NCBI GenBank assembly: GCA_029263455.1
Contig: JAJCXM010000038.1
Span: forward strand, 186,001 to 250,000
Length of the DNA: 64,000 bases
DNA from: Holophagae bacterium
GTDB taxonomy: Bacteria > Acidobacteriota > Holophagae > Acanthopleuribacterales > Acanthopleuribacteraceae
Direction: 5' to 3'
Part shown: one piece after another, positions 1-64,000 of the stretch
How the letters are laid out: every line of letters begins with the position of its first letter
Position numbering within the stretch: the first letter of the stretch is position 1
Translations under genes and position numbers: made by a program
Notes under the pieces: model-generated
Told to the model about the DNA's origin: nothing
Database searches by the model: none
The model's input: only the letters and a program-made list of their open reading frames with translations

Positions 1-2019
1 GTCGAATCCTGCGCCAGAGACATAGGCAGCCACATCCATCGATTGATCTGTGTGTTCAATGGGAATCTTACAGGCTGAAAATTTAGTCAACACATCGCCT
101 GCTTTGTCCACTAATTGCTTGTTGCAAAACATGATTGGCTTGCCAAGCGATTCATCGTTGGTATTTGACACGGCAATGAGCAGAGCAATGAGTTCTGTGC
201 AGATGCTTTCGACTTCATCAAGAGCAGTTGATTGTTGGTGGAGCAATTCCAGAAAGGCAAAAGCATCGGATTGCAGTGTCGAAGTCAAGTTATTTGCAAA
301 TTTGGGCTGGTTCGCAAGCCATAGACACAGAGACGTCGCCTGCTCAATTTGGGAATCAAACGTATCGAGCTTCGTCTTTAATTCTTGTAGCCGACTTTTT
401 GTCTCCTGAATTTTGTCAGGTAGCTTCTTGGGGTCGATTGTAGCCAAGCCAAACCAGGCAGGCTCAGATTTAACGATCTTAGAAGACTCGTGGAGTCGTC
501 TAAGCGATTGCTGTATTTGCTTCGTAGATTGCCATTGACGCAATGTCTCAAATCGCTCGCTATCGTTTGCTGAGATTTGGTCGCGCAGTTGCATATATTC
601 TTGTTTGAGGCTGGCAATATCTTTGACGTCTGACGTCTTTTTGATGCTTACTTGTGTCCAACGTCCATAAATATGGTTCAGCCTAAAGACGCGGTGCATC
701 GCCTTAAAACGTGCGTCTTGAATGGCTTCGTCTTTCTTCAGCTCATCGATAGATCGGAAGACCTGTTCATCGAGTGTGCGTCCGATCATTTCAGACATCG
801 CTTGTTTTGTATGGTTCTCGCTCAATTCCTTGAAATCGCGGAACAACACCGTCGCGGGCATGTCGATATTGAAAACGCGATTCTGCCCGTGTTGATGTGC
901 CTGCTGAATGCGTTGCATATCGCATGGATGAGTGTCAAAGAATTTGGTCTTTGAGGTGGAAATATGCTCTTGGGCGACTTGTTCTAGCTGTTTGTTTTGT
1001 TTCGTATGGTGGTGACTGACCAGCCTTGAATGATCCCCACACAATTTACCGTTCGCCCAATAGGAACGTTGATCCTGAATGGCTAAATCAGCAGAGGCAC
1101 TCAGTTTTATGAGTTCCTTGGCAGTGGAAGCGAACGTCGACCCTCCTACCAGTTTTGCTTCGTAACTGTCTGCGTCAAATTCCATTTGTCTGAGCATGAA
1201 ATTGCTGATGGCACTGCCAGTAATCATAAGTAACCAGAGGACGCGCCGCGATATCCATACACCGCCCTTGCCCAGCATCAATGTGACTTGCATCCAGCCT
1301 TCAGTACCTTCAATCTGTTCGTCTAGCCACAAATCGACACGATCTCGTTCATAGACGACACGGTAGAACCAGAAATTAATCGAACGTATAAGATAAGTGA
1401 GTGTCATGCCGGATAACTGTGAAAAGTGTCCGAATTCGTGGGCCAAGACACCGGCAAACTGATTGGCATTTAAGCCTGCGACCAGTGGCAATCCAATCGT
1501 GAGTTTGAGGTCCTTCCTCAATAGGCTGAATAGTCCCGATCTCGGGCCCGCCGATGCATTCACTTCATTGTTAATAGCAATCACAGACGGAATCGGAGCG
1601 CCCATCGTTGTACATAACCTGCGCACAAACGCAAATAGAATGGGCTCTTTTTCAGGTTCAAGCGGAGGCTGTTCATCATCTTGTGGCAAGGAAACGAAAA
1701 TGGGCTTCACCATGAAAACGATGAGAAGTGAGCTCACAACAAGAGGCGTTACGTAGAGCAAAAGTCTCCACTTGTTTGCCCGATACCCGCCAAGGTTACT
1801 GTCAAAAAGGCCAGGACCAAAGTCGACCGCATACCAATAGGCTGCCCATGCAAAGAGAGCGACGATGGCCAAATACAATAAGGGCAATATGACCATGAAC
1901 AAAGCAACAAAGCCAAGTCCTATGCGGTATGTCCATGGTACCGGCGTCGGTACAACCTTGCCTTTGAAACCGTTCAGGAACTGGTCTTGTAGTTCGTTAG
2001 AGTAGGCTAATTCGGCCAT
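1..2019 (-). CDS. M48-family membrane zinc metallopeptidase (partial, 3' end outside window)
   Basis: The reverse strand stays open from an ATG at 2019 to the window edge (673 codons, no stop), so the gene is cut off at its C-terminus. GAGGGGG lies just upstream of the ATG. The N-terminus has two membrane segments (about residues 30-60 and 85-105). The zinc-binding HEFGH motif is near residue 193, and a second glutamate motif, EFDADSYE, follows near residue 275; this spacing is typical of M48 peptidases (HtpX/Ste24 type). Two further hydrophobic stretches lie around the active site. The long, charged, coiled-coil-prone C-terminal part (from about residue 420) is not part of the core peptidase fold. 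Bacterial M48 enzymes degrade or process membrane and envelope proteins; the substrate here is unknown. Family assignment is secure from the motifs, function is inferred. Confidence 0.85.
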   Translation of the reverse strand, partial: MAELAYSNELQDQFLNGFKGKVVPTPVPWTYRIGLGFVALFMVILPLLYLAIVALFAWAAYWYAVDFGPGLFDSNLGGYRANKWRLLLYVTPLVVSSLLIVFMVKPIFVSLPQDDEQPPLEPEKEPILFAFVRRLCTTMGAPIPSVIAINNEVNASAGPRSGLFSLLRKDLKLTIGLPLVAGLNANQFAGVLAHEFGHFSQLSGMTLTYLIRSINFWFYRVVYERDRVDLWLDEQIEGTEGWMQVTLMLGKGGVWISRRVLWLLMITGSAISNFMLRQMEFDADSYEAKLVGGSTFASTAKELIKLSASADLAIQDQRSYWANGKLCGDHSRLVSHHHTKQNKQLEQVAQEHISTSKTKFFDTHPCDMQRIQQAHQHGQNRVFNIDMPATVLFRDFKELSENHTKQAMSEMIGRTLDEQVFRSIDELKKDEAIQDARFKAMHRVFRLNHIYGRWTQVSIKKTSDVKDIASLKQEYMQLRDQISANDSERFETLRQWQSTKQIQQSLRRLHESSKIVKSEPAWFGLATIDPKKLPDKIQETKSRLQELKTKLDTFDSQIEQATSLCLWLANQPKFANNLTSTLQSDAFAFLELLHQQSTALDEVESICTELIALLIAVSNTNDESLGKPIMFCNKQLVDKAGDVLTKFSACKIPIEHTDQSMDVAAYVSGAGFD

Positions 2020-2051
2020 GCGTCCCCCTCACATATCCTTCAAAGATCAAA

Positions 2052-2057
2052 ATTATA
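2052..2057 (-). promoter_or_regulatory. Probable -10 element of the M48 peptidase gene
   Basis: On the reverse strand a perfect TATAAT lies 32 bp upstream of the ATG at 2019, in an A/T-rich stretch. I see no good -35 at 17 bp, so this is a tentative promoter based on the -10 alone. Confidence 0.4.
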
Positions 2058-2683
2058 TTTCAATCAGTTTGCCGGGAAAATAGATTTTTCTTGACTTGCC
2101 GGTGGATACGAATCTAACTGCTTGGTTCTTTAGCTACATACTCATGTGTAAACTTTTTTACTTGGCGAATACTTCGACCAAGGTGGTGCTTCAGCCGCCT
2201 TGCTCCCTTCGAACAATCATATTCACCGGGGGTATCCTACTTTTCCACAGTTTCCACAAAAGAAAAAAAGAAGCAAAAAGAAGCCACGACTACGACGACG
2301 GTCTATATCCACCTATTCTTCTTTACTTTCGGCAGCAATCTCACGTACCAGGGCGACACATCAAGCCCCGAAACCGATTTGAGATGACCCAGATGTGCCC
2401 TGTAGCACAGGCGTCGCCAGAGGTTATAATCCGTTTGTATTCAGGATAGTCATTCTGACCGCAATGTCGAATTATGGAGTTTTGCGACAGCCTCGTCCCG
2501 TGTGTGGTCTTAAGATGTTTGATATCAAGATATTAGGACATCTAGAAATGACGTTTTTATATCAGGTTTCCTGCCGCCCAAGGGGCTCGATGAGTGTGGT
2601 GGATGTAACCCCGGCCTTACGACCGGGGCTATGATCTACCGGCTCTGTGAGACTCGAACCCTCTTGTTATTCGCCGATGAGTT

Positions 2684-2878
2684 GAAGTAACCCCGTCTGA
2701 GAATCGAGTGCAGCGAGGTTCGCAAGCGAAAGGGAAGGGAGGTGCGCGTGATTTCGATGCTACGTACTCGAGCACCTCACTGCGTTCGATGCCCGGGTTC
2801 AGCTCTCCAGTTTAATGAACACTTCGTCCAAAGCGGTACCTCAGTCGCTCGGGCTCCTGTCGATACGCGCACTCCGCC
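2684..2878. repeat. Dispersed intergenic repeat, copy 1
   Basis: About 195 bp, closely matching 7144-7337 and, more loosely, 14190-14335. The left half has a long imperfect inverted repeat: an arm ending GCAGCGAGGT near 2720 pairs with ACCTCACTGCGTTCGAT near 2800. A shorter AGGTGC/GCACCT stem is nested in it. The right half carries the conserved string CTTCGTCCAAAGCGGTACC. It lies between genes and has no coding signal. No terminal inverted repeats or target duplications are visible, so it does not look like a simple MITE. Confidence 0.75.
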
Positions 2879-3160
2879 GGAACGTGCTATAACCTTCGAT
2901 TAACTAATCTTTTACGGGAAAAGATTTGCGTCAACAGGTCCTCACAATTTCTATTGTTGATTGATGCGAACTGTCGCACGCGTCCTCCGCACCAATACGC
3001 GACAGCGCATCGCCTTTCCCATGCTCGGAGTGGGATACGCAAACAACGCGGGGTTGCGCCTCCATAGATGACAGTGTTCACCACCCAATGTCTCAGGCCT
3101 AACCTTGTTGAGTTATCATGTTTTGATCGACGATCTTAAGATGAAACGGATGGATGAACC

Positions 3161-3721
3161 ATGCCTCATATTGAATTGGCGGAAGATCTGCCGGGTATAC
3201 GCGGGCTGATGGCGTTTCGACCGGAAACCGCAGGCCCGCTGAACGCATTAGCCGAAGTCTTGTTACGCTCCCAGAACACGCTCAGTCGTGGGGAACGCGA
3301 ACTCATCGGCGCCTATGTTTCCAACCTCAACGACTGCGACTTTTGCTCCAACGTGCATAGCGCTATGGCGTCGCACTACCTGTCATGCGATATTGACTTG
3401 GTCGCCGCGTTAAAGCGGGACATGGATGCGGCGCCGATTTCCGACAAGATGAAAGCGTTGTTGGCCATTGCTGGTGCCGTTCAGCTAGGCGGCAAACACG
3501 TCAGGAGCGAACAAGTAGATCGAGCCAAGCAATGCGGCGCTAGCGATGAGGAGATCCACGACACGGTTCTGATTGCGGCCGCTTTTTGTATGTTCAACCG
3601 TTATGTGGATGGACTGGACACCCGAGCGCCAGTTGAGCGTCAATTCTATTCGCAGCGCGCCTCGCAAAGAGCCTTGGAAGGCTACGCTGGATACAATCCA
3701 TTGGAGAATACCCAAACATGA
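3161..3721 (+). CDS. AhpD-like / carboxymuconolactone decarboxylase family protein
   Basis: A 186-residue all-alpha protein with the AhpD-type redox motif Cys59-x-x-Cys62-x-x-x-His66, preceded by a conserved glutamate (RERELIG region). This matches the 'uncharacterised peroxidase-related' branch of the carboxymuconolactone decarboxylase family, whose members reduce peroxides or act as thiol-disulphide partners in the cytoplasm. Length is normal for the family. There is no signal peptide. No neighbour suggests a specific partner (no ahpC). Family is secure; physiological substrate is unknown. Confidence 0.85.
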   Translation: MPHIELAEDLPGIRGLMAFRPETAGPLNALAEVLLRSQNTLSRGERELIGAYVSNLNDCDFCSNVHSAMASHYLSCDIDLVAALKRDMDAAPISDKMKALLAIAGAVQLGGKHVRSEQVDRAKQCGASDEEIHDTVLIAAAFCMFNRYVDGLDTRAPVERQFYSQRASQRALEGYAGYNPLENTQT

Positions 3722-3862
3722 AGGGCGTCTCTTATTTAGGACCTTTCGGCCTTACCGTATTTGAGGTCCTCAATGTCTTGCCAACAGAACTATTGCTGTA
3801 TGTTTGAAACTCGGTATGTGACCTGGTTGCGCGTTTCCTTTCGCCGATTTGCTCCGCTTCGC

Positions 3863-4686
3863 TCAATCGTTGGCACTCCAAAAGAGTCCACGTGCCGCGC
3901 GAATGCCGCACTTTTGATAGCGATGGTAAGCGCTGGCTGCGGCTTCATGGACGGTTACGCTTGAATTTGAAAACCAAGCACGAACGACCGGGTCGAGTGT
4001 ATAGGCTTTGGGCGCCATCAGGCCAGTGGTGAGTAGAAGTGGATTCACGCCTGAGCGTCGTATCTCATCGACAAAAAAGTCTTTACTAACGCATGCAAGA
4101 ACGACGGCATCTCGGGCCGGACCCTTTGTTGTGGACTGCGGTAAAGGATTTAGAGTGAAGTCCATCAACCCGTTGTGACCGATGAATGCCATAAGGTGGG
4201 CCGAACTTCCAATCTCCAGCGCATGACGGTTGTCTTTGATTAGCATCTTTTCGGAGGCATTTCCGGCAAGCATGGTCATGTAGTGGCCTAATGCGTCCTT
4301 TATATGCGAACCATCCCAGGCGTCAGCTACCAAAATGACTTCATACATCTTCGTGTCTCGTTCCAACTCGATCGACATGACTAGGCGTTCCAAGATGCGC
4401 GCGTCATCCGTTTCCTGGTTTTCAATGCGGTGCCAGCCTGCGTTTTTCAAAAAATGAGTTTTCAATCCATAAAGTGCGCCCCAATAAAGGTTACCTTTGG
4501 TGCTTTGGCCGTTTCCAAGTGGGAAGATACGGGCACAATACCTTGATTCACGTTGTCGCATAACGCCACGATGACGTGCACGATGATTGCTTTGTTAGCG
4601 TGGAGATCCGCGTCGATTCGATATTGCGTATTTTGCCCGTTACCGAAATGAAAGGAAAAGGCACAAAGGCAGGCCACATAAATCAT
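3863..4686 (-). pseudogene. Conserved protein of unknown function, split by a -1 frameshift
   Basis: Two overlapping reverse-strand frames make up one protein of about 270 residues. The N-terminal part starts at ATG 4686 and reads through ...VALCDNVNQGIVPV; the remainder, starting with LGNGQSTKGNLYWGALYG and ending at 3863, is in the -1 frame. From memory, a widespread uncharacterised family runs 'ALCDN.NQGIVPVP..LGNG...NLYWGALYG' continuously, then has 'VADA.DG', 'GHNGLMDF' and a C-terminal 'AYHRYQKC', all present here. The break falls between 4515 and 4530. I see no slippery heptamer, so loss of one base (mutation or sequence error) is more likely than programmed shifting. The function of the family is unknown to me. 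Confidence 0.7.
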
Positions 4687-4796
4687 GAGTTTTTCCCAAA
4701 TAGTGAATGCATGGATCCTGTCAGACGATTTTCAGGCTGTCCAGAAAATTCACCCTTTGTGGATAGCTATCGCGCAGTCTCACCTGCCAAATGCGG

Positions 4797-4802
4797 TATA
4801 CT
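4797..4802 (+). promoter_or_regulatory. Possible -10 element of the metzincin gene
   Basis: TATACT lies 36 bp upstream of the ATG at 4839, within the intergenic gap. No convincing -35 is visible. If it is used, the in-frame codons upstream of 4839 lie at or before the transcript start, which supports the ATG at 4839. Confidence 0.35.
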
Positions 4803-4838
4803 CCGTCCACCAAAAAAATAAATTTAGAGGATGATGTG

Positions 4839-6869
4839 ATGATTTTTAGAAGTGTCTTTTTCGTTTTGGCATTTGGCGCATGGAGCCATGCCCAATTGCC
4901 GCAGTGGTTTGAAGTACAGTCCGACTTCATCCTGCAGTCTGGGACTCGACTAACGGAGCCGACGACTTTCAGAACCTATCATTTTGATTATGATGAAATG
5001 ATGAGCTACTTGGCGTTAGCACCGATGGAAGGTCAATCGCCAATCGGTCTCAACCTGGAGCTGCCGACATCGGACGGATCACTTGTGCTTTTTGACGTCG
5101 TTGAATCGCCGGTCATGGCGCCAGAATTATCAGATCGACATCCTGAAATTCGATCCTATCGCGGTCAGGGTATCGATGACCGCAGTGCGGTTTTGCGCAT
5201 GGACATATCGCCCATAGGTGTACATGCCATGTGGCGTTCTGCCGCCGGCACCATGGTCATAGATCCCTACCAGTCCAACGACTCAAGCCATGTCATTGCC
5301 TACCATCGCAATGCACTTCAGTCAGCAAATAACTTCGAGTGCCTTACTCAAGGCGAATTTGAACGTGTTCTAGGGGCGGGTCCCGTTGGTCATGAGTTGT
5401 TAACTTTTCGGGTTGCCATCGCAGCGACGGGCGAGTATACGCAATACCACGGCAATCTCGGCCCTGGTGATCCTGAGGATGATGCATTGGCAGCTATCAA
5501 CACCGCCTTGAATCGCGTCAACATGATTTACGAAACCGATTTAGCCATTCGCATGGTACTTATTCCCAATAATGACCTCATTATTTACACCAATGGCGCA
5601 ACTGACCCTTACACAAATAACAGTGGTGGAGCCATGTTGGGCCAAAATCAGAGCAACATCGATGCAGTGATCGGTTCAGCCAACTACGACATTGGCCACG
5701 TTTTCTCTACCGGTGGGGGTGGCGTAGCTAGCCTGGGCGTCGTTTGTAATAATGGTTCCAAGGCACGTGGGGTAACGGGCCTGCCGAACCCAATCGGCGA
5801 TCCTTTTTATGTGGATTATGTTGCCCATGAAATGGGGCATCAATGGGGCGCGACTCACACATTCAATGGCACCACAAGCAGCTGCGGCGGTGGCAACCGC
5901 ACGGGCTCTACGGCTGTAGAGCCAGGAAGCGGCTCAACCATCATGGGCTATGCTGGAATCTGCGGAGCCGAAAACTTACAGTCCAATAGTGACGCCTATT
6001 TCGTCAATGCTAGCTACGATCAAATCGTAAATTTATCAAGATCTGTTGGATGTAGTGTTTCGATACCCACGGGCAATTTGGCCCCAATCAATATAGATGC
6101 TGGAATGGCACACACCATACCGGCTAACACGGCATTCATTCTTACTGCCACTGCAGAGGACACGCCTGGCGATATGCTCACTTATGGTTGGGAGCAAATC
6201 GACGTAGGCGCTGCTGCACCACCTAATACAGATAACGGGAATCGCCCAATATTCAGGAGCTTCAATCCCACTATCGCAACGTCTAGAACGTTTCCCAAGC
6301 TCTCGGATATTCTTAGCCAGACAGTGACGTTTGGAGAATCGTTGCCAACCACTGATCGCGACCTCAACTTCCGTGTCACCGTTCGAGATAATGTTTCAGG
6401 CGGTGGAGGCGTCGACTTTTCAGAAGTAACATTAACGGTTGAGAATGATGCGGGTCCCTTTTTGGTGACGTCACAAGGTGCCGCCGCATTGCTTGATGGC
6501 GGTTCGATGATAGAGGTGACTTGGGATGTAGCCAATACTACGGCTGCTCCGGTGAATTGCGCCAACGTCGATATCGAGCTTTCCTACGATGGTGGCGTGA
6601 CCTTCACGGAAACGATTGCTGACGAAACAGCCAACGATGGTAGCGAAATGGTAGCTGTGCCAAATGTGGATGAAACCAACGTTCGCATTCGCGTCATTTG
6701 CTCGGACTCGGTTTTCTTCGACATCAATAACGCCGATCTCTCAATCCAGCAAGTTTTTGGTTGTGTTAGTGATTGGAGTGAATGGGGAACACCGACAGGC
6801 GTGGTGACCGACGTCAACGGCAACAATGTGGTTGATATTATTGAAGTCTTGGGCTGCTTAATACCCTAG
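4839..6869 (+). CDS. Secreted metzincin metallopeptidase (reprolysin-like) with C-terminal dockerin-like tail
   Basis: Starts at ATG 4839 (AGAGG 8 nt upstream), giving 676 residues; the frame extends further upstream but without a ribosome-binding site. Residues 1-18 form a signal peptide ending ...SHA. A propeptide-like region (to about 180) precedes the catalytic domain. The full metzincin motif HEMGHQWGATH starts near residue 330, followed by the Met-turn sequence IMGYAGIC. Many Gly and Cys residues around the active site fit reprolysin-like enzymes of Bacteroidota and Acidobacteriota. Two beta-sandwich-like domains follow (about 420-640). The C-terminus ends in a calcium-loop-like DVNGNNVVDI segment resembling a single dockerin half. 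It probably acts as an exported protease; substrate unknown. A GC-rich hairpin follows the stop. Confidence 0.88.
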   Translation: MIFRSVFFVLAFGAWSHAQLPQWFEVQSDFILQSGTRLTEPTTFRTYHFDYDEMMSYLALAPMEGQSPIGLNLELPTSDGSLVLFDVVESPVMAPELSDRHPEIRSYRGQGIDDRSAVLRMDISPIGVHAMWRSAAGTMVIDPYQSNDSSHVIAYHRNALQSANNFECLTQGEFERVLGAGPVGHELLTFRVAIAATGEYTQYHGNLGPGDPEDDALAAINTALNRVNMIYETDLAIRMVLIPNNDLIIYTNGATDPYTNNSGGAMLGQNQSNIDAVIGSANYDIGHVFSTGGGGVASLGVVCNNGSKARGVTGLPNPIGDPFYVDYVAHEMGHQWGATHTFNGTTSSCGGGNRTGSTAVEPGSGSTIMGYAGICGAENLQSNSDAYFVNASYDQIVNLSRSVGCSVSIPTGNLAPINIDAGMAHTIPANTAFILTATAEDTPGDMLTYGWEQIDVGAAAPPNTDNGNRPIFRSFNPTIATSRTFPKLSDILSQTVTFGESLPTTDRDLNFRVTVRDNVSGGGGVDFSEVTLTVENDAGPFLVTSQGAAALLDGGSMIEVTWDVANTTAAPVNCANVDIELSYDGGVTFTETIADETANDGSEMVAVPNVDETNVRIRVICSDSVFFDINNADLSIQQVFGCVSDWSEWGTPTGVVTDVNGNNVVDIIEVLGCLIP

Positions 6870-6900
6870 GCTTCTCGGCATTGCCCGCGTATGGCGATAT

Positions 6901-6924
6901 AGCCCCGACCGGGTGGTCGGGGCT
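6901..6924. terminator. Strong hairpin after the metzincin gene
   Basis: AGCCCCGACC at 6901-6910 pairs with GGTCGGGGCT at 6915-6924 around a tiny loop, 30 bp after the stop codon. No T-run follows, so it may be a transcript-end stabiliser rather than a classical intrinsic terminator. Confidence 0.5.
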
Positions 6925-7143
6925 AGCTCATACGCTCGAAAAGCCATTGCGGACGACAATCAATTTGTTTGGTAAAAACCTCGATATAAACTGCTTATTT
7001 TCAGGCAGAGTGTCGGTGTTGACTGAATCTTATTTGGGAATCGATTGATTTCAAAGTCGGTTCTGTTTTTTCCGACGAAGTGACGGTGTCGACAGGAGTC
7101 TAAACTACTGAGGCACATTTTCGCCGAAGAAGTGGAGTGAGTC

Positions 7144-7337
7144 GAAGTAACCCCGTCTGTGAATCGAGCGCAGCGAGGTTCGCAAGCGAAAGAGAAGGGA
7201 GGTGCGCGTGATTACACGCCACGTACCCGAGCACCTCACTGCGTTCGATGCCCGGTGGCAGCTCTTCAGTGGGACTATCACTTCGTCCAAAGCGGTACCT
7301 CAGTCGCTGCGCTCCTGTCGATACTCGCACCCCGCCT
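7144..7337. repeat. Dispersed intergenic repeat, copy 2
   Basis: Closely matches 2684-2878 over its full length, with the same order of blocks: GAAGTAACCCCGTCTG, the GCAGCGAGGTTCGCAAGCG arm, GAGCACCTCACTGCGTTCGA, then CTTCGTCCAAAGCGGTACC. The inverted-repeat arms (ATCGAGCGCAGCGAGGT against ACCTCACTGCGTTCGAT) differ by only two positions, one of which would be a G-U pair in RNA. That makes a structured RNA or a structured mobile relic plausible. Confidence 0.75.
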
Positions 7338-7630
7338 GACGAGGCATTTCCATTCACAGGATTTCCAGCTAAACCCGAACTTGGGCGACGTCGTCATTGA
7401 AGAAATACGTTTGCTTGCCGCGCCATCTGATAGGCAAACGCGGGGCGTAAAGCTACTAACGCGGGGACACAACCGTAAAAGCTGATTTCCGTCAGATGGA
7501 TATGACACCCGTGGCGAGCGTTGATCGACTTGAGTTAAGCCCAGAAAACCCCAACAAGCTTCAAGTGTCCGAAATTAGAGCCGGATTTCGTATTGATGAG
7601 TATTAACCCAAGCTATTGGAGGCTCTCACG

Positions 7631-9646
7631 ATGCGATTCATACCACTCTTGATCTTCGGCTGCGTTAAACTCTGCGCTCAAATGGTCATTCCAGTTGCGC
7701 TTGACGATCAATGGATGGACCACGTGGACAGGGATGCCGACATCTACCTCGAAGTGTCGTACTACGCCGATCCGTATGGTGACCCACTGATAATCGAACC
7801 AGCCGAAAGAGTCTGGTGGATTCAATCCAACGGTTTCCTGATGCTGGGTGGCACGGGTGCTGATTTGCCGCGCGACATCATGGGTCGAAAAACAGCTTGG
7901 ATCCACCTAGCCTATATGGGCGAAAGGATTACGACTAAGCCAGCAACCATCTCGCCCCGTCGAGACGGACTTGATATGAGTTTGCTCAACAGGGGGAACC
8001 TAGCCAAAGCGCTCAAACAGGTTATGGGAGTTGATGCGGTCTACCTTGTGCAGGTTGTGAATTACCTGGCAGGAAATACCTCTACTTTGCACATCAACGC
8101 ACAGTCTTACCAGGTTCAAGGCAACACAGTGATTGACGCCAACGGTGATTGGGTGGGTGGATTAGGCGGGAATCTTCTGGCTCGGATCCAAGTTCTGGAA
8201 TCAAAAACTGCTGCATTAACGGTATCGGGAAATGATGTGATCTTTGATGGTGTCAATCTGCATATTCGCAGTGGTACTGGCGCCACAGACGGAGCTGTAA
8301 ATGGATTAGGCAACTTGATTGTTGGCTACAACGAACCTCGTCTCGATAGTCCCGACCAGTCTGGGTCACACAATATTGTGGTCGGCAAGAATCATAATTA
8401 CGCTTCATACGGGGGCGTTGTAACGGGATGGAAAAACTCGATTACCGCGATTTACGCTTGTGTCAGTGGCGGGCGTGAAAACGTTGCCTCGGGCGACTAT
8501 GCCTCGGTGGTCGGTGGCGCGGTCAATACAGCGTCGGGCTTCTATTCAAGCATATCTGGCGGCTCGCTGAACGAAACCACGGGACGTTGGTCGAGTATCG
8601 CCGCTGGCAGAGAGAATCGAGCTGAATTTGATCATGCTGCCGTTGCCGGGGGCTATAACAACACGGCATCGGGCGCACTGTCACTGGTAGCTGGGGGAGA
8701 CAACAACTTGGCAGAAGGTCAGGTGAGTTTCGTCAGCGGGGGCAGTTCTAATGAAGCCTCAGGCTTGAGAGCTTCTGTCTCAGGAGGGTCGAACAACCGT
8801 GCATCGTCGGTGTTGTGTACTGTCTTAGGCGGCACCGGAATCGAGGGGATTGCCAACGGCACTAGTGTGCACACTCTTACCTTTCTGGGTATTGACGCCA
8901 TGTTTGAGAGTACTAATGTCCATATTCGTAGCGGGTCAGGCGCCACAAATGGGGCTGTTAATGGGTTGGGCAATTTGATTGTCGGGTACAACGAAATAGG
9001 TGGAGGTAGCCCAACACGACTCGGTTCTCACAATCTGGTAGTGGGTAGTGAACACGAATACAACTCATTCGGCGGTATGGTAGCTGGACTTCAAAACACC
9101 ATATCTGCACCATATGCCAGCGCTCTTGGTGGCTTCCAGAATACGGCCAGCGGCCAAATATCGTCAGTCTTGGGGGGTTATCTCAACACCTCAGCTGGGG
9201 TGTATTCCTGTGTATCCGGCGGGCGTCAAAACAGCGCATCCAACGATAGCTGTTCTGTTTCTGGTGGGCAATCCAATGTTGCATCTGGGGATTATTCCAG
9301 CATCTGTGGGGGCCATTCGAACCAAGCCACAGGCACCCGATCGGTCGTGGCTGGCGGAAGTGAGAACGTTTCCTCTGGCGAAATCGCCAGTATTGCTGGC
9401 GGCAGGCAGAATATGGCCAGCGGCCAAAACACGGCAATCCTTGGTGGTTTGCAAAACGCGTCGGCTGGGGTGTATTCCTGTGTATCCGGCGGGCGTCAAA
9501 ATAGCGCATCCAATGAGAGTAGTTCTGTTTCCGGCGGGCAATTAAATATCGCTTCTGGGACCAGAGCATCCGTGAGTGGCGGCTACCAGGTGGAAGCGTC
9601 CAGTGACTACGAGTGGGCTGGCGGCTCTCTGGTAGGGAAAAGATGA
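7631..9646 (+). CDS. Secreted YadA-head-like repeat protein (adhesin-like)
   Basis: ATG 7631 has TGGAGG 8 nt upstream; the product is 671 residues with a short signal peptide ending near CAQ. After about 190 residues without recognised repeats, the protein is built of repeats of the type S-x-x-GG-x-x-N-x-A-S-G, the left-handed beta-roll repeat of YadA/Hia trimeric autotransporter heads. Two super-modules each begin with HIRSG-G-GAT-GAVNGLGNLI (near residues 215 and 435). A 270-bp unit is duplicated within the second module (9138 onward and 9408 onward). There is no YadA beta-barrel anchor; the protein ends YEWAGGSLVGKR. It is therefore exported but not a classical autotransporter. It overlaps the next gene by 4 nt (ATGA), implying co-translation. 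Function is inferred only as surface or adhesive. Confidence 0.8.
   Translation: MRFIPLLIFGCVKLCAQMVIPVALDDQWMDHVDRDADIYLEVSYYADPYGDPLIIEPAERVWWIQSNGFLMLGGTGADLPRDIMGRKTAWIHLAYMGERITTKPATISPRRDGLDMSLLNRGNLAKALKQVMGVDAVYLVQVVNYLAGNTSTLHINAQSYQVQGNTVIDANGDWVGGLGGNLLARIQVLESKTAALTVSGNDVIFDGVNLHIRSGTGATDGAVNGLGNLIVGYNEPRLDSPDQSGSHNIVVGKNHNYASYGGVVTGWKNSITAIYACVSGGRENVASGDYASVVGGAVNTASGFYSSISGGSLNETTGRWSSIAAGRENRAEFDHAAVAGGYNNTASGALSLVAGGDNNLAEGQVSFVSGGSSNEASGLRASVSGGSNNRASSVLCTVLGGTGIEGIANGTSVHTLTFLGIDAMFESTNVHIRSGSGATNGAVNGLGNLIVGYNEIGGGSPTRLGSHNLVVGSEHEYNSFGGMVAGLQNTISAPYASALGGFQNTASGQISSVLGGYLNTSAGVYSCVSGGRQNSASNDSCSVSGGQSNVASGDYSSICGGHSNQATGTRSVVAGGSENVSSGEIASIAGGRQNMASGQNTAILGGLQNASAGVYSCVSGGRQNSASNESSSVSGGQLNIASGTRASVSGGYQVEASSDYEWAGGSLVGKR
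9138..9530 (+). repeat. Internal 270-bp duplication inside the YadA-like gene
   Basis: DNA from 9138 recurs at 9408 with an exact 270-bp (90-codon) offset. The best part, GCTGGGGTGTATTCCTGTG onward (9194 and 9464), is almost identical over about 50 bp. This points to recent expansion of the repeat array by unequal recombination. Confidence 0.8.
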
Positions 9647-10284
9647 GAATATTTGCTTTCGTTGGCGCAATCCTCTGGGGTGTAGTCGGGTGCCAGGCCC
9701 AGTCCAACATTCAGGGAACCGCAATCATCACACTTGTTGAGACCGGCACAGAGTGTAGTGGCTTTGCGACGGTTGTGGAAGTTCATGTCGATGTGACTGG
9801 GTTGGTCGGAGACCAGGGTGCATGGGTCGGCATCAACGCTTATGTGCTGACGATAGGCTTCGATAGGATGCCCGTTTTTGCCGCAGCGACAGGACAAAGT
9901 GAATGGCAGATTCGATCCACGCTGAAGGCGTTGGTCGCCAATCAAGTCAAGGTCGTAGGATGGTGGCCGGAAACACTGGCACCTAATGGATCCTATGATT
10001 TAACACGCTTATGGATCGCGGGTACGCAAGGGCCAGTCACGGTATCGCTTTCGCCGTCGTCGCAACTGGCATCGCGCATCGTGGTCGAGGGCAATGGCCC
10101 GGATACCATTCCATTCATTTTGCCCTCCGCCCTGACGGTCACTATCCCACAGGACTTTACCTTGAGTGTACAACTGGGAGCTTCCCTTTGGCGGGCGATC
10201 GACGCCCAATACGACATGCAGCAACCCTGGGGTTCGATCGACGTGCAGGATTTGGTTAAGTTGGTAAATTGCAATCCGTACTAA
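9643..10284 (+). CDS. Small secreted protein, unrecognised, coupled to the YadA-like gene
   Basis: The start ATG overlaps the stop of the preceding gene (ATGA at 9643-9646); 213 residues. The N-terminus is a signal sequence (RIFAFVGAILWGVVGCQAQ); VVGC could be a lipobox, making it a possible lipoprotein, although the hydrophobic run is short. The body looks like one all-beta domain with no motif I recognise. The last residues (WGSIDVQDLVKLVNC) resemble a degenerate dockerin-like or secretion tail as seen in two other secreted proteins of this window. The tight coupling suggests it acts with the repeat protein, perhaps as a chaperone, anchor or partner; this is inference. Confidence 0.6.
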   Translation: MRIFAFVGAILWGVVGCQAQSNIQGTAIITLVETGTECSGFATVVEVHVDVTGLVGDQGAWVGINAYVLTIGFDRMPVFAAATGQSEWQIRSTLKALVANQVKVVGWWPETLAPNGSYDLTRLWIAGTQGPVTVSLSPSSQLASRIVVEGNGPDTIPFILPSALTVTIPQDFTLSVQLGASLWRAIDAQYDMQQPWGSIDVQDLVKLVNCNPY

Positions 10285-10294
10285 AGGCGATTGC

Positions 10295-10864
10295 CTAATC
10301 GGGAAAGATTTCACTGCGCAATGCGAGTTTAAGGTAAGCCTTGGCTCGCTGCCATTCCCGTTCGACGGTCTTCGTTGAAACGTCCAGCACATGGGCTACC
10401 TGTTCGTTGGTAAAGCCACCAAAAAAACGACACTCCACAATGCTTGCCATCCGTGGATTTTTCTTCGCCAACTCGTCTAGGGCGTCATTGATGTCGAGTA
10501 CCCTTTGATTGGGCTCCGCTGCCGCCACGTCCCGATCCACGGCCCCCTGCTTCGCCGCCCGCTTCTTGGCGTGCCGATGGCGGGCCTTGTCCACCAGGAC
10601 TTGGCGCATTGCCCGGGACGAAATGGCAAAGAAGTGACTGCGATTCTCCATTTTGTTCCCCTGCATATCGGCCATTTTCAGGTAGGCCTCATGCACTAGA
10701 CCCGTGGTGCTTAGTAAGTCTGGACGATCGTTCTGATTGATTTTGTAGTGGGCGATTTGGCGCAGTCTCGCATAGACCAAGGACCACAGGACCTCACGTG
10801 CATCCTGTTCACCGTTGTGAATTTGGTGAAGGATTTTTGTAATTTCAGCGTCAACATCGTGCAT
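10295..10864 (-). CDS. ECF-type RNA polymerase sigma factor (Acidobacteria/Planctomycete type)
   Basis: 189 residues with sigma region 2 (including LLSTTGLVHEAYLKMA and RSHFFAISSRAMRQVLVD) and a C-terminal sigma-4 helix-turn-helix (GGFTNEQVAHVLDVSTKTVEREW is the helix region). The LVHEAYLKM signature is characteristic of the sigma subfamily found beside serine/threonine kinases in Acidobacteriota and Planctomycetota. The gene lies 42 bp downstream of the kinase on the same strand, so both are probably co-transcribed. Activity is likely controlled by the kinase or by phosphorylation; the target promoters are not evident. Confidence 0.9.
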   Translation of the reverse strand: MHDVDAEITKILHQIHNGEQDAREVLWSLVYARLRQIAHYKINQNDRPDLLSTTGLVHEAYLKMADMQGNKMENRSHFFAISSRAMRQVLVDKARHRHAKKRAAKQGAVDRDVAAAEPNQRVLDINDALDELAKKNPRMASIVECRFFGGFTNEQVAHVLDVSTKTVEREWQRAKAYLKLALRSEIFPD

Positions 10865-10906
10865 TTAGGTTACCCGTACACGAGCATACACGAGCCACTG
10901 CAAAAG

Positions 10907-13900
10907 CTACAAATCATTCGCTTTGTGCTTCCATCGGGAGGCTTCGTCGAGTCGTCCCAATGAGGAAGCCATTTCAACCAATTGGGGTAAAATCACTGCC
11001 AGCATACGCTTGTCGCCCATCTCTTCGTAGATATCAGCCAATTCGATTCCGGTCGTGTAGGCCTCGGGCATGGGCCCCATTTGTTTCTGGATTTCAAATA
11101 GATTCGCATGGCTTTGAATGGTTAGTGTGTGTGATTTACCAAGAGTCTCAATGCGCGTTTCCAGAGAGGTTTTGATGAGTTCTAACGCCTCCTGGCTTGT
11201 GCCATTACTGTGCAGCATCAACGCCAGATTGTTCTGACTCCACGCGAGGTCGGGGTGCCGCGGTCCACGCAACTCGGTCCAAGTCAATATCGCTGAACGG
11301 GTCAGCTCAATCGCTTCTGCCAACTCATCTGCTTCAAAAAGCAGCCAACCCAGAGAGTGTTTGGCTCGCGCTACGCTGGCATGTTTCTCTCCCATTAGGC
11401 GCTTTAAATTGTTCAAAACATCGCGAAACACGATGCGTGCTTCGTCAGTACGGCCGTCGGCGTGCAAGGCCCAACCATAACCTTGTCGAATCTGGTGATA
11501 GCTCGAAAAATCAATGCCTGAGCGATCTTCGAGTATGGCTAGTATCTCTTGGTACATGCCAATTGAATCGATGACTCGTCCTGTGGTAAGCCACAACCAT
11601 GCCAATTTTGATTTTGTTTGGATGACAACTGGTCGGTCGGGAAATGACTGTTCAGCATAGATGTCCAATGCGGCTAGATAGTCGTTTTCCGCCCCTTCAA
11701 ATTGGCCCAACAGTTGTTGTGCCTGTGCCTGAACAGTCAATGCGCTGGCCAAAATTAGCTGATTGTCTTCCAATGCCAAAGCCACGGAGTGTGCCTCACG
11801 CGCTAATTCAAGCGATCGAGTGTACTGACCCATAGATTCTGAGAAATGGCTTTCCGTAATCAAGATGTTGGCGTAAGGAAAACTGGATTCGGAGTAGGTT
11901 TTTCTTACCAGTTCCTTGGAATGAGACAAGTAATCGAATGCCAAATCCATGTCGCCTATGTTTCGGGCTACATCGGCCAGGCTCGCGAGAACAGCCATAC
12001 TTGCTTTGTCCTCCGTTCCATATGCTGCATCAAAATCGGCTAACAGCGCGGCACCCAACGTTTGCGCATCTTGGTAACGTTCTGCTTCCACCAGCCAATG
12101 GACAATGCCCTGCTTGCACAGCAGTGTAAGTGGATGTTTTTCACCCAGTGACTGGACGCGCGAAGCAAGGGCCCGTTGGAAAAAGGGCTCCGCACCGGGT
12201 ATATTGCCTTCATCCAAGAGCAACCAACCCAGGTTCATCAGTGCCGTCTCTTTCAATCCGATGCTGCGTGGATCATCCAGGCTTACACGATCTAGAACAC
12301 TGAGATAGATTGATTCTGCTTCCTTAAGGCGTCCAACGGTTTGGAGCGCGAAAGCGCGTATGATCAATAGGTCTATTATTTGGTGGTCTTGGATTCCACT
12401 GCGATTGAGGATGTCTTCGGCTTGATCAAGGAAGACCGATCCTTCACGCATACCGTCCTTAAGTGTCAGATAAAAACCCAGATTGGTCAGCGTCACAACC
12501 AACTCAGGATCGTCATCAGGCAGATAGGCTCTTTTTATGTCCAATGCCGCTCGGGCGGTGTCAGCTCCCAATTCCAGATTGCGCAGGTGCCTAGAGACCG
12601 TGCTTATCGTGTCCAGAAGCTGCGCGCGTACCAAGGGTTCATCTTGAAGCTCATAGCGAAGACGACTGGCTGCCTGACGCAATACATCTACTGCTCGGAT
12701 ATTGGCCGCACCTCCTATTTCCGGACTTGCGTTCCTGAACATGTCGACCATGAACTGAGCGGTCCTTTCTGAGCGTAGACGTTCGCGTTTTACGCGGTTT
12801 AATTGGACGGCAAGCCCTATCGTCAACACGAGCAGTGCGGTAAATGCCAGTGCTGACAGTGCCGTGGTCCAGGGATAGCGTTTGACGAGCTTTGAGAATC
12901 GGTACCAGGCGGAATCCGATCGCGCCGTGACCGGCTTCCCCATAAGGTGGTTAGACAAATCATCGCGAAAGGCGGCCATGCTCGCATAACGCCGCTCGGG
13001 CTCTTTGGACATGGCTTTCAGAACAATCGCTTCCAAATCGCCCGTACACGACTGGAGCATCTGGCGCCGATTGACCGATCGCAGTTCCGATCTATGATCC
13101 AACTCCGGGGGGTCCAGGCTGCGCAAGACCGTTCGAAATCGCTTTAGAGATTGGTCACAAATGGCATTTAGGACGCCGACCATATCTTCGGTAGTGACAA
13201 TAAGCGATGGCGATCCGATTACGAGTTGGTACAAGACGGCACCCAGACTGTATGTATCGCTGGCGGTGCTTACCGAAAGACCACGAGCCTGCTCCGGGCA
13301 TGCGTATGCGGGTGTCAACATGATGGCACCTTTAGTGAGATTGGCGTATTCCGCTGGTGCATCTTCGAAGCGGGCAATGCCAAAATCTATTAACCGGGCT
13401 CGACCGTCGCGATCGACTAACAGGTTTGCGGGCTTAATGTCGCGGTGGATAACGCGATGTCGATGCGCATGGTCCAAAGCTTCGCTGACCTGAATAATTA
13501 ATTCAATGCGCTCAGGGATTCCCAGTTTTCGCTGATCGCAATAGACGTCAATCGCTTGACCGTCGACATATTCCATCACTAAATAGGGTTCGCCTGTATC
13601 CAAATCACCACCATCTATCAGGCGCGAAATACCAGGATGGTCAAGTTTGGCGAGTAGATGGCGTTCAAGGTGGAAACGCGATTTGGCTGCACCACTCAAC
13701 CATTTTGAAGACAGAACCTTAATGGCGACATCTTGGTGGTAAGCGCCATCAGCCCGTTCGGCCCGATAGACCACACCCATGCCGCCTGCACCCAGTCGTC
13801 CCAGGACTCGAAAGGCACCAATTTCGATGCCTGCAGGTAACTCGTCGCCATCTTCCTGCCACATGATTTGCGGATCCTCCAAGAAACATGTGGTTTCATC

Positions 13901-14056
13901 GAGCACTTTTAGTGTCTTCTCGAGTTTGATGGCCAATTGTGGGTTTTTAAGCCTGACTGCGGCCAAGATCACTTTGCGCTGATCGTCATCAGCCAGCTGA
14001 CACTGACCTACTAATTCATCGAGCTGCTCCCAGCTTTCGTCGAACGGATAAGGCAC
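10907..14056 (-). CDS. Transmembrane serine/threonine protein kinase with C-terminal TPR sensor
   Basis: 1049 residues from a GTG start (14056) with AGGAG 6 nt upstream. The kinase domain (about residues 80-350) has the P-loop GAGGMGVVY, the VAIK lysine, catalytic HRDIKPANLL (near 201), DFG in LIDFGIARF, and a PEQARG activation-segment end, so it is predicted to be active. One membrane segment lies at about 395-420. The remaining 600 residues are TPR/TPR_12-type helical repeats predicted to be on the far side of the membrane. The N-terminal 70 residues are a small helical domain common in this kinase class. It forms a unit with the downstream ECF sigma factor. Likely role: sensing an extracytoplasmic protein through the TPRs and signalling to the sigma factor (inference). 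Confidence 0.92.
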   Translation of the reverse strand: MPYPFDESWEQLDELVGQCQLADDDQRKVILAAVRLKNPQLAIKLEKTLKVLDETTCFLEDPQIMWQEDGDELPAGIEIGAFRVLGRLGAGGMGVVYRAERADGAYHQDVAIKVLSSKWLSGAAKSRFHLERHLLAKLDHPGISRLIDGGDLDTGEPYLVMEYVDGQAIDVYCDQRKLGIPERIELIIQVSEALDHAHRHRVIHRDIKPANLLVDRDGRARLIDFGIARFEDAPAEYANLTKGAIMLTPAYACPEQARGLSVSTASDTYSLGAVLYQLVIGSPSLIVTTEDMVGVLNAICDQSLKRFRTVLRSLDPPELDHRSELRSVNRRQMLQSCTGDLEAIVLKAMSKEPERRYASMAAFRDDLSNHLMGKPVTARSDSAWYRFSKLVKRYPWTTALSALAFTALLVLTIGLAVQLNRVKRERLRSERTAQFMVDMFRNASPEIGGAANIRAVDVLRQAASRLRYELQDEPLVRAQLLDTISTVSRHLRNLELGADTARAALDIKRAYLPDDDPELVVTLTNLGFYLTLKDGMREGSVFLDQAEDILNRSGIQDHQIIDLLIIRAFALQTVGRLKEAESIYLSVLDRVSLDDPRSIGLKETALMNLGWLLLDEGNIPGAEPFFQRALASRVQSLGEKHPLTLLCKQGIVHWLVEAERYQDAQTLGAALLADFDAAYGTEDKASMAVLASLADVARNIGDMDLAFDYLSHSKELVRKTYSESSFPYANILITESHFSESMGQYTRSLELAREAHSVALALEDNQLILASALTVQAQAQQLLGQFEGAENDYLAALDIYAEQSFPDRPVVIQTKSKLAWLWLTTGRVIDSIGMYQEILAILEDRSGIDFSSYHQIRQGYGWALHADGRTDEARIVFRDVLNNLKRLMGEKHASVARAKHSLGWLLFEADELAEAIELTRSAILTWTELRGPRHPDLAWSQNNLALMLHSNGTSQEALELIKTSLETRIETLGKSHTLTIQSHANLFEIQKQMGPMPEAYTTGIELADIYEEMGDKRMLAVILPQLVEMASSLGRLDEASRWKHKANDL

Positions 14057-14189
14057 TCACATCTCCTGTCTCATAAGCAACTTAACGATTCCGATCACCT
14101 GAATCAAGTTAGTTTTGAAGACATTAGATTCGAGTTCGAATCAGTTCCCCGGCTTTATTCGTTCGCTGTATCCCATTCTGAAGTGAAGA

Positions 14190-14335
14190 GAACTCAGTGC
14201 GACGGAGCTTCGCAGGCGCTGGGGCAGGGGAGTTGCGCGTGGTTTCGAGGCTACGAACCCGAGCACCTCACTGCGTTCGATGCCCGGCTATTCAACATGG
14301 CTGGCAAATCGTCCATGGCGGTACGTCCTTCGCCG
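14190..14335. repeat. Dispersed intergenic repeat, copy 3 (degenerate)
   Basis: The central block GAGCACCTCACTGCGTTCGA followed by TGCCCGG is identical to copies 1 and 2, as are nearby GTTGCGCGTG-like and GGCGGTACGTCC-like phrases. The left arm is diverged (CAGTGCGACGGAGCTTCGCA). It appears to be an older or partial member of the family. Confidence 0.6.
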
Positions 14336-14343
14336 CGTTTTAT

Positions 14344-14430
14344 GGCCCTGAATGGGCCAAACATGACAACCCAGGGCAGCGCCCTGGGTGTGGATCCACA
14401 AGAATTACGAGCCCTGAAGGGGTGCGACAG
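14344..14430. repeat. REP-like palindromic element
   Basis: Three palindromes in tandem: GGCCC/GGGCC near 14344, a 9-bp stem ACCCAGGGC/GCCCTGGGT (14369-14389, loop AGC), and the perfect 12-bp palindrome TGTGGATCCACA (14389-14400). The phrase GCCCTGAAGGGGTGCGACAG follows. From general knowledge, very similar AACCCAGGG...CCCTGGGTT plus GCCCTGAAGGGGCGACAG elements are scattered between genes in several phyla and are usually attributed to REP/RAYT-type mobility. Only one copy is in this window and no transposase is seen. Confidence 0.6.
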
Positions 14431-14704
14431 TCAAGAACCTAGAAGAACCCCACCGCGAAACGGGTTTTGACGATGAATTCCTGTTTCTTCTGAAACGATA
14501 ACGCCCTATGGCGATCGAGTCGATTTTGATTGACGCGAGAAATTTTGATGCCTTTTCAGGGCACAGGTTTGGGTGTTTAATTTTCGAGGGCGGTGCCCGC
14601 GGCCATCTTGTTCAGTCTATTAGGGCTGAGGACAATGGCTATGTCCGTTCCGTCCTGGAAGGCGGCGGTTGCCAACACTGCTGATTCGGCTCGAGCGACG
14701 GCGT

Positions 14705-15001
14705 TTATTCTTCTTCGTGCTCGAGGATTGCGCCCGTTTGGCAATCGACACTGACTTCACGTTCACGACCGTCAATCAGAATCTCTATCTCATAGGTAAG
14801 TGATCCATGTTCGTTGTCCAGCTCAACTTCGACGACCGTACCTGGATATTTTGCTAGCGCCAGTTCAACGGCTTCACAAAGACTGATCTTCACTTGATCC
14901 AACAAGGGCTTTTCGATGTTGTCATCAGCTTTGCAAGTAACCGAAAATGAGAAGAGACACAGATTGAGGACGATGAGTTGAGAGACGAGTGACGTTTTCA
15001 T
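14705..15001 (-). CDS. Small exported PepSY-domain protein
   Basis: 98 residues; TAGGAG 7 nt before the ATG. A signal peptide ends near TCKA (residue 25). The rest is a single PepSY-type domain: helix KISLCEAVELALAKYPGTVVE, then strands with LTYEIEILIDG and a last strand with CQTGAILEHEEE. PepSY domains occur in periplasmic proteins and often accompany two-component systems and peptidases. It lies 9 bp downstream of the ArnT paralogue in the same direction and is probably transcribed with it, which suggests a periplasmic or envelope role linked to lipid A modification. Family assignment is good; function is not established. Confidence 0.8.
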   Translation of the reverse strand: MKTSLVSQLIVLNLCLFSFSVTCKADDNIEKPLLDQVKISLCEAVELALAKYPGTVVEVELDNEHGSLTYEIEILIDGREREVSVDCQTGAILEHEEE

Positions 15002-15010
15002 GTGGGACTC

Positions 15011-16795
15011 CTAGTTAGAGGTACTTTTTTTAGCTGTGCGATTGCTAGCCATCGGTGAATGGAAGGGAACCGGTAGCCAAAGTTGAAAAACATAGGCATC
15101 GTTGCTGTGAATCGTGTCAGGCTCAGACGTGGCTAGGACCGATTGACTTGATTTGCAGACGAACACCGCAACGCCGGTGGTGCTAAAGCGAGCGAGTGTG
15201 GCTTCATCGAAGTTAGCGATCGCTCGCTGAGGTTGCTTCTTTAGTCCGAAAGCCAGTTCACCCTGATCCCCCAAGATAAACAGGTCGTTGCGGTCGAGCG
15301 CCCACGCCACCGAGGTGGAAATGGGACCTTCAGCCAAGACCGCCATTCCCGGTGGGATCATAGGTTTTGCTGACTCAAAAAAGGCTACTGGCGCCTTCTT
15401 ATTCAGCAATTCCTTCGGTAACAACCATGTCAAGGAAGCCGTAATCAAAACGGCGTGGCTTGCCATGGCCAAAAAAAGAAAGCCACGATTCTTAAAGACC
15501 AATGGCGAAATGCTTATGCCCGCGGCCGTCCAAAGAATGGCAGCAAGTATCGCGGACTTAAACGGCTCGTTGGCCAAATGAACGACATCGGGGGCATAGA
15601 TGACCAAGCCGCCCAACGCGATGAGCAGAAGATTCCAAAGATGGATGGAAATGCGAGGGGAGATCTTTCCGCTCTCGTAGGCATCCACCGCTCTGGCAAT
15701 CATGAGCGCAACGGCCGGCATGGCGGGTAATAAATAGGTTGCCAATTTGCCCGACGAACAGGAGAAGAATACGAGGGGCATGATTACCCAGCAAATGGAG
15801 AGCTTGTCTAACTCATCTGTATTTTGTTTTTTGCACACCAGCGTCACTGAGTGCGGTAAGAATGAAACCCAGGGCAGCGTCGCAAGAACGATCACGGGAA
15901 TGAAGTACCAAATAGGTTCAGGATGTTGAGAGGGTGGAGCCGAAATGAACCGTTGAACATGTTCGGTCCAAAAAAAGTATTCGAAATAGTCGGGTCGACT
16001 CTTGTAAACCGACAAACACCAACCGAGGGGCGTCAATGAGGCCCCAAGAATAATCCAAGGCAGTTTCCTCAGCGTAGTGGTCAAAGTTTTGGTCCAAAGC
16101 GCAAAGGGCCCAAGCACAATCGCCGGCAAAAGGAATCCTAGCAAGCCCTTTGTCATGAATGCCAATCCGGCACAAACGCCTGCGGATACAAGGATCAACC
16201 ATTGTCGTTTTTCCAATTCTCGTGATTTCAAGAATAGAACAATCGAAGCGGTAACGAACAAAGTGAATAGGCTGTCCAATAGCACCATCCTGCCGGTGAT
16301 ACTGACCAAGAGCAAGGTGATGTAAATGGTGGCCGCTTTCCACGATTGATCTTTCCTAGACGTTTTATGCAGTAGTAATACCAAACACAGGCCAGTCAGA
16401 AGTGCGGAAGCTGCCGAGGGTAACCGCGATCCTTGCGCGCCAAAACCGAAAAGGTTCATGGTCGCGGCGTGAATCCAATAGCCCAGAATGGGTTTTTCAA
16501 AATAGTCGAGCCCGTTAAGCTGTGGAACGGACCAATGGTCATCAAGCAACATTTCTTTAGGTATTTGCGAGTAGCGGGTTTCGTCAGGGTGGAACAAGGG
16601 CCGGCTCGAGATTCCAGCGAGGTAGACGGCAGCAAAAGCCACGAGAAAGAGAATTTTCCATTTGTGTCCACCACCATAGCGTGATGGTTGCGAGCATTTG
16701 TCATTCTCAGCTTGCGAGCTACTATTACGAATGGTTGTATGAGACCGCTCGTCTGTGAACTCATAGGTGGGTGTGCGATTACTGCTGTCTAACAT
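15011..16795 (-). CDS. Second ArnT-like lipid A glycosyltransferase (GT83/PMT superfamily)
   Basis: 594 residues, many membrane segments. The first periplasmic loop has the ArnT signature FHPDETRYSQIPKEML and FEKPILGYW, nearly the same as in the arnT gene at 23014, so the two are paralogues. ArnT transfers Ara4N from undecaprenyl phosphate to lipid A at the periplasmic face. This copy carries an extra 44-residue hydrophilic N-terminus not expected for ArnT, and no ribosome-binding site precedes the ATG at 16795. The true start may be internal, or the mRNA may be nearly leaderless (see the promoter at 16802-16836). It probably forms an operon with the PepSY gene. The donor sugar or acceptor site may differ from that of the other ArnT; this is inference. 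Confidence 0.85.
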   Translation of the reverse strand: MLDSSNRTPTYEFTDERSHTTIRNSSSQAENDKCSQPSRYGGGHKWKILFLVAFAAVYLAGISSRPLFHPDETRYSQIPKEMLLDDHWSVPQLNGLDYFEKPILGYWIHAATMNLFGFGAQGSRLPSAASALLTGLCLVLLLHKTSRKDQSWKAATIYITLLLVSITGRMVLLDSLFTLFVTASIVLFLKSRELEKRQWLILVSAGVCAGLAFMTKGLLGFLLPAIVLGPFALWTKTLTTTLRKLPWIILGASLTPLGWCLSVYKSRPDYFEYFFWTEHVQRFISAPPSQHPEPIWYFIPVIVLATLPWVSFLPHSVTLVCKKQNTDELDKLSICWVIMPLVFFSCSSGKLATYLLPAMPAVALMIARAVDAYESGKISPRISIHLWNLLLIALGGLVIYAPDVVHLANEPFKSAILAAILWTAAGISISPLVFKNRGFLFLAMASHAVLITASLTWLLPKELLNKKAPVAFFESAKPMIPPGMAVLAEGPISTSVAWALDRNDLFILGDQGELAFGLKKQPQRAIANFDEATLARFSTTGVAVFVCKSSQSVLATSEPDTIHSNDAYVFQLWLPVPFHSPMASNRTAKKSTSN

Positions 16796-16801
16796 GTGGC
16801 T

Positions 16802-16836
16802 ATTGTTTTCACGCTTCTATGAAGACGGCATGATCA
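16802..16836 (-). promoter_or_regulatory. Weaker TTCAT-box promoter of the ArnT-paralogue/PepSY operon
   Basis: On the reverse strand TGATCAT, 4 bp, TCTTCAT (16836-16819), then 11 bp and AACAAT (16807-16802) as possible -10. The geometry equals the arnB promoter, but the first half-site matches only 5 of 7. The -10 is six bases before the ATG, so the transcript would have almost no leader. Confidence 0.45.
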
Positions 16837-17031
16837 ATTGCCCTTTTTTTTGAACCATATCCGACACAAAACGATGGCGTGGATTCTTGGCTAGTTTCAT
16901 TCTTATTCCCCTAAGATCTTCGTCATAGATAGGCCGATGACCCACAACCATGACCGTTTGCTGGTGCTGAGACCCATGACCTAGAACAAATCTTTGAGGT
17001 CATTCGAGGACGCTGGCCGTTTTTCTGGAAA

Positions 17032-17727
17032 TCAGCTATTTGAAACGGATTGAATGGGCTGACCTTCAATAAAGTATCCAAGCCCCTTTTTTGTGCGGAT
17101 TAATTTGCTTTGGTCAAATGCAGCCAATTTTCGACGTAGTGAACATATATGCACGTCAATGACGTTACTTGCTATGTCCTCTTCGCTACTATAAATGCCT
17201 TCAACAATCGCTTCACGAGATCGTATTTGACCACGGCTAAGTGCTAACAACTCTAAAATGCCATACTCAGATTTGGTCAGCTTTATGTCTTGCTCATCAA
17301 CTGCCACCGTTTTTAGCGCGGTATTAATTTTCATGGGACCAATGGCGATGGTGGGAGACTTCTGTCCGTACTTTCGTCGGATCAGAGCGTCAATTCGAGC
17401 TAATAGCTCCGCGAACGAGAAGGGTTTGCTCATATAGTCATCGGCGCCGTACTCAAGAGCCTGTAAGCGGTGTTCAACCTGGAAACGGGCTGAGAGCACC
17501 AGCACAAAAGTTTCGTCACCCTGTGTTCGAATGGTTTTTAACAAGCTGTAACCGTCCATTTCAGGCATCATCAAATCCAGCAACATCACATCGTAATGGT
17601 ATGACTTCAAATGATCTAAAGCCTGTACGCCGTTTTCGGCGCAGTCGACGGCAAAGCCTTCGCGTCGAAGTCCTTCGTGCAGAATGTGCCTTAGCCTGTT
17701 TGAGTCTTCAACAATAAGTATCTTCAA
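17032..17727 (-). CDS. OmpR/PhoB-family response regulator, orphan (no adjacent kinase)
   Basis: 231 residues. The receiver domain has acidic residues near 7-8, the phospho-acceptor Asp51 in LLDLMMPEMDGY and Lys in YMSKPFSFAEL. The C-terminal winged-helix domain has the recognition helix ASNVIDVHICSLRRKL. The protein is a close paralogue of the regulator at 43747, whose helix is ASNVVDVHVCSLRRKL, so both should read the same DNA. No histidine kinase lies next to it; the nearest is at 42314. It is transcribed divergently from arnB, and its own promoter carries the same TTCAT box, which suggests autoregulation. Role by position: PmrA-like control of lipid A modification (inference). Confidence 0.92.
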   Translation of the reverse strand: MKILIVEDSNRLRHILHEGLRREGFAVDCAENGVQALDHLKSYHYDVMLLDLMMPEMDGYSLLKTIRTQGDETFVLVLSARFQVEHRLQALEYGADDYMSKPFSFAELLARIDALIRRKYGQKSPTIAIGPMKINTALKTVAVDEQDIKLTKSEYGILELLALSRGQIRSREAIVEGIYSSEEDIASNVIDVHICSLRRKLAAFDQSKLIRTKKGLGYFIEGQPIQSVSNS

Positions 17728-17771
17728 TGCCCGTCAGTCCTGTCGTGGGATCACAATACTGTGTCCTATGA

Positions 17772-17805
17772 ATATTGCTCTCGTGACATGAAGCGAGTAT
17801 GAAGA
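17772..17805 (-). promoter_or_regulatory. TTCAT-box promoter of the orphan response regulator
   Basis: Reverse strand: TCTTCAT (17805-17799), 4 bp, GCTTCAT (17794-17788), 10-bp spacer, then CAATAT (17777-17772) as -10. Half-sites are 11 bp apart, one helical turn, as expected for tandem binding of an OmpR-family dimer. The leader to the ATG at 17727 would be about 38 nt. Confidence 0.7.
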
Positions 17806-17945
17806 ACAGGTCACAAATTGCGCCAAATCCCTTGTGGATGCTGTTTGGTCGACACATTTAGAAGACACAGTGGGGACCTGTCCATACTGATTCACTCGTT
17901 CTTGGCCAAGTCAAGCAGCCTTGAGGAAAGCAAAAAAGCTTCGTG

Positions 17946-17980
17946 TCTTCATTCTGGCTTCATCTTGGACTGTCCATAAT
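17946..17980 (+). promoter_or_regulatory. TTCAT-box promoter of arnBCADT
   Basis: TCTTCAT (17946-17952), 4 bp, GCTTCAT (17957-17963), 11-bp spacer, then CATAAT (17975-17980), a near-consensus -10. The box occupies the -35 position, typical of class II activation. GGAGGG and ATG 18009 follow. Confidence 0.75.
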
Positions 17981-18008
17981 TTGGAGTTGAGATGTGGGAG
18001 GGCAGGTG

Positions 18009-19160
18009 ATGGCCAATCAAATCATGCAGAGACAATTGCCATTATGTAGACCCAGTATCACGCAACTTGAAACTAGAGCCGTTCTGGAAGTCATGCAAAG
18101 TGGTTGGCTAACGACGGGTGCCAAGGCGCTCGAATTTGAAGAACGCTTTCGCGCATTTGTCGGTAGCGACTTCGCCGTCGCTGTCACGTCAGGTACGGCT
18201 GCGATGCACGTCGTTTTTCATGGTTTGAACATCGGGCCAGGTGATGAAGTGATTACGCCGTCGTTGACTTGGGTTTCGACGATTAACCTTATTGAGTTGA
18301 TGGGAGCCAAGCCGGTATTTGTGGATGTCGATCGCCATAACCTCATGACTTCGGCTGAGCATATTGAAAAACTGATCACCCGGCGAACGAAAGCCATTGT
18401 GCCCGTTCATTTTGCGGGCGCAGCTTGTGATGTCGATTCGATCAATTCCCTAATTGGCGAGCGGCAAATCACGCTTATTGAAGATACCGCGCATGCGGTG
18501 GGCACCAAATTCAACGAAAAGCAGGTCGGCAGCAAATACAACTCGGTATTTTCGTTTCATGCCATTAAGAATCTGACCACTGGCGAAGGTGGCATGGTTT
18601 GTTCCAACGACCAAGAACTTGTGGAACGCATACGGCGCGTAAAGTTCCACGGTTTGGCCGTTGATGCATTTGACCGTGTTACCCAAGGAAGACGACCTCA
18701 AGCGATGGTGGTCGAGCCTGGCTTCAAATACAACATGACCGATATGTGTGCTGCGCTAGGGCTGGTGCAGCTGGATCGTATTTTTGAGATCAATCAAAAA
18801 CGGTGCGCGCTGGCGCAACACTACCAGCTAAGGATTGCGGGTATCAAAGGCGTCGATCCTCTTTCGGTTCCCGACACAACAACGCATGCGTGGCATTTAT
18901 TTATCGTCCGCGTCACCGCAGAAAAGCACACACGAGAAGAGGTGATGAGTTTCCTGTCGGCACGCGGAATAGGATCAGGCATACACTTTTTGCCCGCTCA
19001 TCAACACCCTTACTATTTAAATAAGTATGGGCCACACAAGCATCTAAAAAATAGCGAATGGAATGGATCGCGCATTATGAGTTTACCCCTTTATCCAGAT
19101 ATGGAGATGGCCGACGTAGACCACATTTGCGACGTTCTGGAAGAGGCGGTCAAACCATGA
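18009..19160 (+). CDS. arnB: UDP-4-keto-pentose (UDP-L-Ara4O) aminotransferase ArnB
   Basis: 383 residues from ATG 18009 (GGAGGG upstream; an in-frame GTG at 17994 is less likely). DegT/DnrJ/EryC1-type PLP aminotransferase: PLP lysine in SFHAIKNLTTGEGGM, GTAAMH cofactor loop, EDTAHA aspartate. ArnB makes UDP-Ara4N from UDP-Ara4-ketopentose and glutamate in the cytoplasm. Length matches the enterobacterial enzyme (about 380). First gene of arnBCADT; its stop overlaps the arnC start by 4 nt. Controlled by the TTCAT-box promoter at 17946. Assignment is strengthened by the operon. Confidence 0.93.
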   Translation: MANQIMQRQLPLCRPSITQLETRAVLEVMQSGWLTTGAKALEFEERFRAFVGSDFAVAVTSGTAAMHVVFHGLNIGPGDEVITPSLTWVSTINLIELMGAKPVFVDVDRHNLMTSAEHIEKLITRRTKAIVPVHFAGAACDVDSINSLIGERQITLIEDTAHAVGTKFNEKQVGSKYNSVFSFHAIKNLTTGEGGMVCSNDQELVERIRRVKFHGLAVDAFDRVTQGRRPQAMVVEPGFKYNMTDMCAALGLVQLDRIFEINQKRCALAQHYQLRIAGIKGVDPLSVPDTTTHAWHLFIVRVTAEKHTREEVMSFLSARGIGSGIHFLPAHQHPYYLNKYGPHKHLKNSEWNGSRIMSLPLYPDMEMADVDHICDVLEEAVKP

Positions 19161-20131
19161 ACAGAATTGAACTATCGGTGGTGATACCGGTTTATAACGA
19201 GGAGTCCAATCTTGGATCGCTAATTGACCGCTGTATGAATGTGCTTTGGAACTGCGGCGTGACATTTGAATTGCTTCTGGTTGATGACGGCAGTGGTGAT
19301 CGTTCTGCACAGATGATAGGTAACGCCGCAGAACATTACGATGAAGTGGTTGGTGTTCTGCTCAATCGCAACTATGGGCAGCACGCAGCGATAATGGCGG
19401 GATTCGAGCATTGTCGTGGCGAAATTGTTGTTACCTTAGACGCCGATCTTCAGAATCCTCCAGAGGAGATACCTCGACTGGTGGAGATGATCAATAAGGG
19501 CCATGATGTGGTCGGCAGTGTTCGACGAAACCGCAAGGACAGTTTTTTCAGACGTTTAGCATCGTCGGCTGTCAATTGGGTGATTCGACGTTCAACCGGT
19601 ATTGGCATGCGAGATTATGGCTGCATGCTGCGCGCTTATAGGCGAGATATTATTGACGCCATATTAGCTTGTCGTGAAAAAACGACCTTTATCCCTGTGT
19701 TGGCAAACTCATTTGCCAGTTCGCCAGCTGAGGTTGAGGTGAAACACGACAGTCGACGTGACGGCGAAAGCAAATACAACCTGTTCCGACTGATCACATT
19801 GCAATTTGATCTCATCACCAGCATGACAACCTTCCCAATTCGTATGTTGACGTTTATCGGTATTGTCTTGGCCGGGATCGGACTTGGTTTGTCGTTACTC
19901 ATTCTTGTCCTAAGGCTTGTCTATGGTCCGACATGGGCTGTTGGCGGTGTATTTACGTTGATGGCGGTTGTATTGGCCTTTATGGGCATTCAGCTTCTTA
20001 GTCTGGGGCTCATTGGGGAATACATTGGCAGGGTATTTGTGCAAGTTCGAGATCGACCAGCCTTTTGGGTTAAGCAAGTCGTCGGACTAAATGTCCATAA
20101 GAAAATCAAGAAAATTGGGGAGGTCGTCTAA
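19157..20131 (+). CDS. arnC: Undecaprenyl-phosphate Ara4FN transferase ArnC
   Basis: 324 residues from ATG 19157, overlapping the arnB stop (ATGA). GT2 domain with [18 protein letters not shown] and [14 protein letters not shown], followed by two C-terminal membrane segments (about residues 230-260 and 270-295), exactly the ArnC/DPM1-like layout. It moves formylated Ara4N from UDP to undecaprenyl phosphate at the inner face of the inner membrane. The stop codon shares one base with the arnA start. The in-frame sequence upstream of 19157 lies inside arnB and is not part of this gene. Confidence 0.93.
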
Positions 20132-22128
20132 TGAAGGCCATCGTTTTTGCGTATCACAACATGGGATGCATTGGCTTGGAATTGGTCCAGAAAGCTGGCT
20201 TCGATGTAGCTGCAGTATTTACCCACGCTGATGACCCTAATGAAAATCGTTGGTTCGAGTCGGTGGCGGAAAAGGCTAGTGAGTTGAACATACCAGCCTA
20301 TGCGCCTGCTGATGTGAATGACGCGGTCTGGATCCAAGAAATAGCTAATCTCAAAGCCGACGTCATTTTCTCTTTTTATTATCGACACTTGATCAAAAAA
20401 GAGATATTGGATTTGGTGCCGATGGGTGGGTTTAACTTACACGGCTCGTTGCTGCCACAATATCGAGGTCGCTGTCCAGTGAATTGGGTGCTTGCCCGTG
20501 GAGAATCTCAGACCGGCGTGACCCTTCATGCCATGACCGAGCGCGCTGACCAGGGTGCTATTGTCGATCAATGCGTCGTCGACATTGACGAAGATGATGA
20601 TGCTCGGAGTTTGTTTGTGAAGCTAGAACTGAGCGCACAGCAATTACTGAAACGAACTCTGCCCTCCATATACTGCAATCAATTTCAGCTAAATACTCAG
20701 GATGAAAGCCAAGCCAGTTATTTCGGTGGTCGGAGCCCAAAAGACGGGAAAATAAATTGGGACATGCCAGCCAGTGATATTAGAAACCTAGTCAGAGCTG
20801 TCACAGATCCTTATCCGGGCGCCTTCACCTATTTCAATCGCGAGAAGATATTCGTTTGGAAGGCTCTGGTTGTCGCCCAAAGCACACGTGCAACACCGGG
20901 GACCGTCATCAGCACTTCGCCTTGGACCGTAGCTTGTGGCGATCAAGCGCTTGTGATTGAGCAGGCCCAGCTGTCAGGAGATATTAAGCTATCTGGTTCA
21001 GAGTTGTGTTCTCGGCTAGGCGCAATTGAGAATCGACAACTCGGCGTTGAACCCAAGTCTGACAAGAAGAAGACGCGCGTTTTGATTCTTGGTGTTAATG
21101 GGTTTATTGGCAATCATCTGACGGAGCGCTTATTGCGCGAAGAGAACTATGAAGTCTATGGCCTAGACCTCGATTCCTGCAGCTTAGAGCGCTTCAAGGG
21201 CCACCCGAATTTCCATTTCTTTGAAGGAGACATTTCCATTCATCGTGAGTGGATCGAATATCACGTGCGTAAATGTGACGTGGTGATCCCGTTAGTGGCC
21301 ATTGCCACACCCATTGAATACACGCGTAATCCGCTACGTGTTTTTGAATTAGATTTTGAAGAGAATTTACGCATCGTTCGCTACTGCGTCGAGTATAAGA
21401 AACGATTGATTTTTCCGTCGACGTCAGAAGTCTATGGCATGTGCCAAGATGAACGATTTGATGAACAGCAGTCTAACTTTGTGTTGGGTCCCATCGAAAA
21501 ACAGCGTTGGATTTACTCATGTAGTAAACAATTGCTGGATCGTGTCATTTGGGCCTATGGGCAACAGACGGGATTGGATTTTACCTTGTTCAGACCCTTT
21601 AACTGGGTGGGACCACGCCTGGATTCTCTAGAATCCGCACGAGTTGGTAGTTCGCGAGTCGTGACTCAGTTCATCTTGAATTTGGTTGAGGGATCACCCA
21701 TCCAACTCGTTGGCGGGGGAAACCAATGTCGATGTTTCACCGACGTTGGCGATGGCGTAGAAGGCCTATTTCGGATCATCGAAAACAAGAATCAGGCGGC
21801 ATCGGGAAAAATCTTCAACTTAGGTGCGCCTAATAATGTAGCCAGCATTCGTGAATTAGCAGAATTACTGATTGATCTGTTCGCCAGGCACCCATTGGCG
21901 GCAGACTTCCCGGTTGCAAGTGGCGTGCGAGTGGTAGATGAAAGGACTTTTTATGGTTCTGGATACCAAGACCTCATTCACAGAAAACCATCGATCAGCG
22001 AAGCAAAGAAATACTTGAAATGGGCGCCACGTGTTGCTCTTCGAGACGCGATCGAAAATACACTGGACTACTTTATCTATTCAGCGATTGAAGAGAGGCA
22101 GTTCCTTGAAACTAGCGCTGCGCATTGA
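20131..22128 (+). CDS. arnA: Bifunctional UDP-Ara4N formyltransferase / UDP-GlcA dehydrogenase ArnA
   Basis: 665 residues (E. coli ArnA has 660). N-terminal formyltransferase (about 1-300) with [19 protein letters not shown], holding the catalytic Asn and His. The C-terminal short-chain dehydrogenase part (about 315-655) has the NAD motif [10 protein letters not shown] and the Y-x-x-x-K pair in YSCSKQ. The C-terminal domain oxidatively decarboxylates UDP-glucuronate to UDP-Ara4O; the N-terminal domain formylates UDP-Ara4N. Both domains look complete, so the pathway can run without a separate dehydrogenase. Confidence 0.95.
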
Positions 22129-23005
22129 CGTCGACACACTAAGAGGCACGCTTATTGGCGTACCGCAGCTTGTAAAGATATTGGCTGAACTTGACGTCAA
22201 AGCTACGTTCTATTTCTCGGTAGGACCTGACAATATGGGCCGTCACGTGTGGCGGCTTATTAGGCCGAAATTTGCCATGAAGATGATGCGCACCAATGCC
22301 AATCGGCTTTATGGCTGGCGAACTTTACTGAACGGTACCTTTTGGCCCGGCCCCATGATCGGGGAAAAAGCAGCCGATGAAATTCGTGAGGTAGCAGATG
22401 CGGGTCACGAAGTCGGGATCCATGCGTGGGATCACCATGGCTGGCAGAGACGGACAGACCTAGATTCAAAAAGGGAAGTTAATGGCGATTTGATCAGAGC
22501 TTATGGCGCTTTGAAAGAGATCGTGGGCGATCGCATCAGCTCATCGGCTACGCCAGCCTGGATGACGAGTGAAGAGGTCTGCAGACAGAAACTGCAGTTT
22601 CCCTTTCAATTCAATTCTGACTGCCGGGGCTACAGCGCCTTTCGACCGCAACTGAGCCGCGATGAAATAGGCCAAATTCAGATTCCAACCACGCTACCCA
22701 CCTACGATGAAATGGCTGGAATAGGTAACATGGGTGCAAGCGGATTCTTTGCTCACATCAAGAGTCTGCTTCTTTCGGATTCAATGAATGTCTATACGGC
22801 ACATGCTGAAGTCGAAGGCATGTCTCTGGCTGAGCCATTCAAATCCTTCCTTAAGGACAGCATCGCTAGCGGGTTTGAGATATGTCACTTAGGCAAAATA
22901 GTGCGCGATATGGACACTGAAGCGCCGCTTTCAACGTTGCAACGACGTGCCTTAAAGGGCCGAGATGGTTGGCTGTCATGGCAGGCCGAATGCCCTGTGA
23001 AATAG
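22106..23005 (+). CDS. arnD: Ara4FN-undecaprenyl-phosphate deformylase ArnD
   Basis: 299 residues from a TTG start at 22106, chosen because LALRIDVDT aligns with the usual N-terminus and AGAGGC lies upstream; it overlaps the arnA end by 23 nt. NodB-like polysaccharide deacetylase fold: metal aspartate in RIDVDT, the [15 protein letters not shown] block, and HAWDHHGWQ with the H-x-x-x-H metal pair. ArnD removes the formyl group so that the lipid carrier can be used by ArnT. Length is normal (about 296). Confidence 0.93.
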
Positions 23006-23013
23006 ATCCCAGT

Positions 23014-24654
23014 ATGAAGTGGCAGAAAGGCACCTTCTGGCTCTTGTTTATGGCCATTTATGGGGTTGGAATTGGATACCTTCCTCTATTCATGCCAGAT
23101 GAGACACGCTATGCGGAAATACCGCGTGAAATGTTAGAGGCAAAAAACTGGTCGGTTCCGACTCTGAACGGATTGCCCTATTTCGAAAAACCGGTATTGG
23201 GTTATTGGGCCGTCGCTTGTTCGATGGCGGTGTTTGGCGAAACTGAGCTTGCCGTTCGCTTACCTGCGGCGTTGGCCGTGCTTTTGACTGCTCTGGTTAT
23301 GGCTAGATTTATGCAATTCGTGGGTTTTGGGGCCTATCGCTATCAAGCAGCGATCGTCTTTATGAGCTGCTTATTGGTGGCTTGTTTGGGTCGACTCGCC
23401 CTGTTGGATAGTCTTTTTAGCCTGTGCGTTTGTTTGAGTGTGGTTTTGTATTTTGTAGGCAGCAATATAACAAGCGGGCGCCAGTCGGCGTGGGTTTTTG
23501 CCGCAGGTGCTGCCGCGGGTTTAGCCTTCTTGGTAAAAGGATTTCTCGGGTTTTTGTTACCTGCCTTGATTCTAGGACCGTTTTTTGTATGGCAAGGCAT
23601 GGTGAAATCCACGCTGTCTCGCGTTCATTGGGCGATTTTTGGGGCGCTGATTGTTCCTTTGCCGTGGGCGTTAATGGTTCATGCTCAGGAAGCAGATTTT
23701 TGGCGCTATTTCATTTGGGTAGAACATATTCAACGTTTCTTTTCGGCTCCAAAATCTCAACATCCTGAGCCTTGGTGGTATTACTTGCCCGCACTTGGCG
23801 TTGGAACATTTCCCTGGGTATTCTATTTAATCGGAAAGATCCGTCTAAAAATGAGCGCGCCAATGGAAACGCGATTTGTTCGGTTACTCTTATGCTGGAT
23901 TCTGTTTCCAGTGGCGTTCTTCAGTATTTCGTCCGGCAAATTATTGACCTACGTCTTGCCCGTTTTCCCCGCATTTGCCATGCTCCTATGTGTCATTGCC
24001 AAGACCAGGTCCATGAAGACGCTCGCATTCCCCAGGCACGTGCATTTATGGATTGGAATGTCAATTATTGGGCTGGGTTTAACGACAATGATTGTCAGCT
24101 CGTTCAGTTTTTATCAGCCCAATGAATCAGGAACGGCACAGCTATTTAGCTGGGTTATTGTTGCAGTTGGCGCTCTCGTGGTCTGGTCAAGAAATACAAA
24201 CAGGTCCTCTCTTGGCATTGCTCTGGCCATGGCTACGTTCATGGTTTCGCTGCCCTGGATTTTGCCAACTAAACTGATGGAACGTAAGGCACCGGTCGAA
24301 TTGATCGAACAGTCCCACGTTCACTTGAATGACCAAATGACGATCGTTTCCGATAGTTCCATGATCCATTCCGTCAATTGGACACTCAAACGCAAATGCC
24401 TGTACATGATCGGTGATCGCGGGGAACTTGATTATGGGCTCAACTATCATCCTCAATTGTGGCTCCAAGAATCTGAATTCAAAGATCTTATCTTGGCCAG
24501 TGCCGAACATGGTTTGGCGTTGTTTACGACCCAAAAAACACTTGCTACCCTTAACGTTCCGACACCGGATTTACAGTCTGGTAACCAGAAATTTGTCTAT
24601 TTAATTTGGAAACCCATTGTTCGAAGTTCAAGTTCTCCGCGGCCATCGAGTTAA
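23014..24654 (+). CDS. arnT: Lipid A Ara4N transferase ArnT
   Basis: 546 residues taking the ATG at 23014 (in-frame ATGs at 22978 and 22990 are alternatives; none has a strong ribosome-binding site). About 12 membrane segments. First periplasmic loop: MPDETRYAEIPREML with the catalytic-type Asp-Glu, then YFEKPVLGYW. ArnT moves Ara4N to lipid A phosphates, lowering surface charge and giving resistance to cationic peptides. It closes arnBCADT. No arnE/arnF flippase genes follow: the next gene is the PAP2 phosphatase with its own promoter. A paralogue is at 15011. Confidence 0.93.
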   Translation: MKWQKGTFWLLFMAIYGVGIGYLPLFMPDETRYAEIPREMLEAKNWSVPTLNGLPYFEKPVLGYWAVACSMAVFGETELAVRLPAALAVLLTALVMARFMQFVGFGAYRYQAAIVFMSCLLVACLGRLALLDSLFSLCVCLSVVLYFVGSNITSGRQSAWVFAAGAAAGLAFLVKGFLGFLLPALILGPFFVWQGMVKSTLSRVHWAIFGALIVPLPWALMVHAQEADFWRYFIWVEHIQRFFSAPKSQHPEPWWYYLPALGVGTFPWVFYLIGKIRLKMSAPMETRFVRLLLCWILFPVAFFSISSGKLLTYVLPVFPAFAMLLCVIAKTRSMKTLAFPRHVHLWIGMSIIGLGLTTMIVSSFSFYQPNESGTAQLFSWVIVAVGALVVWSRNTNRSSLGIALAMATFMVSLPWILPTKLMERKAPVELIEQSHVHLNDQMTIVSDSSMIHSVNWTLKRKCLYMIGDRGELDYGLNYHPQLWLQESEFKDLILASAEHGLALFTTQKTLATLNVPTPDLQSGNQKFVYLIWKPIVRSSSSPRPSS

Positions 24655-24777
24655 CTGCCTTTAACGTCTGAAACAGATTGAGCCCTTTTTGATTTCCATT
24701 TGGAATTCAAGGGCAAGGTGTGTGTTTATGTATCTAGCTGTTGTTAATGTGGTTATGTTAGTTTTTTTGCTTGGTCA

Positions 24778-24811
24778 TCTTCATGTAGAGTTCATTTAGC
24801 GAAGTTAGTCT
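24778..24811 (+). promoter_or_regulatory. TTCAT-box promoter of the PAP2 phosphatase
   Basis: TCTTCAT (24778-24784), 4 bp, AGTTCAT (24789-24795), 10-bp spacer, TAGTCT (24806-24811) as -10. The second half-site deviates in its first two bases but keeps the TTCAT core at the 11-bp period. AAGGAGG and a GTG start (24836) follow. Confidence 0.6.
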
Positions 24812-24835
24812 AAGGGCATCTTAAGGAGGTGCCCC

Positions 24836-25747
24836 GTGCACGTACTTTGCTTATTGCTTTTTCAGACGGTTCAATTTGAGGATTCAAACGCCATTGAACC
24901 TATTCGCGCACGAGATGCCTGGCAATTTGTTTCGTTCAAAATTGCTGAGAACATGCCTATGACCCCAGAAGGTATTGAGTTTTCTGGGCAGGACTCAAAC
25001 GAACCAAATTTTGGGTCGATGTTGTGGCAGGATACGGTGGATGTGTTGAAAACTCCATTACGTTGGAACCAGGGCGATCTTCTTGAGATGGGCTCTTTGG
25101 TTGCCGGAATCGCGCTGGTGAATCAATTCGATGATCAAATCATGGATTTTTCGCAGAGTAATAACAATCCCGCATTGAATTTCACGTCAAAAGAGATAGG
25201 GCGGTTCGGTGAAGAGTATTCGTTTGCAACCTTAGCCGCATTCTACTTGTCGGGGAAATTATTTAAGGATGAAAAGGCAGTCATGGTTGCCAAAGATGGA
25301 TTGATCGCCAGCATTATCGCGGCGGGTGTTGTTACCCCCTTGATCAAGGAGGCTGGGGGGCGCGTTCGGCCTCGTGACCAAACGGGCGAAGGTGATTTTC
25401 AACCATTTAGCGGCAATCACTCGTTCCCCTCGGGTCATACAACTCAAGCCTTCGCGATTGCAAGCGTCATATCAGAACACTACACAAATCCTTGGGCAAG
25501 GGGTGCTAGTTACGGTCTGGCGTCGCTAGTAGGTTTGTCGCGTATCCAGGATGACGCTCATTACGCTTCTGATGTGGTGGCCGGCGCTGCGATAGGATTT
25601 TTGATTGGACGAAAAGTTGTGCGATTGAATTTGGGTAAACGAGATAGGATCACCATTGACGCCAGTGTGTCTGATGGCTATTTGGGCGTTCGCATCCGTG
25701 TACCACAAGAACGTCGAGGAATCCGAGAGCTACTTGGATTTGATTAA
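24836..25747 (+). CDS. PAP2-superfamily membrane phosphatase
   Basis: 303 residues from GTG 24836 with AAGGAGG 6 nt upstream. All three PAP2 signatures are intact: KEAGGRVRP (near 177), PSGH (near 197) and SRIQDDAHYASD (near 235-246). Such enzymes act at the periplasmic side on lipid phosphates: lipid A 1- or 4'-phosphate (LpxE/LpxF-like), undecaprenyl pyrophosphate or phosphatidylglycerol phosphate. Its place after arnT and the shared promoter box favour a lipid A or lipid-carrier substrate, but the sequence alone does not decide. The last 138 bp recur at 30352-30489. Confidence 0.85.
   Translation: MHVLCLLLFQTVQFEDSNAIEPIRARDAWQFVSFKIAENMPMTPEGIEFSGQDSNEPNFGSMLWQDTVDVLKTPLRWNQGDLLEMGSLVAGIALVNQFDDQIMDFSQSNNNPALNFTSKEIGRFGEEYSFATLAAFYLSGKLFKDEKAVMVAKDGLIASIIAAGVVTPLIKEAGGRVRPRDQTGEGDFQPFSGNHSFPSGHTTQAFAIASVISEHYTNPWARGASYGLASLVGLSRIQDDAHYASDVVAGAAIGFLIGRKVVRLNLGKRDRITIDASVSDGYLGVRIRVPQERRGIRELLGFD
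25606..25743 (+). repeat. 138-bp direct repeat, left copy (3' end of PAP2 gene)
   Basis: Identical to 30352-30489 except for one base (T at 25714, C at 30460): 137 of 138. The two copies are in the same orientation, offset by 4,746 bp, and bracket the RND operon. Identity stops abruptly two bases before the PAP2 stop codon region on the right. Confidence 0.95.
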
Positions 25748-25833
25748 TAGCATGTGCGATTGCTCGCTAGCATCGTTTTCGATTGACATGTGCGCTGGCG
25801 TAGAAGAAATGGCGTTCAGGGCTAATTTTGGCC

Positions 25834-28800
25834 TCAGGACCTGCGGCCGAAAAGACGATAAAGCACAGGTACCGCAAATAGCGTCAGCAGACTCGAAAAG
25901 GCCAAGCCAAATACGATCGCTATGGCGACGGGTCCCCAGATCAATGATTTCCCGCCTAAACCAGTCGCCAACGAGAACAGGCCCGCCATCGTCGTTAAGG
26001 TGGTGATCATAATGGGAACAACTCGCCGTTTTGAGGCATAAATCACGGCGTTAGTCACGTTCATGCCTTCCTGTAATCGAGAATTAGCCGCGGAAATCAA
26101 GACAATAGATGCGTTGACGGCTATTCCCGTTAATGCCACCACGCCATACAGCGTGAACAAACTCAGTGGATTGCCGGTTAGCCATAAGCCAAATACAACA
26201 CCTGTGAATGCCATCGGGATTGTACTCAGGATGAGTAGTGGCTGGAAGTAGCTTTTGAATTGGGTGCCAATAATCAAATAGATCAATAAGACGCCGAAAA
26301 TGAATAGAACACGCATGGCGTCAAGACTCTCTTGAATATCATCGAGTTCGCCAGAAAAATCCAGATCAATATTTGGATGTCGTAGTGAGCGTGATTCCCA
26401 TGCCTTAAGTAACATGGCGTTCGCGCTTACGGTGTCGATGACGTGCTCGTCTAAGTCCGCTTCCACACTGATGCTGCGCCTGTAGTTGTAGTGACGAATT
26501 TCACCTCGCCCTTGCCTGTGGTTGACCTCTACAAGCTCGCTAAGGGGAATTTCGAAACCAGCGCCATTGGGGATCAGCGTTCGCAATATCTCGTTGGGGT
26601 CGGTCACGACTTTAGGTTTGGCACGCACGCGCACTTCTAATTCTTCGCCGCGATCTTGCATGGCTGCTACGACTTCGCCATCAACCATTAACCTCAAATC
26701 ACGTGCTAGTGATCCTGGGTCCATCTCTGTATCTTTTAACGCTTTGAGATTATAGGTCATGGCCAATTCGGAACGGCCCGGAATCGCGTCGTCGGTGATA
26801 TCAAGGACGCCGTTGATATCTGCAAGAATGGTTTTGATTTCAGCGACCGCCGCCTCGATCTCGTCAAAATCATCACCGCGAACTTTGACATTGATGGGTT
26901 TGGTCGTTGGCGGGCCACCCTCAATTCTCAGAAAAGCAACATTGGAGGCACCGGACACAGCCATTAAGTCTGCGCGCATCTCTTCAATTATTTCGTGAAC
27001 ACCACGCATGCCATTCTTTTTGGGATTTAAGCTGACTAGAACTTGTCCATATTGGTCGCCAAACAAGGGTTCAATTTCTGTAAACAACTGACCCGAGTAG
27101 CTGACCACTGCCCGCCGTTCGTGCTCTTGCAAATGGCTGCGAACAATGGTTTCGAGTTCATTGGCTTTCTTCAACGTATCTTGCAGATTGGTGCCTTTTG
27201 GCATCTCCAAGCTGACGTAGAAAATGCGAAGTGGGTCGCTTGCGAAGAAATCGACGCGGATCTTGCCGGAACCAACCGCTAGAACGGCGACACTAAATAA
27301 AACAAAGACCACGCCGAGGGTGATATACCAGTAGCGCATAGATTTGATGAGCAATCGCGTGTAGATAATTCGAACTCCGTGGTTAAAACGGCGTCTTAAG
27401 CGTTGAAGTCTAGAATTTGAGTTCACTTTTTTCAGGCTTAGTATGTGTGCAGGCAACATCCAGTAGGATTCAACCAAGCTCAACAATAACGCCACCGACA
27501 CCACGACGGGCACAACGCCCATGAACTTACCGACAATGCCAGGCATGAGCAGTAAGGGAAGAAAAGCGGCCATAGTGGTAAGCACTGAGGTGGTCACAGG
27601 AGGGACAACTTCTTTGAGCGCTAAGGAAACGGCAGCCATTCTTGACTCGCCGCGATTGATGCGATGGTAAATGTTCTCAACGACAACGACGGCATCATCT
27701 ACTAACATTCCCAGTGAAATCACAACTCCCAGAAGCACCATAACGTTGAGGGTGTGTCCCATTAGGGCCAAGATCCAGAAGGTCCCGCAAAGGATAAATG
27801 GAATGCCGATGCACACCAGTCCGGCTATTCGAAAACCTAAGAACGCCCAAGAGACAAGGAGAACCAGGATCAAACCGACTACTGCATTGTTCTGCATGAC
27901 GCTAATGGCATTACGAGTCGTTTCGGTCTGATCGTCGGCAAGGATGACGGTTACGCCAGTCTGTGGTTGGTAACGGTTGCTTTCGGCGACGTAGTCCTTG
28001 ATTCGTTCCACCAGTTCGATGGTATTGGTACCCTCTTTTTTTGTGATCGCAAACATGATGGCTGGCTTACCGTTAAAACTGACCATGCGACTCGGCTTCT
28101 CGCGGCCCCGCCTTACTTCGGCCACCTCACCTAGCTCTACGGGTCCGTGTGCGCCGAGAATCGGCAAACGAGCTAGGTAGCTGGGGTCCGAATCGGTTCC
28201 AATGAGACGGATAAGCCATTCTTCTGAACCCACCTTTTGAGTTCCGGCCGGAGTGTCTTTGAAATAGGATTGAACCGTGTTGGCCAAATCACTCGGCCGT
28301 ATGCCCAATCCGTTGAGTTTGGCGGGCTCAAATAGGACTTGCAGTTCTGGCTCTAATAGCCCTGTAGGTGTGGCTTTATCAACGCCCTTGATTCGTTCGA
28401 GGTCTTTACGTGCTCGCTCAGCCATGCGTCGCAGATTCTCGTCATCTGCAGGGCCAGTCATGATAACCGTGGCAGCGGGAAACCCGTTGGCGGAGGTTAT
28501 TTCCAGAATTTCGGGGTCTTCTATTTCTGTTGGCAGTTCATCTTGTTTGTTTTGGATTTCGCGCCTTAAGTCAGTCACCCGCTTATCGAATGTGCGTGAC
28601 GAAATATCATTAAATCGCACGAGAATACTAGATACAGATTCACGGGAAGTTGCCGACACAAAACGGATATCTGACACGCGTCGCAGCACATCCTCAATGG
28701 GATCTGTTACCCTTTTTTCCACGTCTTCAGCGGATGCACCGGGCATAAGTGTTGTAATTTGGATCCAATTGAAATTGACGGTGGGATCCTGCTCCCTGGG

Positions 28801-28896
28801 CATCATGCTGTAGTAGATAGCACCCACAACCAACACCAACACAAAGGTCATGTTGGCCAGTACATGATTCTCAAGGAAACGCTGCATAAATCTCAT
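25834..28896 (-). CDS. RND-family efflux transporter (AcrB/HAE1-like inner-membrane pump)
   Basis: 1020 residues, the usual length. First membrane helix near residues 10-30, then a large periplasmic domain, a 5-helix block with the proton-relay pair in GMLVDDAVVVVEN, a second periplasmic domain, and a final helix block. Proton-driven export of drugs or other amphiphiles across the envelope. Starts with ATGA overlap to the upstream membrane-fusion gene, so both are co-translated. No TolC-type outer-membrane channel is encoded nearby. Flanked by the 138-bp direct repeat, which may mark acquisition as a cassette. Confidence 0.93.
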   Translation of the reverse strand: MRFMQRFLENHVLANMTFVLVLVVGAIYYSMMPREQDPTVNFNWIQITTLMPGASAEDVEKRVTDPIEDVLRRVSDIRFVSATSRESVSSILVRFNDISSRTFDKRVTDLRREIQNKQDELPTEIEDPEILEITSANGFPAATVIMTGPADDENLRRMAERARKDLERIKGVDKATPTGLLEPELQVLFEPAKLNGLGIRPSDLANTVQSYFKDTPAGTQKVGSEEWLIRLIGTDSDPSYLARLPILGAHGPVELGEVAEVRRGREKPSRMVSFNGKPAIMFAITKKEGTNTIELVERIKDYVAESNRYQPQTGVTVILADDQTETTRNAISVMQNNAVVGLILVLLVSWAFLGFRIAGLVCIGIPFILCGTFWILALMGHTLNVMVLLGVVISLGMLVDDAVVVVENIYHRINRGESRMAAVSLALKEVVPPVTTSVLTTMAAFLPLLLMPGIVGKFMGVVPVVVSVALLLSLVESYWMLPAHILSLKKVNSNSRLQRLRRRFNHGVRIIYTRLLIKSMRYWYITLGVVFVLFSVAVLAVGSGKIRVDFFASDPLRIFYVSLEMPKGTNLQDTLKKANELETIVRSHLQEHERRAVVSYSGQLFTEIEPLFGDQYGQVLVSLNPKKNGMRGVHEIIEEMRADLMAVSGASNVAFLRIEGGPPTTKPINVKVRGDDFDEIEAAVAEIKTILADINGVLDITDDAIPGRSELAMTYNLKALKDTEMDPGSLARDLRLMVDGEVVAAMQDRGEELEVRVRAKPKVVTDPNEILRTLIPNGAGFEIPLSELVEVNHRQGRGEIRHYNYRRSISVEADLDEHVIDTVSANAMLLKAWESRSLRHPNIDLDFSGELDDIQESLDAMRVLFIFGVLLIYLIIGTQFKSYFQPLLILSTIPMAFTGVVFGLWLTGNPLSLFTLYGVVALTGIAVNASIVLISAANSRLQEGMNVTNAVIYASKRRVVPIMITTLTTMAGLFSLATGLGGKSLIWGPVAIAIVFGLAFSSLLTLFAVPVLYRLFGRRS

Positions 28897-29873
28897 CGGA
28901 CTTGGATTGTATCCCCGTCCTGAAGTCCTAATCGTCCTTCATCAATTATTTGGGTTTGTGGAGGCAAGTCTATTTCTGCTGCCCGACCTTCCACTGCATT
29001 GGCGATCGCGATGAATTGCGCCTTGTCGCCATCAACCACCATCACGCCTAACCGCGAGCCTCTCTTCACAAGTAACGAAGGAGGTAGAGAATCCGTGACG
29101 CTCTCCCACGTGACAACGCCGGTCACTCCTGGTGCAAGTGGCTTGTCGGTAAATCTTAGTCGTGCCTCAGCGGTTCGCGACTTGGAATCAAAAATGGGTG
29201 AAATTTGAATCAATGCCAAGCTATGTGACTCTTGATTAAAGTGAAAACGAAGATTAACGCCTTGTTCGACGGATCGGCTCTGCGATTCGGTCAAACGTAC
29301 GGAGACACTCGGCCTGTCAGCTTGAACTAATCGAACAAGCGGCTGACCAACCGTTGTCCATTGGCCCTTATGCGCGTTTCTTTCGGTGATATAGCCAGAG
29401 AATGGGGCTGCCACTCTACATTTTTCAACCTGGAGCTGGGCCGTCTGCCATTGAGCTTGTCGCGTAAGTACGACCGCTTCCATGGCCATCTTCTCGGCCA
29501 CACGCTGCGAATGCAGGTCGACGCTAATAATGGCGTCGTCGACTAAAGTTTGTGAACGATCTAGCTGCAAGCTGGCCAACTCTAACCTGGCTTGGGCCTC
29601 TTGAAGCGAGCCCAGTGTTTCCTGAAGATTTAGGTCGTAGGTTCTGCAGTCTAATTGCAGTAGAGGTGAGCCTTGCTCGACATAATCACCTACTTCAACC
29701 TGCACCGCTTCAACGACCGCCGATATTTCGCTGCTAATTTCACTATCCCAGCGCGCGACAACTTGCGCCGTCACCTCATACCGTTGATGGAAAGTGACGT
29801 CCTGAGCGTTGATAGTCCGAACGGCAACGGGTGGTGTCTGAAAAAAGACGAAAAATATCAAAGCACTAACCAT
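28893..29873 (-). CDS. RND periplasmic adaptor (membrane-fusion protein)
   Basis: 326 residues from ATG 29873 (GGGAG 9 nt upstream; the frame extends a further eight codons upstream without reason). Signal sequence at residues 1-20, then split biotinyl-lipoyl hairpin: VQVEVGDYVEQGSPLLQLDC before, and CRVAAPFSGYITERNAHKGQ after, a short coiled-coil hairpin, followed by beta-barrel and membrane-proximal domains. The adaptor links the RND pump to an outer-membrane channel. It is first in the operon and overlaps the pump start by 4 nt. Confidence 0.92.
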   Translation of the reverse strand: MVSALIFFVFFQTPPVAVRTINAQDVTFHQRYEVTAQVVARWDSEISSEISAVVEAVQVEVGDYVEQGSPLLQLDCRTYDLNLQETLGSLQEAQARLELASLQLDRSQTLVDDAIISVDLHSQRVAEKMAMEAVVLTRQAQWQTAQLQVEKCRVAAPFSGYITERNAHKGQWTTVGQPLVRLVQADRPSVSVRLTESQSRSVEQGVNLRFHFNQESHSLALIQISPIFDSKSRTAEARLRFTDKPLAPGVTGVVTWESVTDSLPPSLLVKRGSRLGVMVVDGDKAQFIAIANAVEGRAAEIDLPPQTQIIDEGRLGLQDGDTIQVR

Positions 29874-30229
29874 TGCTTTCAACTCCCTGAAAAACAAAAC
29901 TTAGTCTACGTGCGGCAAAGGGTCAAGTTGCAATCACCTTTAATCAATCAGTTAATCGACGAAGATTAATGAAATATGGCTCTATGTAGTAACTGGTCTT
30001 AAAACGACCATCGTGGCGGTTGTTGGTTAATCCGCGGTTACGACGTGGCGTGGCCAGAGGATCCATACATGGCATGACGGTCAAAAAGGACAATACGTGT
30101 GGCGGATCGACAGCTAAAAGTAGCGTTGCTTTTTATATATCGCCGTAGAGGCAATAATGGATGTGTGGCAAGTGCAATATTTTCAGTCTCTTGTGCCGAG
30201 GACGAACGAAGTCAAAAGAGATCAGAGGC

Positions 30230-30493
30230 TATTTTTGTTGGCAGAACCGATCATGCTTTCAAAGCTTGGATAACCATTAGACAGCGAGATGATTACATGC
30301 GCTATGTTTACTACTCACGATGTTAGTGACGTCCGGCGCTGGACTCTTGAATGGACGAAAAGTTGTGCGATTGAATTTGGGTAAACGAGATAGGATCACC
30401 ATTGACGCCAGTGTGTCTGATGGCTATTTGGGCGTTCGCATCCGTGTACCACAAGAACGCCGAGGAATCCGAGAGCTACTTGGATTTGACTAG
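30230..30493 (+). pseudogene. Decayed PAP2 phosphatase copy with intact 3' end
   Basis: 30352-30489 is 137/138 identical to the PAP2 gene's 3' end. Upstream, similarity to the PAP2 gene is weak but colinear: a segment reading GRTDHAFK replaces GHTTQAFA (the PSGH histidine is lost), then RQRDDYMRYVYYS stands for RIQDDAHYASD, then a stop. CCGGCGCTG is shared just before the identical block. It is a broken paralogue or recombination scar and cannot encode an active phosphatase. The abrupt change from decay to near-identity suggests gene conversion or site-specific exchange at the 3' end. Confidence 0.7.
30352..30489 (+). repeat. 138-bp direct repeat, right copy
   Basis: Partner of 25606-25743 (one mismatch). 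Recombination between the copies would delete the RND operon and leave an intact PAP2 reading frame, since this copy is followed by its own in-frame stop (TAG). Confidence 0.95.
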
Positions 30494-30593
30494 GGACAAA
30501 AAATGTCCGCCAGGATCGAATTTGTGCGATTAGTGAATTTGCACAAGCCAGGATATGATGGGAGTCAGAATTCTCGTTCCTAAGGAGGCCTAT

Positions 30594-31232
30594 GTGAGAT
30601 ATTTATTCGTGCTGTTGGGTTCCCTGGCTATTTTTGGATCGCCGCAATCTGGTGATGAACACCGTTTTGATATTGGTTTGCATCTGAAAGTGGGGTTAGG
30701 CGACGGAGTGCCTGCCAACGATATTGTTGGCTATGGATTAACGAGTGCTTTTGTGGTCGGGGAAGACTGGCGAATCCGGTTTACGGTGGATCAGGTCGAT
30801 GAATTTGATTTTGAGCGACCTTGGAAAGTTGTTGGCCTTGTGCAACACCCAGACGATCCTGTCGTCGACTCTCTAGGATCGATGACGACGTTAAGTATGA
30901 ATGCTTCAAAGATATTCAAAAAGGGTGAAACATTGGAATGGACGCTTGGCGGCGGGCTCGGAGTGGCGGTTATGGCGATTGATGACGCTACCGGTTTCAC
31001 GACGGACGATTCGTTTTTTGTCATGCATACGGAAACGGGTAAGGACATGATTCTTTCGCTGGTTGGTGCGATGCGGATCAATTTTGCCGCCAATTGGGCC
31101 TTTGATTTCACGTTAAGTTTGGATCGTCACTTTGCCGACTGGCAGGTGTTGGACCGCGTATCGCAGGCGACGGGCACCGTTGATGATTTTTCGGTGCAGA
31201 CCTTCAAGGTTGGCGTTGCCTATCGTTATTGA
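30594..31232 (+). CDS. Predicted outer-membrane beta-barrel protein
   Basis: 212 residues from GTG 30594 (AAGGAGG 5 nt upstream). Signal peptide of about 18 residues (RYLFVLLGSLAIFG). The rest alternates hydrophobic and polar residues in short strands and ends in VQTFKVGVAYRY, a typical C-terminal aromatic barrel signature. This matches the small OmpW/OmpA-like 8-strand barrel class, but I cannot name the family. Transcribed alone, directly after the PAP2 remnant. Confidence 0.7.
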   Translation: MRYLFVLLGSLAIFGSPQSGDEHRFDIGLHLKVGLGDGVPANDIVGYGLTSAFVVGEDWRIRFTVDQVDEFDFERPWKVVGLVQHPDDPVVDSLGSMTTLSMNASKIFKKGETLEWTLGGGLGVAVMAIDDATGFTTDDSFFVMHTETGKDMILSLVGAMRINFAANWAFDFTLSLDRHFADWQVLDRVSQATGTVDDFSVQTFKVGVAYRY

Positions 31233-31338
31233 CCTTTCAGCAAGCAACTGACCGAATATCTGGGCGCATCTGATGTCGCAACCTTTGGTTGCTTGGAAAC
31301 TGTATTGAAATACATTCCTTTCGAGATAGAGGACCCTT

Positions 31339-31899
31339 TTGATTACCGAGCGACTTATTTTGCGTCAGTGGAAGACCTCAGACCTAGATCCCTTTGCGGC
31401 TATGTGCGCCAATCCAAGCCTGATGCAATATTACCCAAGCACCTTGAATCGGTCACAAGTCGAGCAGTTTTTGATTCGTATTCAAACTCATTTTGAACAG
31501 CATGGCTTTGGCTTGTGGGCATTAGAGAACCGCCAATCACATGCGTTCATCGGCTATGCGGGTCTCATGGTGCCTCGATTTACCGCCAGCTTTACGCCAT
31601 GTGTCGAAATCGGCTGGCGCATCGACGAAAGTCAATGGAACAAAGGCTTTGCTACCGAAGCAGCCTTGAAAGCGCTAGAAATAGGTTTCAAACGTCATGG
31701 ACTAGATGAGATTTTGTCCTTCACTGTGCCCTCAAACCGACCATCCAGAAGAGTCATGGAAAAAATAGGCATGACTTACGACGCAAAAGATGAATTTGAG
31801 CATCCCTCTATCGTTGATGGACATCCTTTAAAGCGACATGTTCTTTATCGTCTTAGGAGAATCGACTATGAAAAGCGTACACTTAACGGATTGAGCTGA
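31339..31899 (+). CDS. GNAT-family N-acetyltransferase (RimJ/RimL type)
   Basis: 186 residues from a TTG start with GAGG upstream; TERLILRQW is the usual N-terminus of RimJ/RimL-type acetyltransferases. Acetyl-CoA binding motif A is WNKGFATEAALKALEIGF, and the NRPSRRVMEKIGM block follows. Transfers acetyl from acetyl-CoA to an amine, often a protein N-terminus or small molecule; substrate unknown. No operon partner. Confidence 0.88.
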   Translation: MITERLILRQWKTSDLDPFAAMCANPSLMQYYPSTLNRSQVEQFLIRIQTHFEQHGFGLWALENRQSHAFIGYAGLMVPRFTASFTPCVEIGWRIDESQWNKGFATEAALKALEIGFKRHGLDEILSFTVPSNRPSRRVMEKIGMTYDAKDEFEHPSIVDGHPLKRHVLYRLRRIDYEKRTLNGLS

Positions 31900-32002
31900 C
31901 ACGATGATAGTTGATGCCCAATAAATCGAAGAATGTCATTGACAGGCTGTTAGCCATTCTCCTAGAATGCCAGCTTGTCGCCTCAACATGAGGCGCATCT
32001 AT

Positions 32003-32078
32003 TCCGGTGTAGCTCAGTTGGTAGAGCAGACGGCTGTTAACCGTCTTGTCCGCGGTTCGAGTCCGTGCACCGGAGCCA
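32003..32078 (+). tRNA. tRNA-Asn (GTT)
   Basis: 76 nt including encoded CCA. Acceptor TCCGGTG pairs with CACCGGA, D-arm GCTC/GAGC, anticodon stem GACGG/CCGTC with loop CTGTTAA giving anticodon GTT, T-arm CGCGG/CCGTG with TTCGAGT loop. A terminator hairpin follows at once. Confidence 0.97.
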
Positions 32079-32121
32079 TTTATTACAAGGGGTTTAGGAG
32101 AAATACCTAAGCCCCTTTTTT
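32066..32121 (+). repeat. 56-bp direct repeat, copy 1 (tRNA-Asn 3' end plus terminator)
   Basis: Covers the last 13 nt of the tRNA (TGCACCGGAGCCA) and the hairpin terminator AAGGGGTTTAGG / CCTAAGCCCC with a T-run. Perfectly repeated at 32241-32296. Confidence 0.95.
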
Positions 32122-32122
32122 T
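32090..32122 (+). terminator. Intrinsic terminator of tRNA-Asn
   Basis: GGGGTTTAGG pairs with CCTAAGCCCC (one G-T pair), followed by seven T. Duplicated in the second 56-bp repeat at about 32265-32296. Confidence 0.9.
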
Positions 32123-32224
32123 AACGGTCGTTAGGTCAGTCTCGAGAAAAAGAGGGTTGGACGTGTCGACAGATAGAAGATCGTTTAAGTCACGAGCAAT
32201 GACAGATGTTGGGCTTCTTGTCCG

Positions 32225-32240
32225 TCCCGACGCGTCGGGA
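32225..32240. repeat. Perfect 16-bp palindrome abutting the second tRNA repeat
   Basis: TCCCGACGCGTCGGGA is a perfect palindrome ending exactly where repeat copy 2 begins. With the preceding CTTGTCCG, also found in the tRNA, it sits where the T-arm would be, as if a tRNA T-arm had been replaced. Confidence 0.8.
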
Positions 32241-32296
32241 TGCACCGGAGCCATTTATTACAAGGGGTTTAGGAGAAATACCTAAGCCCCTTTTTT
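32241..32296 (+). repeat. 56-bp direct repeat, copy 2
   Basis: Exact copy of 32066-32121, separated from it by 119 bp without a gene. The arrangement is that of attL/attR around a nearly deleted insertion, or of a tandem duplication in which the second tRNA body was lost. Confidence 0.95.
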
Positions 32297-32418
32297 CTTT
32301 TTCTATATGTACTACACCTATATTTTGCAATCCACATCAAATGGCAGGTATTACGTCGACTCGACCGCTAACCTGGGAATGTGTCGCCCGGGTGATCGAT
32401 GCTGGACCTTTGACGTGG

Positions 32419-35046
32419 TCAGTATGAATAGGTCATGCCAAGTGAAGGGAAGATAGGCATCCAATAATCATAATCCCTGATCACTTGCACCTCACCCTGC
32501 GAATCAATTTCAAATTCAAAATCCACGCAGCAGGGATTCTTCTCATTAAGCAGATTCGTTATTTCCATAAAGAAGGTTAAACGGCCTCGGGGAAGCTCTG
32601 TCAGGTGGGTCACACGCATATCTAAGCGTTTAAAGTCAGGTAGGCGCTCGCCATTGCGTTCGCCTCTTTCCACGATCAGTTGTGGCACACTCGATTCATC
32701 CTCTTCTAAGTGGGCGGTAAGCGATGTCGTCGGCCAACCTGTGTGGTACTCGCCTGCGAAGTTAACATTCCAGCGTTGACCCAATGGAATCGTTATACCA
32801 ATGTTCCCGCTATGAGTTTGATCCCAACTTCGTAGACTCCTGTGGCCGTCCTTCTCATCTTCGGTTTTGGAATAGCTATAGCCGAGCCACCAATTGATGG
32901 CACCCTTCGTGGCGGGGCTCTTAATAAAGGTTTCAATGCCATCGGCGTAAGATCTGTCCGGTTCGATTAGCCAACGATCGGGTTCAGATTCGAGGAAGAG
33001 CGCTACGCGATTCAGACCGTTCTCGTATCTCGCTGCAGGCTCGCTCACTTCTTTTTGATAAGCATCTAGTCTCCACACGCTTCCATTGGCGAATAGATGC
33101 TCATATCCAAGAACGATGTGTTGCGATCGTTGGCTGGCATGGAATTGGGAAACTCCGTCTTCTACTTGAAGTTCATCGATGCCTTGTGCTTGTTGGTAAA
33201 CGCCCCATGAAAGTCGCAGATTGATGTGTTCGTCGATTCGATAGTTTAGATGGAGACGAGGACTCCACGGATCGTTTGCTGTATTTACGTAGGATTGATC
33301 GTCCCAGCGCAAGCCCATTTCCACAGCCAGAGAGCGGGTGAGCCATGTCCGGTAGGAAACGAATCCGAATGTTTGAGTGCCATCAGGATCAACATTAATC
33401 TGTTTTTGTTCAGATAGAGGCAGACCGCCTGCGGTCACGAGTGGCGACGTTTCCAGTTTCTGGTTGGAGTAGTCGTAGCTACCCTTGAAGTTTTTAAAGC
33501 CATACCCGAGCTGAAAATAGTGTTGGTCTGATATAGTCGCCTGCCAATTTTGTTTGAGCCCGGAGAACTCAAATTGACGGTGATCTTCTACGTCAAAAAT
33601 GGAGCCATTCCTGCGTTCTTGGTGACCTATTCTGTCTCGTTGAAGCTCACCAGCAGACACGATTGTTTCGGCGGAAATTTGGTCGTTGATTTGGGTTGAA
33701 ATGGTTGCCCAGGTGTAGATGTCTTTATAGGCAAAAGATACATCTTGCAGATCGCGATCTGGCGTGAAAATGCCGGCGGGGAAATCGGAAAACTCGATCA
33801 GGTCTTCAATACCCAAAAAATTGATTGCAAGGGACCAATGATCGTTGACATGGAATAGGAATTTGCCCTGAGCGTCTCGAAATGTAAATGACTCGTCTTG
33901 ATTGCCTTCTTCACGTACTAAAGCATTTGGATTATCAAAGGCTCGTAACAGATCCAGCAGTCCAGAACGTACGGAAAGGAACCATTGAGCTCGACCCTCA
34001 GCAAAGCTGTCTGAAGCCAAGATGCGTTTATTAAAGAAACTGGATCCAACTTCGGCCTGTAACTTTTCTTGAGGTTCAATCGTGGATAGCTCAATAACGC
34101 CACTCATGCGATCGCCAAATTGGGCAGGGTAGCCTCCAGAACTGAAGTTAACCTGACCGATTGCGTTGGAGTCAAACACGCTAAAAACGCTTAATAGATC
34201 TTTGAGGTGGAAGGGTTGATAAATCTCCTGACCGTCAAGTAACACCAGCACTTCATCATCGACGCCGCCGCGAACGTTGAATTTGGCTGAAATATCACCG
34301 CCAGCTGTTCCGGGAAGGCGACTCAATGCGCGGTATAAGTCATCTGAAATTCGGGGAAGTACCTCAATATCTTCGCTTGTAAATAGTGGTTTACTGCGCG
34401 GGCCCTGATCCAGGAGCGTGATTTGGCTGGGGGCGACAACAATTTCTTCAATGAGATAGGGAAATCTATCAAGCCGGATGACGACGTCAGTCTCGACACG
34501 TTTTTGTGGGGTGACGATTACATTGGCAGGAAAAAAGCCGTCAAGTGCTGCGACTAATTCATATCGTCGTTCATGGGGTAGACGGAACGAAAAATGACCG
34601 TCGTTGTCGGTCACAGTTTGCACTTGTGTCGTCATCTCGGTCACAGTTACACCCGCAATGGTGATTTGTTCCTGCCGACTCTTAACGGTGCCGTGGATCT
34701 CAAAAATGGATGAGGCTTGTTCTTTGTTGCTGATGACCAGCCAACTTCCTTCAGGACCGGCGACAAGGCGTAATTCATGCGCCATAAGGATTTCGCGTAT
34801 CATTTCGAGCGGTTCGTTGCTTTTTGGCTGCTTCTTGACCTTCATGTCAGGGCGAATTAATAGACTGCTATAGATAATATTGAAGTTTTCCGTGTTGATC
34901 TTGCTTATCACTAACGCAAGAGGTAGTCCTACATAGCTGTCCGTTGTGTTGGCCGCATTTTGGCTGTCGTCCCTTTGAAATGGATTGCTTGCAGGGCAGG
35001 GAATGACGATCACCAACAGGACCATCTTCATCGTGAATGAATTCAT
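32419..35046 (-). CDS. TonB-dependent receptor with N-terminal STN and carboxypeptidase-like domains
   Basis: 875 residues. After a signal sequence there is an STN-like domain (about 35-110; LALVISKINTENFNIIYS region), then a CarboxypepD_reg-like beta-sandwich (about 115-190; ITIAGVTVTEMTTQVQTV), then plug (SDDLYRALSRLPGTAGG, FNVRGGVDDEVLVLLDG) and a 22-strand barrel ending in a C-terminal aromatic (YSY). It imports a bulky ligand across the outer membrane using TonB energy; the STN domain normally contacts a FecR-type anti-sigma. It lies 22 bp downstream of fecR and after the ECF sigma gene, making a cell-surface signalling operon. Ligand unknown. Confidence 0.9.
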   Translation of the reverse strand: MNSFTMKMVLLVIVIPCPASNPFQRDDSQNAANTTDSYVGLPLALVISKINTENFNIIYSSLLIRPDMKVKKQPKSNEPLEMIREILMAHELRLVAGPEGSWLVISNKEQASSIFEIHGTVKSRQEQITIAGVTVTEMTTQVQTVTDNDGHFSFRLPHERRYELVAALDGFFPANVIVTPQKRVETDVVIRLDRFPYLIEEIVVAPSQITLLDQGPRSKPLFTSEDIEVLPRISDDLYRALSRLPGTAGGDISAKFNVRGGVDDEVLVLLDGQEIYQPFHLKDLLSVFSVFDSNAIGQVNFSSGGYPAQFGDRMSGVIELSTIEPQEKLQAEVGSSFFNKRILASDSFAEGRAQWFLSVRSGLLDLLRAFDNPNALVREEGNQDESFTFRDAQGKFLFHVNDHWSLAINFLGIEDLIEFSDFPAGIFTPDRDLQDVSFAYKDIYTWATISTQINDQISAETIVSAGELQRDRIGHQERRNGSIFDVEDHRQFEFSGLKQNWQATISDQHYFQLGYGFKNFKGSYDYSNQKLETSPLVTAGGLPLSEQKQINVDPDGTQTFGFVSYRTWLTRSLAVEMGLRWDDQSYVNTANDPWSPRLHLNYRIDEHINLRLSWGVYQQAQGIDELQVEDGVSQFHASQRSQHIVLGYEHLFANGSVWRLDAYQKEVSEPAARYENGLNRVALFLESEPDRWLIEPDRSYADGIETFIKSPATKGAINWWLGYSYSKTEDEKDGHRSLRSWDQTHSGNIGITIPLGQRWNVNFAGEYHTGWPTTSLTAHLEEDESSVPQLIVERGERNGERLPDFKRLDMRVTHLTELPRGRLTFFMEITNLLNEKNPCCVDFEFEIDSQGEVQVIRDYDYWMPIFPSLGMTYSY

Positions 35047-35068
35047 AGTGGCTTTGAAGTTACTCTCA

Positions 35069-36091
35069 TCAATTAATGATTAAGGGTGTTGTCCTCTTAA
35101 TGTTTAAACGTTGTCCGTTACGCTCTTGTTTGAGGTTCGATGTCTGAAGAACGGCCTCTAGTGCTTGTTCTGGCGTGAAGGTAACGCCGGAACCGGAGAT
35201 CGATACTTGAGTGGCTTGATTTTCCATTTTCTTGTCATCATAAATGATGAGTTGACCTGTTTCACGAGCGTACCATTGAAAAAATTGAGCTAATGTTTTG
35301 CCGTCAAAGTCAGGTACCGGGGCCACAGATAATGTCCAGTCCCAAGCATCCCCAAATACGGGTACTGAGCGCAAGATGAGCGATTGCCCTTGGGTTAAGA
35401 CTAGTTCATCGCCGGCTATAGCTTCTTGGGTCATGGATTCCCGAGTCAATAAGACTTCACCTTCCCGCACGCGGATTCTTAATTGTTCGCCATCAAGGTG
35501 AACTTCGTATTGAGTGCCGATCTCTTGGACGTCACCCCATGGAGTGCGTACGAGAACAGCATTCGATTGGTTTTCAGAATCGATATAAAGAGTTCCTTTC
35601 ACAAGTTCAATGACCTCTCCGTTCACAAATCTAAATTTCGATTCATGGTCGAGTCGCATCGAAGCACCATCTGTCAGCTTGAATGCTGCTCGAGACGTCT
35701 CGCCAGTCTCAACCCAATACCCATACGGAACCCCTGTGCCAACGAAGAATGTTTCTCGTTCGCCCTGATGGATTCCATTTAAAGGACCAATCAGCCGATC
35801 GACGGTGGCTGCAATTGCATTGGCCTTGTTGAGCGCGAATTGTTGGGGTCGATACATGACGATCGCAGCCAAGACCAATGTGGCGGCAATGATCATCGAG
35901 GCCATTCGAATTCTTTTTGTGCGTTTGCGAGCCATTATTTGTTTGCGCCATGCGTCGTGCACAGCAAGTTTCACCCTGGCTTGGCAATGCATATCGATTT
36001 CGGGAGGAGGGCCAGCAAGAGACAGCAGATCGCCGATTGGATCGCCGCCGGGTTGAACTGATTTCAATTGATCTTTTGTCGATTTTTCCAT
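35069..36091 (-). CDS. FecR-family anti-sigma / sigma regulator
   Basis: 340 residues from ATG 36091 (GGGG 8 nt upstream, one base after the sigma stop). Cytoplasmic N-terminus with helix KDQLKSV..., one membrane segment about residues 62-82, FecR domain (about 120-220) with TPWGDVQEIGTQYEV and REGEVLL, and a C-terminal STN-like module (FDGKTLAQFFQWYARETG to the end). FecR proteins relay receptor status to the ECF sigma factor. The upstream in-frame extension to 36145 lies within the sigma gene and is unlikely. Confidence 0.88.
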   Translation of the reverse strand: MEKSTKDQLKSVQPGGDPIGDLLSLAGPPPEIDMHCQARVKLAVHDAWRKQIMARKRTKRIRMASMIIAATLVLAAIVMYRPQQFALNKANAIAATVDRLIGPLNGIHQGERETFFVGTGVPYGYWVETGETSRAAFKLTDGASMRLDHESKFRFVNGEVIELVKGTLYIDSENQSNAVLVRTPWGDVQEIGTQYEVHLDGEQLRIRVREGEVLLTRESMTQEAIAGDELVLTQGQSLILRSVPVFGDAWDWTLSVAPVPDFDGKTLAQFFQWYARETGQLIIYDDKKMENQATQVSISGSGVTFTPEQALEAVLQTSNLKQERNGQRLNIKRTTPLIIN

Positions 36092-36092
36092 T

Positions 36093-36698
36093 TCAATACC
36101 CCAAATCTGATGGCTTAAGACCAGCGGCGAGCGATGTGAATCCATCTCTAAACGCCTGACGGGAACGTGTAAGCAAAGACTCAGCGGCTTTGACTTTTAC
36201 ACCTAGTTGTTGGGCGATATGTTGAACGGAATATCCTTCGATGTATTTCCAACGCAGGACTTGGCCGTATTTTGGCGAGAGGTTATCAAGAGCCACATGC
36301 ACCCACCTGGCTGTTTCTTGTCGACGTATTAGGTCGTCCTGATTCTCAGCAAACATAGCTAAGGACTCCAGAGCTGCGCGAATTTCTGGTGTGTCGTCGA
36401 TCAACGTCGATTCCGGTTGTAACTGCTTTCGTTTCCTGAAATGAGCTGATATTTCGAAACGCGCAAAGGTACATATCCAGGTGAACAGGGTCGCTTCACC
36501 TCGGAAACTGCCTAGCTTCTGCATTACTTGGCACAGCGTTGCCTGTGTAATGTCTTCCGCGATGTGATGATCATGATCGACACGGGCCGATACGAATCGG
36601 AACAGACGCGGGAAGGTGTGATCGTAGAACCGTTCAAAGGCACTTTCGTTACCTTGCAACAAATCCTCAACAAGACGTTTGTCTGTGGTTGCCAGCAC
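36093..36698 (-). CDS. ECF sigma factor of the FecR/TonB-receptor operon
   Basis: 201 residues from GTG 36698 (GGAG 6 nt upstream); the longer frame to 36770 has no ribosome-binding site. Sigma-2 (HIAEDITQATLCQVMQKL, FTWICTFARFEISAHFRKR) and sigma-4 (LSPKYGQVLRWKYIEG, VQHIAQQLGVKVKAAESLL) are complete. First gene of sigma-FecR-receptor. It should be released by FecR when the receptor binds its ligand and then activate this operon. Confidence 0.9.
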   Translation of the reverse strand: MLATTDKRLVEDLLQGNESAFERFYDHTFPRLFRFVSARVDHDHHIAEDITQATLCQVMQKLGSFRGEATLFTWICTFARFEISAHFRKRKQLQPESTLIDDTPEIRAALESLAMFAENQDDLIRRQETARWVHVALDNLSPKYGQVLRWKYIEGYSVQHIAQQLGVKVKAAESLLTRSRQAFRDGFTSLAAGLKPSDLGY

Positions 36699-36857
36699 GC
36701 TAATCTCCAAATTTCGAACTACTCTATAAGGTAAGTGGTGTATTGCAACCGATATCCTTCGAAATTTCATTGGTTAATCGAAAATTAAGTAACGCTACGA
36801 ATTTTTCGAAGGATTCTTGCCGCATCTATACTCCTACGTTGCAGAGGTTGCAATTCA

Positions 36858-36902
36858 CAAACGAAATATCCCGTTTGCGATTGACACTTCATTATTGTCA
36901 AT
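36858..36902. promoter_or_regulatory. Two inverted repeats upstream of the His/Asp-rich barrel gene
   Basis: CAAACG/CGTTTG (36858-36877) and ATTGACA/TGTCAAT (36880-36902, 9-bp spacer). The second touches the ribosome-binding site AGGAG. These could be operators for a dimeric repressor or an RNA hairpin hiding the start region. Confidence 0.45.
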
Positions 36903-36915
36903 AGGAGTTACAAAC

Positions 36916-37647
36916 ATGTTGGTCACTATGAAACAGTTATTGAGACCGCGCTTAAGCTTAACGATTCTGGCCCTATTTGCTTTGATGTGTCCTGTTATGG
37001 CCGCTGGATCAAAGGAACCTACCTTGGCTTACCGATGGTCGCTGCGCATGTATGTCGCCAACGCTGAAGCTGATCTTGATGACGATGGTCGCAGCAACAA
37101 CGAATACGACGAAGGTGCAGCCATAGGCTTTGGCGCTGAACTTAGGCTGGGTCAGTTGGTTGGGCTTGAATTTTCCAATATTTTGGCAGCGTGGGATTCT
37201 GATTACAGGCATCACGATCAGGAAGGCGAATGGCATCATGATGATGACATGGGCATGGTCGCCTTTTTATTTGGCGTCAACTTCCATGTGGTCCGCGGCT
37301 CTCATGTAGATTTTTATCTGGGACCGGTCGCTGGGTTTGGGGCTTTAGGCGATTCTGATGACTATCATGACGATGACGAAAGATGGGGCAACCATCGGCG
37401 CCATGAGGCTGACGGTGTTGGTTTACTCGGGATTAACTTAGGGCTTGATGTAACCTTTGGTCGCTCAAAACAGTGGGCACTGCACTTCTCGGTCAAGGGC
37501 CTTGGTTCTGTCTCTGATTCATATGATTATTGGGATGATTGGGATTGGGACCACTGGGACGACGATCACAACCACCATGATCACGATGATGAAGCCGATT
37601 TTGGCGACATTACCTTTGTGGCTATTGGAGCAGGTTATCGTTTCTGA
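36916..37647 (+). CDS. Outer-membrane barrel protein with His/Asp/Trp-rich loops
   Basis: 243 residues from ATG 36916 (AGGAG 8 nt upstream). Signal peptide to about residue 30 (...CPVMAAG). The beta strands are those of a small outer-membrane barrel ending in FVAIGAGYRF. The loops are exceptionally rich in His, Asp and Trp: YRHHDQEGEWHHDDD, DDYHDDDERWGNHRRHE, and DWDHWDDDHNHHDHDDE. Such clusters could bind divalent metal ions (zinc, nickel, copper); this is inference. It is divergent from the sigma-FecR-receptor operon, so it may serve the same ligand system. A strong hairpin follows. Confidence 0.75.
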   Translation: MLVTMKQLLRPRLSLTILALFALMCPVMAAGSKEPTLAYRWSLRMYVANAEADLDDDGRSNNEYDEGAAIGFGAELRLGQLVGLEFSNILAAWDSDYRHHDQEGEWHHDDDMGMVAFLFGVNFHVVRGSHVDFYLGPVAGFGALGDSDDYHDDDERWGNHRRHEADGVGLLGINLGLDVTFGRSKQWALHFSVKGLGSVSDSYDYWDDWDWDHWDDDHNHHDHDDEADFGDITFVAIGAGYRF

Positions 37648-37667
37648 TAGTTCCGACACATAGCGAT

Positions 37668-37697
37668 AGCCCAGAACGATTCAATTTGTTCTGGGCT
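37668..37697 (+). terminator. Terminator-like hairpin after the His/Asp-rich barrel gene
   Basis: Perfect 10-bp stem AGCCCAGAAC / GTTCTGGGCT with a 10-nt loop, 21 bp after the stop codon, followed by pyrimidine-rich GTCCTCTTTCC. Confidence 0.75.
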
Positions 37698-37798
37698 GTC
37701 CTCTTTCCAGTTGCTCTGCTTTTTCTGATGTCCCGTAAACTTGCTCATTGCGTAAAGTTGAGATATGGTCAATTTGAGGTTATTGGCAGGAGGGGGAA

Positions 37799-40285
37799 AT
37801 GCCAGGGACGTATAATGGCATCGGAACACACTATGTAGGGAAAAGCTCTTACCATATGCATAAAGGCGTATGTGATGCTTGTAATCGTTTGGCGCATCTT
37901 TCTTCTTTCGATACGCATCTGTGCGTCGTTATCTTATTCATTCCTGTTATTCCCTTAGGGCGCAAGCACGTCATTGATCAATGTTCGTCCTGTGGGTCCC
38001 ATCGCGTGTTATCGCTTAAAAGTTGGATGCTGGAAAAAACAGCGTCGCTATCCGAAGCTGGACAAAATTATCAATTGAATCCAACGCCGGAAAACGCTGC
38101 AATCCTAATGCAAACGTCGGCCTATTTCAACGATCTCGACTCATATGAAATGGTCAAGGGACTTGTAGCCAATAGCTGGAGCCAGGATGCAGATCTCTTA
38201 TTCAGGTTAGGCGCTACTTGTGCCTATTTTGGCGATCGAGAAGACGCGATCACTTTTTATCTGAAAGCACTCAACCTTGCGCCTGAAAATCGCGAATATC
38301 GAAGGACATTGACTTGGTCGTATCTGACCCTTCGAGATATCGACAACGCCGCTAAAGTCTGGCAACCGCTATTAACGGATCCAGACCCAAGTGAATTGGA
38401 ATTTTTCATCGGCCTGCTTCAACAAGTTTATGCATCGAAATATCTTGAAGAGGGCGATTTTTTGGTTGCTCAGCTTGAAAGCGCTTTTCCGGGAATAGTG
38501 ACGGACAAGCGATTCCAAAAACTGCGCAAGAAGCGAAAAGGCCAACTATATATAGATCGAACCGGTATCAAGAAGAATCCTTCGAAATTCTCACGAGCCC
38601 TGCCTTTTGCTCTTGTATTAGCAATACCACTGCTTGTTTATCTCTCGATGTATTTACGATCGCATTTTGTTGGCGTTCACCTGGTAAGCGGTGTTGATTT
38701 TGACCAGATCATTAAGATAGATGATCGTGAGTTCAACTTAAAGGCACGCCAACGGCAGAAAATTAGGCTAAGCGAGGGTGAACACACGATTGTCAGCGAA
38801 AATGCACTTCCAGACGATCGGCAATTCAAGGTTCAATTGAAAGCACACGGTTGGCTGCCGTTTGACGATGATCACGTGAGAATCATTAACCCAGATCGAA
38901 TGGCCATCCTTCTTGAAGAACGTATCTATTATGCGACAACAGCGGCCTTGGCCCCTGACGGTTCTCAACTGATGCACAGTGGCAAGACCTTTTATGATCT
39001 TCCTGGCATTGAGTACGATTTTGAGACCTTTCCCCATGAAATCGAGCTGCCTTCTCACTCTTCGGTCGAAGGAAAAGACCGAGTATATATGTTTCATTAC
39101 CTGGAACCTCTTAGTGCGTATCAGGACATGATTGCGATGATGGGAGATTCTTCTGCAGCTGCCTATTTGAAAAGGCATATTGATTTTGGTAATCAGGATT
39201 ATGCGCTGATGGCGACCTATGCTTTGGCCGTGGCATCAGAGGACGTTTTGAGTTTTCTTGAACAGCAACTTGAGCATGAACCTGACAATGTAAATTGGCA
39301 CCGCATTTATCAGGATTATTCTTTTTACTTAGGTGAATATGAGTCGTTGAACGCTCGATACCTGACGTTGTGCCAAGAAGTGACTGAAAACCAATCAATG
39401 TACCTGTATCTATGTTCACGCATGGTCAGCGACCAGGTAGAGCGACGGGCGTTGATATTGAAGGCATCGCAGAGCGACAAGCCCAACCCGTATGCACTTA
39501 AATCTTTGGGCTATGATCAATGCGCGTTGGGAGAATACAAAAAGTCTTTGGAACTCGTCACTCAGGCGAAGCAGCTGGAACCCAATACTCGTGAGTTTTG
39601 GCCTTTGGAACGTCTTGCCCTCTTCGGCACTGGTAAGGTCAAGGACGTCAAAACGAAGTTAAAGGCAGATTTGTCGATTTCTCCCACATCCGGTGCCGTA
39701 TTGAGCGAGTTTGTCCTGACATGTTTCTCTATGGATGATAAAAAATCAGCCAAAGAGGCGTTTGATCGCTTCATGAAGAATCCTGAGTTTGACTTTTCGA
39801 AGAGCGAAAGAAGCGCATGGAAATCTCTATATGTGCGATTGGGTCATTATGTCAAAGCGGATTGGGATAACTACGTCAAGAAAATGCCGCCAACGGACGG
39901 GGGTTTCGAATACTTATTGTTATCCGACAGATTAGAGGAGGCTGTTGAATTTATTCAAGGTACAGACGATGCGTCGTTGTGGTTTTTGCTTTGGTTATTC
40001 GCGGATCAAAAGCTAGATATTCAAACCATGGCTTGGGAAAATGGCCTCTTGATCTTGCGCAAGGGTCGCCGCGACGATCAGTTACTGGCAGATTGGTTGG
40101 AGACTCGAAAAATAGGAATGGTGACGGAAATCTATCAGGCGGAAGAGTCCATAATTTATTGGATGGTGTTGGCGAAAATCGTCCCAGAAGAAGCTGAAAC
40201 CTGTGTCGCGCGAGCACGTCACCTCAATTTGGTTCCCGTATTTCCATTTCTGTCGATCTCGAAATTAATTAGCGACGCCTCATAA
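37799..40285 (+). CDS. Membrane-anchored zinc-ribbon and TPR protein
   Basis: 828 residues with AGGAGGGGG just upstream of ATG 37799. N-terminal zinc ribbon (about 20-75) with CDAC and CSSCG cysteine pairs and the intervening FIPVIPLGRKHVIDQ, as in a family of small zinc-ribbon proteins. TPR-like helices follow (about 90-250), one membrane segment near 262-282 (ALPFALVLAIPLLVYLSMY), then a largely helical C-terminal part of 540 residues with further TPR-like repeats, predicted beyond the membrane. A scaffold or assembly role is possible; no enzyme motif is seen. Confidence 0.7.
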   Translation: MPGTYNGIGTHYVGKSSYHMHKGVCDACNRLAHLSSFDTHLCVVILFIPVIPLGRKHVIDQCSSCGSHRVLSLKSWMLEKTASLSEAGQNYQLNPTPENAAILMQTSAYFNDLDSYEMVKGLVANSWSQDADLLFRLGATCAYFGDREDAITFYLKALNLAPENREYRRTLTWSYLTLRDIDNAAKVWQPLLTDPDPSELEFFIGLLQQVYASKYLEEGDFLVAQLESAFPGIVTDKRFQKLRKKRKGQLYIDRTGIKKNPSKFSRALPFALVLAIPLLVYLSMYLRSHFVGVHLVSGVDFDQIIKIDDREFNLKARQRQKIRLSEGEHTIVSENALPDDRQFKVQLKAHGWLPFDDDHVRIINPDRMAILLEERIYYATTAALAPDGSQLMHSGKTFYDLPGIEYDFETFPHEIELPSHSSVEGKDRVYMFHYLEPLSAYQDMIAMMGDSSAAAYLKRHIDFGNQDYALMATYALAVASEDVLSFLEQQLEHEPDNVNWHRIYQDYSFYLGEYESLNARYLTLCQEVTENQSMYLYLCSRMVSDQVERRALILKASQSDKPNPYALKSLGYDQCALGEYKKSLELVTQAKQLEPNTREFWPLERLALFGTGKVKDVKTKLKADLSISPTSGAVLSEFVLTCFSMDDKKSAKEAFDRFMKNPEFDFSKSERSAWKSLYVRLGHYVKADWDNYVKKMPPTDGGFEYLLLSDRLEEAVEFIQGTDDASLWFLLWLFADQKLDIQTMAWENGLLILRKGRRDDQLLADWLETRKIGMVTEIYQAEESIIYWMVLAKIVPEEAETCVARARHLNLVPVFPFLSISKLISDAS

Positions 40286-40297
40286 TCAAGTCAATCG

Positions 40298-42175
40298 CTA
40301 AAGGACCAGGGCTGGTAGCTCCTCGGTTGGATAATCTTTTGAAGTCAGATAATCGCGTAAATCTTTGTAGACCTCATCCGGAGTCAGAGGTTGCGGTGAT
40401 TCTTGATCGTCTAAGATCGTTCGGTAAAGCGTGCCATCTTTTACGTTGAGGGAGTAGCACTGGTCGTCAGCGGCCTTGGAGATTTCACCAAGACTGTAAA
40501 AGGGTGGGCTGTAATCTTCCGTAAAGGTGAGGTTACCGAAAGGCTGGGTTTTGCCCGCTTTCACCATGTAAATGGGACGATCTTTGATGGCTCCAAGTAA
40601 AGAAATCCCTTCCATCCAATCTGGTATGGGATGTCCTAAATAATCGAGAATCGTGGGCGCGATATCGATGCGTTGGGTAAGCGAGTCATTGCGCCCAGCG
40701 AATTCATCGTTTGGGAATCTCACAAAGAGGGGCAGGTAATATTCGGCACTCCACTTTTGTCCGTGGTCGGAATTGAATATGATCAGTGTATTGTCATAAA
40801 TCCCCATTTTCTTTAGCCGTGCCACCGTTTGTTTAAAGAACATGTCAAAGTCAAGAATGGAATCGTCGTAGAAATCGTCTAACCAGACGTCACTTTGCGG
40901 TTGATTGTTTGAAAAACGTCGGTTCTTTGGTGTGAAAATGGGTCCGTGTGTGCCCAACAAATGCAAGTGAGCAAAAAAGGGTTGCCGCTGATGGAATGTT
41001 TCGTCTTGCCACGTACCCGTTGATTCAATGGTCGTAAAGAGTTCTCGGATTCGGTTGGGGTCTTTGCTACCCCACTCAATTTTCGATACGATTTCAAATG
41101 GATTAACCGTCATTTCTATGTGGAAAATATGAAATAGACGACTTTGGATTCGCGAAAGAATTTTTTCAATGAAATAGGCTTCGTACTCCAAGCCCGGAAG
41201 GTTGAAGAGCTCGGTGATTCTCCTTGAATTACCCCAGTCAAAGCCCTGACGCAGGTTGAAGTCGCGTGCATCGGCATAGTGTCGTTCGCCGATGTCAATA
41301 TTGTAATAACCCTGGCGTTTCAAGAGTCCGGGTAAATGCTCATAACAATCTCGCCCTTTCAGAATGTCAGGCGGGAATATGACGCGTGTCGTGGTTGGGT
41401 GTTTTCCCGTCAGCAGTGAGGCAATAGCGCCAGTGGTCTTACCTGAATTGGAAAGGTGCTTTTCAAAAAACAGACTATCCTTGATGTAGTCCATCAAGAA
41501 AGGGGTTGTTTGGCGTTCATACCCATAAATCCCCATATGGTTTGCGTTGACACCATCTGAGGAGAATATGAGGATATTGGGTTTCTTGAGCAGCGCTTTG
41601 CTTTCAGTTTGCGGTCGTTTTGTTTGGCCAAGTAACTTAATTCCACCTATGATCACAAATAGAAACGTGACCGCAATCATGAGAGGCACGCCCAATTTTT
41701 GGCCAAATACGGGTTGTTCTGGATTTCTATTCAGCGTTGTCTTTCGTAAAAAGACGTAGGTCATGAAAAAGAAAAAAAGCACGTAGGGTACGGTTAACCA
41801 ACCCTGCGACATGAATATGCTGAACCCCATGGCGACATAACTAAAATTATCGACCAGTATTAAGGCAAGGCTTGCAACAACGAAGGCGGCTGGTAAGTAG
41901 CTTATCGTATTGAGCAGGGCTTTTAACTTTTTTGGCAACCTGGGTGCTTTTGATACGGTCAATAAAATGGCTGATATTGCGGCAAAAACCAACGCAACTA
42001 AGGTTGCGCTTGTAATCAGCAGCAAAACTTTAGAGGGCGCATTTAGCGGTGACAAAAACGATGGTTTAGTAGCAAAAAAGAGCCATTCGAGGAAGAGATA
42101 CAGCCAGGTCCAGGCAAAGGCGAGTACCACAGGATAGATATCCTTTGCATTTACAGGTAATTTCAACAAAATCAA
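40298..42175 (-). CDS. Membrane alkaline-phosphatase-superfamily enzyme (sulfatase-like, PbgA/LtaS layout)
   Basis: About 620 residues; start at TTG 42175 or, better spaced from GGAGGG, TTG 42169. Five N-terminal membrane segments (to about 190) precede a periplasmic sulfatase-fold domain. Metal motif NILIFSSDGVNANHMG (near 205), nucleophile position in SGKTTGAIASLLTGKHP (a Thr, not the Cys/Ser-x-P-x-R of true sulfatases, near 245), and NSDHGQ (near 466). A Thr nucleophile and five-helix anchor are shared by phosphoethanolamine transferases, LtaS and PbgA/YejM. It follows the two-component system on the same strand. A phospho-head-group transfer or LPS-regulatory role is inferred. Confidence 0.75.
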   Translation of the reverse strand: MILLKLPVNAKDIYPVVLAFAWTWLYLFLEWLFFATKPSFLSPLNAPSKVLLLITSATLVALVFAAISAILLTVSKAPRLPKKLKALLNTISYLPAAFVVASLALILVDNFSYVAMGFSIFMSQGWLTVPYVLFFFFMTYVFLRKTTLNRNPEQPVFGQKLGVPLMIAVTFLFVIIGGIKLLGQTKRPQTESKALLKKPNILIFSSDGVNANHMGIYGYERQTTPFLMDYIKDSLFFEKHLSNSGKTTGAIASLLTGKHPTTTRVIFPPDILKGRDCYEHLPGLLKRQGYYNIDIGERHYADARDFNLRQGFDWGNSRRITELFNLPGLEYEAYFIEKILSRIQSRLFHIFHIEMTVNPFEIVSKIEWGSKDPNRIRELFTTIESTGTWQDETFHQRQPFFAHLHLLGTHGPIFTPKNRRFSNNQPQSDVWLDDFYDDSILDFDMFFKQTVARLKKMGIYDNTLIIFNSDHGQKWSAEYYLPLFVRFPNDEFAGRNDSLTQRIDIAPTILDYLGHPIPDWMEGISLLGAIKDRPIYMVKAGKTQPFGNLTFTEDYSPPFYSLGEISKAADDQCYSLNVKDGTLYRTILDDQESPQPLTPDEVYKDLRDYLTSKDYPTEELPALVL

Positions 42176-42313
42176 CCCTCCAGGACGCGATTCTTTCGTG
42201 AATCGAAGCTGAATGTCAACCCAATGCCTGCTTGGTCAGTCAGCTTGTTGACTATAAAGTCGTAACTCGAGACGCGAGACGTGTAAATTCCGACTGATAG
42301 CTCTCGATTAGCT

Positions 42314-43747
42314 TTACGAAAGCGGAAACGTCAGCGTAAAGCTGATGATGTTGTTCGTCAAGGAGGCCTCAATGTCAACGTTCATCAGTGCGCAATAGGA
42401 GGAGACGAGCGAAAGGCCCAGGCCAGAATGGGTGCTACTTGTACGTGCCGCGTCCTTTCGCCAAAAACGATCGAACAGATGGGTCATGTCTTCTTCGCTG
42501 AGTCCTACGCATGGGTTCGAGATCGTTAGCTTTAGCTGTGAAGATGATGATGCGCTGACAGATACAATGCCGCCCTCAGGTGCATAAAAGACGGCATTAC
42601 CGATTAGGTTTGTTAGCACCATTTGTAACATGTCGGTGTCAGCAGCGACTCTTGCATCCCTGTCTTCATATTCGAATTGCGCTTGAATTTGGCGCGCCTG
42701 CGAATCCGATTCAAGTTGTTTCCAGACATGTTCTACGATCGGCACTAAGGGGACTTTTACCGTGTTGGCTCTGTCGACTCCTCCCTCACTACGCGCCAAT
42801 CTCAGAAGGCTATCCACCATATTCTGAAGTTGCATGGAAGCATCCAACGCGTCCTGCATGACGGTTCGTATGAATTCGGTATCTTCAACATGCCTGGCAC
42901 CTATTTCGGCGATCGAGCGCAGTTCTGCCAGCGGCGTCCTCAACTCGTGTGCGACATCACTTGTGAATTGACGCTCTCGCGAAATGGCCTGCTCAATCCG
43001 AATGAGCAGGGCATTGATTGGGTCGACGATAGGCCGTAATTCTTGTGGTAAATGGTCGAGCGATAGGGTTTGCTCTCGTTGGTCGATCTTAATGGCTTGA
43101 ACTTGAGCGGCTATCTCGTGAACGGGTCTTAACCCATAATCAACTGACCAGCGGCTAAATAGGATCATGGCGATAAATGCGCCACTAAAAGAGGCTAGGA
43201 TCAGCCATCTCATAAAAGCTAGGTCCCTATCTAATTCGTCGCGGCGCATGGCAACGATGGCCGTCATCACCAGCTCGGGGTCGGCGTTTTGCGGGTGTAA
43301 GTTTGCTTCGATGTCTTGGTCTTCATTTTCGGGCATGAAATGAATGAGCATGGCGCGGCAGGAAATGGTTTCGTCTATCACCACGTCGCAAATCGTAGGT
43401 GAATGACTTTCGTCGGGAATCAATTTGCGTAAGTTATGGTATTCCAGCGAGTAGGAACGTTCTAACAGTAGGCCCTCAGGCAGCCAAACCTCAAAGTAAC
43501 CGGGCCCTTCTGGATCTTCGTATTCGGGCATGATTTCGTCGCCGAAATGAAGTTCGATTTCACCATCACTAACCATGGTCAATGTGGCCATCGTTAGGAC
43601 TTTTGTTTCGAGAGATCTATCAAATCGCTCTAAGAGCTTCTCGCCAACAAGTTTGTTTAATAGGAAGCCTGAAATACATAAGATTATGCCAGGCCCTAAA
43701 ATTAACAGTGCTGTGAGACGACCTCGAATGGATGGATTAGCTTTCAT
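42314..43747 (-). CDS. Sensor histidine kinase (PmrB/PhoQ-like layout)
   Basis: 477 residues. Membrane helix about 12-32, periplasmic sensor about 33-177, second helix about 178-200, HAMP, then DHp with His in DVAHELRTPLAELRS (near 265) and an ATPase domain with N-box TNLIGNAVFYAPEGG and G-box HSGLGLSLV. The sensor is acidic, with EIMPEYEDPEGPG and PENEDQDIE patches and two Cys (TICDVVIDETISC) that could form a disulphide. Acidic patches resemble the metal- and peptide-sensing faces of PhoQ and PmrB (inference). The start overlaps the regulator gene's stop. It could also serve the orphan regulator at 17032. Confidence 0.93.
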   Translation of the reverse strand: MKANPSIRGRLTALLILGPGIILCISGFLLNKLVGEKLLERFDRSLETKVLTMATLTMVSDGEIELHFGDEIMPEYEDPEGPGYFEVWLPEGLLLERSYSLEYHNLRKLIPDESHSPTICDVVIDETISCRAMLIHFMPENEDQDIEANLHPQNADPELVMTAIVAMRRDELDRDLAFMRWLILASFSGAFIAMILFSRWSVDYGLRPVHEIAAQVQAIKIDQREQTLSLDHLPQELRPIVDPINALLIRIEQAISRERQFTSDVAHELRTPLAELRSIAEIGARHVEDTEFIRTVMQDALDASMQLQNMVDSLLRLARSEGGVDRANTVKVPLVPIVEHVWKQLESDSQARQIQAQFEYEDRDARVAADTDMLQMVLTNLIGNAVFYAPEGGIVSVSASSSSQLKLTISNPCVGLSEEDMTHLFDRFWRKDAARTSSTHSGLGLSLVSSYCALMNVDIEASLTNNIISFTLTFPLS

Positions 43748-44415
43748 TAAGTCTCAACATAATAACCGTAACCGCGCTTGGTGCGAACAAATGAACCAGC
43801 ACGATGAGCTTTGAGCTTTCTTCGTAGCGAGCAGACATGCACATCGACGACATTGCTGGCCACGTCGACATAACCATCATAGAGGTGTTCGAACAATATT
43901 TCTCTGCTTAACACTCGGCCACGATTCAGCGTCAGTATCTCCAATATGGCAAATTCAGTCTTCGTCAAAGTTAGCTCTTGTTTATGGATGGACACGGTCC
44001 GCAACGCCGTATTTATCTGCACGGGCCCTATTTCTAGCCAGGGAGATTTATGTTGATAACGTCGACGTATTAGTGCTTGCATACGAGCCAAGAGCTCGGC
44101 AAATGAGAATGGTTTTGTTAAGTAATCGTCAGCTCCCAGCTGTAATCCTTTGATCCGATCGTCCACTTGGTCTTTAGCAGATAGGATAAGGACGTGGGTA
44201 TCCTTACCTTCGCTACGAATTCGTTGCAGGACCGTCAAACCGTCGACTTTTGGCATCATGAGATCAAGGACGACGACGTCATAGTCGTAAGCGAGTACAA
44301 AATCTAAGGCAACTTGTCCGTCTTCGGCAGTATCTACAGCAAAACCTTCCCGTTTGAGCCCTTCACCAACTGTGCGCCGAAGTCTTGGGGAATCTTCAAC
44401 CAGCAAAACACGCAT
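43747..44415 (-). CDS. OmpR/PhoB-family response regulator of the two-component system
   Basis: 222 residues: receiver with Asp51 in VLDLMMPKVDGL and Lys in YLTKPFSFAEL, winged helix with recognition helix ASNVVDVHVCSLRRKL and wing FVRTKRGYGYYVE. Paralogue of the orphan regulator at 17032. Shares one base with the kinase start. A weaker TTCAT box on its strand (44470-44503) suggests autoregulation. Confidence 0.93.
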   Translation of the reverse strand: MRVLLVEDSPRLRRTVGEGLKREGFAVDTAEDGQVALDFVLAYDYDVVVLDLMMPKVDGLTVLQRIRSEGKDTHVLILSAKDQVDDRIKGLQLGADDYLTKPFSFAELLARMQALIRRRYQHKSPWLEIGPVQINTALRTVSIHKQELTLTKTEFAILEILTLNRGRVLSREILFEHLYDGYVDVASNVVDVHVCSLRRKLKAHRAGSFVRTKRGYGYYVET

Positions 44416-44447
44416 ATCCTACACTCCTAGACATGAGTCTCAGTTTC

Positions 44448-44468
44448 AGGTGAGACCACTTTTCACCT
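44448..44468. promoter_or_regulatory. Inverted repeat in the leader of the second response-regulator gene
   Basis: AGGTGA (44448-44453) and TCACCT (44463-44468) form an inverted repeat around the expected transcript start of the regulator gene. Possible operator or leader hairpin; low certainty. Confidence 0.3.
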
Positions 44469-44469
44469 T

Positions 44470-44503
44470 ATTCTTGTCGACTAACATGAAGATCAAATTA
44501 AGG
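44470..44503 (-). promoter_or_regulatory. Weaker TTCAT-box promoter of the second response regulator and kinase
   Basis: Reverse strand: CCTTAAT (44503-44497), 4 bp, TCTTCAT (44492-44486), 10 bp, AAGAAT (44475-44470) as possible -10. The first half contains CTTAAT, the half-site known for enterobacterial PmrA. The leader would be about 47 nt. Confidence 0.45.
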
Positions 44504-44607
44504 AATCAAAAACGGCTTCGTCATAATGGGCTACTGGGGTTAGGCTACATGAAGGGTTTGAGAAACCCAACACCATAACTTAACTTTTAGATGAAGGACT
44601 TACTGAT

Positions 44608-44641
44608 TCTTCATCTAGTCTTCATTTTAGTGGCACATTCT
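44608..44641 (+). promoter_or_regulatory. TTCAT-box promoter of the TonB-dependent receptor
   Basis: Two perfect TCTTCAT half-sites (44608-44614 and 44619-44625) with 4 bp between, then 10 bp and CATTCT (44636-44641) as -10. Because the promoter lies inside the upstream part of the open frame, translation must start downstream, at ATG 44678. Confidence 0.7.
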
Positions 44642-44677
44642 TTTTTCAAGAACGATGTTGATACAAGGATGATCATC

Positions 44678-46801
44678 ATGACATCAATGCTCCTAAAACT
44701 TAACCGAGGGTTGTTCCTCTTTTGCGGCGCTCTAGGCATGGCCCAAGAAGTGACAGTTAAGGAACACATGGAGGTTGTCTATTCCGCTGAAGATTTTCGT
44801 ATGTCCAGTGATGACGAACGATCGGTGTTGGTCTATGACAACTCGTTCTTTGATCGTTTTGAGCCAGTCAGCGTGGGCGATATTCTGAAACGCGTGCCCG
44901 GCGTTTCGGGCTCAGCGGATGCAGGCGAATTTGACAAACCGCAGATGCGTGGGCTGGACCCCAGTTACACGCAAATTCTGATCAACGGCAAACGTATCCC
45001 GTCTCGTGATAGCGATCACTCCGTTTTTGTGGATTGGATTCCAGCCGATTTAGTGGAGCGCATTGAAATCATACGCAGCCCTAGCAGTGACATGGATAGT
45101 CAGGGTGTAGGCGGCAGCATTAATATTGTTCTTAAAGACGCAAAATCAACTAACTCGGCGCTTATGGCTCAAAGCCAGTTTTACTCGACCAGCGATAAGA
45201 CAAGAGCAAAGGGCTCCGCATCCGTAGGCTTTAGCAAGAATCAAACGTCATTCTCTGCCATGGCTATGTTTCACAGACGCCATAACCCGAAAGTGCAACA
45301 AAGTGATATTTTTGACAATGAAGGTGAGCGGCTATTCAAAGACGAAAGCAACGTTTTGGATTCCGATGAACTGAATATGTTGCTTTCGTTGGACCATCGC
45401 TGGGGTCAGGACAATCTGCTTCATGCTCAGTTCTATGTTCATGATAGCGATCGTCAAGAATTTGAAGATAGTTCCTTTTTTGCCGATGGCGAGTTTGAAG
45501 AGGGCTCATTTGATCATGCGTTAATCAATCAACGGAATATGGGCGGGCAAATATCGTATCAGACTCAATGGGGTACCGATTCGATTTTTCACCTCTCCTT
45601 AGATCACCATAAGATCGAATTGGACAATCGTGCGGATTTTGGTGAATTTGATGAAGAAGAACGCCATGTCGACGAGATTGAATTCAATCAATCTGATGAT
45701 CGTGAGACACAAGTAAACGTGTGGTTTACCAAAGAGGTGTCGTCGGTTTATCGCTACAAGCTAGGCGTTGATTTAAAACAAAAGACCCGCCATTCTCGGC
45801 AGGAAACATTTGAGGTTGATGAGGGTGAGTTAGAGAGCGTTGCCGATCACGGTGTTTACGATCTAACAGAAGATCGCCTGGACAGCTACATCATGGGAAC
45901 TTGGAGACCCACTCCCAGGTTTTCAGTGCAGACAGGATTCCGATTCGAGCAAACCGAGTTCAAGACCTCAGGCAACAATCCTCAAGATAGGTCGGAGCTT
46001 CTTCCGGCCTGGCATTTTCGCTTTGATATGACATCAGCCACCAGCTTGAGGCTTGACTTATCGCGCACAACACGGCGCCCAGATTTTCAGGATCTTGTCC
46101 CCCATGAACGACGGGATGAGCCCCGAGAAGGACGTTCGACAATTGGAAATCCTAGTTTGCAATACGAACTCGCTAACGGCGTTGATCTAGGCGTGGAGCA
46201 AAAATTTTTGGCGCACGAAGGGACCTGGGGCGTTAATCTCTTTTACCGCAACATCCGGCATCTTATCGAGTCAATTGAAATAGATGACGATCTGTTCCAG
46301 CCTCGAAATTTGGATGAAGGAAATGTGTGGGGCATTGAGCTTGATTTTGGCGCGCCACTCACAATGATCAAAGCACCGAATGTGAGTCTTTTCGCTAACT
46401 TAACGCTACAAGATTCCGAAGTGCGGGACCCAGTCTCAAATGCCAAACGCCGATTTAATATGCAAGCAGGTTATGTAGGCAACGTTGGATTCATTCATTA
46501 CTTGAATGGTGTAGGTGCATCTTACGGATTGCATTATTTGATTCAGGGTAAATCTAGCGATCTTGAATTCAGTGAACAGAGTAGGGTCGACTACGGTAAC
46601 GATTTGGAATTGGTGCTTGAAAAACGCTGGGGCTCTAGATTTTCGCTGCGATTGAGTGGCAAGAACTTGCTGAATAGTCCACGTAGTGAGTTTATTGAGG
46701 AATTTGACGGCTATCGTGGCCTTGATGAAATAGAACAGACGTCGAAAGAGCGGGAGACATCTGGAAGGACATATTTGTTGACCTTCCGCATGGGTTTCTA
46801 G
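44678..46801 (+). CDS. TonB-dependent outer-membrane receptor (siderophore/colicin-receptor type)
   Basis: 707 residues from ATG 44678 (AAGG 9 nt upstream). Signal peptide to about residue 24 (...ALGMAQ). Plug domain with VGDILKRVPGV, RGLDPSYTQILINGKRIP and ADLVERIEIIRSPSSDMDSQG, then a 22-strand barrel ending TYLLTFRMGF. Strands and loops are rich in acidic residues. In contrast to the receptor at 32419 it has no STN domain. It lies between the two-component system and the PepSY-like gene and carries the same promoter box as arnB, so it belongs to the envelope regulon. Ligand unknown; a cation or cationic peptide chelate is conceivable. Confidence 0.9.
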   Translation: MTSMLLKLNRGLFLFCGALGMAQEVTVKEHMEVVYSAEDFRMSSDDERSVLVYDNSFFDRFEPVSVGDILKRVPGVSGSADAGEFDKPQMRGLDPSYTQILINGKRIPSRDSDHSVFVDWIPADLVERIEIIRSPSSDMDSQGVGGSINIVLKDAKSTNSALMAQSQFYSTSDKTRAKGSASVGFSKNQTSFSAMAMFHRRHNPKVQQSDIFDNEGERLFKDESNVLDSDELNMLLSLDHRWGQDNLLHAQFYVHDSDRQEFEDSSFFADGEFEEGSFDHALINQRNMGGQISYQTQWGTDSIFHLSLDHHKIELDNRADFGEFDEEERHVDEIEFNQSDDRETQVNVWFTKEVSSVYRYKLGVDLKQKTRHSRQETFEVDEGELESVADHGVYDLTEDRLDSYIMGTWRPTPRFSVQTGFRFEQTEFKTSGNNPQDRSELLPAWHFRFDMTSATSLRLDLSRTTRRPDFQDLVPHERRDEPREGRSTIGNPSLQYELANGVDLGVEQKFLAHEGTWGVNLFYRNIRHLIESIEIDDDLFQPRNLDEGNVWGIELDFGAPLTMIKAPNVSLFANLTLQDSEVRDPVSNAKRRFNMQAGYVGNVGFIHYLNGVGASYGLHYLIQGKSSDLEFSEQSRVDYGNDLELVLEKRWGSRFSLRLSGKNLLNSPRSEFIEEFDGYRGLDEIEQTSKERETSGRTYLLTFRMGF

Positions 46802-46846
46802 TGCACATTCAACAATAACTGCTGGATGACAAACATTTAATAGGTT

Positions 46847-46880
46847 TCTTCATGGAGTCATCATGTTCGCCCTGCATATT
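46847..46880 (+). promoter_or_regulatory. TTCAT-box promoter of the PepSY-like gene
   Basis: TCTTCAT (46847-46853), 4 bp, TCATCAT (46858-46864), 10 bp, CATATT (46875-46880) as -10. One mismatch in the second half-site. The leader to ATG 46907 would be about 19 nt and contains AAGGAGG. Confidence 0.65.
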
Positions 46881-46906
46881 GTGTGTATTCTTGTAAGGAG
46901 GTGTCT

Positions 46907-47614
46907 ATGTTCTGGCTGATTGTCGTCATGATAGAGCTTACAGGCTATGCGCAAGCCCAGTCAGAATCAGACTGTTTAGCCTCCGTGCTTATGCACACAA
47001 ACCTGCAGGGTCAGCTCGTCGTCGCCGAATCAGTGCATGCTGACTTGGATGAAAAAGGTCAAATATTACGCGTAAAGTCGCCGATCAACTTATCTTGCGT
47101 GCCCGAATCAATATGGAAGCATGCGCGCGAACTATTTGGAACGGATCCTATTTCCGCACAACAGATGTGGTTCATCGCCTATGAATTGGAGGCGGATGAG
47201 ATTGAACGCTTTCTTGATCCCAGCGGAAAACTTCTATGGCAGCTAGACGAAGGTTCTGAAAAGGAAACACGAATCAAGCCGCAAGATCTTCCGGTCCATG
47301 TCCAGCGATACGTTTCCCATGTCCGTGGACCAGGTCGCTATCGTGTGCTTCGTGAACAGATAGACACACGTCGTATCTTTGAAGTTGAATGGCGCACGCC
47401 ATCGGGTTCCCATGAATTGGAATTTTCAGACGAAGGCTTACCGTTCTTGTGGGAAATACCCAGTTTCTATTCGGTGCCTGCCAATATTCGTAGTGAGGCT
47501 CGACGAACAGGTTCCGAAGTCGAAACGGTCTATTTATACGCCTATCTACTATCAGCCCAATCAAACGAAGAGCCTTTAGTTATCATGAGCAATGGTGTCA
47601 TCCTTTCAAACTGA
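46907..47614 (+). CDS. Exported protein with three PepSY-like modules
   Basis: 235 residues from ATG 46907 (AAGGAGG 7 nt upstream). Signal peptide ending YAQAQ. The mature part seems to repeat one pattern three times: a helix starting with Pro (PESIWKHARELFG; PVHVQRYVSHVRG; PANIRSEARRTG), a strand block (AYELEADEIERFLD; FEVEWRTPSGSHELEFS; YLYAYLLSAQSNEEPLVI) and a closing strand with an x-G-x-hydrophobic turn. This is the PepSY-like topology, although a database match cannot be tested here. Placed after the TonB receptor with its own TTCAT box. Periplasmic sensing or inhibition is a guess. Confidence 0.55.
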   Translation: MFWLIVVMIELTGYAQAQSESDCLASVLMHTNLQGQLVVAESVHADLDEKGQILRVKSPINLSCVPESIWKHARELFGTDPISAQQMWFIAYELEADEIERFLDPSGKLLWQLDEGSEKETRIKPQDLPVHVQRYVSHVRGPGRYRVLREQIDTRRIFEVEWRTPSGSHELEFSDEGLPFLWEIPSFYSVPANIRSEARRTGSEVETVYLYAYLLSAQSNEEPLVIMSNGVILSN

Positions 47615-47913
47615 GAATTCGACTTTTTCAGGCACTACGCCACACGTAAATTAGTCGTGACGGCCTCACCAAAAAAGCCTGGCTGAGCGGCCCCTGACTG
47701 GGCACTGCAGGTCAGGAGTTCATGTCCAATTAGGGTTGAGTTCATTAGAGTTCATATCCGTGGAACTGGCTTGGGCACTCGTTTATTGCTCGTAACATTG
47801 ATTATTACAGAACCTGGAAATTAGATGGCACATGTTCACCAATTCTTCATTTTCGGTCGTTAAATTTTAGACATCAGGCAAGCGTCCTGAAATCGTAATT
47901 TGGAGATAAACAC
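47615..47913. other. Intergenic region with TTCAT repeats
   Basis: No gene. Contains three AGTTCAT copies at 47718, 47740 and 47750 (22 and 10 bp apart) with no good -10 beyond them, and the weaker promoter at 47833-47866. The first could be an auxiliary binding cluster. Confidence 0.4.
47833..47866 (+). promoter_or_regulatory. Weaker TTCAT-box promoter of the secreted protein at 47914
   Basis: TGTTCAC (47833-47839), 4 bp, TCTTCAT (47844-47850), 10 bp, TAAATT (47861-47866) as -10. The first half-site matches 5 of 7; spacing and -10 fit the set exactly. Confidence 0.5.
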
Positions 47914-48663
47914 ATGATCAAATCACTGATGACATTGTTGCTATTAAGCTTCAGTACAAACCTTTTTGCCCAGGAAGAAGAAGAATGTGAACCGGATGAC
48001 CGAGAGTTCACTTCGTCATTCAATACCGATTGTCGATTCATCACTAGAGCATCCACTTTTCAACGTGAAAATCCTTACTTTATCCTGGAACCAGGTTGGC
48101 AAGTTGTTTTAGAAGGCGAAGATGATGGGGAGTTCATAAGAGTTGAAATCACAGTCTTAACGGATATTGAAGTTGTAGATGGAACTAGGACCCGAGTCGT
48201 AGAAGAAAGGGAATACCTTGATGACGAGTTATTTGAAGTGTCGAGAAACTTTTATGTGATGTGCTCGCAGACGAACGACATTTACTATTTTGGAGAAGAC
48301 GTCGATTTTTATGAGGACGGAGAAATCGTTGACCATCATGGCGCTTGGCGTGCTGGCGTTGACGGAGCCGAGCCGGGCATCATCATGCCAGGAACCATAT
48401 TCTTGGGCGCACGCTACTATCAGGAAGTAGCGCCAGGAATCGCGGAAGATCGAGCCATAAATGAAGAAATCGGCGAATTAGATATCGACGGACAGGTCTA
48501 TGAGGACGTGCTCTTTGTCGTTGAATCGTCGGGTCTAGATGTTTGTGACGAATCAGAAAAGGCTTATGCACCTGGCATCGGCATGATCATGGACAATGAG
48601 CTGGTTCTTGTCGAAGCGGGATTCATATTTGAAGTTCCAGCCGATCTACCTTTTAAACGATAA
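47914..48663 (+). CDS. Conserved secreted protein of unknown function
   Basis: 249 residues; GGAG upstream of ATG 47914; signal peptide ending LFAQ. Blocks NPYFILEPGWQVVLEGEDDG, VICS-like DIYYFGEDVDFYEDG, WRAGVDGAEPGIIMPG, FLGARYYQEVAPG and YAPGIGMI match, from memory, an uncharacterised family of exported proteins common in several phyla. Mature protein is strongly acidic. Positioned with the TonB receptor and PepSY-like gene and preceded by a weaker TTCAT box. A bidirectional terminator follows. Confidence 0.75.
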   Translation: MIKSLMTLLLLSFSTNLFAQEEEECEPDDREFTSSFNTDCRFITRASTFQRENPYFILEPGWQVVLEGEDDGEFIRVEITVLTDIEVVDGTRTRVVEEREYLDDELFEVSRNFYVMCSQTNDIYYFGEDVDFYEDGEIVDHHGAWRAGVDGAEPGIIMPGTIFLGARYYQEVAPGIAEDRAINEEIGELDIDGQVYEDVLFVVESSGLDVCDESEKAYAPGIGMIMDNELVLVEAGFIFEVPADLPFKR

Positions 48664-48719
48664 ATTCTGAGACCTTAACTGGGTTTAAAGCCGGAATTCA
48701 TTTGCAAGATTTGGGAAAC

Positions 48720-48773
48720 GAGGCTGAACACTCTGGAAACGAGCGCCATCCGTTTTTTGGGCGTCTCAGCCTC
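48720..48773. terminator. Bidirectional terminator between convergent genes
   Basis: GAGGCTGA (48720-48727) pairs with TCAGCCTC (48766-48773), with inner GCGCC/GGCGT pairing; the hairpin lies between the convergent ends of the secreted protein gene and the FG-GAP gene and is followed by ATTTTCC. Confidence 0.65.
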
Positions 48774-48783
48774 ATTTTCCACT

Positions 48784-50400
48784 CTAGGGGATGAGTGACC
48801 AAAAGTTTTGAAATATGCGAATATCAAGTTCGTCGATCGTTTTGTTGCCATCCAAGTCGGCGGCACATATTGCGCCGTCGCAGGCGCCCCATTCTGTGAG
48901 CATAAATGCGAAATCAACGGCCGTAAGTTGGTCGTCGGCATTTTGATCACCCAAAAGACTATGCCCTGAATTCAACATGGTTATGAGTTGGTCGGCGATC
49001 TCGTCGACGAGTGCCAAATCTAGATCGCCGTCGCGGTCGAGATCGCTTAATAGCGAACAAGAAGCGGCAGCCGGGGCATCGTAAGTCTGTTTTCGTTGAA
49101 AGCGTCCATCACCCATGTTCTCGAATTGGATCCATGTCCCAGAATTCACTTCAAAGTCACCAAAACACGAAATCACCCAGTCCAAATCGCCGTCGCCGTC
49201 CATATCACCCAGGTCACTGGCCAAAGGAAATAGGTCGGTTTGATAGACCCTAGCGGTCAATAACCCACCGTTGCCATCATTTAGCAGGATTGACGCATTG
49301 TTCGAATCCGCATTGGCAGTGGCAATATCCATAAAGCCGTCGTTGTTTAGATCGCCGCTGACCAGCATCCAAACGCGGCCACCGCTCGCGATAGTTTGGC
49401 TCTGACGAAAAGTGCCGTCGCCATTGGCTCGGTAGATGGCAATTAGTTGGCTGTCGATGGCTCCTACCACTAAATCGGTCATGCCATCGAGATCCATATC
49501 CGCGGCAACTAAGCAACGCGCGTCGGCAATCCCAGAAGGTACGGCATTAGAAACAGAGAAATGGCCCAGTCCGTCGTTTATTAAGAAATTGAAACTTCCC
49601 TGGCCTTGGTTAAGGGTAACCACATCATCATCGCCGTCACCTTCAAGATCTAATACAGCAATACCTAACGGAAAATCACCTACAGAAAGTAGTTGCTGAG
49701 GTAGAAAACTGCCGTCACCACGCCCCAATAGAATCGAGATTGTGTCCGCATTCGCGTTCGACACACACATGTCGGTGACGCCGTCGCCATTGAAATCAGC
49801 GGGTTCGGAAGGGCTGGCTCTATCGTTCACGGGATTAGTAGGCTCAATAAACGGATGAACTAGTCCTGACCCGTCAGCACGATTCATAAAGACGCGAACA
49901 TCAGCCGTGTCTTCATTCACCATGGTTATATCTAGCCATCCATCACCATTTAGGTCTGTCGCAATACCGCCGTAAGGTCGGCTCGATTCGCCCGAACGGT
50001 TTGTAGTCAAAGATTGGTTGAATTCGTAGTCCCCAACACTGGCAATACTTGCCGTACGAAATTGCCACTGGAATCCCGAGCCAGCGAGCGCTAAACCGCT
50101 CGTTGATCGGATGCCGTTAGACAGCGATACGAATACTTGTTCACCGTGTGAGAAAAGTGTGGTGGGTGTGCAAACGATGAGATTGCCAAGTACCCGATAA
50201 GTCAGATCGCACGGTCCGCTCCAACGCCCAAATACGCGAATACTTTTAGAGGTAACTGTGGTGACATCTATAGGGAGACTAAATTCGATGCAGATAGATG
50301 ATGCAAGCGATGTCTCCAATCGAGGTTCGTATCGAACTACTCCAAAATCGGGTTGCAACAAACAGCAATACAATACAGCAGTTATGACCATCAGTTTCAT
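48784..50400 (-). CDS. Secreted FG-GAP/VCBS repeat protein with Ig-like and dockerin-like domains
   Basis: 538 residues. Signal peptide of about 18 residues; Ig-like (Big_5-type) domain to about residue 115; then seven or so FG-GAP/VCBS repeats with calcium loops of the form D-x-D/N-G-D-G-x-x-D (DLNGDGWLD, DFNGDGVTD, DLEGDGDDD, DMDLDGMTD, DLNNDGFMD, DMDGDGDLD, DLDRDGDLD), expected to form a beta-propeller. Two EF-hand/dockerin-like loops close the protein (QNADDQLTAVDF and DLDGNKTIDELDI), ending SLIP. Function likely surface binding or carbohydrate attachment; exact role unknown. Confidence 0.85.
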   Translation of the reverse strand: MKLMVITAVLYCCLLQPDFGVVRYEPRLETSLASSICIEFSLPIDVTTVTSKSIRVFGRWSGPCDLTYRVLGNLIVCTPTTLFSHGEQVFVSLSNGIRSTSGLALAGSGFQWQFRTASIASVGDYEFNQSLTTNRSGESSRPYGGIATDLNGDGWLDITMVNEDTADVRVFMNRADGSGLVHPFIEPTNPVNDRASPSEPADFNGDGVTDMCVSNANADTISILLGRGDGSFLPQQLLSVGDFPLGIAVLDLEGDGDDDVVTLNQGQGSFNFLINDGLGHFSVSNAVPSGIADARCLVAADMDLDGMTDLVVGAIDSQLIAIYRANGDGTFRQSQTIASGGRVWMLVSGDLNNDGFMDIATANADSNNASILLNDGNGGLLTARVYQTDLFPLASDLGDMDGDGDLDWVISCFGDFEVNSGTWIQFENMGDGRFQRKQTYDAPAAASCSLLSDLDRDGDLDLALVDEIADQLITMLNSGHSLLGDQNADDQLTAVDFAFMLTEWGACDGAICAADLDGNKTIDELDIRIFQNFWSLIP

Positions 50401-50459
50401 CTCATCTTTTGATACCTACCCTAAGGCATTGCGGTCACCAAGTTCAAGTGCGAAGGGAG

Positions 50460-50490
50460 GGCTGGCCGTAAAAACGACCAGCCTGTTTTA
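50460..50490. terminator. Hairpin after the di-haem oxidoreductase gene
   Basis: GGCTGG...CCAGCC (50460-50483) with an A-rich loop and TGTTTT on the forward side. Lies between the oxidoreductase stop and the FG-GAP start; probably ends the oxidoreductase transcript although the T-run is on the other strand. Confidence 0.45.
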
Positions 50491-50516
50491 GGTGATGAGA
50501 CTCAAATTAGAGGGAT

Positions 50517-52013
50517 TTAGGGTTGAATGCGTGTTGATTGACTACTTTGCTCAATCGATGAGCGCACTTGGGTTTTGTTCTTCGCTTGGCCAAATTCGTC
50601 AACAACTAGGTGCTCTGTTCCTGCAGGCAGCATTTGCAGTGACTTCAAAAATTCAACAATTTCGTTTTGATCATTCTGAGGCAAGGCAAAAAATGCATCT
50701 CTGGAAGCTCGAGCATCACCACCATGGTAGTGAATAGCTTCGGTTAAGGTCGTTAAATCGCCGCGATGGCCATATGGAGCGGAGTTACCTACGTCCCATA
50801 GTTTTCGGCTCAGGAACTCATCCACAGAAACTCCGCCCTGCACCAATTGCTCGTTGCAAAAGTGATTGTAGTCATCGTCGCAGAGGTTATAGCGTTTGAG
50901 GTCAGTGAATGCGCGAACAATGGCTCCGTCATTGCTCGTTCGCTCTAATCGAGGAGCAAAGCCATCTACCGTCAAATCGAATTCGATCACGTGATCGACT
51001 TCACCAACTTGCAAATTACCTGGAGGATTGTAGGGGTTTGGCTCTGAATAGCTAGGGTTGTCGAGAACCAAATATGGCACGTGACAATCTGCGCAACCTG
51101 TGGTCGTGAATGATCGTTCACCGCGTAGAATCGCTCTAGCTTTGGTGAAATTGTTGGGGATTACTTGGCCCGGCACGTTTAGAGCTGCCTGCCATATAGC
51201 CGTGGCGGTTATGTCACCAACGGTCAATTCGTTGCTGACGCCGTCTTGGTCGAAATCATCAACGCCCGTTCGTTCAACGCCAAAACGTTCTGTTGATTGC
51301 ATGCCATGGTGATGATTCATGGCGTTGTTGGTAAATTCCCGCAGAGAAATGACCGCGCCTTTTTGATGGAAAGGCTTGATGATCAGATCAGCATCCACAC
51401 CTTCTACGTGAGAGTTGTCAACGGTGCCGTCAGCATGAGCCGTGATTGACCCAAAATAGACGCCTTTAGTAATCAAAGTCTTGGTGACGTCCGTTGCAGA
51501 CGAAGCTGCATCGGCAATGGCCTGGGCTCGGATGCCCTGCATATCGGCTGTCATTTCGCGGGCCAACATTTCGATGGCGCCAGAGCCATTCATGCCCAAC
51601 GTATTGCGCTCGTTAGAGAAGTCGGGGCTAACTGATTCCGTAACCGGATCCAGAACTTGTGCTAGGACAAATACGTTTGCCACAATATCGCCTGCTCCAC
51701 CGGGTGCAGGGTCGTTATGGCAGCCAGCGCAAGAATTGGAGTCGGGAGCGGACGTCCGAATAAATCTTGGTGCCGTGCCCGGTTCTCGAGCTGCTCCGCC
51801 GCCGGTTGTGCCTGGGCGACTTTGACCATCATATGTATTAAATTTTGCCCTAAACAGATGTTCACCTGCTTGTAGGATCTCGTCGAGGCTGACTTCACCT
51901 GACTCCATGGCCTGTTGGTCCATGTGTGAGGTGACAATCGGCCCGTCTCCGATGGTTTGAGCCATCAGACTCATTGATATTGTTGCCAACAATAAAGCTA
52001 TCCAATTTTTCAT
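50517..52013 (-). CDS. Periplasmic di-haem oxidoreductase (DHOR / cytochrome c peroxidase-like)
   Basis: 498 residues, AGGAGG 9 nt before the ATG, signal peptide ending LMAQ. Two c-type haem motifs: CAGCH near residue 94 and CADCH near 306. The C-terminal block LWDVGNSAPYGHRGDLTTL ... AIHYHGGDA ... FLKSLQML is the signature of the DHOR family (formerly DUF1111), relatives of bacterial di-haem peroxidases. It is exported and holds two covalent haems; the substrate is unknown, with peroxide reduction or methylamine-utilisation-type oxidation possible. No electron-donor gene is adjacent. Confidence 0.88.
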   Translation of the reverse strand: MKNWIALLLATISMSLMAQTIGDGPIVTSHMDQQAMESGEVSLDEILQAGEHLFRAKFNTYDGQSRPGTTGGGAAREPGTAPRFIRTSAPDSNSCAGCHNDPAPGGAGDIVANVFVLAQVLDPVTESVSPDFSNERNTLGMNGSGAIEMLAREMTADMQGIRAQAIADAASSATDVTKTLITKGVYFGSITAHADGTVDNSHVEGVDADLIIKPFHQKGAVISLREFTNNAMNHHHGMQSTERFGVERTGVDDFDQDGVSNELTVGDITATAIWQAALNVPGQVIPNNFTKARAILRGERSFTTTGCADCHVPYLVLDNPSYSEPNPYNPPGNLQVGEVDHVIEFDLTVDGFAPRLERTSNDGAIVRAFTDLKRYNLCDDDYNHFCNEQLVQGGVSVDEFLSRKLWDVGNSAPYGHRGDLTTLTEAIHYHGGDARASRDAFFALPQNDQNEIVEFLKSLQMLPAGTEHLVVDEFGQAKNKTQVRSSIEQSSQSTRIQP

Positions 52014-52253
52014 ATAGGCTAGTTCCTCCTAAAAATGGGTCGTGGGTAACCGCCAAAATGTCACATATTAGTAAATGAGCTCATTGGACGGTCTATCTAT
52101 CGATAGTTAAGAAAGACAGTGTTTTGCATTTGAGCAGGAAAAGATCTGACATGCAAACTGAATTTCAATTCAATTTATTGTGGTCAAAACAACAACTATT
52201 GACGCATTTGACTTGGTTGCCGCTTTGCGCAGCTGTTGGCGACCCATTAACGA

Positions 52254-52907
52254 TCAAATAGGGATGACGTAAAGGAGGATGGCCAGGAAGTGCAACACAC
52301 TTCCCATGAGCACAAAGCCATGCCAAATTGCATGGTGATACGGTAGTTTTCGCCAAACGTAGAAGATAATACCTACTGAATATGCGATCCCACCAAGTAC
52401 CAACAAAAGTAACCCACCTACAGCCATTGATTTGGTTAAAGGCAACAAAGCAAAAATCCCAGCCCAACCCATCAAAATGTAAACAGCTAATGAGAAACGC
52501 GATTTACGTACCTCTGTTAAGGACTTAACCACCACACCCAAAACCGCCAGCGCCCAGATCACGCCGAACAAAATCCAACCGCCGGGCCCTCTCAGACTGA
52601 CGAGGGTCAATGGCGTGTAGGTTCCAGCGATCAATAGAAAGATAGCGGCATGGTCTAACGTGCGCATAAGGCGTTTTGCCTTGGGATTGGGTAACGCGTG
52701 GTAGAGCGTGGATGCGGTGTACATTAGAATCAATGTCGTACCAAATATACTGCAACTTACAATATGCCACGCATTGCCTTTAAGCGTAGAAAAGGCGGTG
52801 AGTAGTCCTAAGCCCGCTATCGACAAAACAATACCAAGCCCGTGAATCACGCTATTCGCGACTTCTTCGCCTTGGGTATATTGGCTTGTGAAATCTGACG
52901 CCGCCAT
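52254..52907 (-). CDS. Hemolysin III family (TrhA/PAQR-like) membrane protein
   Basis: 217 residues with seven membrane segments. VANSVIHGLGIVLSIAG, STLYHALPNPKAKRLMRTLDHAAIF, GTYTPLTL and the C-terminal HHAIWHGFVLMGSVLHFLAIL are the conserved blocks; the His, Asp and Ser residues form the zinc site of the CREST/PAQR superfamily. Members adjust membrane-lipid homeostasis in bacteria. No partner gene. Confidence 0.93.
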   Translation of the reverse strand: MAASDFTSQYTQGEEVANSVIHGLGIVLSIAGLGLLTAFSTLKGNAWHIVSCSIFGTTLILMYTASTLYHALPNPKAKRLMRTLDHAAIFLLIAGTYTPLTLVSLRGPGGWILFGVIWALAVLGVVVKSLTEVRKSRFSLAVYILMGWAGIFALLPLTKSMAVGGLLLLVLGGIAYSVGIIFYVWRKLPYHHAIWHGFVLMGSVLHFLAILLYVIPI

Positions 52908-52967
52908 GGGATTCAGTCTAGCATGTTGAATCGTTCTAATTCATATGCCAATTGGCAGTTTGATCGA

Positions 52968-53597
52968 TTATGGTTTACAAAATTGTGCACGTTGTTCTTC
53001 AGCAACAGCTCGGAAGCTGCATCCGGTAAGGTGATCATTGACGAGTCCCATCGCTTGCATGAACGCATATGCTGTTGTTGGACCTACAAATCGCCAACCC
53101 CGGCGCTTCAATTCTTTTGATAAGTCCTTGGATTCCGGCGTCAACGAGACGGTGGAAAGGGTTTGGAAATCAAATTTGGCAGGTCTATTGGTTAGCTCGG
53201 GTTCGAATCTCCAAAAAAAGTGAGCCAACGACCCAAACTCTTGAATGAGCGCAAGGGCAGCTTTGGCGTTGGAGATGGTGGCTTCAATTTTCCCTCGGTG
53301 CCTAATAATTCCTGGATTTGTTAAGAGCCGCTCAACATCCTTGGCATCGAAAAGGGCCAATTTTTGAATCTCGAAGCCAGCAAATGCGTCTCGGAAATGG
53401 TTGCGTTTATTCAAAATAGTCAGCCAACTCAATCCGGCCTGAAAGCCTTCAAGGCATATTTTTTCGAATAGCCTAGTATCCGAATCGACCGGAAATCCCC
53501 ATTCAGTGTCATGGTATTTGGCATAGAGAGGGGAAGCGGCACACCACGCGCAACGTGCCAGTCCTTCATCAAAAACGAGGCCGTCGAGTTCAGTCAT
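52968..53597 (-). CDS. tag: DNA-3-methyladenine glycosylase I
   Basis: 209 residues from ATG 53597 (AAGGGAT 7 nt upstream; the longer frame to 53675 is not needed). Zinc residues CAWC at the N-terminus and the distal His/Cys in HLTGC; YHDTEWGFPV, FEKICLEGFQAGLSWLTIL and FVGPTTAYAFMQAMGLVNDH are diagnostic. Removes 3-methyladenine from alkylated DNA in the cytoplasm, the first step of base-excision repair. Confidence 0.95.
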   Translation of the reverse strand: MTELDGLVFDEGLARCAWCAASPLYAKYHDTEWGFPVDSDTRLFEKICLEGFQAGLSWLTILNKRNHFRDAFAGFEIQKLALFDAKDVERLLTNPGIIRHRGKIEATISNAKAALALIQEFGSLAHFFWRFEPELTNRPAKFDFQTLSTVSLTPESKDLSKELKRRGWRFVGPTTAYAFMQAMGLVNDHLTGCSFRAVAEEQRAQFCKP

Positions 53598-53718
53598 GAG
53601 AATCCCTTTTTGAAAGAAACAATTGTATCTTGTGCCGGTTTGTTTGCCATGTCCTAAATTTTGAGCGCAGAACATTGTCTTGGGTTAGGATGTTTGAATG
53701 TGAATGGGAGGTTTACGT

Positions 53719-56700
53719 TTGTTGATTCTTGCCCTGGCATTATTCATTTGGCAGCCGGAAGATCTTGCTGCTAATAGGCTCTCCAAGCTGCAGAGTCACC
53801 AATGGCAGGCTGCGCTGGAAATGGGGCCAGGCACGACGGAACTGGAACGGTTGCGCTGGATCAGAGCACGAATTGCAATGCGTCAGCACAAACAAGCAGG
53901 TCTCATTAGTGAAATTAGCCTCTTACATGAGCACTTAGAAAGGCCTTGGCAATCAGAGATTCATTTCACGCTTGGCTGTTTTTACTTGGCCGATAACCAA
54001 TTTGAAGCGGCAATCGATGAACTTGAATTAGCTTTGGCAGGTGATTTGACCCACGCTGACAGGTTGCATGGTCACCTCGTTTTGGCCTCATCCCTCCTTG
54101 AACTCGAAAGGGCTGAGGAATCCTGGCAACAGTTGCAACTTGTTGAGAGTCAACTAACAGCTCAATCTCCGCAGGCGTGTCATGTCCATTATTTGTCATC
54201 GCTGGCCAGGTACTATTTGAGTCGTGACGACATAGAACGGTCATTGCAAAAATATTTACTGCTCATGCCTCAGCTGGAGACTTTGTTTGACGCCGACGAT
54301 ATCGAGTTTGTTGAACCGCTAGAACGTTTGAGTGAAATTGCTATCTATCAGCAGAGATATAGTGACGCAAAAAGTTTTTCGTTGAGAACGGAACAGATCA
54401 GAACCCAACAACTAGGCCCAAAACATCCAGATCTTGCCCTCTCCTACGATTTCTTGGCGACCATCGAATTCTACCAAGGCGCTTATGATCATGCTCGCGA
54501 TTATTGGGTCAAAGCATTGACATTGCTTGAATCGCAGCTCGGTGAAGATGATCCGGAGTTGGCAGTCATTTTGAGTAATCTGGCGACTGTTGGCCTGAAC
54601 CTCGGCGATTTTGCTGACGCTCGATCGCTGTATGAACGGGCCATTAGCATATACGAAAGGGCTCTTGGCCCCGATCATTCTTATGTGGGCACCACATTAA
54701 GTAATTTGGGAAGTCTGCTGCGCAAGATGGGGGATCTTGAACACGCGCTTCCTGCGTTAGAACGTGCGCTAAAAATCAAAGAAAAGACATTGGGTTTGAA
54801 CCATCGCAGCACACAGGCATCGCGTTACAATGTTGCGGTTGTATTGCTTGATTTGAACTATCAAGAGCGTGGACAAGAACTTCTCGAACAAAATCTGAAA
54901 AACTCACTTCCAACAAGTCACACCTACGCCGCTTGCCTGTCGAGTCTGGGATCGATTGCCATGAATAAAGGTGATTGGAAGAAAGCCCAAACCATTTTTC
55001 AGGAGAGTTTGCAACTGCACAACGATACATTGGGACCCAATCATCCTTATGTTTCAAATCTTCATTACAATTTGGGACAGGCAGCGATGTCGATGGGCCA
55101 ATTTCCGTTGGCAGCTCGTCATCATGAACAGGCTTTATCTATACGACGAGAATCCCTAGGGAACGACCACCCCAGGGTCGCGGAATCATTGGTGGCATTG
55201 GCGCGTCTACGTTGGTTAGAGAAGAATGAACGTGTTGCGTTTGAGTTGGCCTATGACGCGGAAAGAATAGGCCGCGACCACCTGATACTGACGATCCAGG
55301 AGTTGTCGGAACGCGAGGCGTTGCAATACGCCGATGTGCGTTTCGGTGGTCTCGATTTGGCGATCACAGCTAGCGTTTTTTTAAGCGAGCCCAAATACAC
55401 AAAGAGCACGTTTGAAATGGTGGTTGAATCTAGAGCCTTGATCCTTGACGAAATGGCGGCCCGCTGGCGACAAGCGACGCTGGCAGAAGATAATCTGTCT
55501 CTTTTTCAATATCGAAAGGTGAGTTCTGACTTGGCCAAGGCAATGATTGAACTGATTGACACGAAGTCAAAGTCGTTAGTGGAGCGCGTTCAAAAGTTGC
55601 GCGATCAACGCGAACGTATAGAACGGACGCTGGGTGAGGGCTTTACCCGTCATCGGCCCCAAGCTTCTGAAATTCTTCGCGAATTACCGGTTGGAGCCAG
55701 TCTGGTTTCTTACGTGATCGTCTCGCCACTGCTTGAACCTAGTAAGAAACCCCAGCCGCACCTGTATGCATTTGTATTGCGGGATAAGAATTCAGAACCT
55801 AAATGTTGGGATTTGGGTGCCATGGCGCCATTGGAAAAGGCTTTGCATCTGTTTCGCAGCGAGATGGTTAGGTCAGCAACTGAACCTGATGGCGAATTGC
55901 GTTTGGGACGTATAGGACGAGCGATTAGGAAAAGGATTTGGGATCCATTTTCAAAAGATCTAAGTCAAAATGTTTGGCTTGTGCCCGATGGAGTATTACA
56001 TTTGCTTAGTTTTTCGGCCTTGCCAAATGGCGACGACAGCTATTTGGGTTTGGACTATTCTCTACACTTCATGAATGCTGAAAAGGATCTAAAGGCGACC
56101 GAATCAAGGGGCACTAATAAAGGATTTCTCGTCATCGGGAACCCCGTCCTGTCTGAGTTTGAACCTGTTATTGGCCAGTCTGAACCCGACTGTTTTGCCG
56201 CTCTCAAGCAATTTGCCCCTTTGCCGGAGACGGGCAAGGAAATCCGCCAACTAGCGAGTTTATGGGAATCTTTTCGCCAAGACCCGGTCGATATGCTCGA
56301 ACAGGAGTCAGCAACCGAGACCGAGTTTCGAAAGCGGTCCGTTGGCAAGAGTGCTGTTCATGTGGCTTCGCATGGCTTTTTCCTTGATGGGCGTTGCCTC
56401 ACGCAAGATGGACGTGTGGGTCGTGGCGTTAGCTTTTTAACACCTCGTTTTGGAATTGAAAGTGAGCGTGGACGTCAACTAGAGCTGTCAGGATTGGTCT
56501 TTTCTCATGTCGGTGTGGAACATTCCAGTGGCAATAGCGACGGTATCCTGACAGCCGAAGAGTTGGCGACGATGGATTTTAAGGGCATTGACCTTGTTGT
56601 CTTGTCGGCCTGTGATACCGGCGTTGGTAGTTTAGCAACCAACGAAGGAGTGTTTGGACTGAAACGTTCTTTACAACTTGCAGGCGCCAAGAGTGTTGTT

Positions 56701-56898
56701 TTGAGTCAGTGGAGCGTTGATGATGAGGCGACGCGGAATTTCATGCTCCTTTTTTACCGTTCATGGATGGCAGGAAACGGCGTTGGTGAGTCAATGAGAT
56801 TGGCGCGCATGAACCTAATTGTGAATAGGCGAAAGTTAGGATTATCAACCCATCCATTCTATTGGGCAGCGTTTTCGGCCTGGGGCGATTGGCGCTAA
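53719..56898 (+). CDS. Exported TPR-CHAT protein (caspase-like protease domain)
   Basis: 1059 residues with the TTG start at 53719, preferred because GGGAGG (53706-53711) is 7 nt upstream and the resulting N-terminus (LILALALFIW...LAA) is a clean signal peptide; the ATG at 53704 overlaps that ribosome-binding site. Residues about 30-560 are TPR repeats, many with the 42-residue kinesin-light-chain-like pattern (LG-x-x-HP). A helical linker follows and the CHAT domain occupies about 650-1059: catalytic His in HVASHGFF (near 880) and Cys in VVLSACDTG (near 964). CHAT domains are clan CD cysteine proteases; secreted TPR-CHAT proteins are common but uncharacterised. Transcribed alone. No CRISPR or gasdermin-like partner nearby. 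Confidence 0.88.
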   Translation: MLILALALFIWQPEDLAANRLSKLQSHQWQAALEMGPGTTELERLRWIRARIAMRQHKQAGLISEISLLHEHLERPWQSEIHFTLGCFYLADNQFEAAIDELELALAGDLTHADRLHGHLVLASSLLELERAEESWQQLQLVESQLTAQSPQACHVHYLSSLARYYLSRDDIERSLQKYLLLMPQLETLFDADDIEFVEPLERLSEIAIYQQRYSDAKSFSLRTEQIRTQQLGPKHPDLALSYDFLATIEFYQGAYDHARDYWVKALTLLESQLGEDDPELAVILSNLATVGLNLGDFADARSLYERAISIYERALGPDHSYVGTTLSNLGSLLRKMGDLEHALPALERALKIKEKTLGLNHRSTQASRYNVAVVLLDLNYQERGQELLEQNLKNSLPTSHTYAACLSSLGSIAMNKGDWKKAQTIFQESLQLHNDTLGPNHPYVSNLHYNLGQAAMSMGQFPLAARHHEQALSIRRESLGNDHPRVAESLVALARLRWLEKNERVAFELAYDAERIGRDHLILTIQELSEREALQYADVRFGGLDLAITASVFLSEPKYTKSTFEMVVESRALILDEMAARWRQATLAEDNLSLFQYRKVSSDLAKAMIELIDTKSKSLVERVQKLRDQRERIERTLGEGFTRHRPQASEILRELPVGASLVSYVIVSPLLEPSKKPQPHLYAFVLRDKNSEPKCWDLGAMAPLEKALHLFRSEMVRSATEPDGELRLGRIGRAIRKRIWDPFSKDLSQNVWLVPDGVLHLLSFSALPNGDDSYLGLDYSLHFMNAEKDLKATESRGTNKGFLVIGNPVLSEFEPVIGQSEPDCFAALKQFAPLPETGKEIRQLASLWESFRQDPVDMLEQESATETEFRKRSVGKSAVHVASHGFFLDGRCLTQDGRVGRGVSFLTPRFGIESERGRQLELSGLVFSHVGVEHSSGNSDGILTAEELATMDFKGIDLVVLSACDTGVGSLATNEGVFGLKRSLQLAGAKSVVLSQWSVDDEATRNFMLLFYRSWMAGNGVGESMRLARMNLIVNRRKLGLSTHPFYWAAFSAWGDWR

Positions 56899-56908
56899 AG
56901 ATTCTATT

Positions 56909-57646
56909 CTATTTACGGACTCTAACGACCTTTGGGCGCCGCCTATTTTTCGCCAGAAAAGGTTTTACAAGCAGTAAACCGGCAGTGAACCCGCCAATAT
57001 GCGCCCAAAATGCAACGCCAGCCTGTTGTGAACTCAATGTCGGTAGGCCACTTACAAGCTGAATAATGAACCAAAGGCCAAGCAAGAATACAGCTGGAAT
57101 TGATATGGTTGTCAAAATGAAGCCAAGTGGGACAAGCGTCAAAACGCGAGCCTTAGGGTAAAGGAGTGCGTACGCACCCATGACACCACCTATGGCGCCT
57201 GAAGCCCCGACCATTGGTATTAGACTGTTGGGATCGGTCATGATTTGAGCTGCCGCTGCTGCTAGTCCGCACAATAAATAGAAGATGGTAAATCGAACGG
57301 TGCCCATGGCGTCTTCAATATTGTCTCCGAAAATATGCAGAAACCACATGTTGCCAATGATATGGAACCATCCTCCGTGCATGAACATCGAGGTTAAGGG
57401 CGTGAGATTAGTCCAAAAACCGCCTGTTTCACACCAAAATTGCGGTCCTAACTGAACTAAAGTACCGTCATTAACCCTGCCCAGCAATTCGGCAGGAATG
57501 AGTCCAAATCGACATATAGATTTGCTCAACATCGGCTCAAACGATAAACCCTGGAGCAAGGCAAATGCGGCGATATTGACGCCGATGATCATATAAATGA
57601 CCACCGGCTTGTTGAAGGTTGGATTATCGTCTCTTAATGGGATCAT
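56909..57646 (-). CDS. Rhomboid-family intramembrane serine protease
   Basis: 245 residues, six or seven membrane segments. Catalytic Ser in GASGAIGGVMGAY and His in AHIGGFTAG; HIIGNMWFLHIFG provides the oxyanion residues. An inserted loop with two Cys precedes it (between helix 1 and 2). It cuts substrates within the membrane; target unknown. It starts 14 bp after the M16 peptidase stop and is likely co-transcribed with it. Confidence 0.92.
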   Translation of the reverse strand: MIPLRDDNPTFNKPVVIYMIIGVNIAAFALLQGLSFEPMLSKSICRFGLIPAELLGRVNDGTLVQLGPQFWCETGGFWTNLTPLTSMFMHGGWFHIIGNMWFLHIFGDNIEDAMGTVRFTIFYLLCGLAAAAAQIMTDPNSLIPMVGASGAIGGVMGAYALLYPKARVLTLVPLGFILTTISIPAVFLLGLWFIIQLVSGLPTLSSQQAGVAFWAHIGGFTAGLLLVKPFLAKNRRRPKVVRVRK

Positions 57647-57660
57647 GTCTCAGTGAACAC

Positions 57661-60459
57661 TCATCTTTTTTCGTAAACATCCTCTATTGCGATGATCTGA
57701 ATGTTCTCTGCTGCAACTTTAATCGGGAAGGAGGCAATGATCTTGTCTTCTTCAACGTGATCGGCAGGTTGCTCGCCCCCATAAGTCAGCATGGTTGGAT
57801 CTCCGGACAAGATTTTCTGTTTAAGTTGAGTAGCATTTTGAGTGACGATCACCATGTTTAAGTTGTTGGCTTGTATGTGCTTTCGGATCGCCTTGTTTGC
57901 CTGATCAAGGGTCACCGATGCGATACCGGACTTCAATTGACTGAGAAACCCCTCATCCATGCCGTAAAACGCATCGTCAACAGCGTAGTCAAGTCGACGC
58001 TGCGTCGTTTCTGCGTATCCGACCGTGAAATTCTTGAGAAATCCCTTCGTTTTGTCTAAATCCGCTTGGGTCATTCCGTTTTGTGTGAGTAAGGTCAATT
58101 CACGCAGTGCGGCTCGAATGGCAAAAAGGGTTTGATCGTGCAGGGTATCAGGCTTTTTCTCTGAGACAGGGCGTAACCAGATTTCAAAGATTTGGCTTCG
58201 TCGGGCATTGTTCAACGGCGGGATTTGTGTGGTGTACCCCAAAGGAAAGGCTTCGATGTAACTGTAGTCACCATAATTCATTCCGCGTGCTTCACGGATG
58301 ACCTGATAAAGGTGACTAAAAGAATTGCGGTGCTCGCCGAACCATGAGTTTACGACCATCATCGCGAAAAAATCTTCGTGATTGCGAGTCAAGGAAGTAG
58401 GGAAACCGATCGAGACCGGTGCGGCATTGGTCTCCTTTTCCACCAGCAGGATATGGATTCCTTCTGGCATTTTGGCACTTGATTGAGCTACTGGCTCCGG
58501 TGCACCTTCGCCTAAAAGGTCAAAATCTCGCCTAACCTGGGAGGCAAAACCCGTCGGGTAGCCGCCACCGATGGCGACCACGATATTGTCTTTACGATAC
58601 TGATCTTGGTAATAGGAAATAACGTCTTCCAAGGTTAGGGCCTTGATGGATTGGACGTAGCCTTCCTCAGGATGCTCAAAAGGTGTTCCCATAAAGATTT
58701 GGGTCATGAGCAATTCCTTAGATAGTTCTTCATCGCGGGAATATCGTCGTAAGCGTTCGGCATAGTTCAATGTATTGCTCTTGACGCGATCAAAATCTTC
58801 GCTTTTAAAGCCAGGAGTCAAAATACGCTCTTTAAAGAGTGCGTAGAAATCATATAAGTGGTCACGGTGTACCGTGCCCGTAAACACGGTCATTTCTTTG
58901 TCGACGTTGTACGAGAAACCAGCTGACATGGGGTATAAACGAGCGCGGATCTCTTCGTAGGAATGTAGTGTCGTGGCAGACTGGTTTAACAATGCAGCGG
59001 TTAAGGCCGCTAGACCTTCTTTTCCTTTAGGATCGTTCTGGGAGCCAGTCTTAACCCACGCATTAAAGGCGACAAAAGGGGAGTTGTTCTTTTGGAGCTC
59101 AATCACACCAGGTGTATTCGTAGGTAGCTCGGTACCTTTCTGGAGCATGGTTGCAATGGTATTGCGTTCCGACCTTAGATAGGTTCGCGCCGCTTGACGG
59201 ACGTGTTCCGGCGTTACTTGGTTTAAGGTTTTGGCATATTCTTCGATGGCTTCGATGGTTCCGGTATTAATCACAAAACGCATGACAGAAAATGCCGTTC
59301 CGCGAGGGGTCTCTAACCCCATTAGTAACCGATACTTGATGCTGTCCTTAACGTCTTGCAGTTTCTGAGCATCGACGAGTTCGGCTTGAAACGCCTGCAC
59401 TGTTGCTTCAATCTCCGCTCTAACGGCGCCCACATCGGACAGGTCCATCACCGTGGCGAACACCTGCAGTAAGCTGGGATCTTTCGATAAGCGAAACCCT
59501 GAGGTCAGGCTTTGTAGTCTTTGCTCTTGGATAACCAATCTCTTGTAAATGTCGGAATTGGCGCCAAAGGCAAGCTGTCCGAGTACTTCAGTAGCTACGG
59601 CTAATGGGTCTGAGGCGCTCCAGGCCGGACCTTTATAGTTATAGGCAAGAATGGGGAGTGTTTTACTTGGATAAGAAACGATTGTTTCTCGTAACTCTTT
59701 TTGTTCGGCCTCTTTAGGAATAGGTGGTTCCTGGTAACCCTTTGCCCATTTGCCGTAGAAGTTCTCAACGTAGTTCTTGGCATTTTCATTTGAGAAATCG
59801 CCGACTAAAACCAAAACACAGTTTTCAGGGCGGTAGTGGCGCTGATGGAAAGATTTGCTGTATTGATAGCCCGTTGGCATGTTGCGTACATCTTCTTCAT
59901 AACCAATGGTTGTGTGACGATAGGTGTGTTTATCGTAGGCAGCCAATCGAATATGTTGTTCTAAATAATTGAAAGGAGAGAATTTACTCTGTTGCTGTTC
60001 CCCAAGTACGGCTCCGGCCTCTGTCTTAAATGCATCTTCGGAATAACTTAGGTTCATGAATCGATCCGACTCCAGATCAAATACTTTCTCCAGATATTCA
60101 CTGGCCGCACTAATGTAATAGACGGTCATGTCATCACTGGTAAACGCGTTGCTAGCGGCTCCCATTTGAGCGATTATGTCGTCGAAGTTTGGGTAACGCT
60201 CGGTTCCGCGAAACATCATATGTTCGAAAAAATGAGCAAAGCCGCTCTTACCGGGTTCAAACTCATCACGGCTTCCCGTGCGAACCATCGTGACATAGGA
60301 AAAGGAACCCGAAGCGCCAGTATTGACCAAATAGGCGGTGAAGCCATTCTTGAGATTAACGCGCTGATAAGGATAGGGAAATACGTTCTGGTCCTCTTGA
60401 CCGAGACTCATAGTGACGCCCCCTAGAAATAAACATACGATCGCAATCAATCGATTCAT
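57661..60459 (-). CDS. Exported M16-family zinc peptidase (two-domain, pitrilysin-like)
   Basis: 932 residues with GAGGAG upstream and a signal peptide (IAIVCLFLGGVTMSLG). The first half has the inverted zinc motif HFFEH in GFAHFFEHMMFRG (near 76) and the downstream glutamate in EAGAVLGEQQ. The second half is an M16-type domain without the motif, as is normal for fused enzymes. It degrades peptides in the periplasm or outside. The downstream rhomboid gene suggests a proteolysis-related operon. Confidence 0.93.
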   Translation of the reverse strand: MNRLIAIVCLFLGGVTMSLGQEDQNVFPYPYQRVNLKNGFTAYLVNTGASGSFSYVTMVRTGSRDEFEPGKSGFAHFFEHMMFRGTERYPNFDDIIAQMGAASNAFTSDDMTVYYISAASEYLEKVFDLESDRFMNLSYSEDAFKTEAGAVLGEQQQSKFSPFNYLEQHIRLAAYDKHTYRHTTIGYEEDVRNMPTGYQYSKSFHQRHYRPENCVLVLVGDFSNENAKNYVENFYGKWAKGYQEPPIPKEAEQKELRETIVSYPSKTLPILAYNYKGPAWSASDPLAVATEVLGQLAFGANSDIYKRLVIQEQRLQSLTSGFRLSKDPSLLQVFATVMDLSDVGAVRAEIEATVQAFQAELVDAQKLQDVKDSIKYRLLMGLETPRGTAFSVMRFVINTGTIEAIEEYAKTLNQVTPEHVRQAARTYLRSERNTIATMLQKGTELPTNTPGVIELQKNNSPFVAFNAWVKTGSQNDPKGKEGLAALTAALLNQSATTLHSYEEIRARLYPMSAGFSYNVDKEMTVFTGTVHRDHLYDFYALFKERILTPGFKSEDFDRVKSNTLNYAERLRRYSRDEELSKELLMTQIFMGTPFEHPEEGYVQSIKALTLEDVISYYQDQYRKDNIVVAIGGGYPTGFASQVRRDFDLLGEGAPEPVAQSSAKMPEGIHILLVEKETNAAPVSIGFPTSLTRNHEDFFAMMVVNSWFGEHRNSFSHLYQVIREARGMNYGDYSYIEAFPLGYTTQIPPLNNARRSQIFEIWLRPVSEKKPDTLHDQTLFAIRAALRELTLLTQNGMTQADLDKTKGFLKNFTVGYAETTQRRLDYAVDDAFYGMDEGFLSQLKSGIASVTLDQANKAIRKHIQANNLNMVIVTQNATQLKQKILSGDPTMLTYGGEQPADHVEEDKIIASFPIKVAAENIQIIAIEDVYEKR

Positions 60460-60561
60460 AACAACATCTCCTCATTCATTCAAAAAAGTGAAGCCTTAGC
60501 GATCTTATCTATTTAAGCAAAGGCCCATAACTACGGCATACGCTTAAACGTCTGTTTTTTG

Positions 60562-61020
60562 CTAAGGTTTGGGCTTGACGGTAAGTACGGGACAAGCAGC
60601 ATGTCGAACCACGTATTCAGCGACACTGCCCAAAACTAAACGATGTAGTCCCGTATAACCGTGTGTGCCCATGACAATCATATCCATATCACGATCATCG
60701 GCGTAGCTGATAATCTCAGGGCCGGCTTTGCCTTCGATAATATGACTCACAACTTTGCATTCTTTAGCAAGACGTTCAGCAACAACATCTAATTCACTTT
60801 GAACGCGGCTCATAACTTCGCTCATGCTGTGCTGAACCCAATGCTCGGCACTGGGTAACATGAAATATGGGGCCGGGATTTCTAAAGCTGAGTGATCGAA
60901 GATATGGATGACATGTAGTTCAGCTCCTGCCTGCTTGGCTAACCAGACAGCATAGCGTTCCGCATCTCCTGATTCAGCGGTGAAACAGGTTGGATAGACC
61001 AATTTTTTGATTTCCGGCAT
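60562..61020 (-). CDS. Universal stress protein (UspA family)
   Basis: 152 residues, GAGGGC before the ATG. Single Usp domain: KLVYPTCF strand, HVIHIFDHSAL, and the ATP-binding G-x-x-G-x9-G-S motif in MGTHGYTGLHRLVLGSVAEYV. Cytoplasmic; ATP-binding type. Downstream of folE on the same strand but 60 bp away. Confidence 0.93.
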   Translation of the reverse strand: MPEIKKLVYPTCFTAESGDAERYAVWLAKQAGAELHVIHIFDHSALEIPAPYFMLPSAEHWVQHSMSEVMSRVQSELDVVAERLAKECKVVSHIIEGKAGPEIISYADDRDMDMIVMGTHGYTGLHRLVLGSVAEYVVRHAACPVLTVKPKP

Positions 61021-61082
61021 ATGCCCTCACTCGAATAGGCTCTACTAATTATAGAAGATTTAGCGTCGCGGATCACGGCTTA

Positions 61083-61673
61083 TCAGAAGACTGGACGCCG
61101 CGGCATCTGTTGAATGAATCGTAAAAACTCAGATCGAGTTGGCCCTTCTAGAAAAACACCACGCAGGGCAGAGGTTGTTGTATCCGAAAGATGTTTCTTC
61201 ACACCTCGTTGCACCATACACAAGTGAGAGGCTTCGATGACGCAAGCGGCTCCTTTGGGTTTTAAATGCTGCATCAGCGAATCGGCTATCTGGGTGGTGA
61301 TTCTCTCTTGTACCTGGAGTCTGCGGGCAAAAACCTCAACCAGCCTCGCGAATTTTGATAATCCAATGATTTCTTCATCAGGCACATAGGCGATGTGCGC
61401 CACCCCAAAAAACGGCAGCATATGGTGTTCGCAATTTGAAAAGAACGGGATGTTTCGTTGAACGACCATCTCGTCGACCCGTTCACTTCCGTCTCTAAAT
61501 GTCTTGAAAACACTAGTAGGATCTCTGTTGTAACCGCCGTAGATCTCTGCAAAACTTCTTATCACTCGGTCTGGTGTCTCACGTAAACCTTCACGACTAG
61601 GGTCCTCGCCAATATATTCCAATAAGGTGCGAACAGCCGCCTTTGCGTCTTCAACTGATACAGGTGATGACAT
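61083..61673 (-). CDS. folE: GTP cyclohydrolase I
   Basis: 196 residues from ATG 61673 (AGGAGG 8 nt upstream). Zinc and catalytic residues in NCEHHMLPFFGVAHIAYVP and in CVIEASHLCMVQRGVKKH; these are the Cys, His, His and Cys of type IA enzymes. Converts GTP to dihydroneopterin triphosphate, the first step of folate and pterin synthesis. It follows the thioredoxin gene by 13 bp. Confidence 0.95.
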   Translation of the reverse strand: MSSPVSVEDAKAAVRTLLEYIGEDPSREGLRETPDRVIRSFAEIYGGYNRDPTSVFKTFRDGSERVDEMVVQRNIPFFSNCEHHMLPFFGVAHIAYVPDEEIIGLSKFARLVEVFARRLQVQERITTQIADSLMQHLKPKGAACVIEASHLCMVQRGVKKHLSDTTTSALRGVFLEGPTRSEFLRFIQQMPRRPVF

Positions 61674-61686
61674 AACTTTCTGCCTC

Positions 61687-62478
61687 CTAAAACATGGCCA
61701 TTTCAAGCCGTTTTCGCCAGCGCTTGACTAATTTGTGATTTCGTCCAAGCAATTGAAATAGAGCGACACAGGCTTTCGCGGGTGCGCCGTCTTGATAGCT
61801 CTTATCTAACAAGAGTAAGTCGATCCAAGCTTCAATAGCCGCTTCTAAATGCCCAGCAAAAAAATCGTTGTTTGCATTAGTGAACCTCTCGTCTTGGGGC
61901 GATGTTGAATCAAATGGCCGATTTAGTTCAGCCAATCTCCTGATTTGAAGTGCGCTTTCATAAAAAGGAGATTTCGAATCGAACTCCTGAACCAACACGA
62001 GCGACTGATCGGCATCGATCTGCAACATCACAGCAGCCAATTCCACTTGCGCGGCGACCAGCTGTGGATCGTCTTCTAACAGGGCTGTTAGCATTTGCTT
62101 TGCTTGTTCATAGTTTCCGTCACGTCGTTGCTCGGCGGCTTGGCAGAGTCGCTCTTTCAGTGGATTGGGTAGGTGTTCCTCGAGCCAAGCCAAAACGCTG
62201 CTCTTTGGCAAAGACCCGGTGAATTCTGCCGCTACTTCTCCCTTAACAACCAGTTTGACTGCTGGAATTCCAGCCACGCGATATTTCGACGCCACGTCAG
62301 GTTGTTGGTCCGTATCGATTTTTACCAGACGAAAACGGCCGTTGCTTTCAGCTTCAACCTGGTCGAGCACGGGACCCAACGTGCGGCAGGGTCCGCACCA
62401 AGGTGCCCAGAAGTCAACTAGAATCGGGGTATGATGACTCGCTTCGAGTACGTCTTTCTCGAGGTCGATAACGCTCAT
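61687..62478 (-). CDS. Thioredoxin-TPR protein (CnoX/YbbN-like)
   Basis: 263 residues from ATG 62478 (GGAG 6 nt upstream; the upstream frame to 62538 has no ribosome-binding site). Thioredoxin domain 1-105 with active site WCGPC in DFWAPWCGPCRTLGP and cis-Pro in VAGIPAVKL, followed by TPR-like helices (from about 108; LLEDDPQLVAAQVELAAVML). Same layout as the chaperone-redoxin CnoX, which protects proteins from oxidation; the CGPC pair suggests retained redox activity. First gene of the folE pair. Confidence 0.88.
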   Translation of the reverse strand: MSVIDLEKDVLEASHHTPILVDFWAPWCGPCRTLGPVLDQVEAESNGRFRLVKIDTDQQPDVASKYRVAGIPAVKLVVKGEVAAEFTGSLPKSSVLAWLEEHLPNPLKERLCQAAEQRRDGNYEQAKQMLTALLEDDPQLVAAQVELAAVMLQIDADQSLVLVQEFDSKSPFYESALQIRRLAELNRPFDSTSPQDERFTNANNDFFAGHLEAAIEAWIDLLLLDKSYQDGAPAKACVALFQLLGRNHKLVKRWRKRLEMAMF

Positions 62479-62567
62479 TTTCACTCCAGATGGCCCAAAA
62501 AGAGGTCTAAGCATACAAGAAAAAAGAGCCATTCCCAAAACCTAGGGCCATCGGCTTACGTTTTTGA

Positions 62568-62573
62568 TAGAAT
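62568..62573 (+). promoter_or_regulatory. Possible -10 of lepB
   Basis: TAGAAT ends 10 bp before the ATG at 62584; no ribosome-binding site precedes that ATG, so a nearly leaderless mRNA is possible. Tentative. Confidence 0.3.
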
Positions 62574-62583
62574 GACTTGTGTT

Positions 62584-63144
62584 ATGGAACCTCCTATCCG
62601 GCGCCCAAATTTTGTAAAGAGGGTGCAACCTCGATCCTGGTTGCCTCAACGCGGCCTCGTTCTGTGCGCCTTGCTCTGGATTGGTATGACACTGGGATTC
62701 CAGTTATCGTATGTGGAAGGCATGTCGATGGCTCATACGCTAGAAGATGGCGATCATCTATTGTTAGATCGTTTTAGTGTCAGACTTTCAGCCCTACAGC
62801 ACGGAGACATTATCGTGTTCACATCTTATCGGCAGCCAGGCGAGCGATTCGTTAAGCGAGTCATCGCACTACCTGGCGAATCGGTGGAAATTCGGCAGGG
62901 CCGGGTTTTTGTTAATGACGTAGCGGTACTTGACGAGTTTAGTTCGGCAACCGACCATTCAACTTTCTCTAGGCAGGCCGTACCAGCTGGATGTGCGTTT
63001 GTCTTAGGTGACAATCGCGCCAATAGCGAAGACTCTCGTGTTTGGGGCGCCATTCCAATGGATCAAATCGAGGGAGTAGCCAGATTCAGGTTTTGGCCTT
63101 TTAGCCGCCTTGGTTTTGTTAACGAAGAACCATCTGAAGGTTGA
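62584..63144 (+). CDS. lepB: Signal peptidase I
   Basis: 186 residues taking ATG 62584 (an in-frame ATG at 62572 is an alternative; the longer frame overlaps the divergent thioredoxin gene). One membrane segment (GLVLCALLWIGMTLGFQL), catalytic Ser in GMSMAHTL, catalytic Lys in RFVKRVIALPGE, and box E GDNRANSEDSR. Cleaves signal peptides at the periplasmic face. The residue after Ser-Met-x is usually Pro; here it is His (SMAHTL), a small departure from the family rule. Confidence 0.92.
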   Translation: MEPPIRRPNFVKRVQPRSWLPQRGLVLCALLWIGMTLGFQLSYVEGMSMAHTLEDGDHLLLDRFSVRLSALQHGDIIVFTSYRQPGERFVKRVIALPGESVEIRQGRVFVNDVAVLDEFSSATDHSTFSRQAVPAGCAFVLGDNRANSEDSRVWGAIPMDQIEGVARFRFWPFSRLGFVNEEPSEG

Positions 63145-63159
63145 TTAAGTTATCTGCCT

Positions 63160-63861
63160 TTAGATGATCCATTGGTAGCCAATCCATAAGATCGCCAGGT
63201 CTACACAAACGTGACTTAACCATGATGCCCAAAGTGATTTCGTCCGTTCAAATAATTGCGACCATGACCAACCTGCAAAGGCTACAGACATACCCATAAC
63301 CACTGCAATCACAGGATTGAAGAAAACCCAAAGAACGACCACGTGGTGAGCGGCAAATGCGAAGGCTGCCCAAAGGTGAGATTTGCGTCGTGATGTGACA
63401 CGTCGTAGCCCGCCCCACACGAACCAACGCCAATAAATTTCTTCGATTCCTGAATGGATAAAGGCTAGAAAGAAGCCAAAGAGCCAATAGCGGTCGGCTA
63501 TGCCTAGTTCCGTTACCTGTCGCTGAATGTGTACGTGGTATTGGGAGAATTGGCTTCCGACCATTCGTTCCAAACCGATGATGAGTAGCGAAGCCACGAC
63601 CCCAGTTCCAAGACCCAAAACAAGGTCGATTCGAGTCACAACCATTTTCGGTAACGGCAATTCGCGTTTAATGATTAGGAAGCAAACAATGAAAGGCCAA
63701 AGCAGGGTAAACAGTTTTGTTCCTGTATAAATGACCTGAGAGATGCCAGCAGGAAGTAAACCCGTAAAGTAGAGTAGGGCACCAAATGTGGGTAGAACCA
63801 TGGCCGGAACAATGACCCACAACCAGCGGGCTGGTTTTGTTTTCATGCTCTGTTCTATCAT
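63160..63861 (-). CDS. CPBP-family intramembrane metalloprotease
   Basis: 233 residues if translated from ATG 63861; ATG 63846 is equally possible. About seven membrane segments. Motif 1 EEIYWRWFVWGGLRR gives E-E-x-x-x-R, motif 2 is FAFAAHH, motif 3 SHVCVD. These are the glutamate and histidine ligands of CPBP (CAAX-protease/bacteriocin-processing) enzymes. The physiological substrate is unknown. Convergent with lepB, divergent from the gene at the right edge. Confidence 0.88.
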   Translation of the reverse strand: MIEQSMKTKPARWLWVIVPAMVLPTFGALLYFTGLLPAGISQVIYTGTKLFTLLWPFIVCFLIIKRELPLPKMVVTRIDLVLGLGTGVVASLLIIGLERMVGSQFSQYHVHIQRQVTELGIADRYWLFGFFLAFIHSGIEEIYWRWFVWGGLRRVTSRRKSHLWAAFAFAAHHVVVLWVFFNPVIAVVMGMSVAFAGWSWSQLFERTKSLWASWLSHVCVDLAILWIGYQWII

Positions 63862-63883
63862 AACTCGCGTTGGAGACAGATGA

Positions 63884-64000
63884 ATGCAACTCAAACTTGC
63901 CGAACTAACAGCGACCGAGATCGAGCGTTACACCTATATAAAATCATTCCAGAACAATAGGCTGCAAGAAACTTATGATGATTTCTTGCAACAACCTGAA
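63884..64000 (+). CDS. Start of a gene cut by the window end (unrecognised)
   Basis: ATG 63884 with GGAG 8 nt upstream opens a frame that continues to the window edge (39 codons). The visible N-terminus (LAELTATEIERYTYIKSFQ, then RLQETYDDFLQQPE) is helical and charged. It faintly recalls an uncharacterised bacterial family, but the fragment is too short to name. Its promoter region overlaps that of the CPBP gene. Confidence 0.6.
   Translation, partial: MQLKLAELTATEIERYTYIKSFQNNRLQETYDDFLQQPE

Follow-up and report, generated by a model that had tools for sequence, protein, structure and literature searches.

Duplication of a PAP2 phosphatase gene's 3' end across an RND efflux operon in an uncultured acidobacterium

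A gene whose 3' end has been duplicated across inserted DNA is known from E. coli, in which the e14 prophage gave rise to a second copy of 165 bp from the 3' end of icd; the 12 nucleotide exchanges in it cause only two residue changes, both conservative (PMC11148124; PMC6379469). The locus described here resembles e14 in icd, with its icdC fragment, in that a 3' end is duplicated across an insert, both ends complete the reading frame and the differences are mostly silent (PMC11148124). It lies in a window of 64,000 nucleotides, by which we mean the whole stretch of DNA that was analyzed, from an uncultured acidobacterium, and here the 3' end of a PAP2-superfamily phosphatase gene stands on both sides of an RND efflux pump operon. 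The repeat is real and is an ordinary partial gene duplication; the locus illustrates clearly how an operon can stand between two copies of one gene's 3' end. The features are as follows (positions in the window).

17035-17733, reverse strand: PmrA-like response regulator (NCBIfam best match PmrA, below the equivalog cut-off)
17991-24654, forward strand: arnB, arnC, arnA, arnD and arnT-type genes, upstream of the PAP2 gene (NCBIfam and Pfam)
24836..25747, forward strand: intact PAP2-superfamily phosphatase gene, 303 aa, GTG start (Pfam PF01569, E 6.9e-20)
25595..25747, forward strand: left repeat copy, the PAP2 3' end through its TAA stop (strict 138-bp core 25606-25743)
25834..28896, reverse strand: RND efflux permease, 1020 aa, convergent to PAP2 (Pfam ACR_tran, E 2e-167)
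28893..29897, reverse strand: RND periplasmic adaptor, 334 aa (TIGR01730, 152 bits, above the cut-off of 94.9)
29898..30351, no strand: non-coding stretch (454 bp) from the pump to the right copy, its last ~45-55 nt weakly resembling PAP2 upstream of the repeat
30341..30493, forward strand: right repeat copy, the PAP2 3' end with its own TAG stop and without a full gene (strict core 30352-30489)

The names ArnB, ArnD and ArnT are NCBIfam best matches, all below the equivalog cut-offs; ArnA was named by Pfam, and ArnC partly from gene order. The arn-type operon has an ArnT-like glycosyltransferase on either side (15011-16795 and 22969-24654); the two are 38% identical and lie on opposite strands. 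The PAP2 phosphatase bears a weak resemblance, under cut-offs, to LpxE and undecaprenyl-diphosphatase. PAP2 is multi-copy elsewhere in the genus, as the genus-mate has two homologues (63% and 57% identical), and the same arn-type operon is present in that genome, preceded there by one of the two PAP2 genes.

Alignment confirmed the two directly oriented copies that had been picked out in the sequence-only reading: 25606-25743 and 30352-30489 are identical at 137 of 138 positions, the single difference being T25714/C30460, and the spacing between the copies is 4,746 bp. BLAST stretches the match to 25595-25743 and 30341-30489 (149 bp, 97.3%). One correction to the earlier description is that the copies remain homologous across their stop codons (GAT TAA and GAC TAG). 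A comparison by codon shows three differences (CGT/CGC, GAT/GAC and TAA/TAG), all silent or stop-preserving; the chance of three silent differences out of three is ~0.02, or ~0.05 with transitions only, for what is a small number of differences. The identity of the right copy stops at the PAP2 stop codon, and homology downstream of it was not significant within 60 nt (P ~0.06-0.35) and marginal at 120 nt (P 0.01-0.04). In the genome (6.25 Mb, 40 contigs), the repeat matched these two places and no third, and its match in the genus-mate was one of that genome's own PAP2 genes (74%). Because only six nearby repeat pairs (at least 40 bp, at least 90% identity, partners within 15 kb) were found in a sample of ~1.56 Mb of the genome, the PAP2 3'-end pair, which is among the two longest, is far above chance. 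An Rfam search of the repeat for known RNA found none apart from the tRNA.

The sequence just upstream of the right copy had been called strongly decayed, but such decay is difficult to demonstrate. Anchored extension upstream of the edge gave ~45-55 nt of weak homology, better than random genomic sequence in most scoring schemes (P ~0.001-0.04), in which GCCGGCGCTG...GGATTTTTGATT stands against TCCGGCGCTG...GGACTCTTGAAT; under the strictest scheme, the upstream homology past position 25594 was without significance. This faint homology suggests that identity falls from 99% to a decayed state and not to wholly unrelated sequence. Farther upstream, nothing is recognizable as PAP2: an unanchored alignment of 29871-30351 with the rest of PAP2 was no better than shuffles (28 of 100 reached the score), tblastn with three PAP2 proteins gave no significant match upstream of the right copy, and a Pfam search of the gap 29898-30351 returned nothing above cut-offs, with no integrase or other protein remnant. 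Two further candidates for this stretch were rejected, namely an internally deleted PAP2 gene with its start kept (LHALCLLL against VHVLCLLL; tblastn E 0.16) and a dispersed element in the gap, as the 16-bp motif AGTCARAAGAGATCAG, found with at most one mismatch in three other places, is too short to be meaningful.

The sequence-only reading had proposed comparing the codon usage and G+C of the pump genes with the flanks, and both turned out to be native. Among genes of comparable size on the contig, the permease is one of the most typical in codon usage (rank 0.04 of 51), the adaptor is average, and G+C is unchanged across the edges of the pump segment. No plasmid record matched, and a foreign pump was rejected on this result and the native codon usage. 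The genus-mate has an orthologue (permease 78%, adaptor ~50% and adjoining the genus-mate's permease), and a search of 396 other sampled genomes from the phylum (E up to 1e-160) listed no match to the pump above 34% identity, which argues that the pump is a resident gene of the genus. In the genus-mate, it lies at an unrelated locus, away from both PAP2 genes.

The reading that we favor, with middling confidence, is that the right copy is what is left of a second copy of PAP2, of which the 3' end survived and has stayed alike because it is recent or through gene conversion. The PAP2 gene, or its 3' part, would once have been duplicated on the chromosome, the resident pump operon would have come between the copies, and the downstream copy would then have lost all but its end; the last ~140 bp may be near-identical owing to a recent duplication, or to re-copying by gene conversion with the intact gene. 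We infer this order of events, and the gene conversion; silent-only differences and an identity ending at the stop codon are both expected of a right copy that formerly belonged to a coding gene. The native codon usage of the pump and the presence of two PAP2 genes in the genus-mate also speak for this reading. Decay of a paralogue with gene conversion, which the sequence-only reading had named as the alternative to integration, therefore fits better than integration in respect of these two features and of the faint upstream homology, although the support is weak: each of the three is weak alone, and the upstream homology is marginal and dependent on the scoring scheme. Since nothing is recognizable as PAP2 in 29898-30300, the putative second gene must have lost most of its length by deletion, and no intermediate stage of PAP2 decay was seen in the close relatives compared (one genus-mate). 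The earlier expectation for paralogue decay was a pump between two full PAP2 genes in related genomes, and in the genus-mate two full PAP2 genes and the pump occupy three separate loci. On the favored reading, the left PAP2 gene is the working one, and the right fragment has no evident function.

A one-step rearrangement would need no second gene, as a segment with the resident pump could have been inserted at the PAP2 3' end with duplication of ~150 bp, either when ends were joined after a long staggered break or when a circular piece that bore the 3' end entered by a Campbell-type single crossover. We consider it unlikely, though likelier than the other rivals: a single event suffices, the near-identity of the copies suggests that the event was recent, and the different place of the pump orthologue in the genus-mate implies that it moved in one of the two lineages. 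However, the neighbor genes of the genus-mate's pump are dispersed over other contigs in this genome, and gene order between the two genomes is so poorly kept in general that the different place says little. Moreover, a one-step insertion offers no explanation for an end of the duplicate precisely at the stop codon, for the all-silent differences or for the faint homology past the upstream edge, and leaves all three to chance.

Integration, by a site-specific recombinase, of an element that brought along a PAP2 3' end of its own, with the gene restored, the integrase later lost and the pump left between attL and attR, would reproduce the e14/icd layout, in which the duplicated gene 3' end flanks the insert; silent-only differences suit a replacement coding end, and a tRNA-Asn gene 1.6 kb away likewise has a duplicated 3' end. 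The PAP2 genes of the genus-mate have no pump alongside, but their surroundings are different. All five tyrosine integrase (PF00589) matches in the genome are on other contigs, with none on this one; the gap between the pump and the right copy holds no protein remnant; the RND permease and adaptor are the only contents between the copies; and the insert is native in codon usage and G+C, with a pump that is resident in the genus and has no plasmid match. On this evidence, the pump as a mobile element is not supported, and an e14/icd-type scar is a possible but rather improbable explanation, less likely than the remnant of a second copy. A contig misjoined across the repeat is very improbable, because although the genome is a 40-contig draft, a false join would itself need a real repeat, the copies differ at three codons, and the flanks are distinct on both sides. 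A diversity-generating retroelement was rejected, as the single core mismatch is T/C and not at a template adenine, and the genes between and beside the repeats encode the pump, PAP2, a GNAT protein and one protein without a family, with no reverse transcriptase among them.

Each copy does complete the PAP2 frame with its own stop, as the sequence-only reading had it: the in-silico joint of the left 5' part and the right 3' part encodes the 303-aa protein unchanged letter for letter. A crossover between the copies would therefore delete the pump and leave the phosphatase as it is, and the earlier claim that excision would spare the phosphatase is correct on paper. Were populations found in which such recombination removes the pump, this would be a natural efflux switch next to lipid A modification genes. 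That the pump is a self-contained, excisable chromosomal cassette with phase-like switching beside the arn-type lipid A modification locus is nevertheless extremely improbable in our view.

Other repeats were noticed in the course of this work. At the tRNA-Asn(gtt) locus (32003-32121 and 32241-32296), the last 13 nt of the tRNA and its terminator, 56 bp in all, recur exactly 175 bp downstream, and faint traces of the tRNA body precede the second copy (P ~0.001-0.02); this repeat, which shows the same pattern of a duplicated 3' end as PAP2 at a distance of 1.6 kb, looks like an old scar of integration or a tRNA duplicate that has decayed. A dispersed repeat family of ~200 bp (window positions 2678-2878, 7138-7336 and 14188-14287) has 64 full or partial matches in the genome and 0 in the genus-mate, tends to form clusters, lies close to contig ends in some places, and has two ends that recur as inverted pieces, side by side; an Rfam search of it gave no match. 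An intergenic repeat (G000:C8:98792-98972 and 99482-99659, within L079; 181 bp, 92%) lies downstream of a long repetitive reading frame, and window positions 2600-2650 are similar to it by eye.

In comparison with the described systems, the e14 prophage encodes an integrase of its own, whereas here a chromosomal-type RND pump stands alone between the copies, on a contig with no tyrosine integrase. Partial gene duplication, or a paralogue 3' fragment with gene conversion, matches the locus in having a near-identical direct partial copy, with one intact gene and one fragment. We see no specific difference from this class; here, the fragment happens to sit beyond a resident pump operon.
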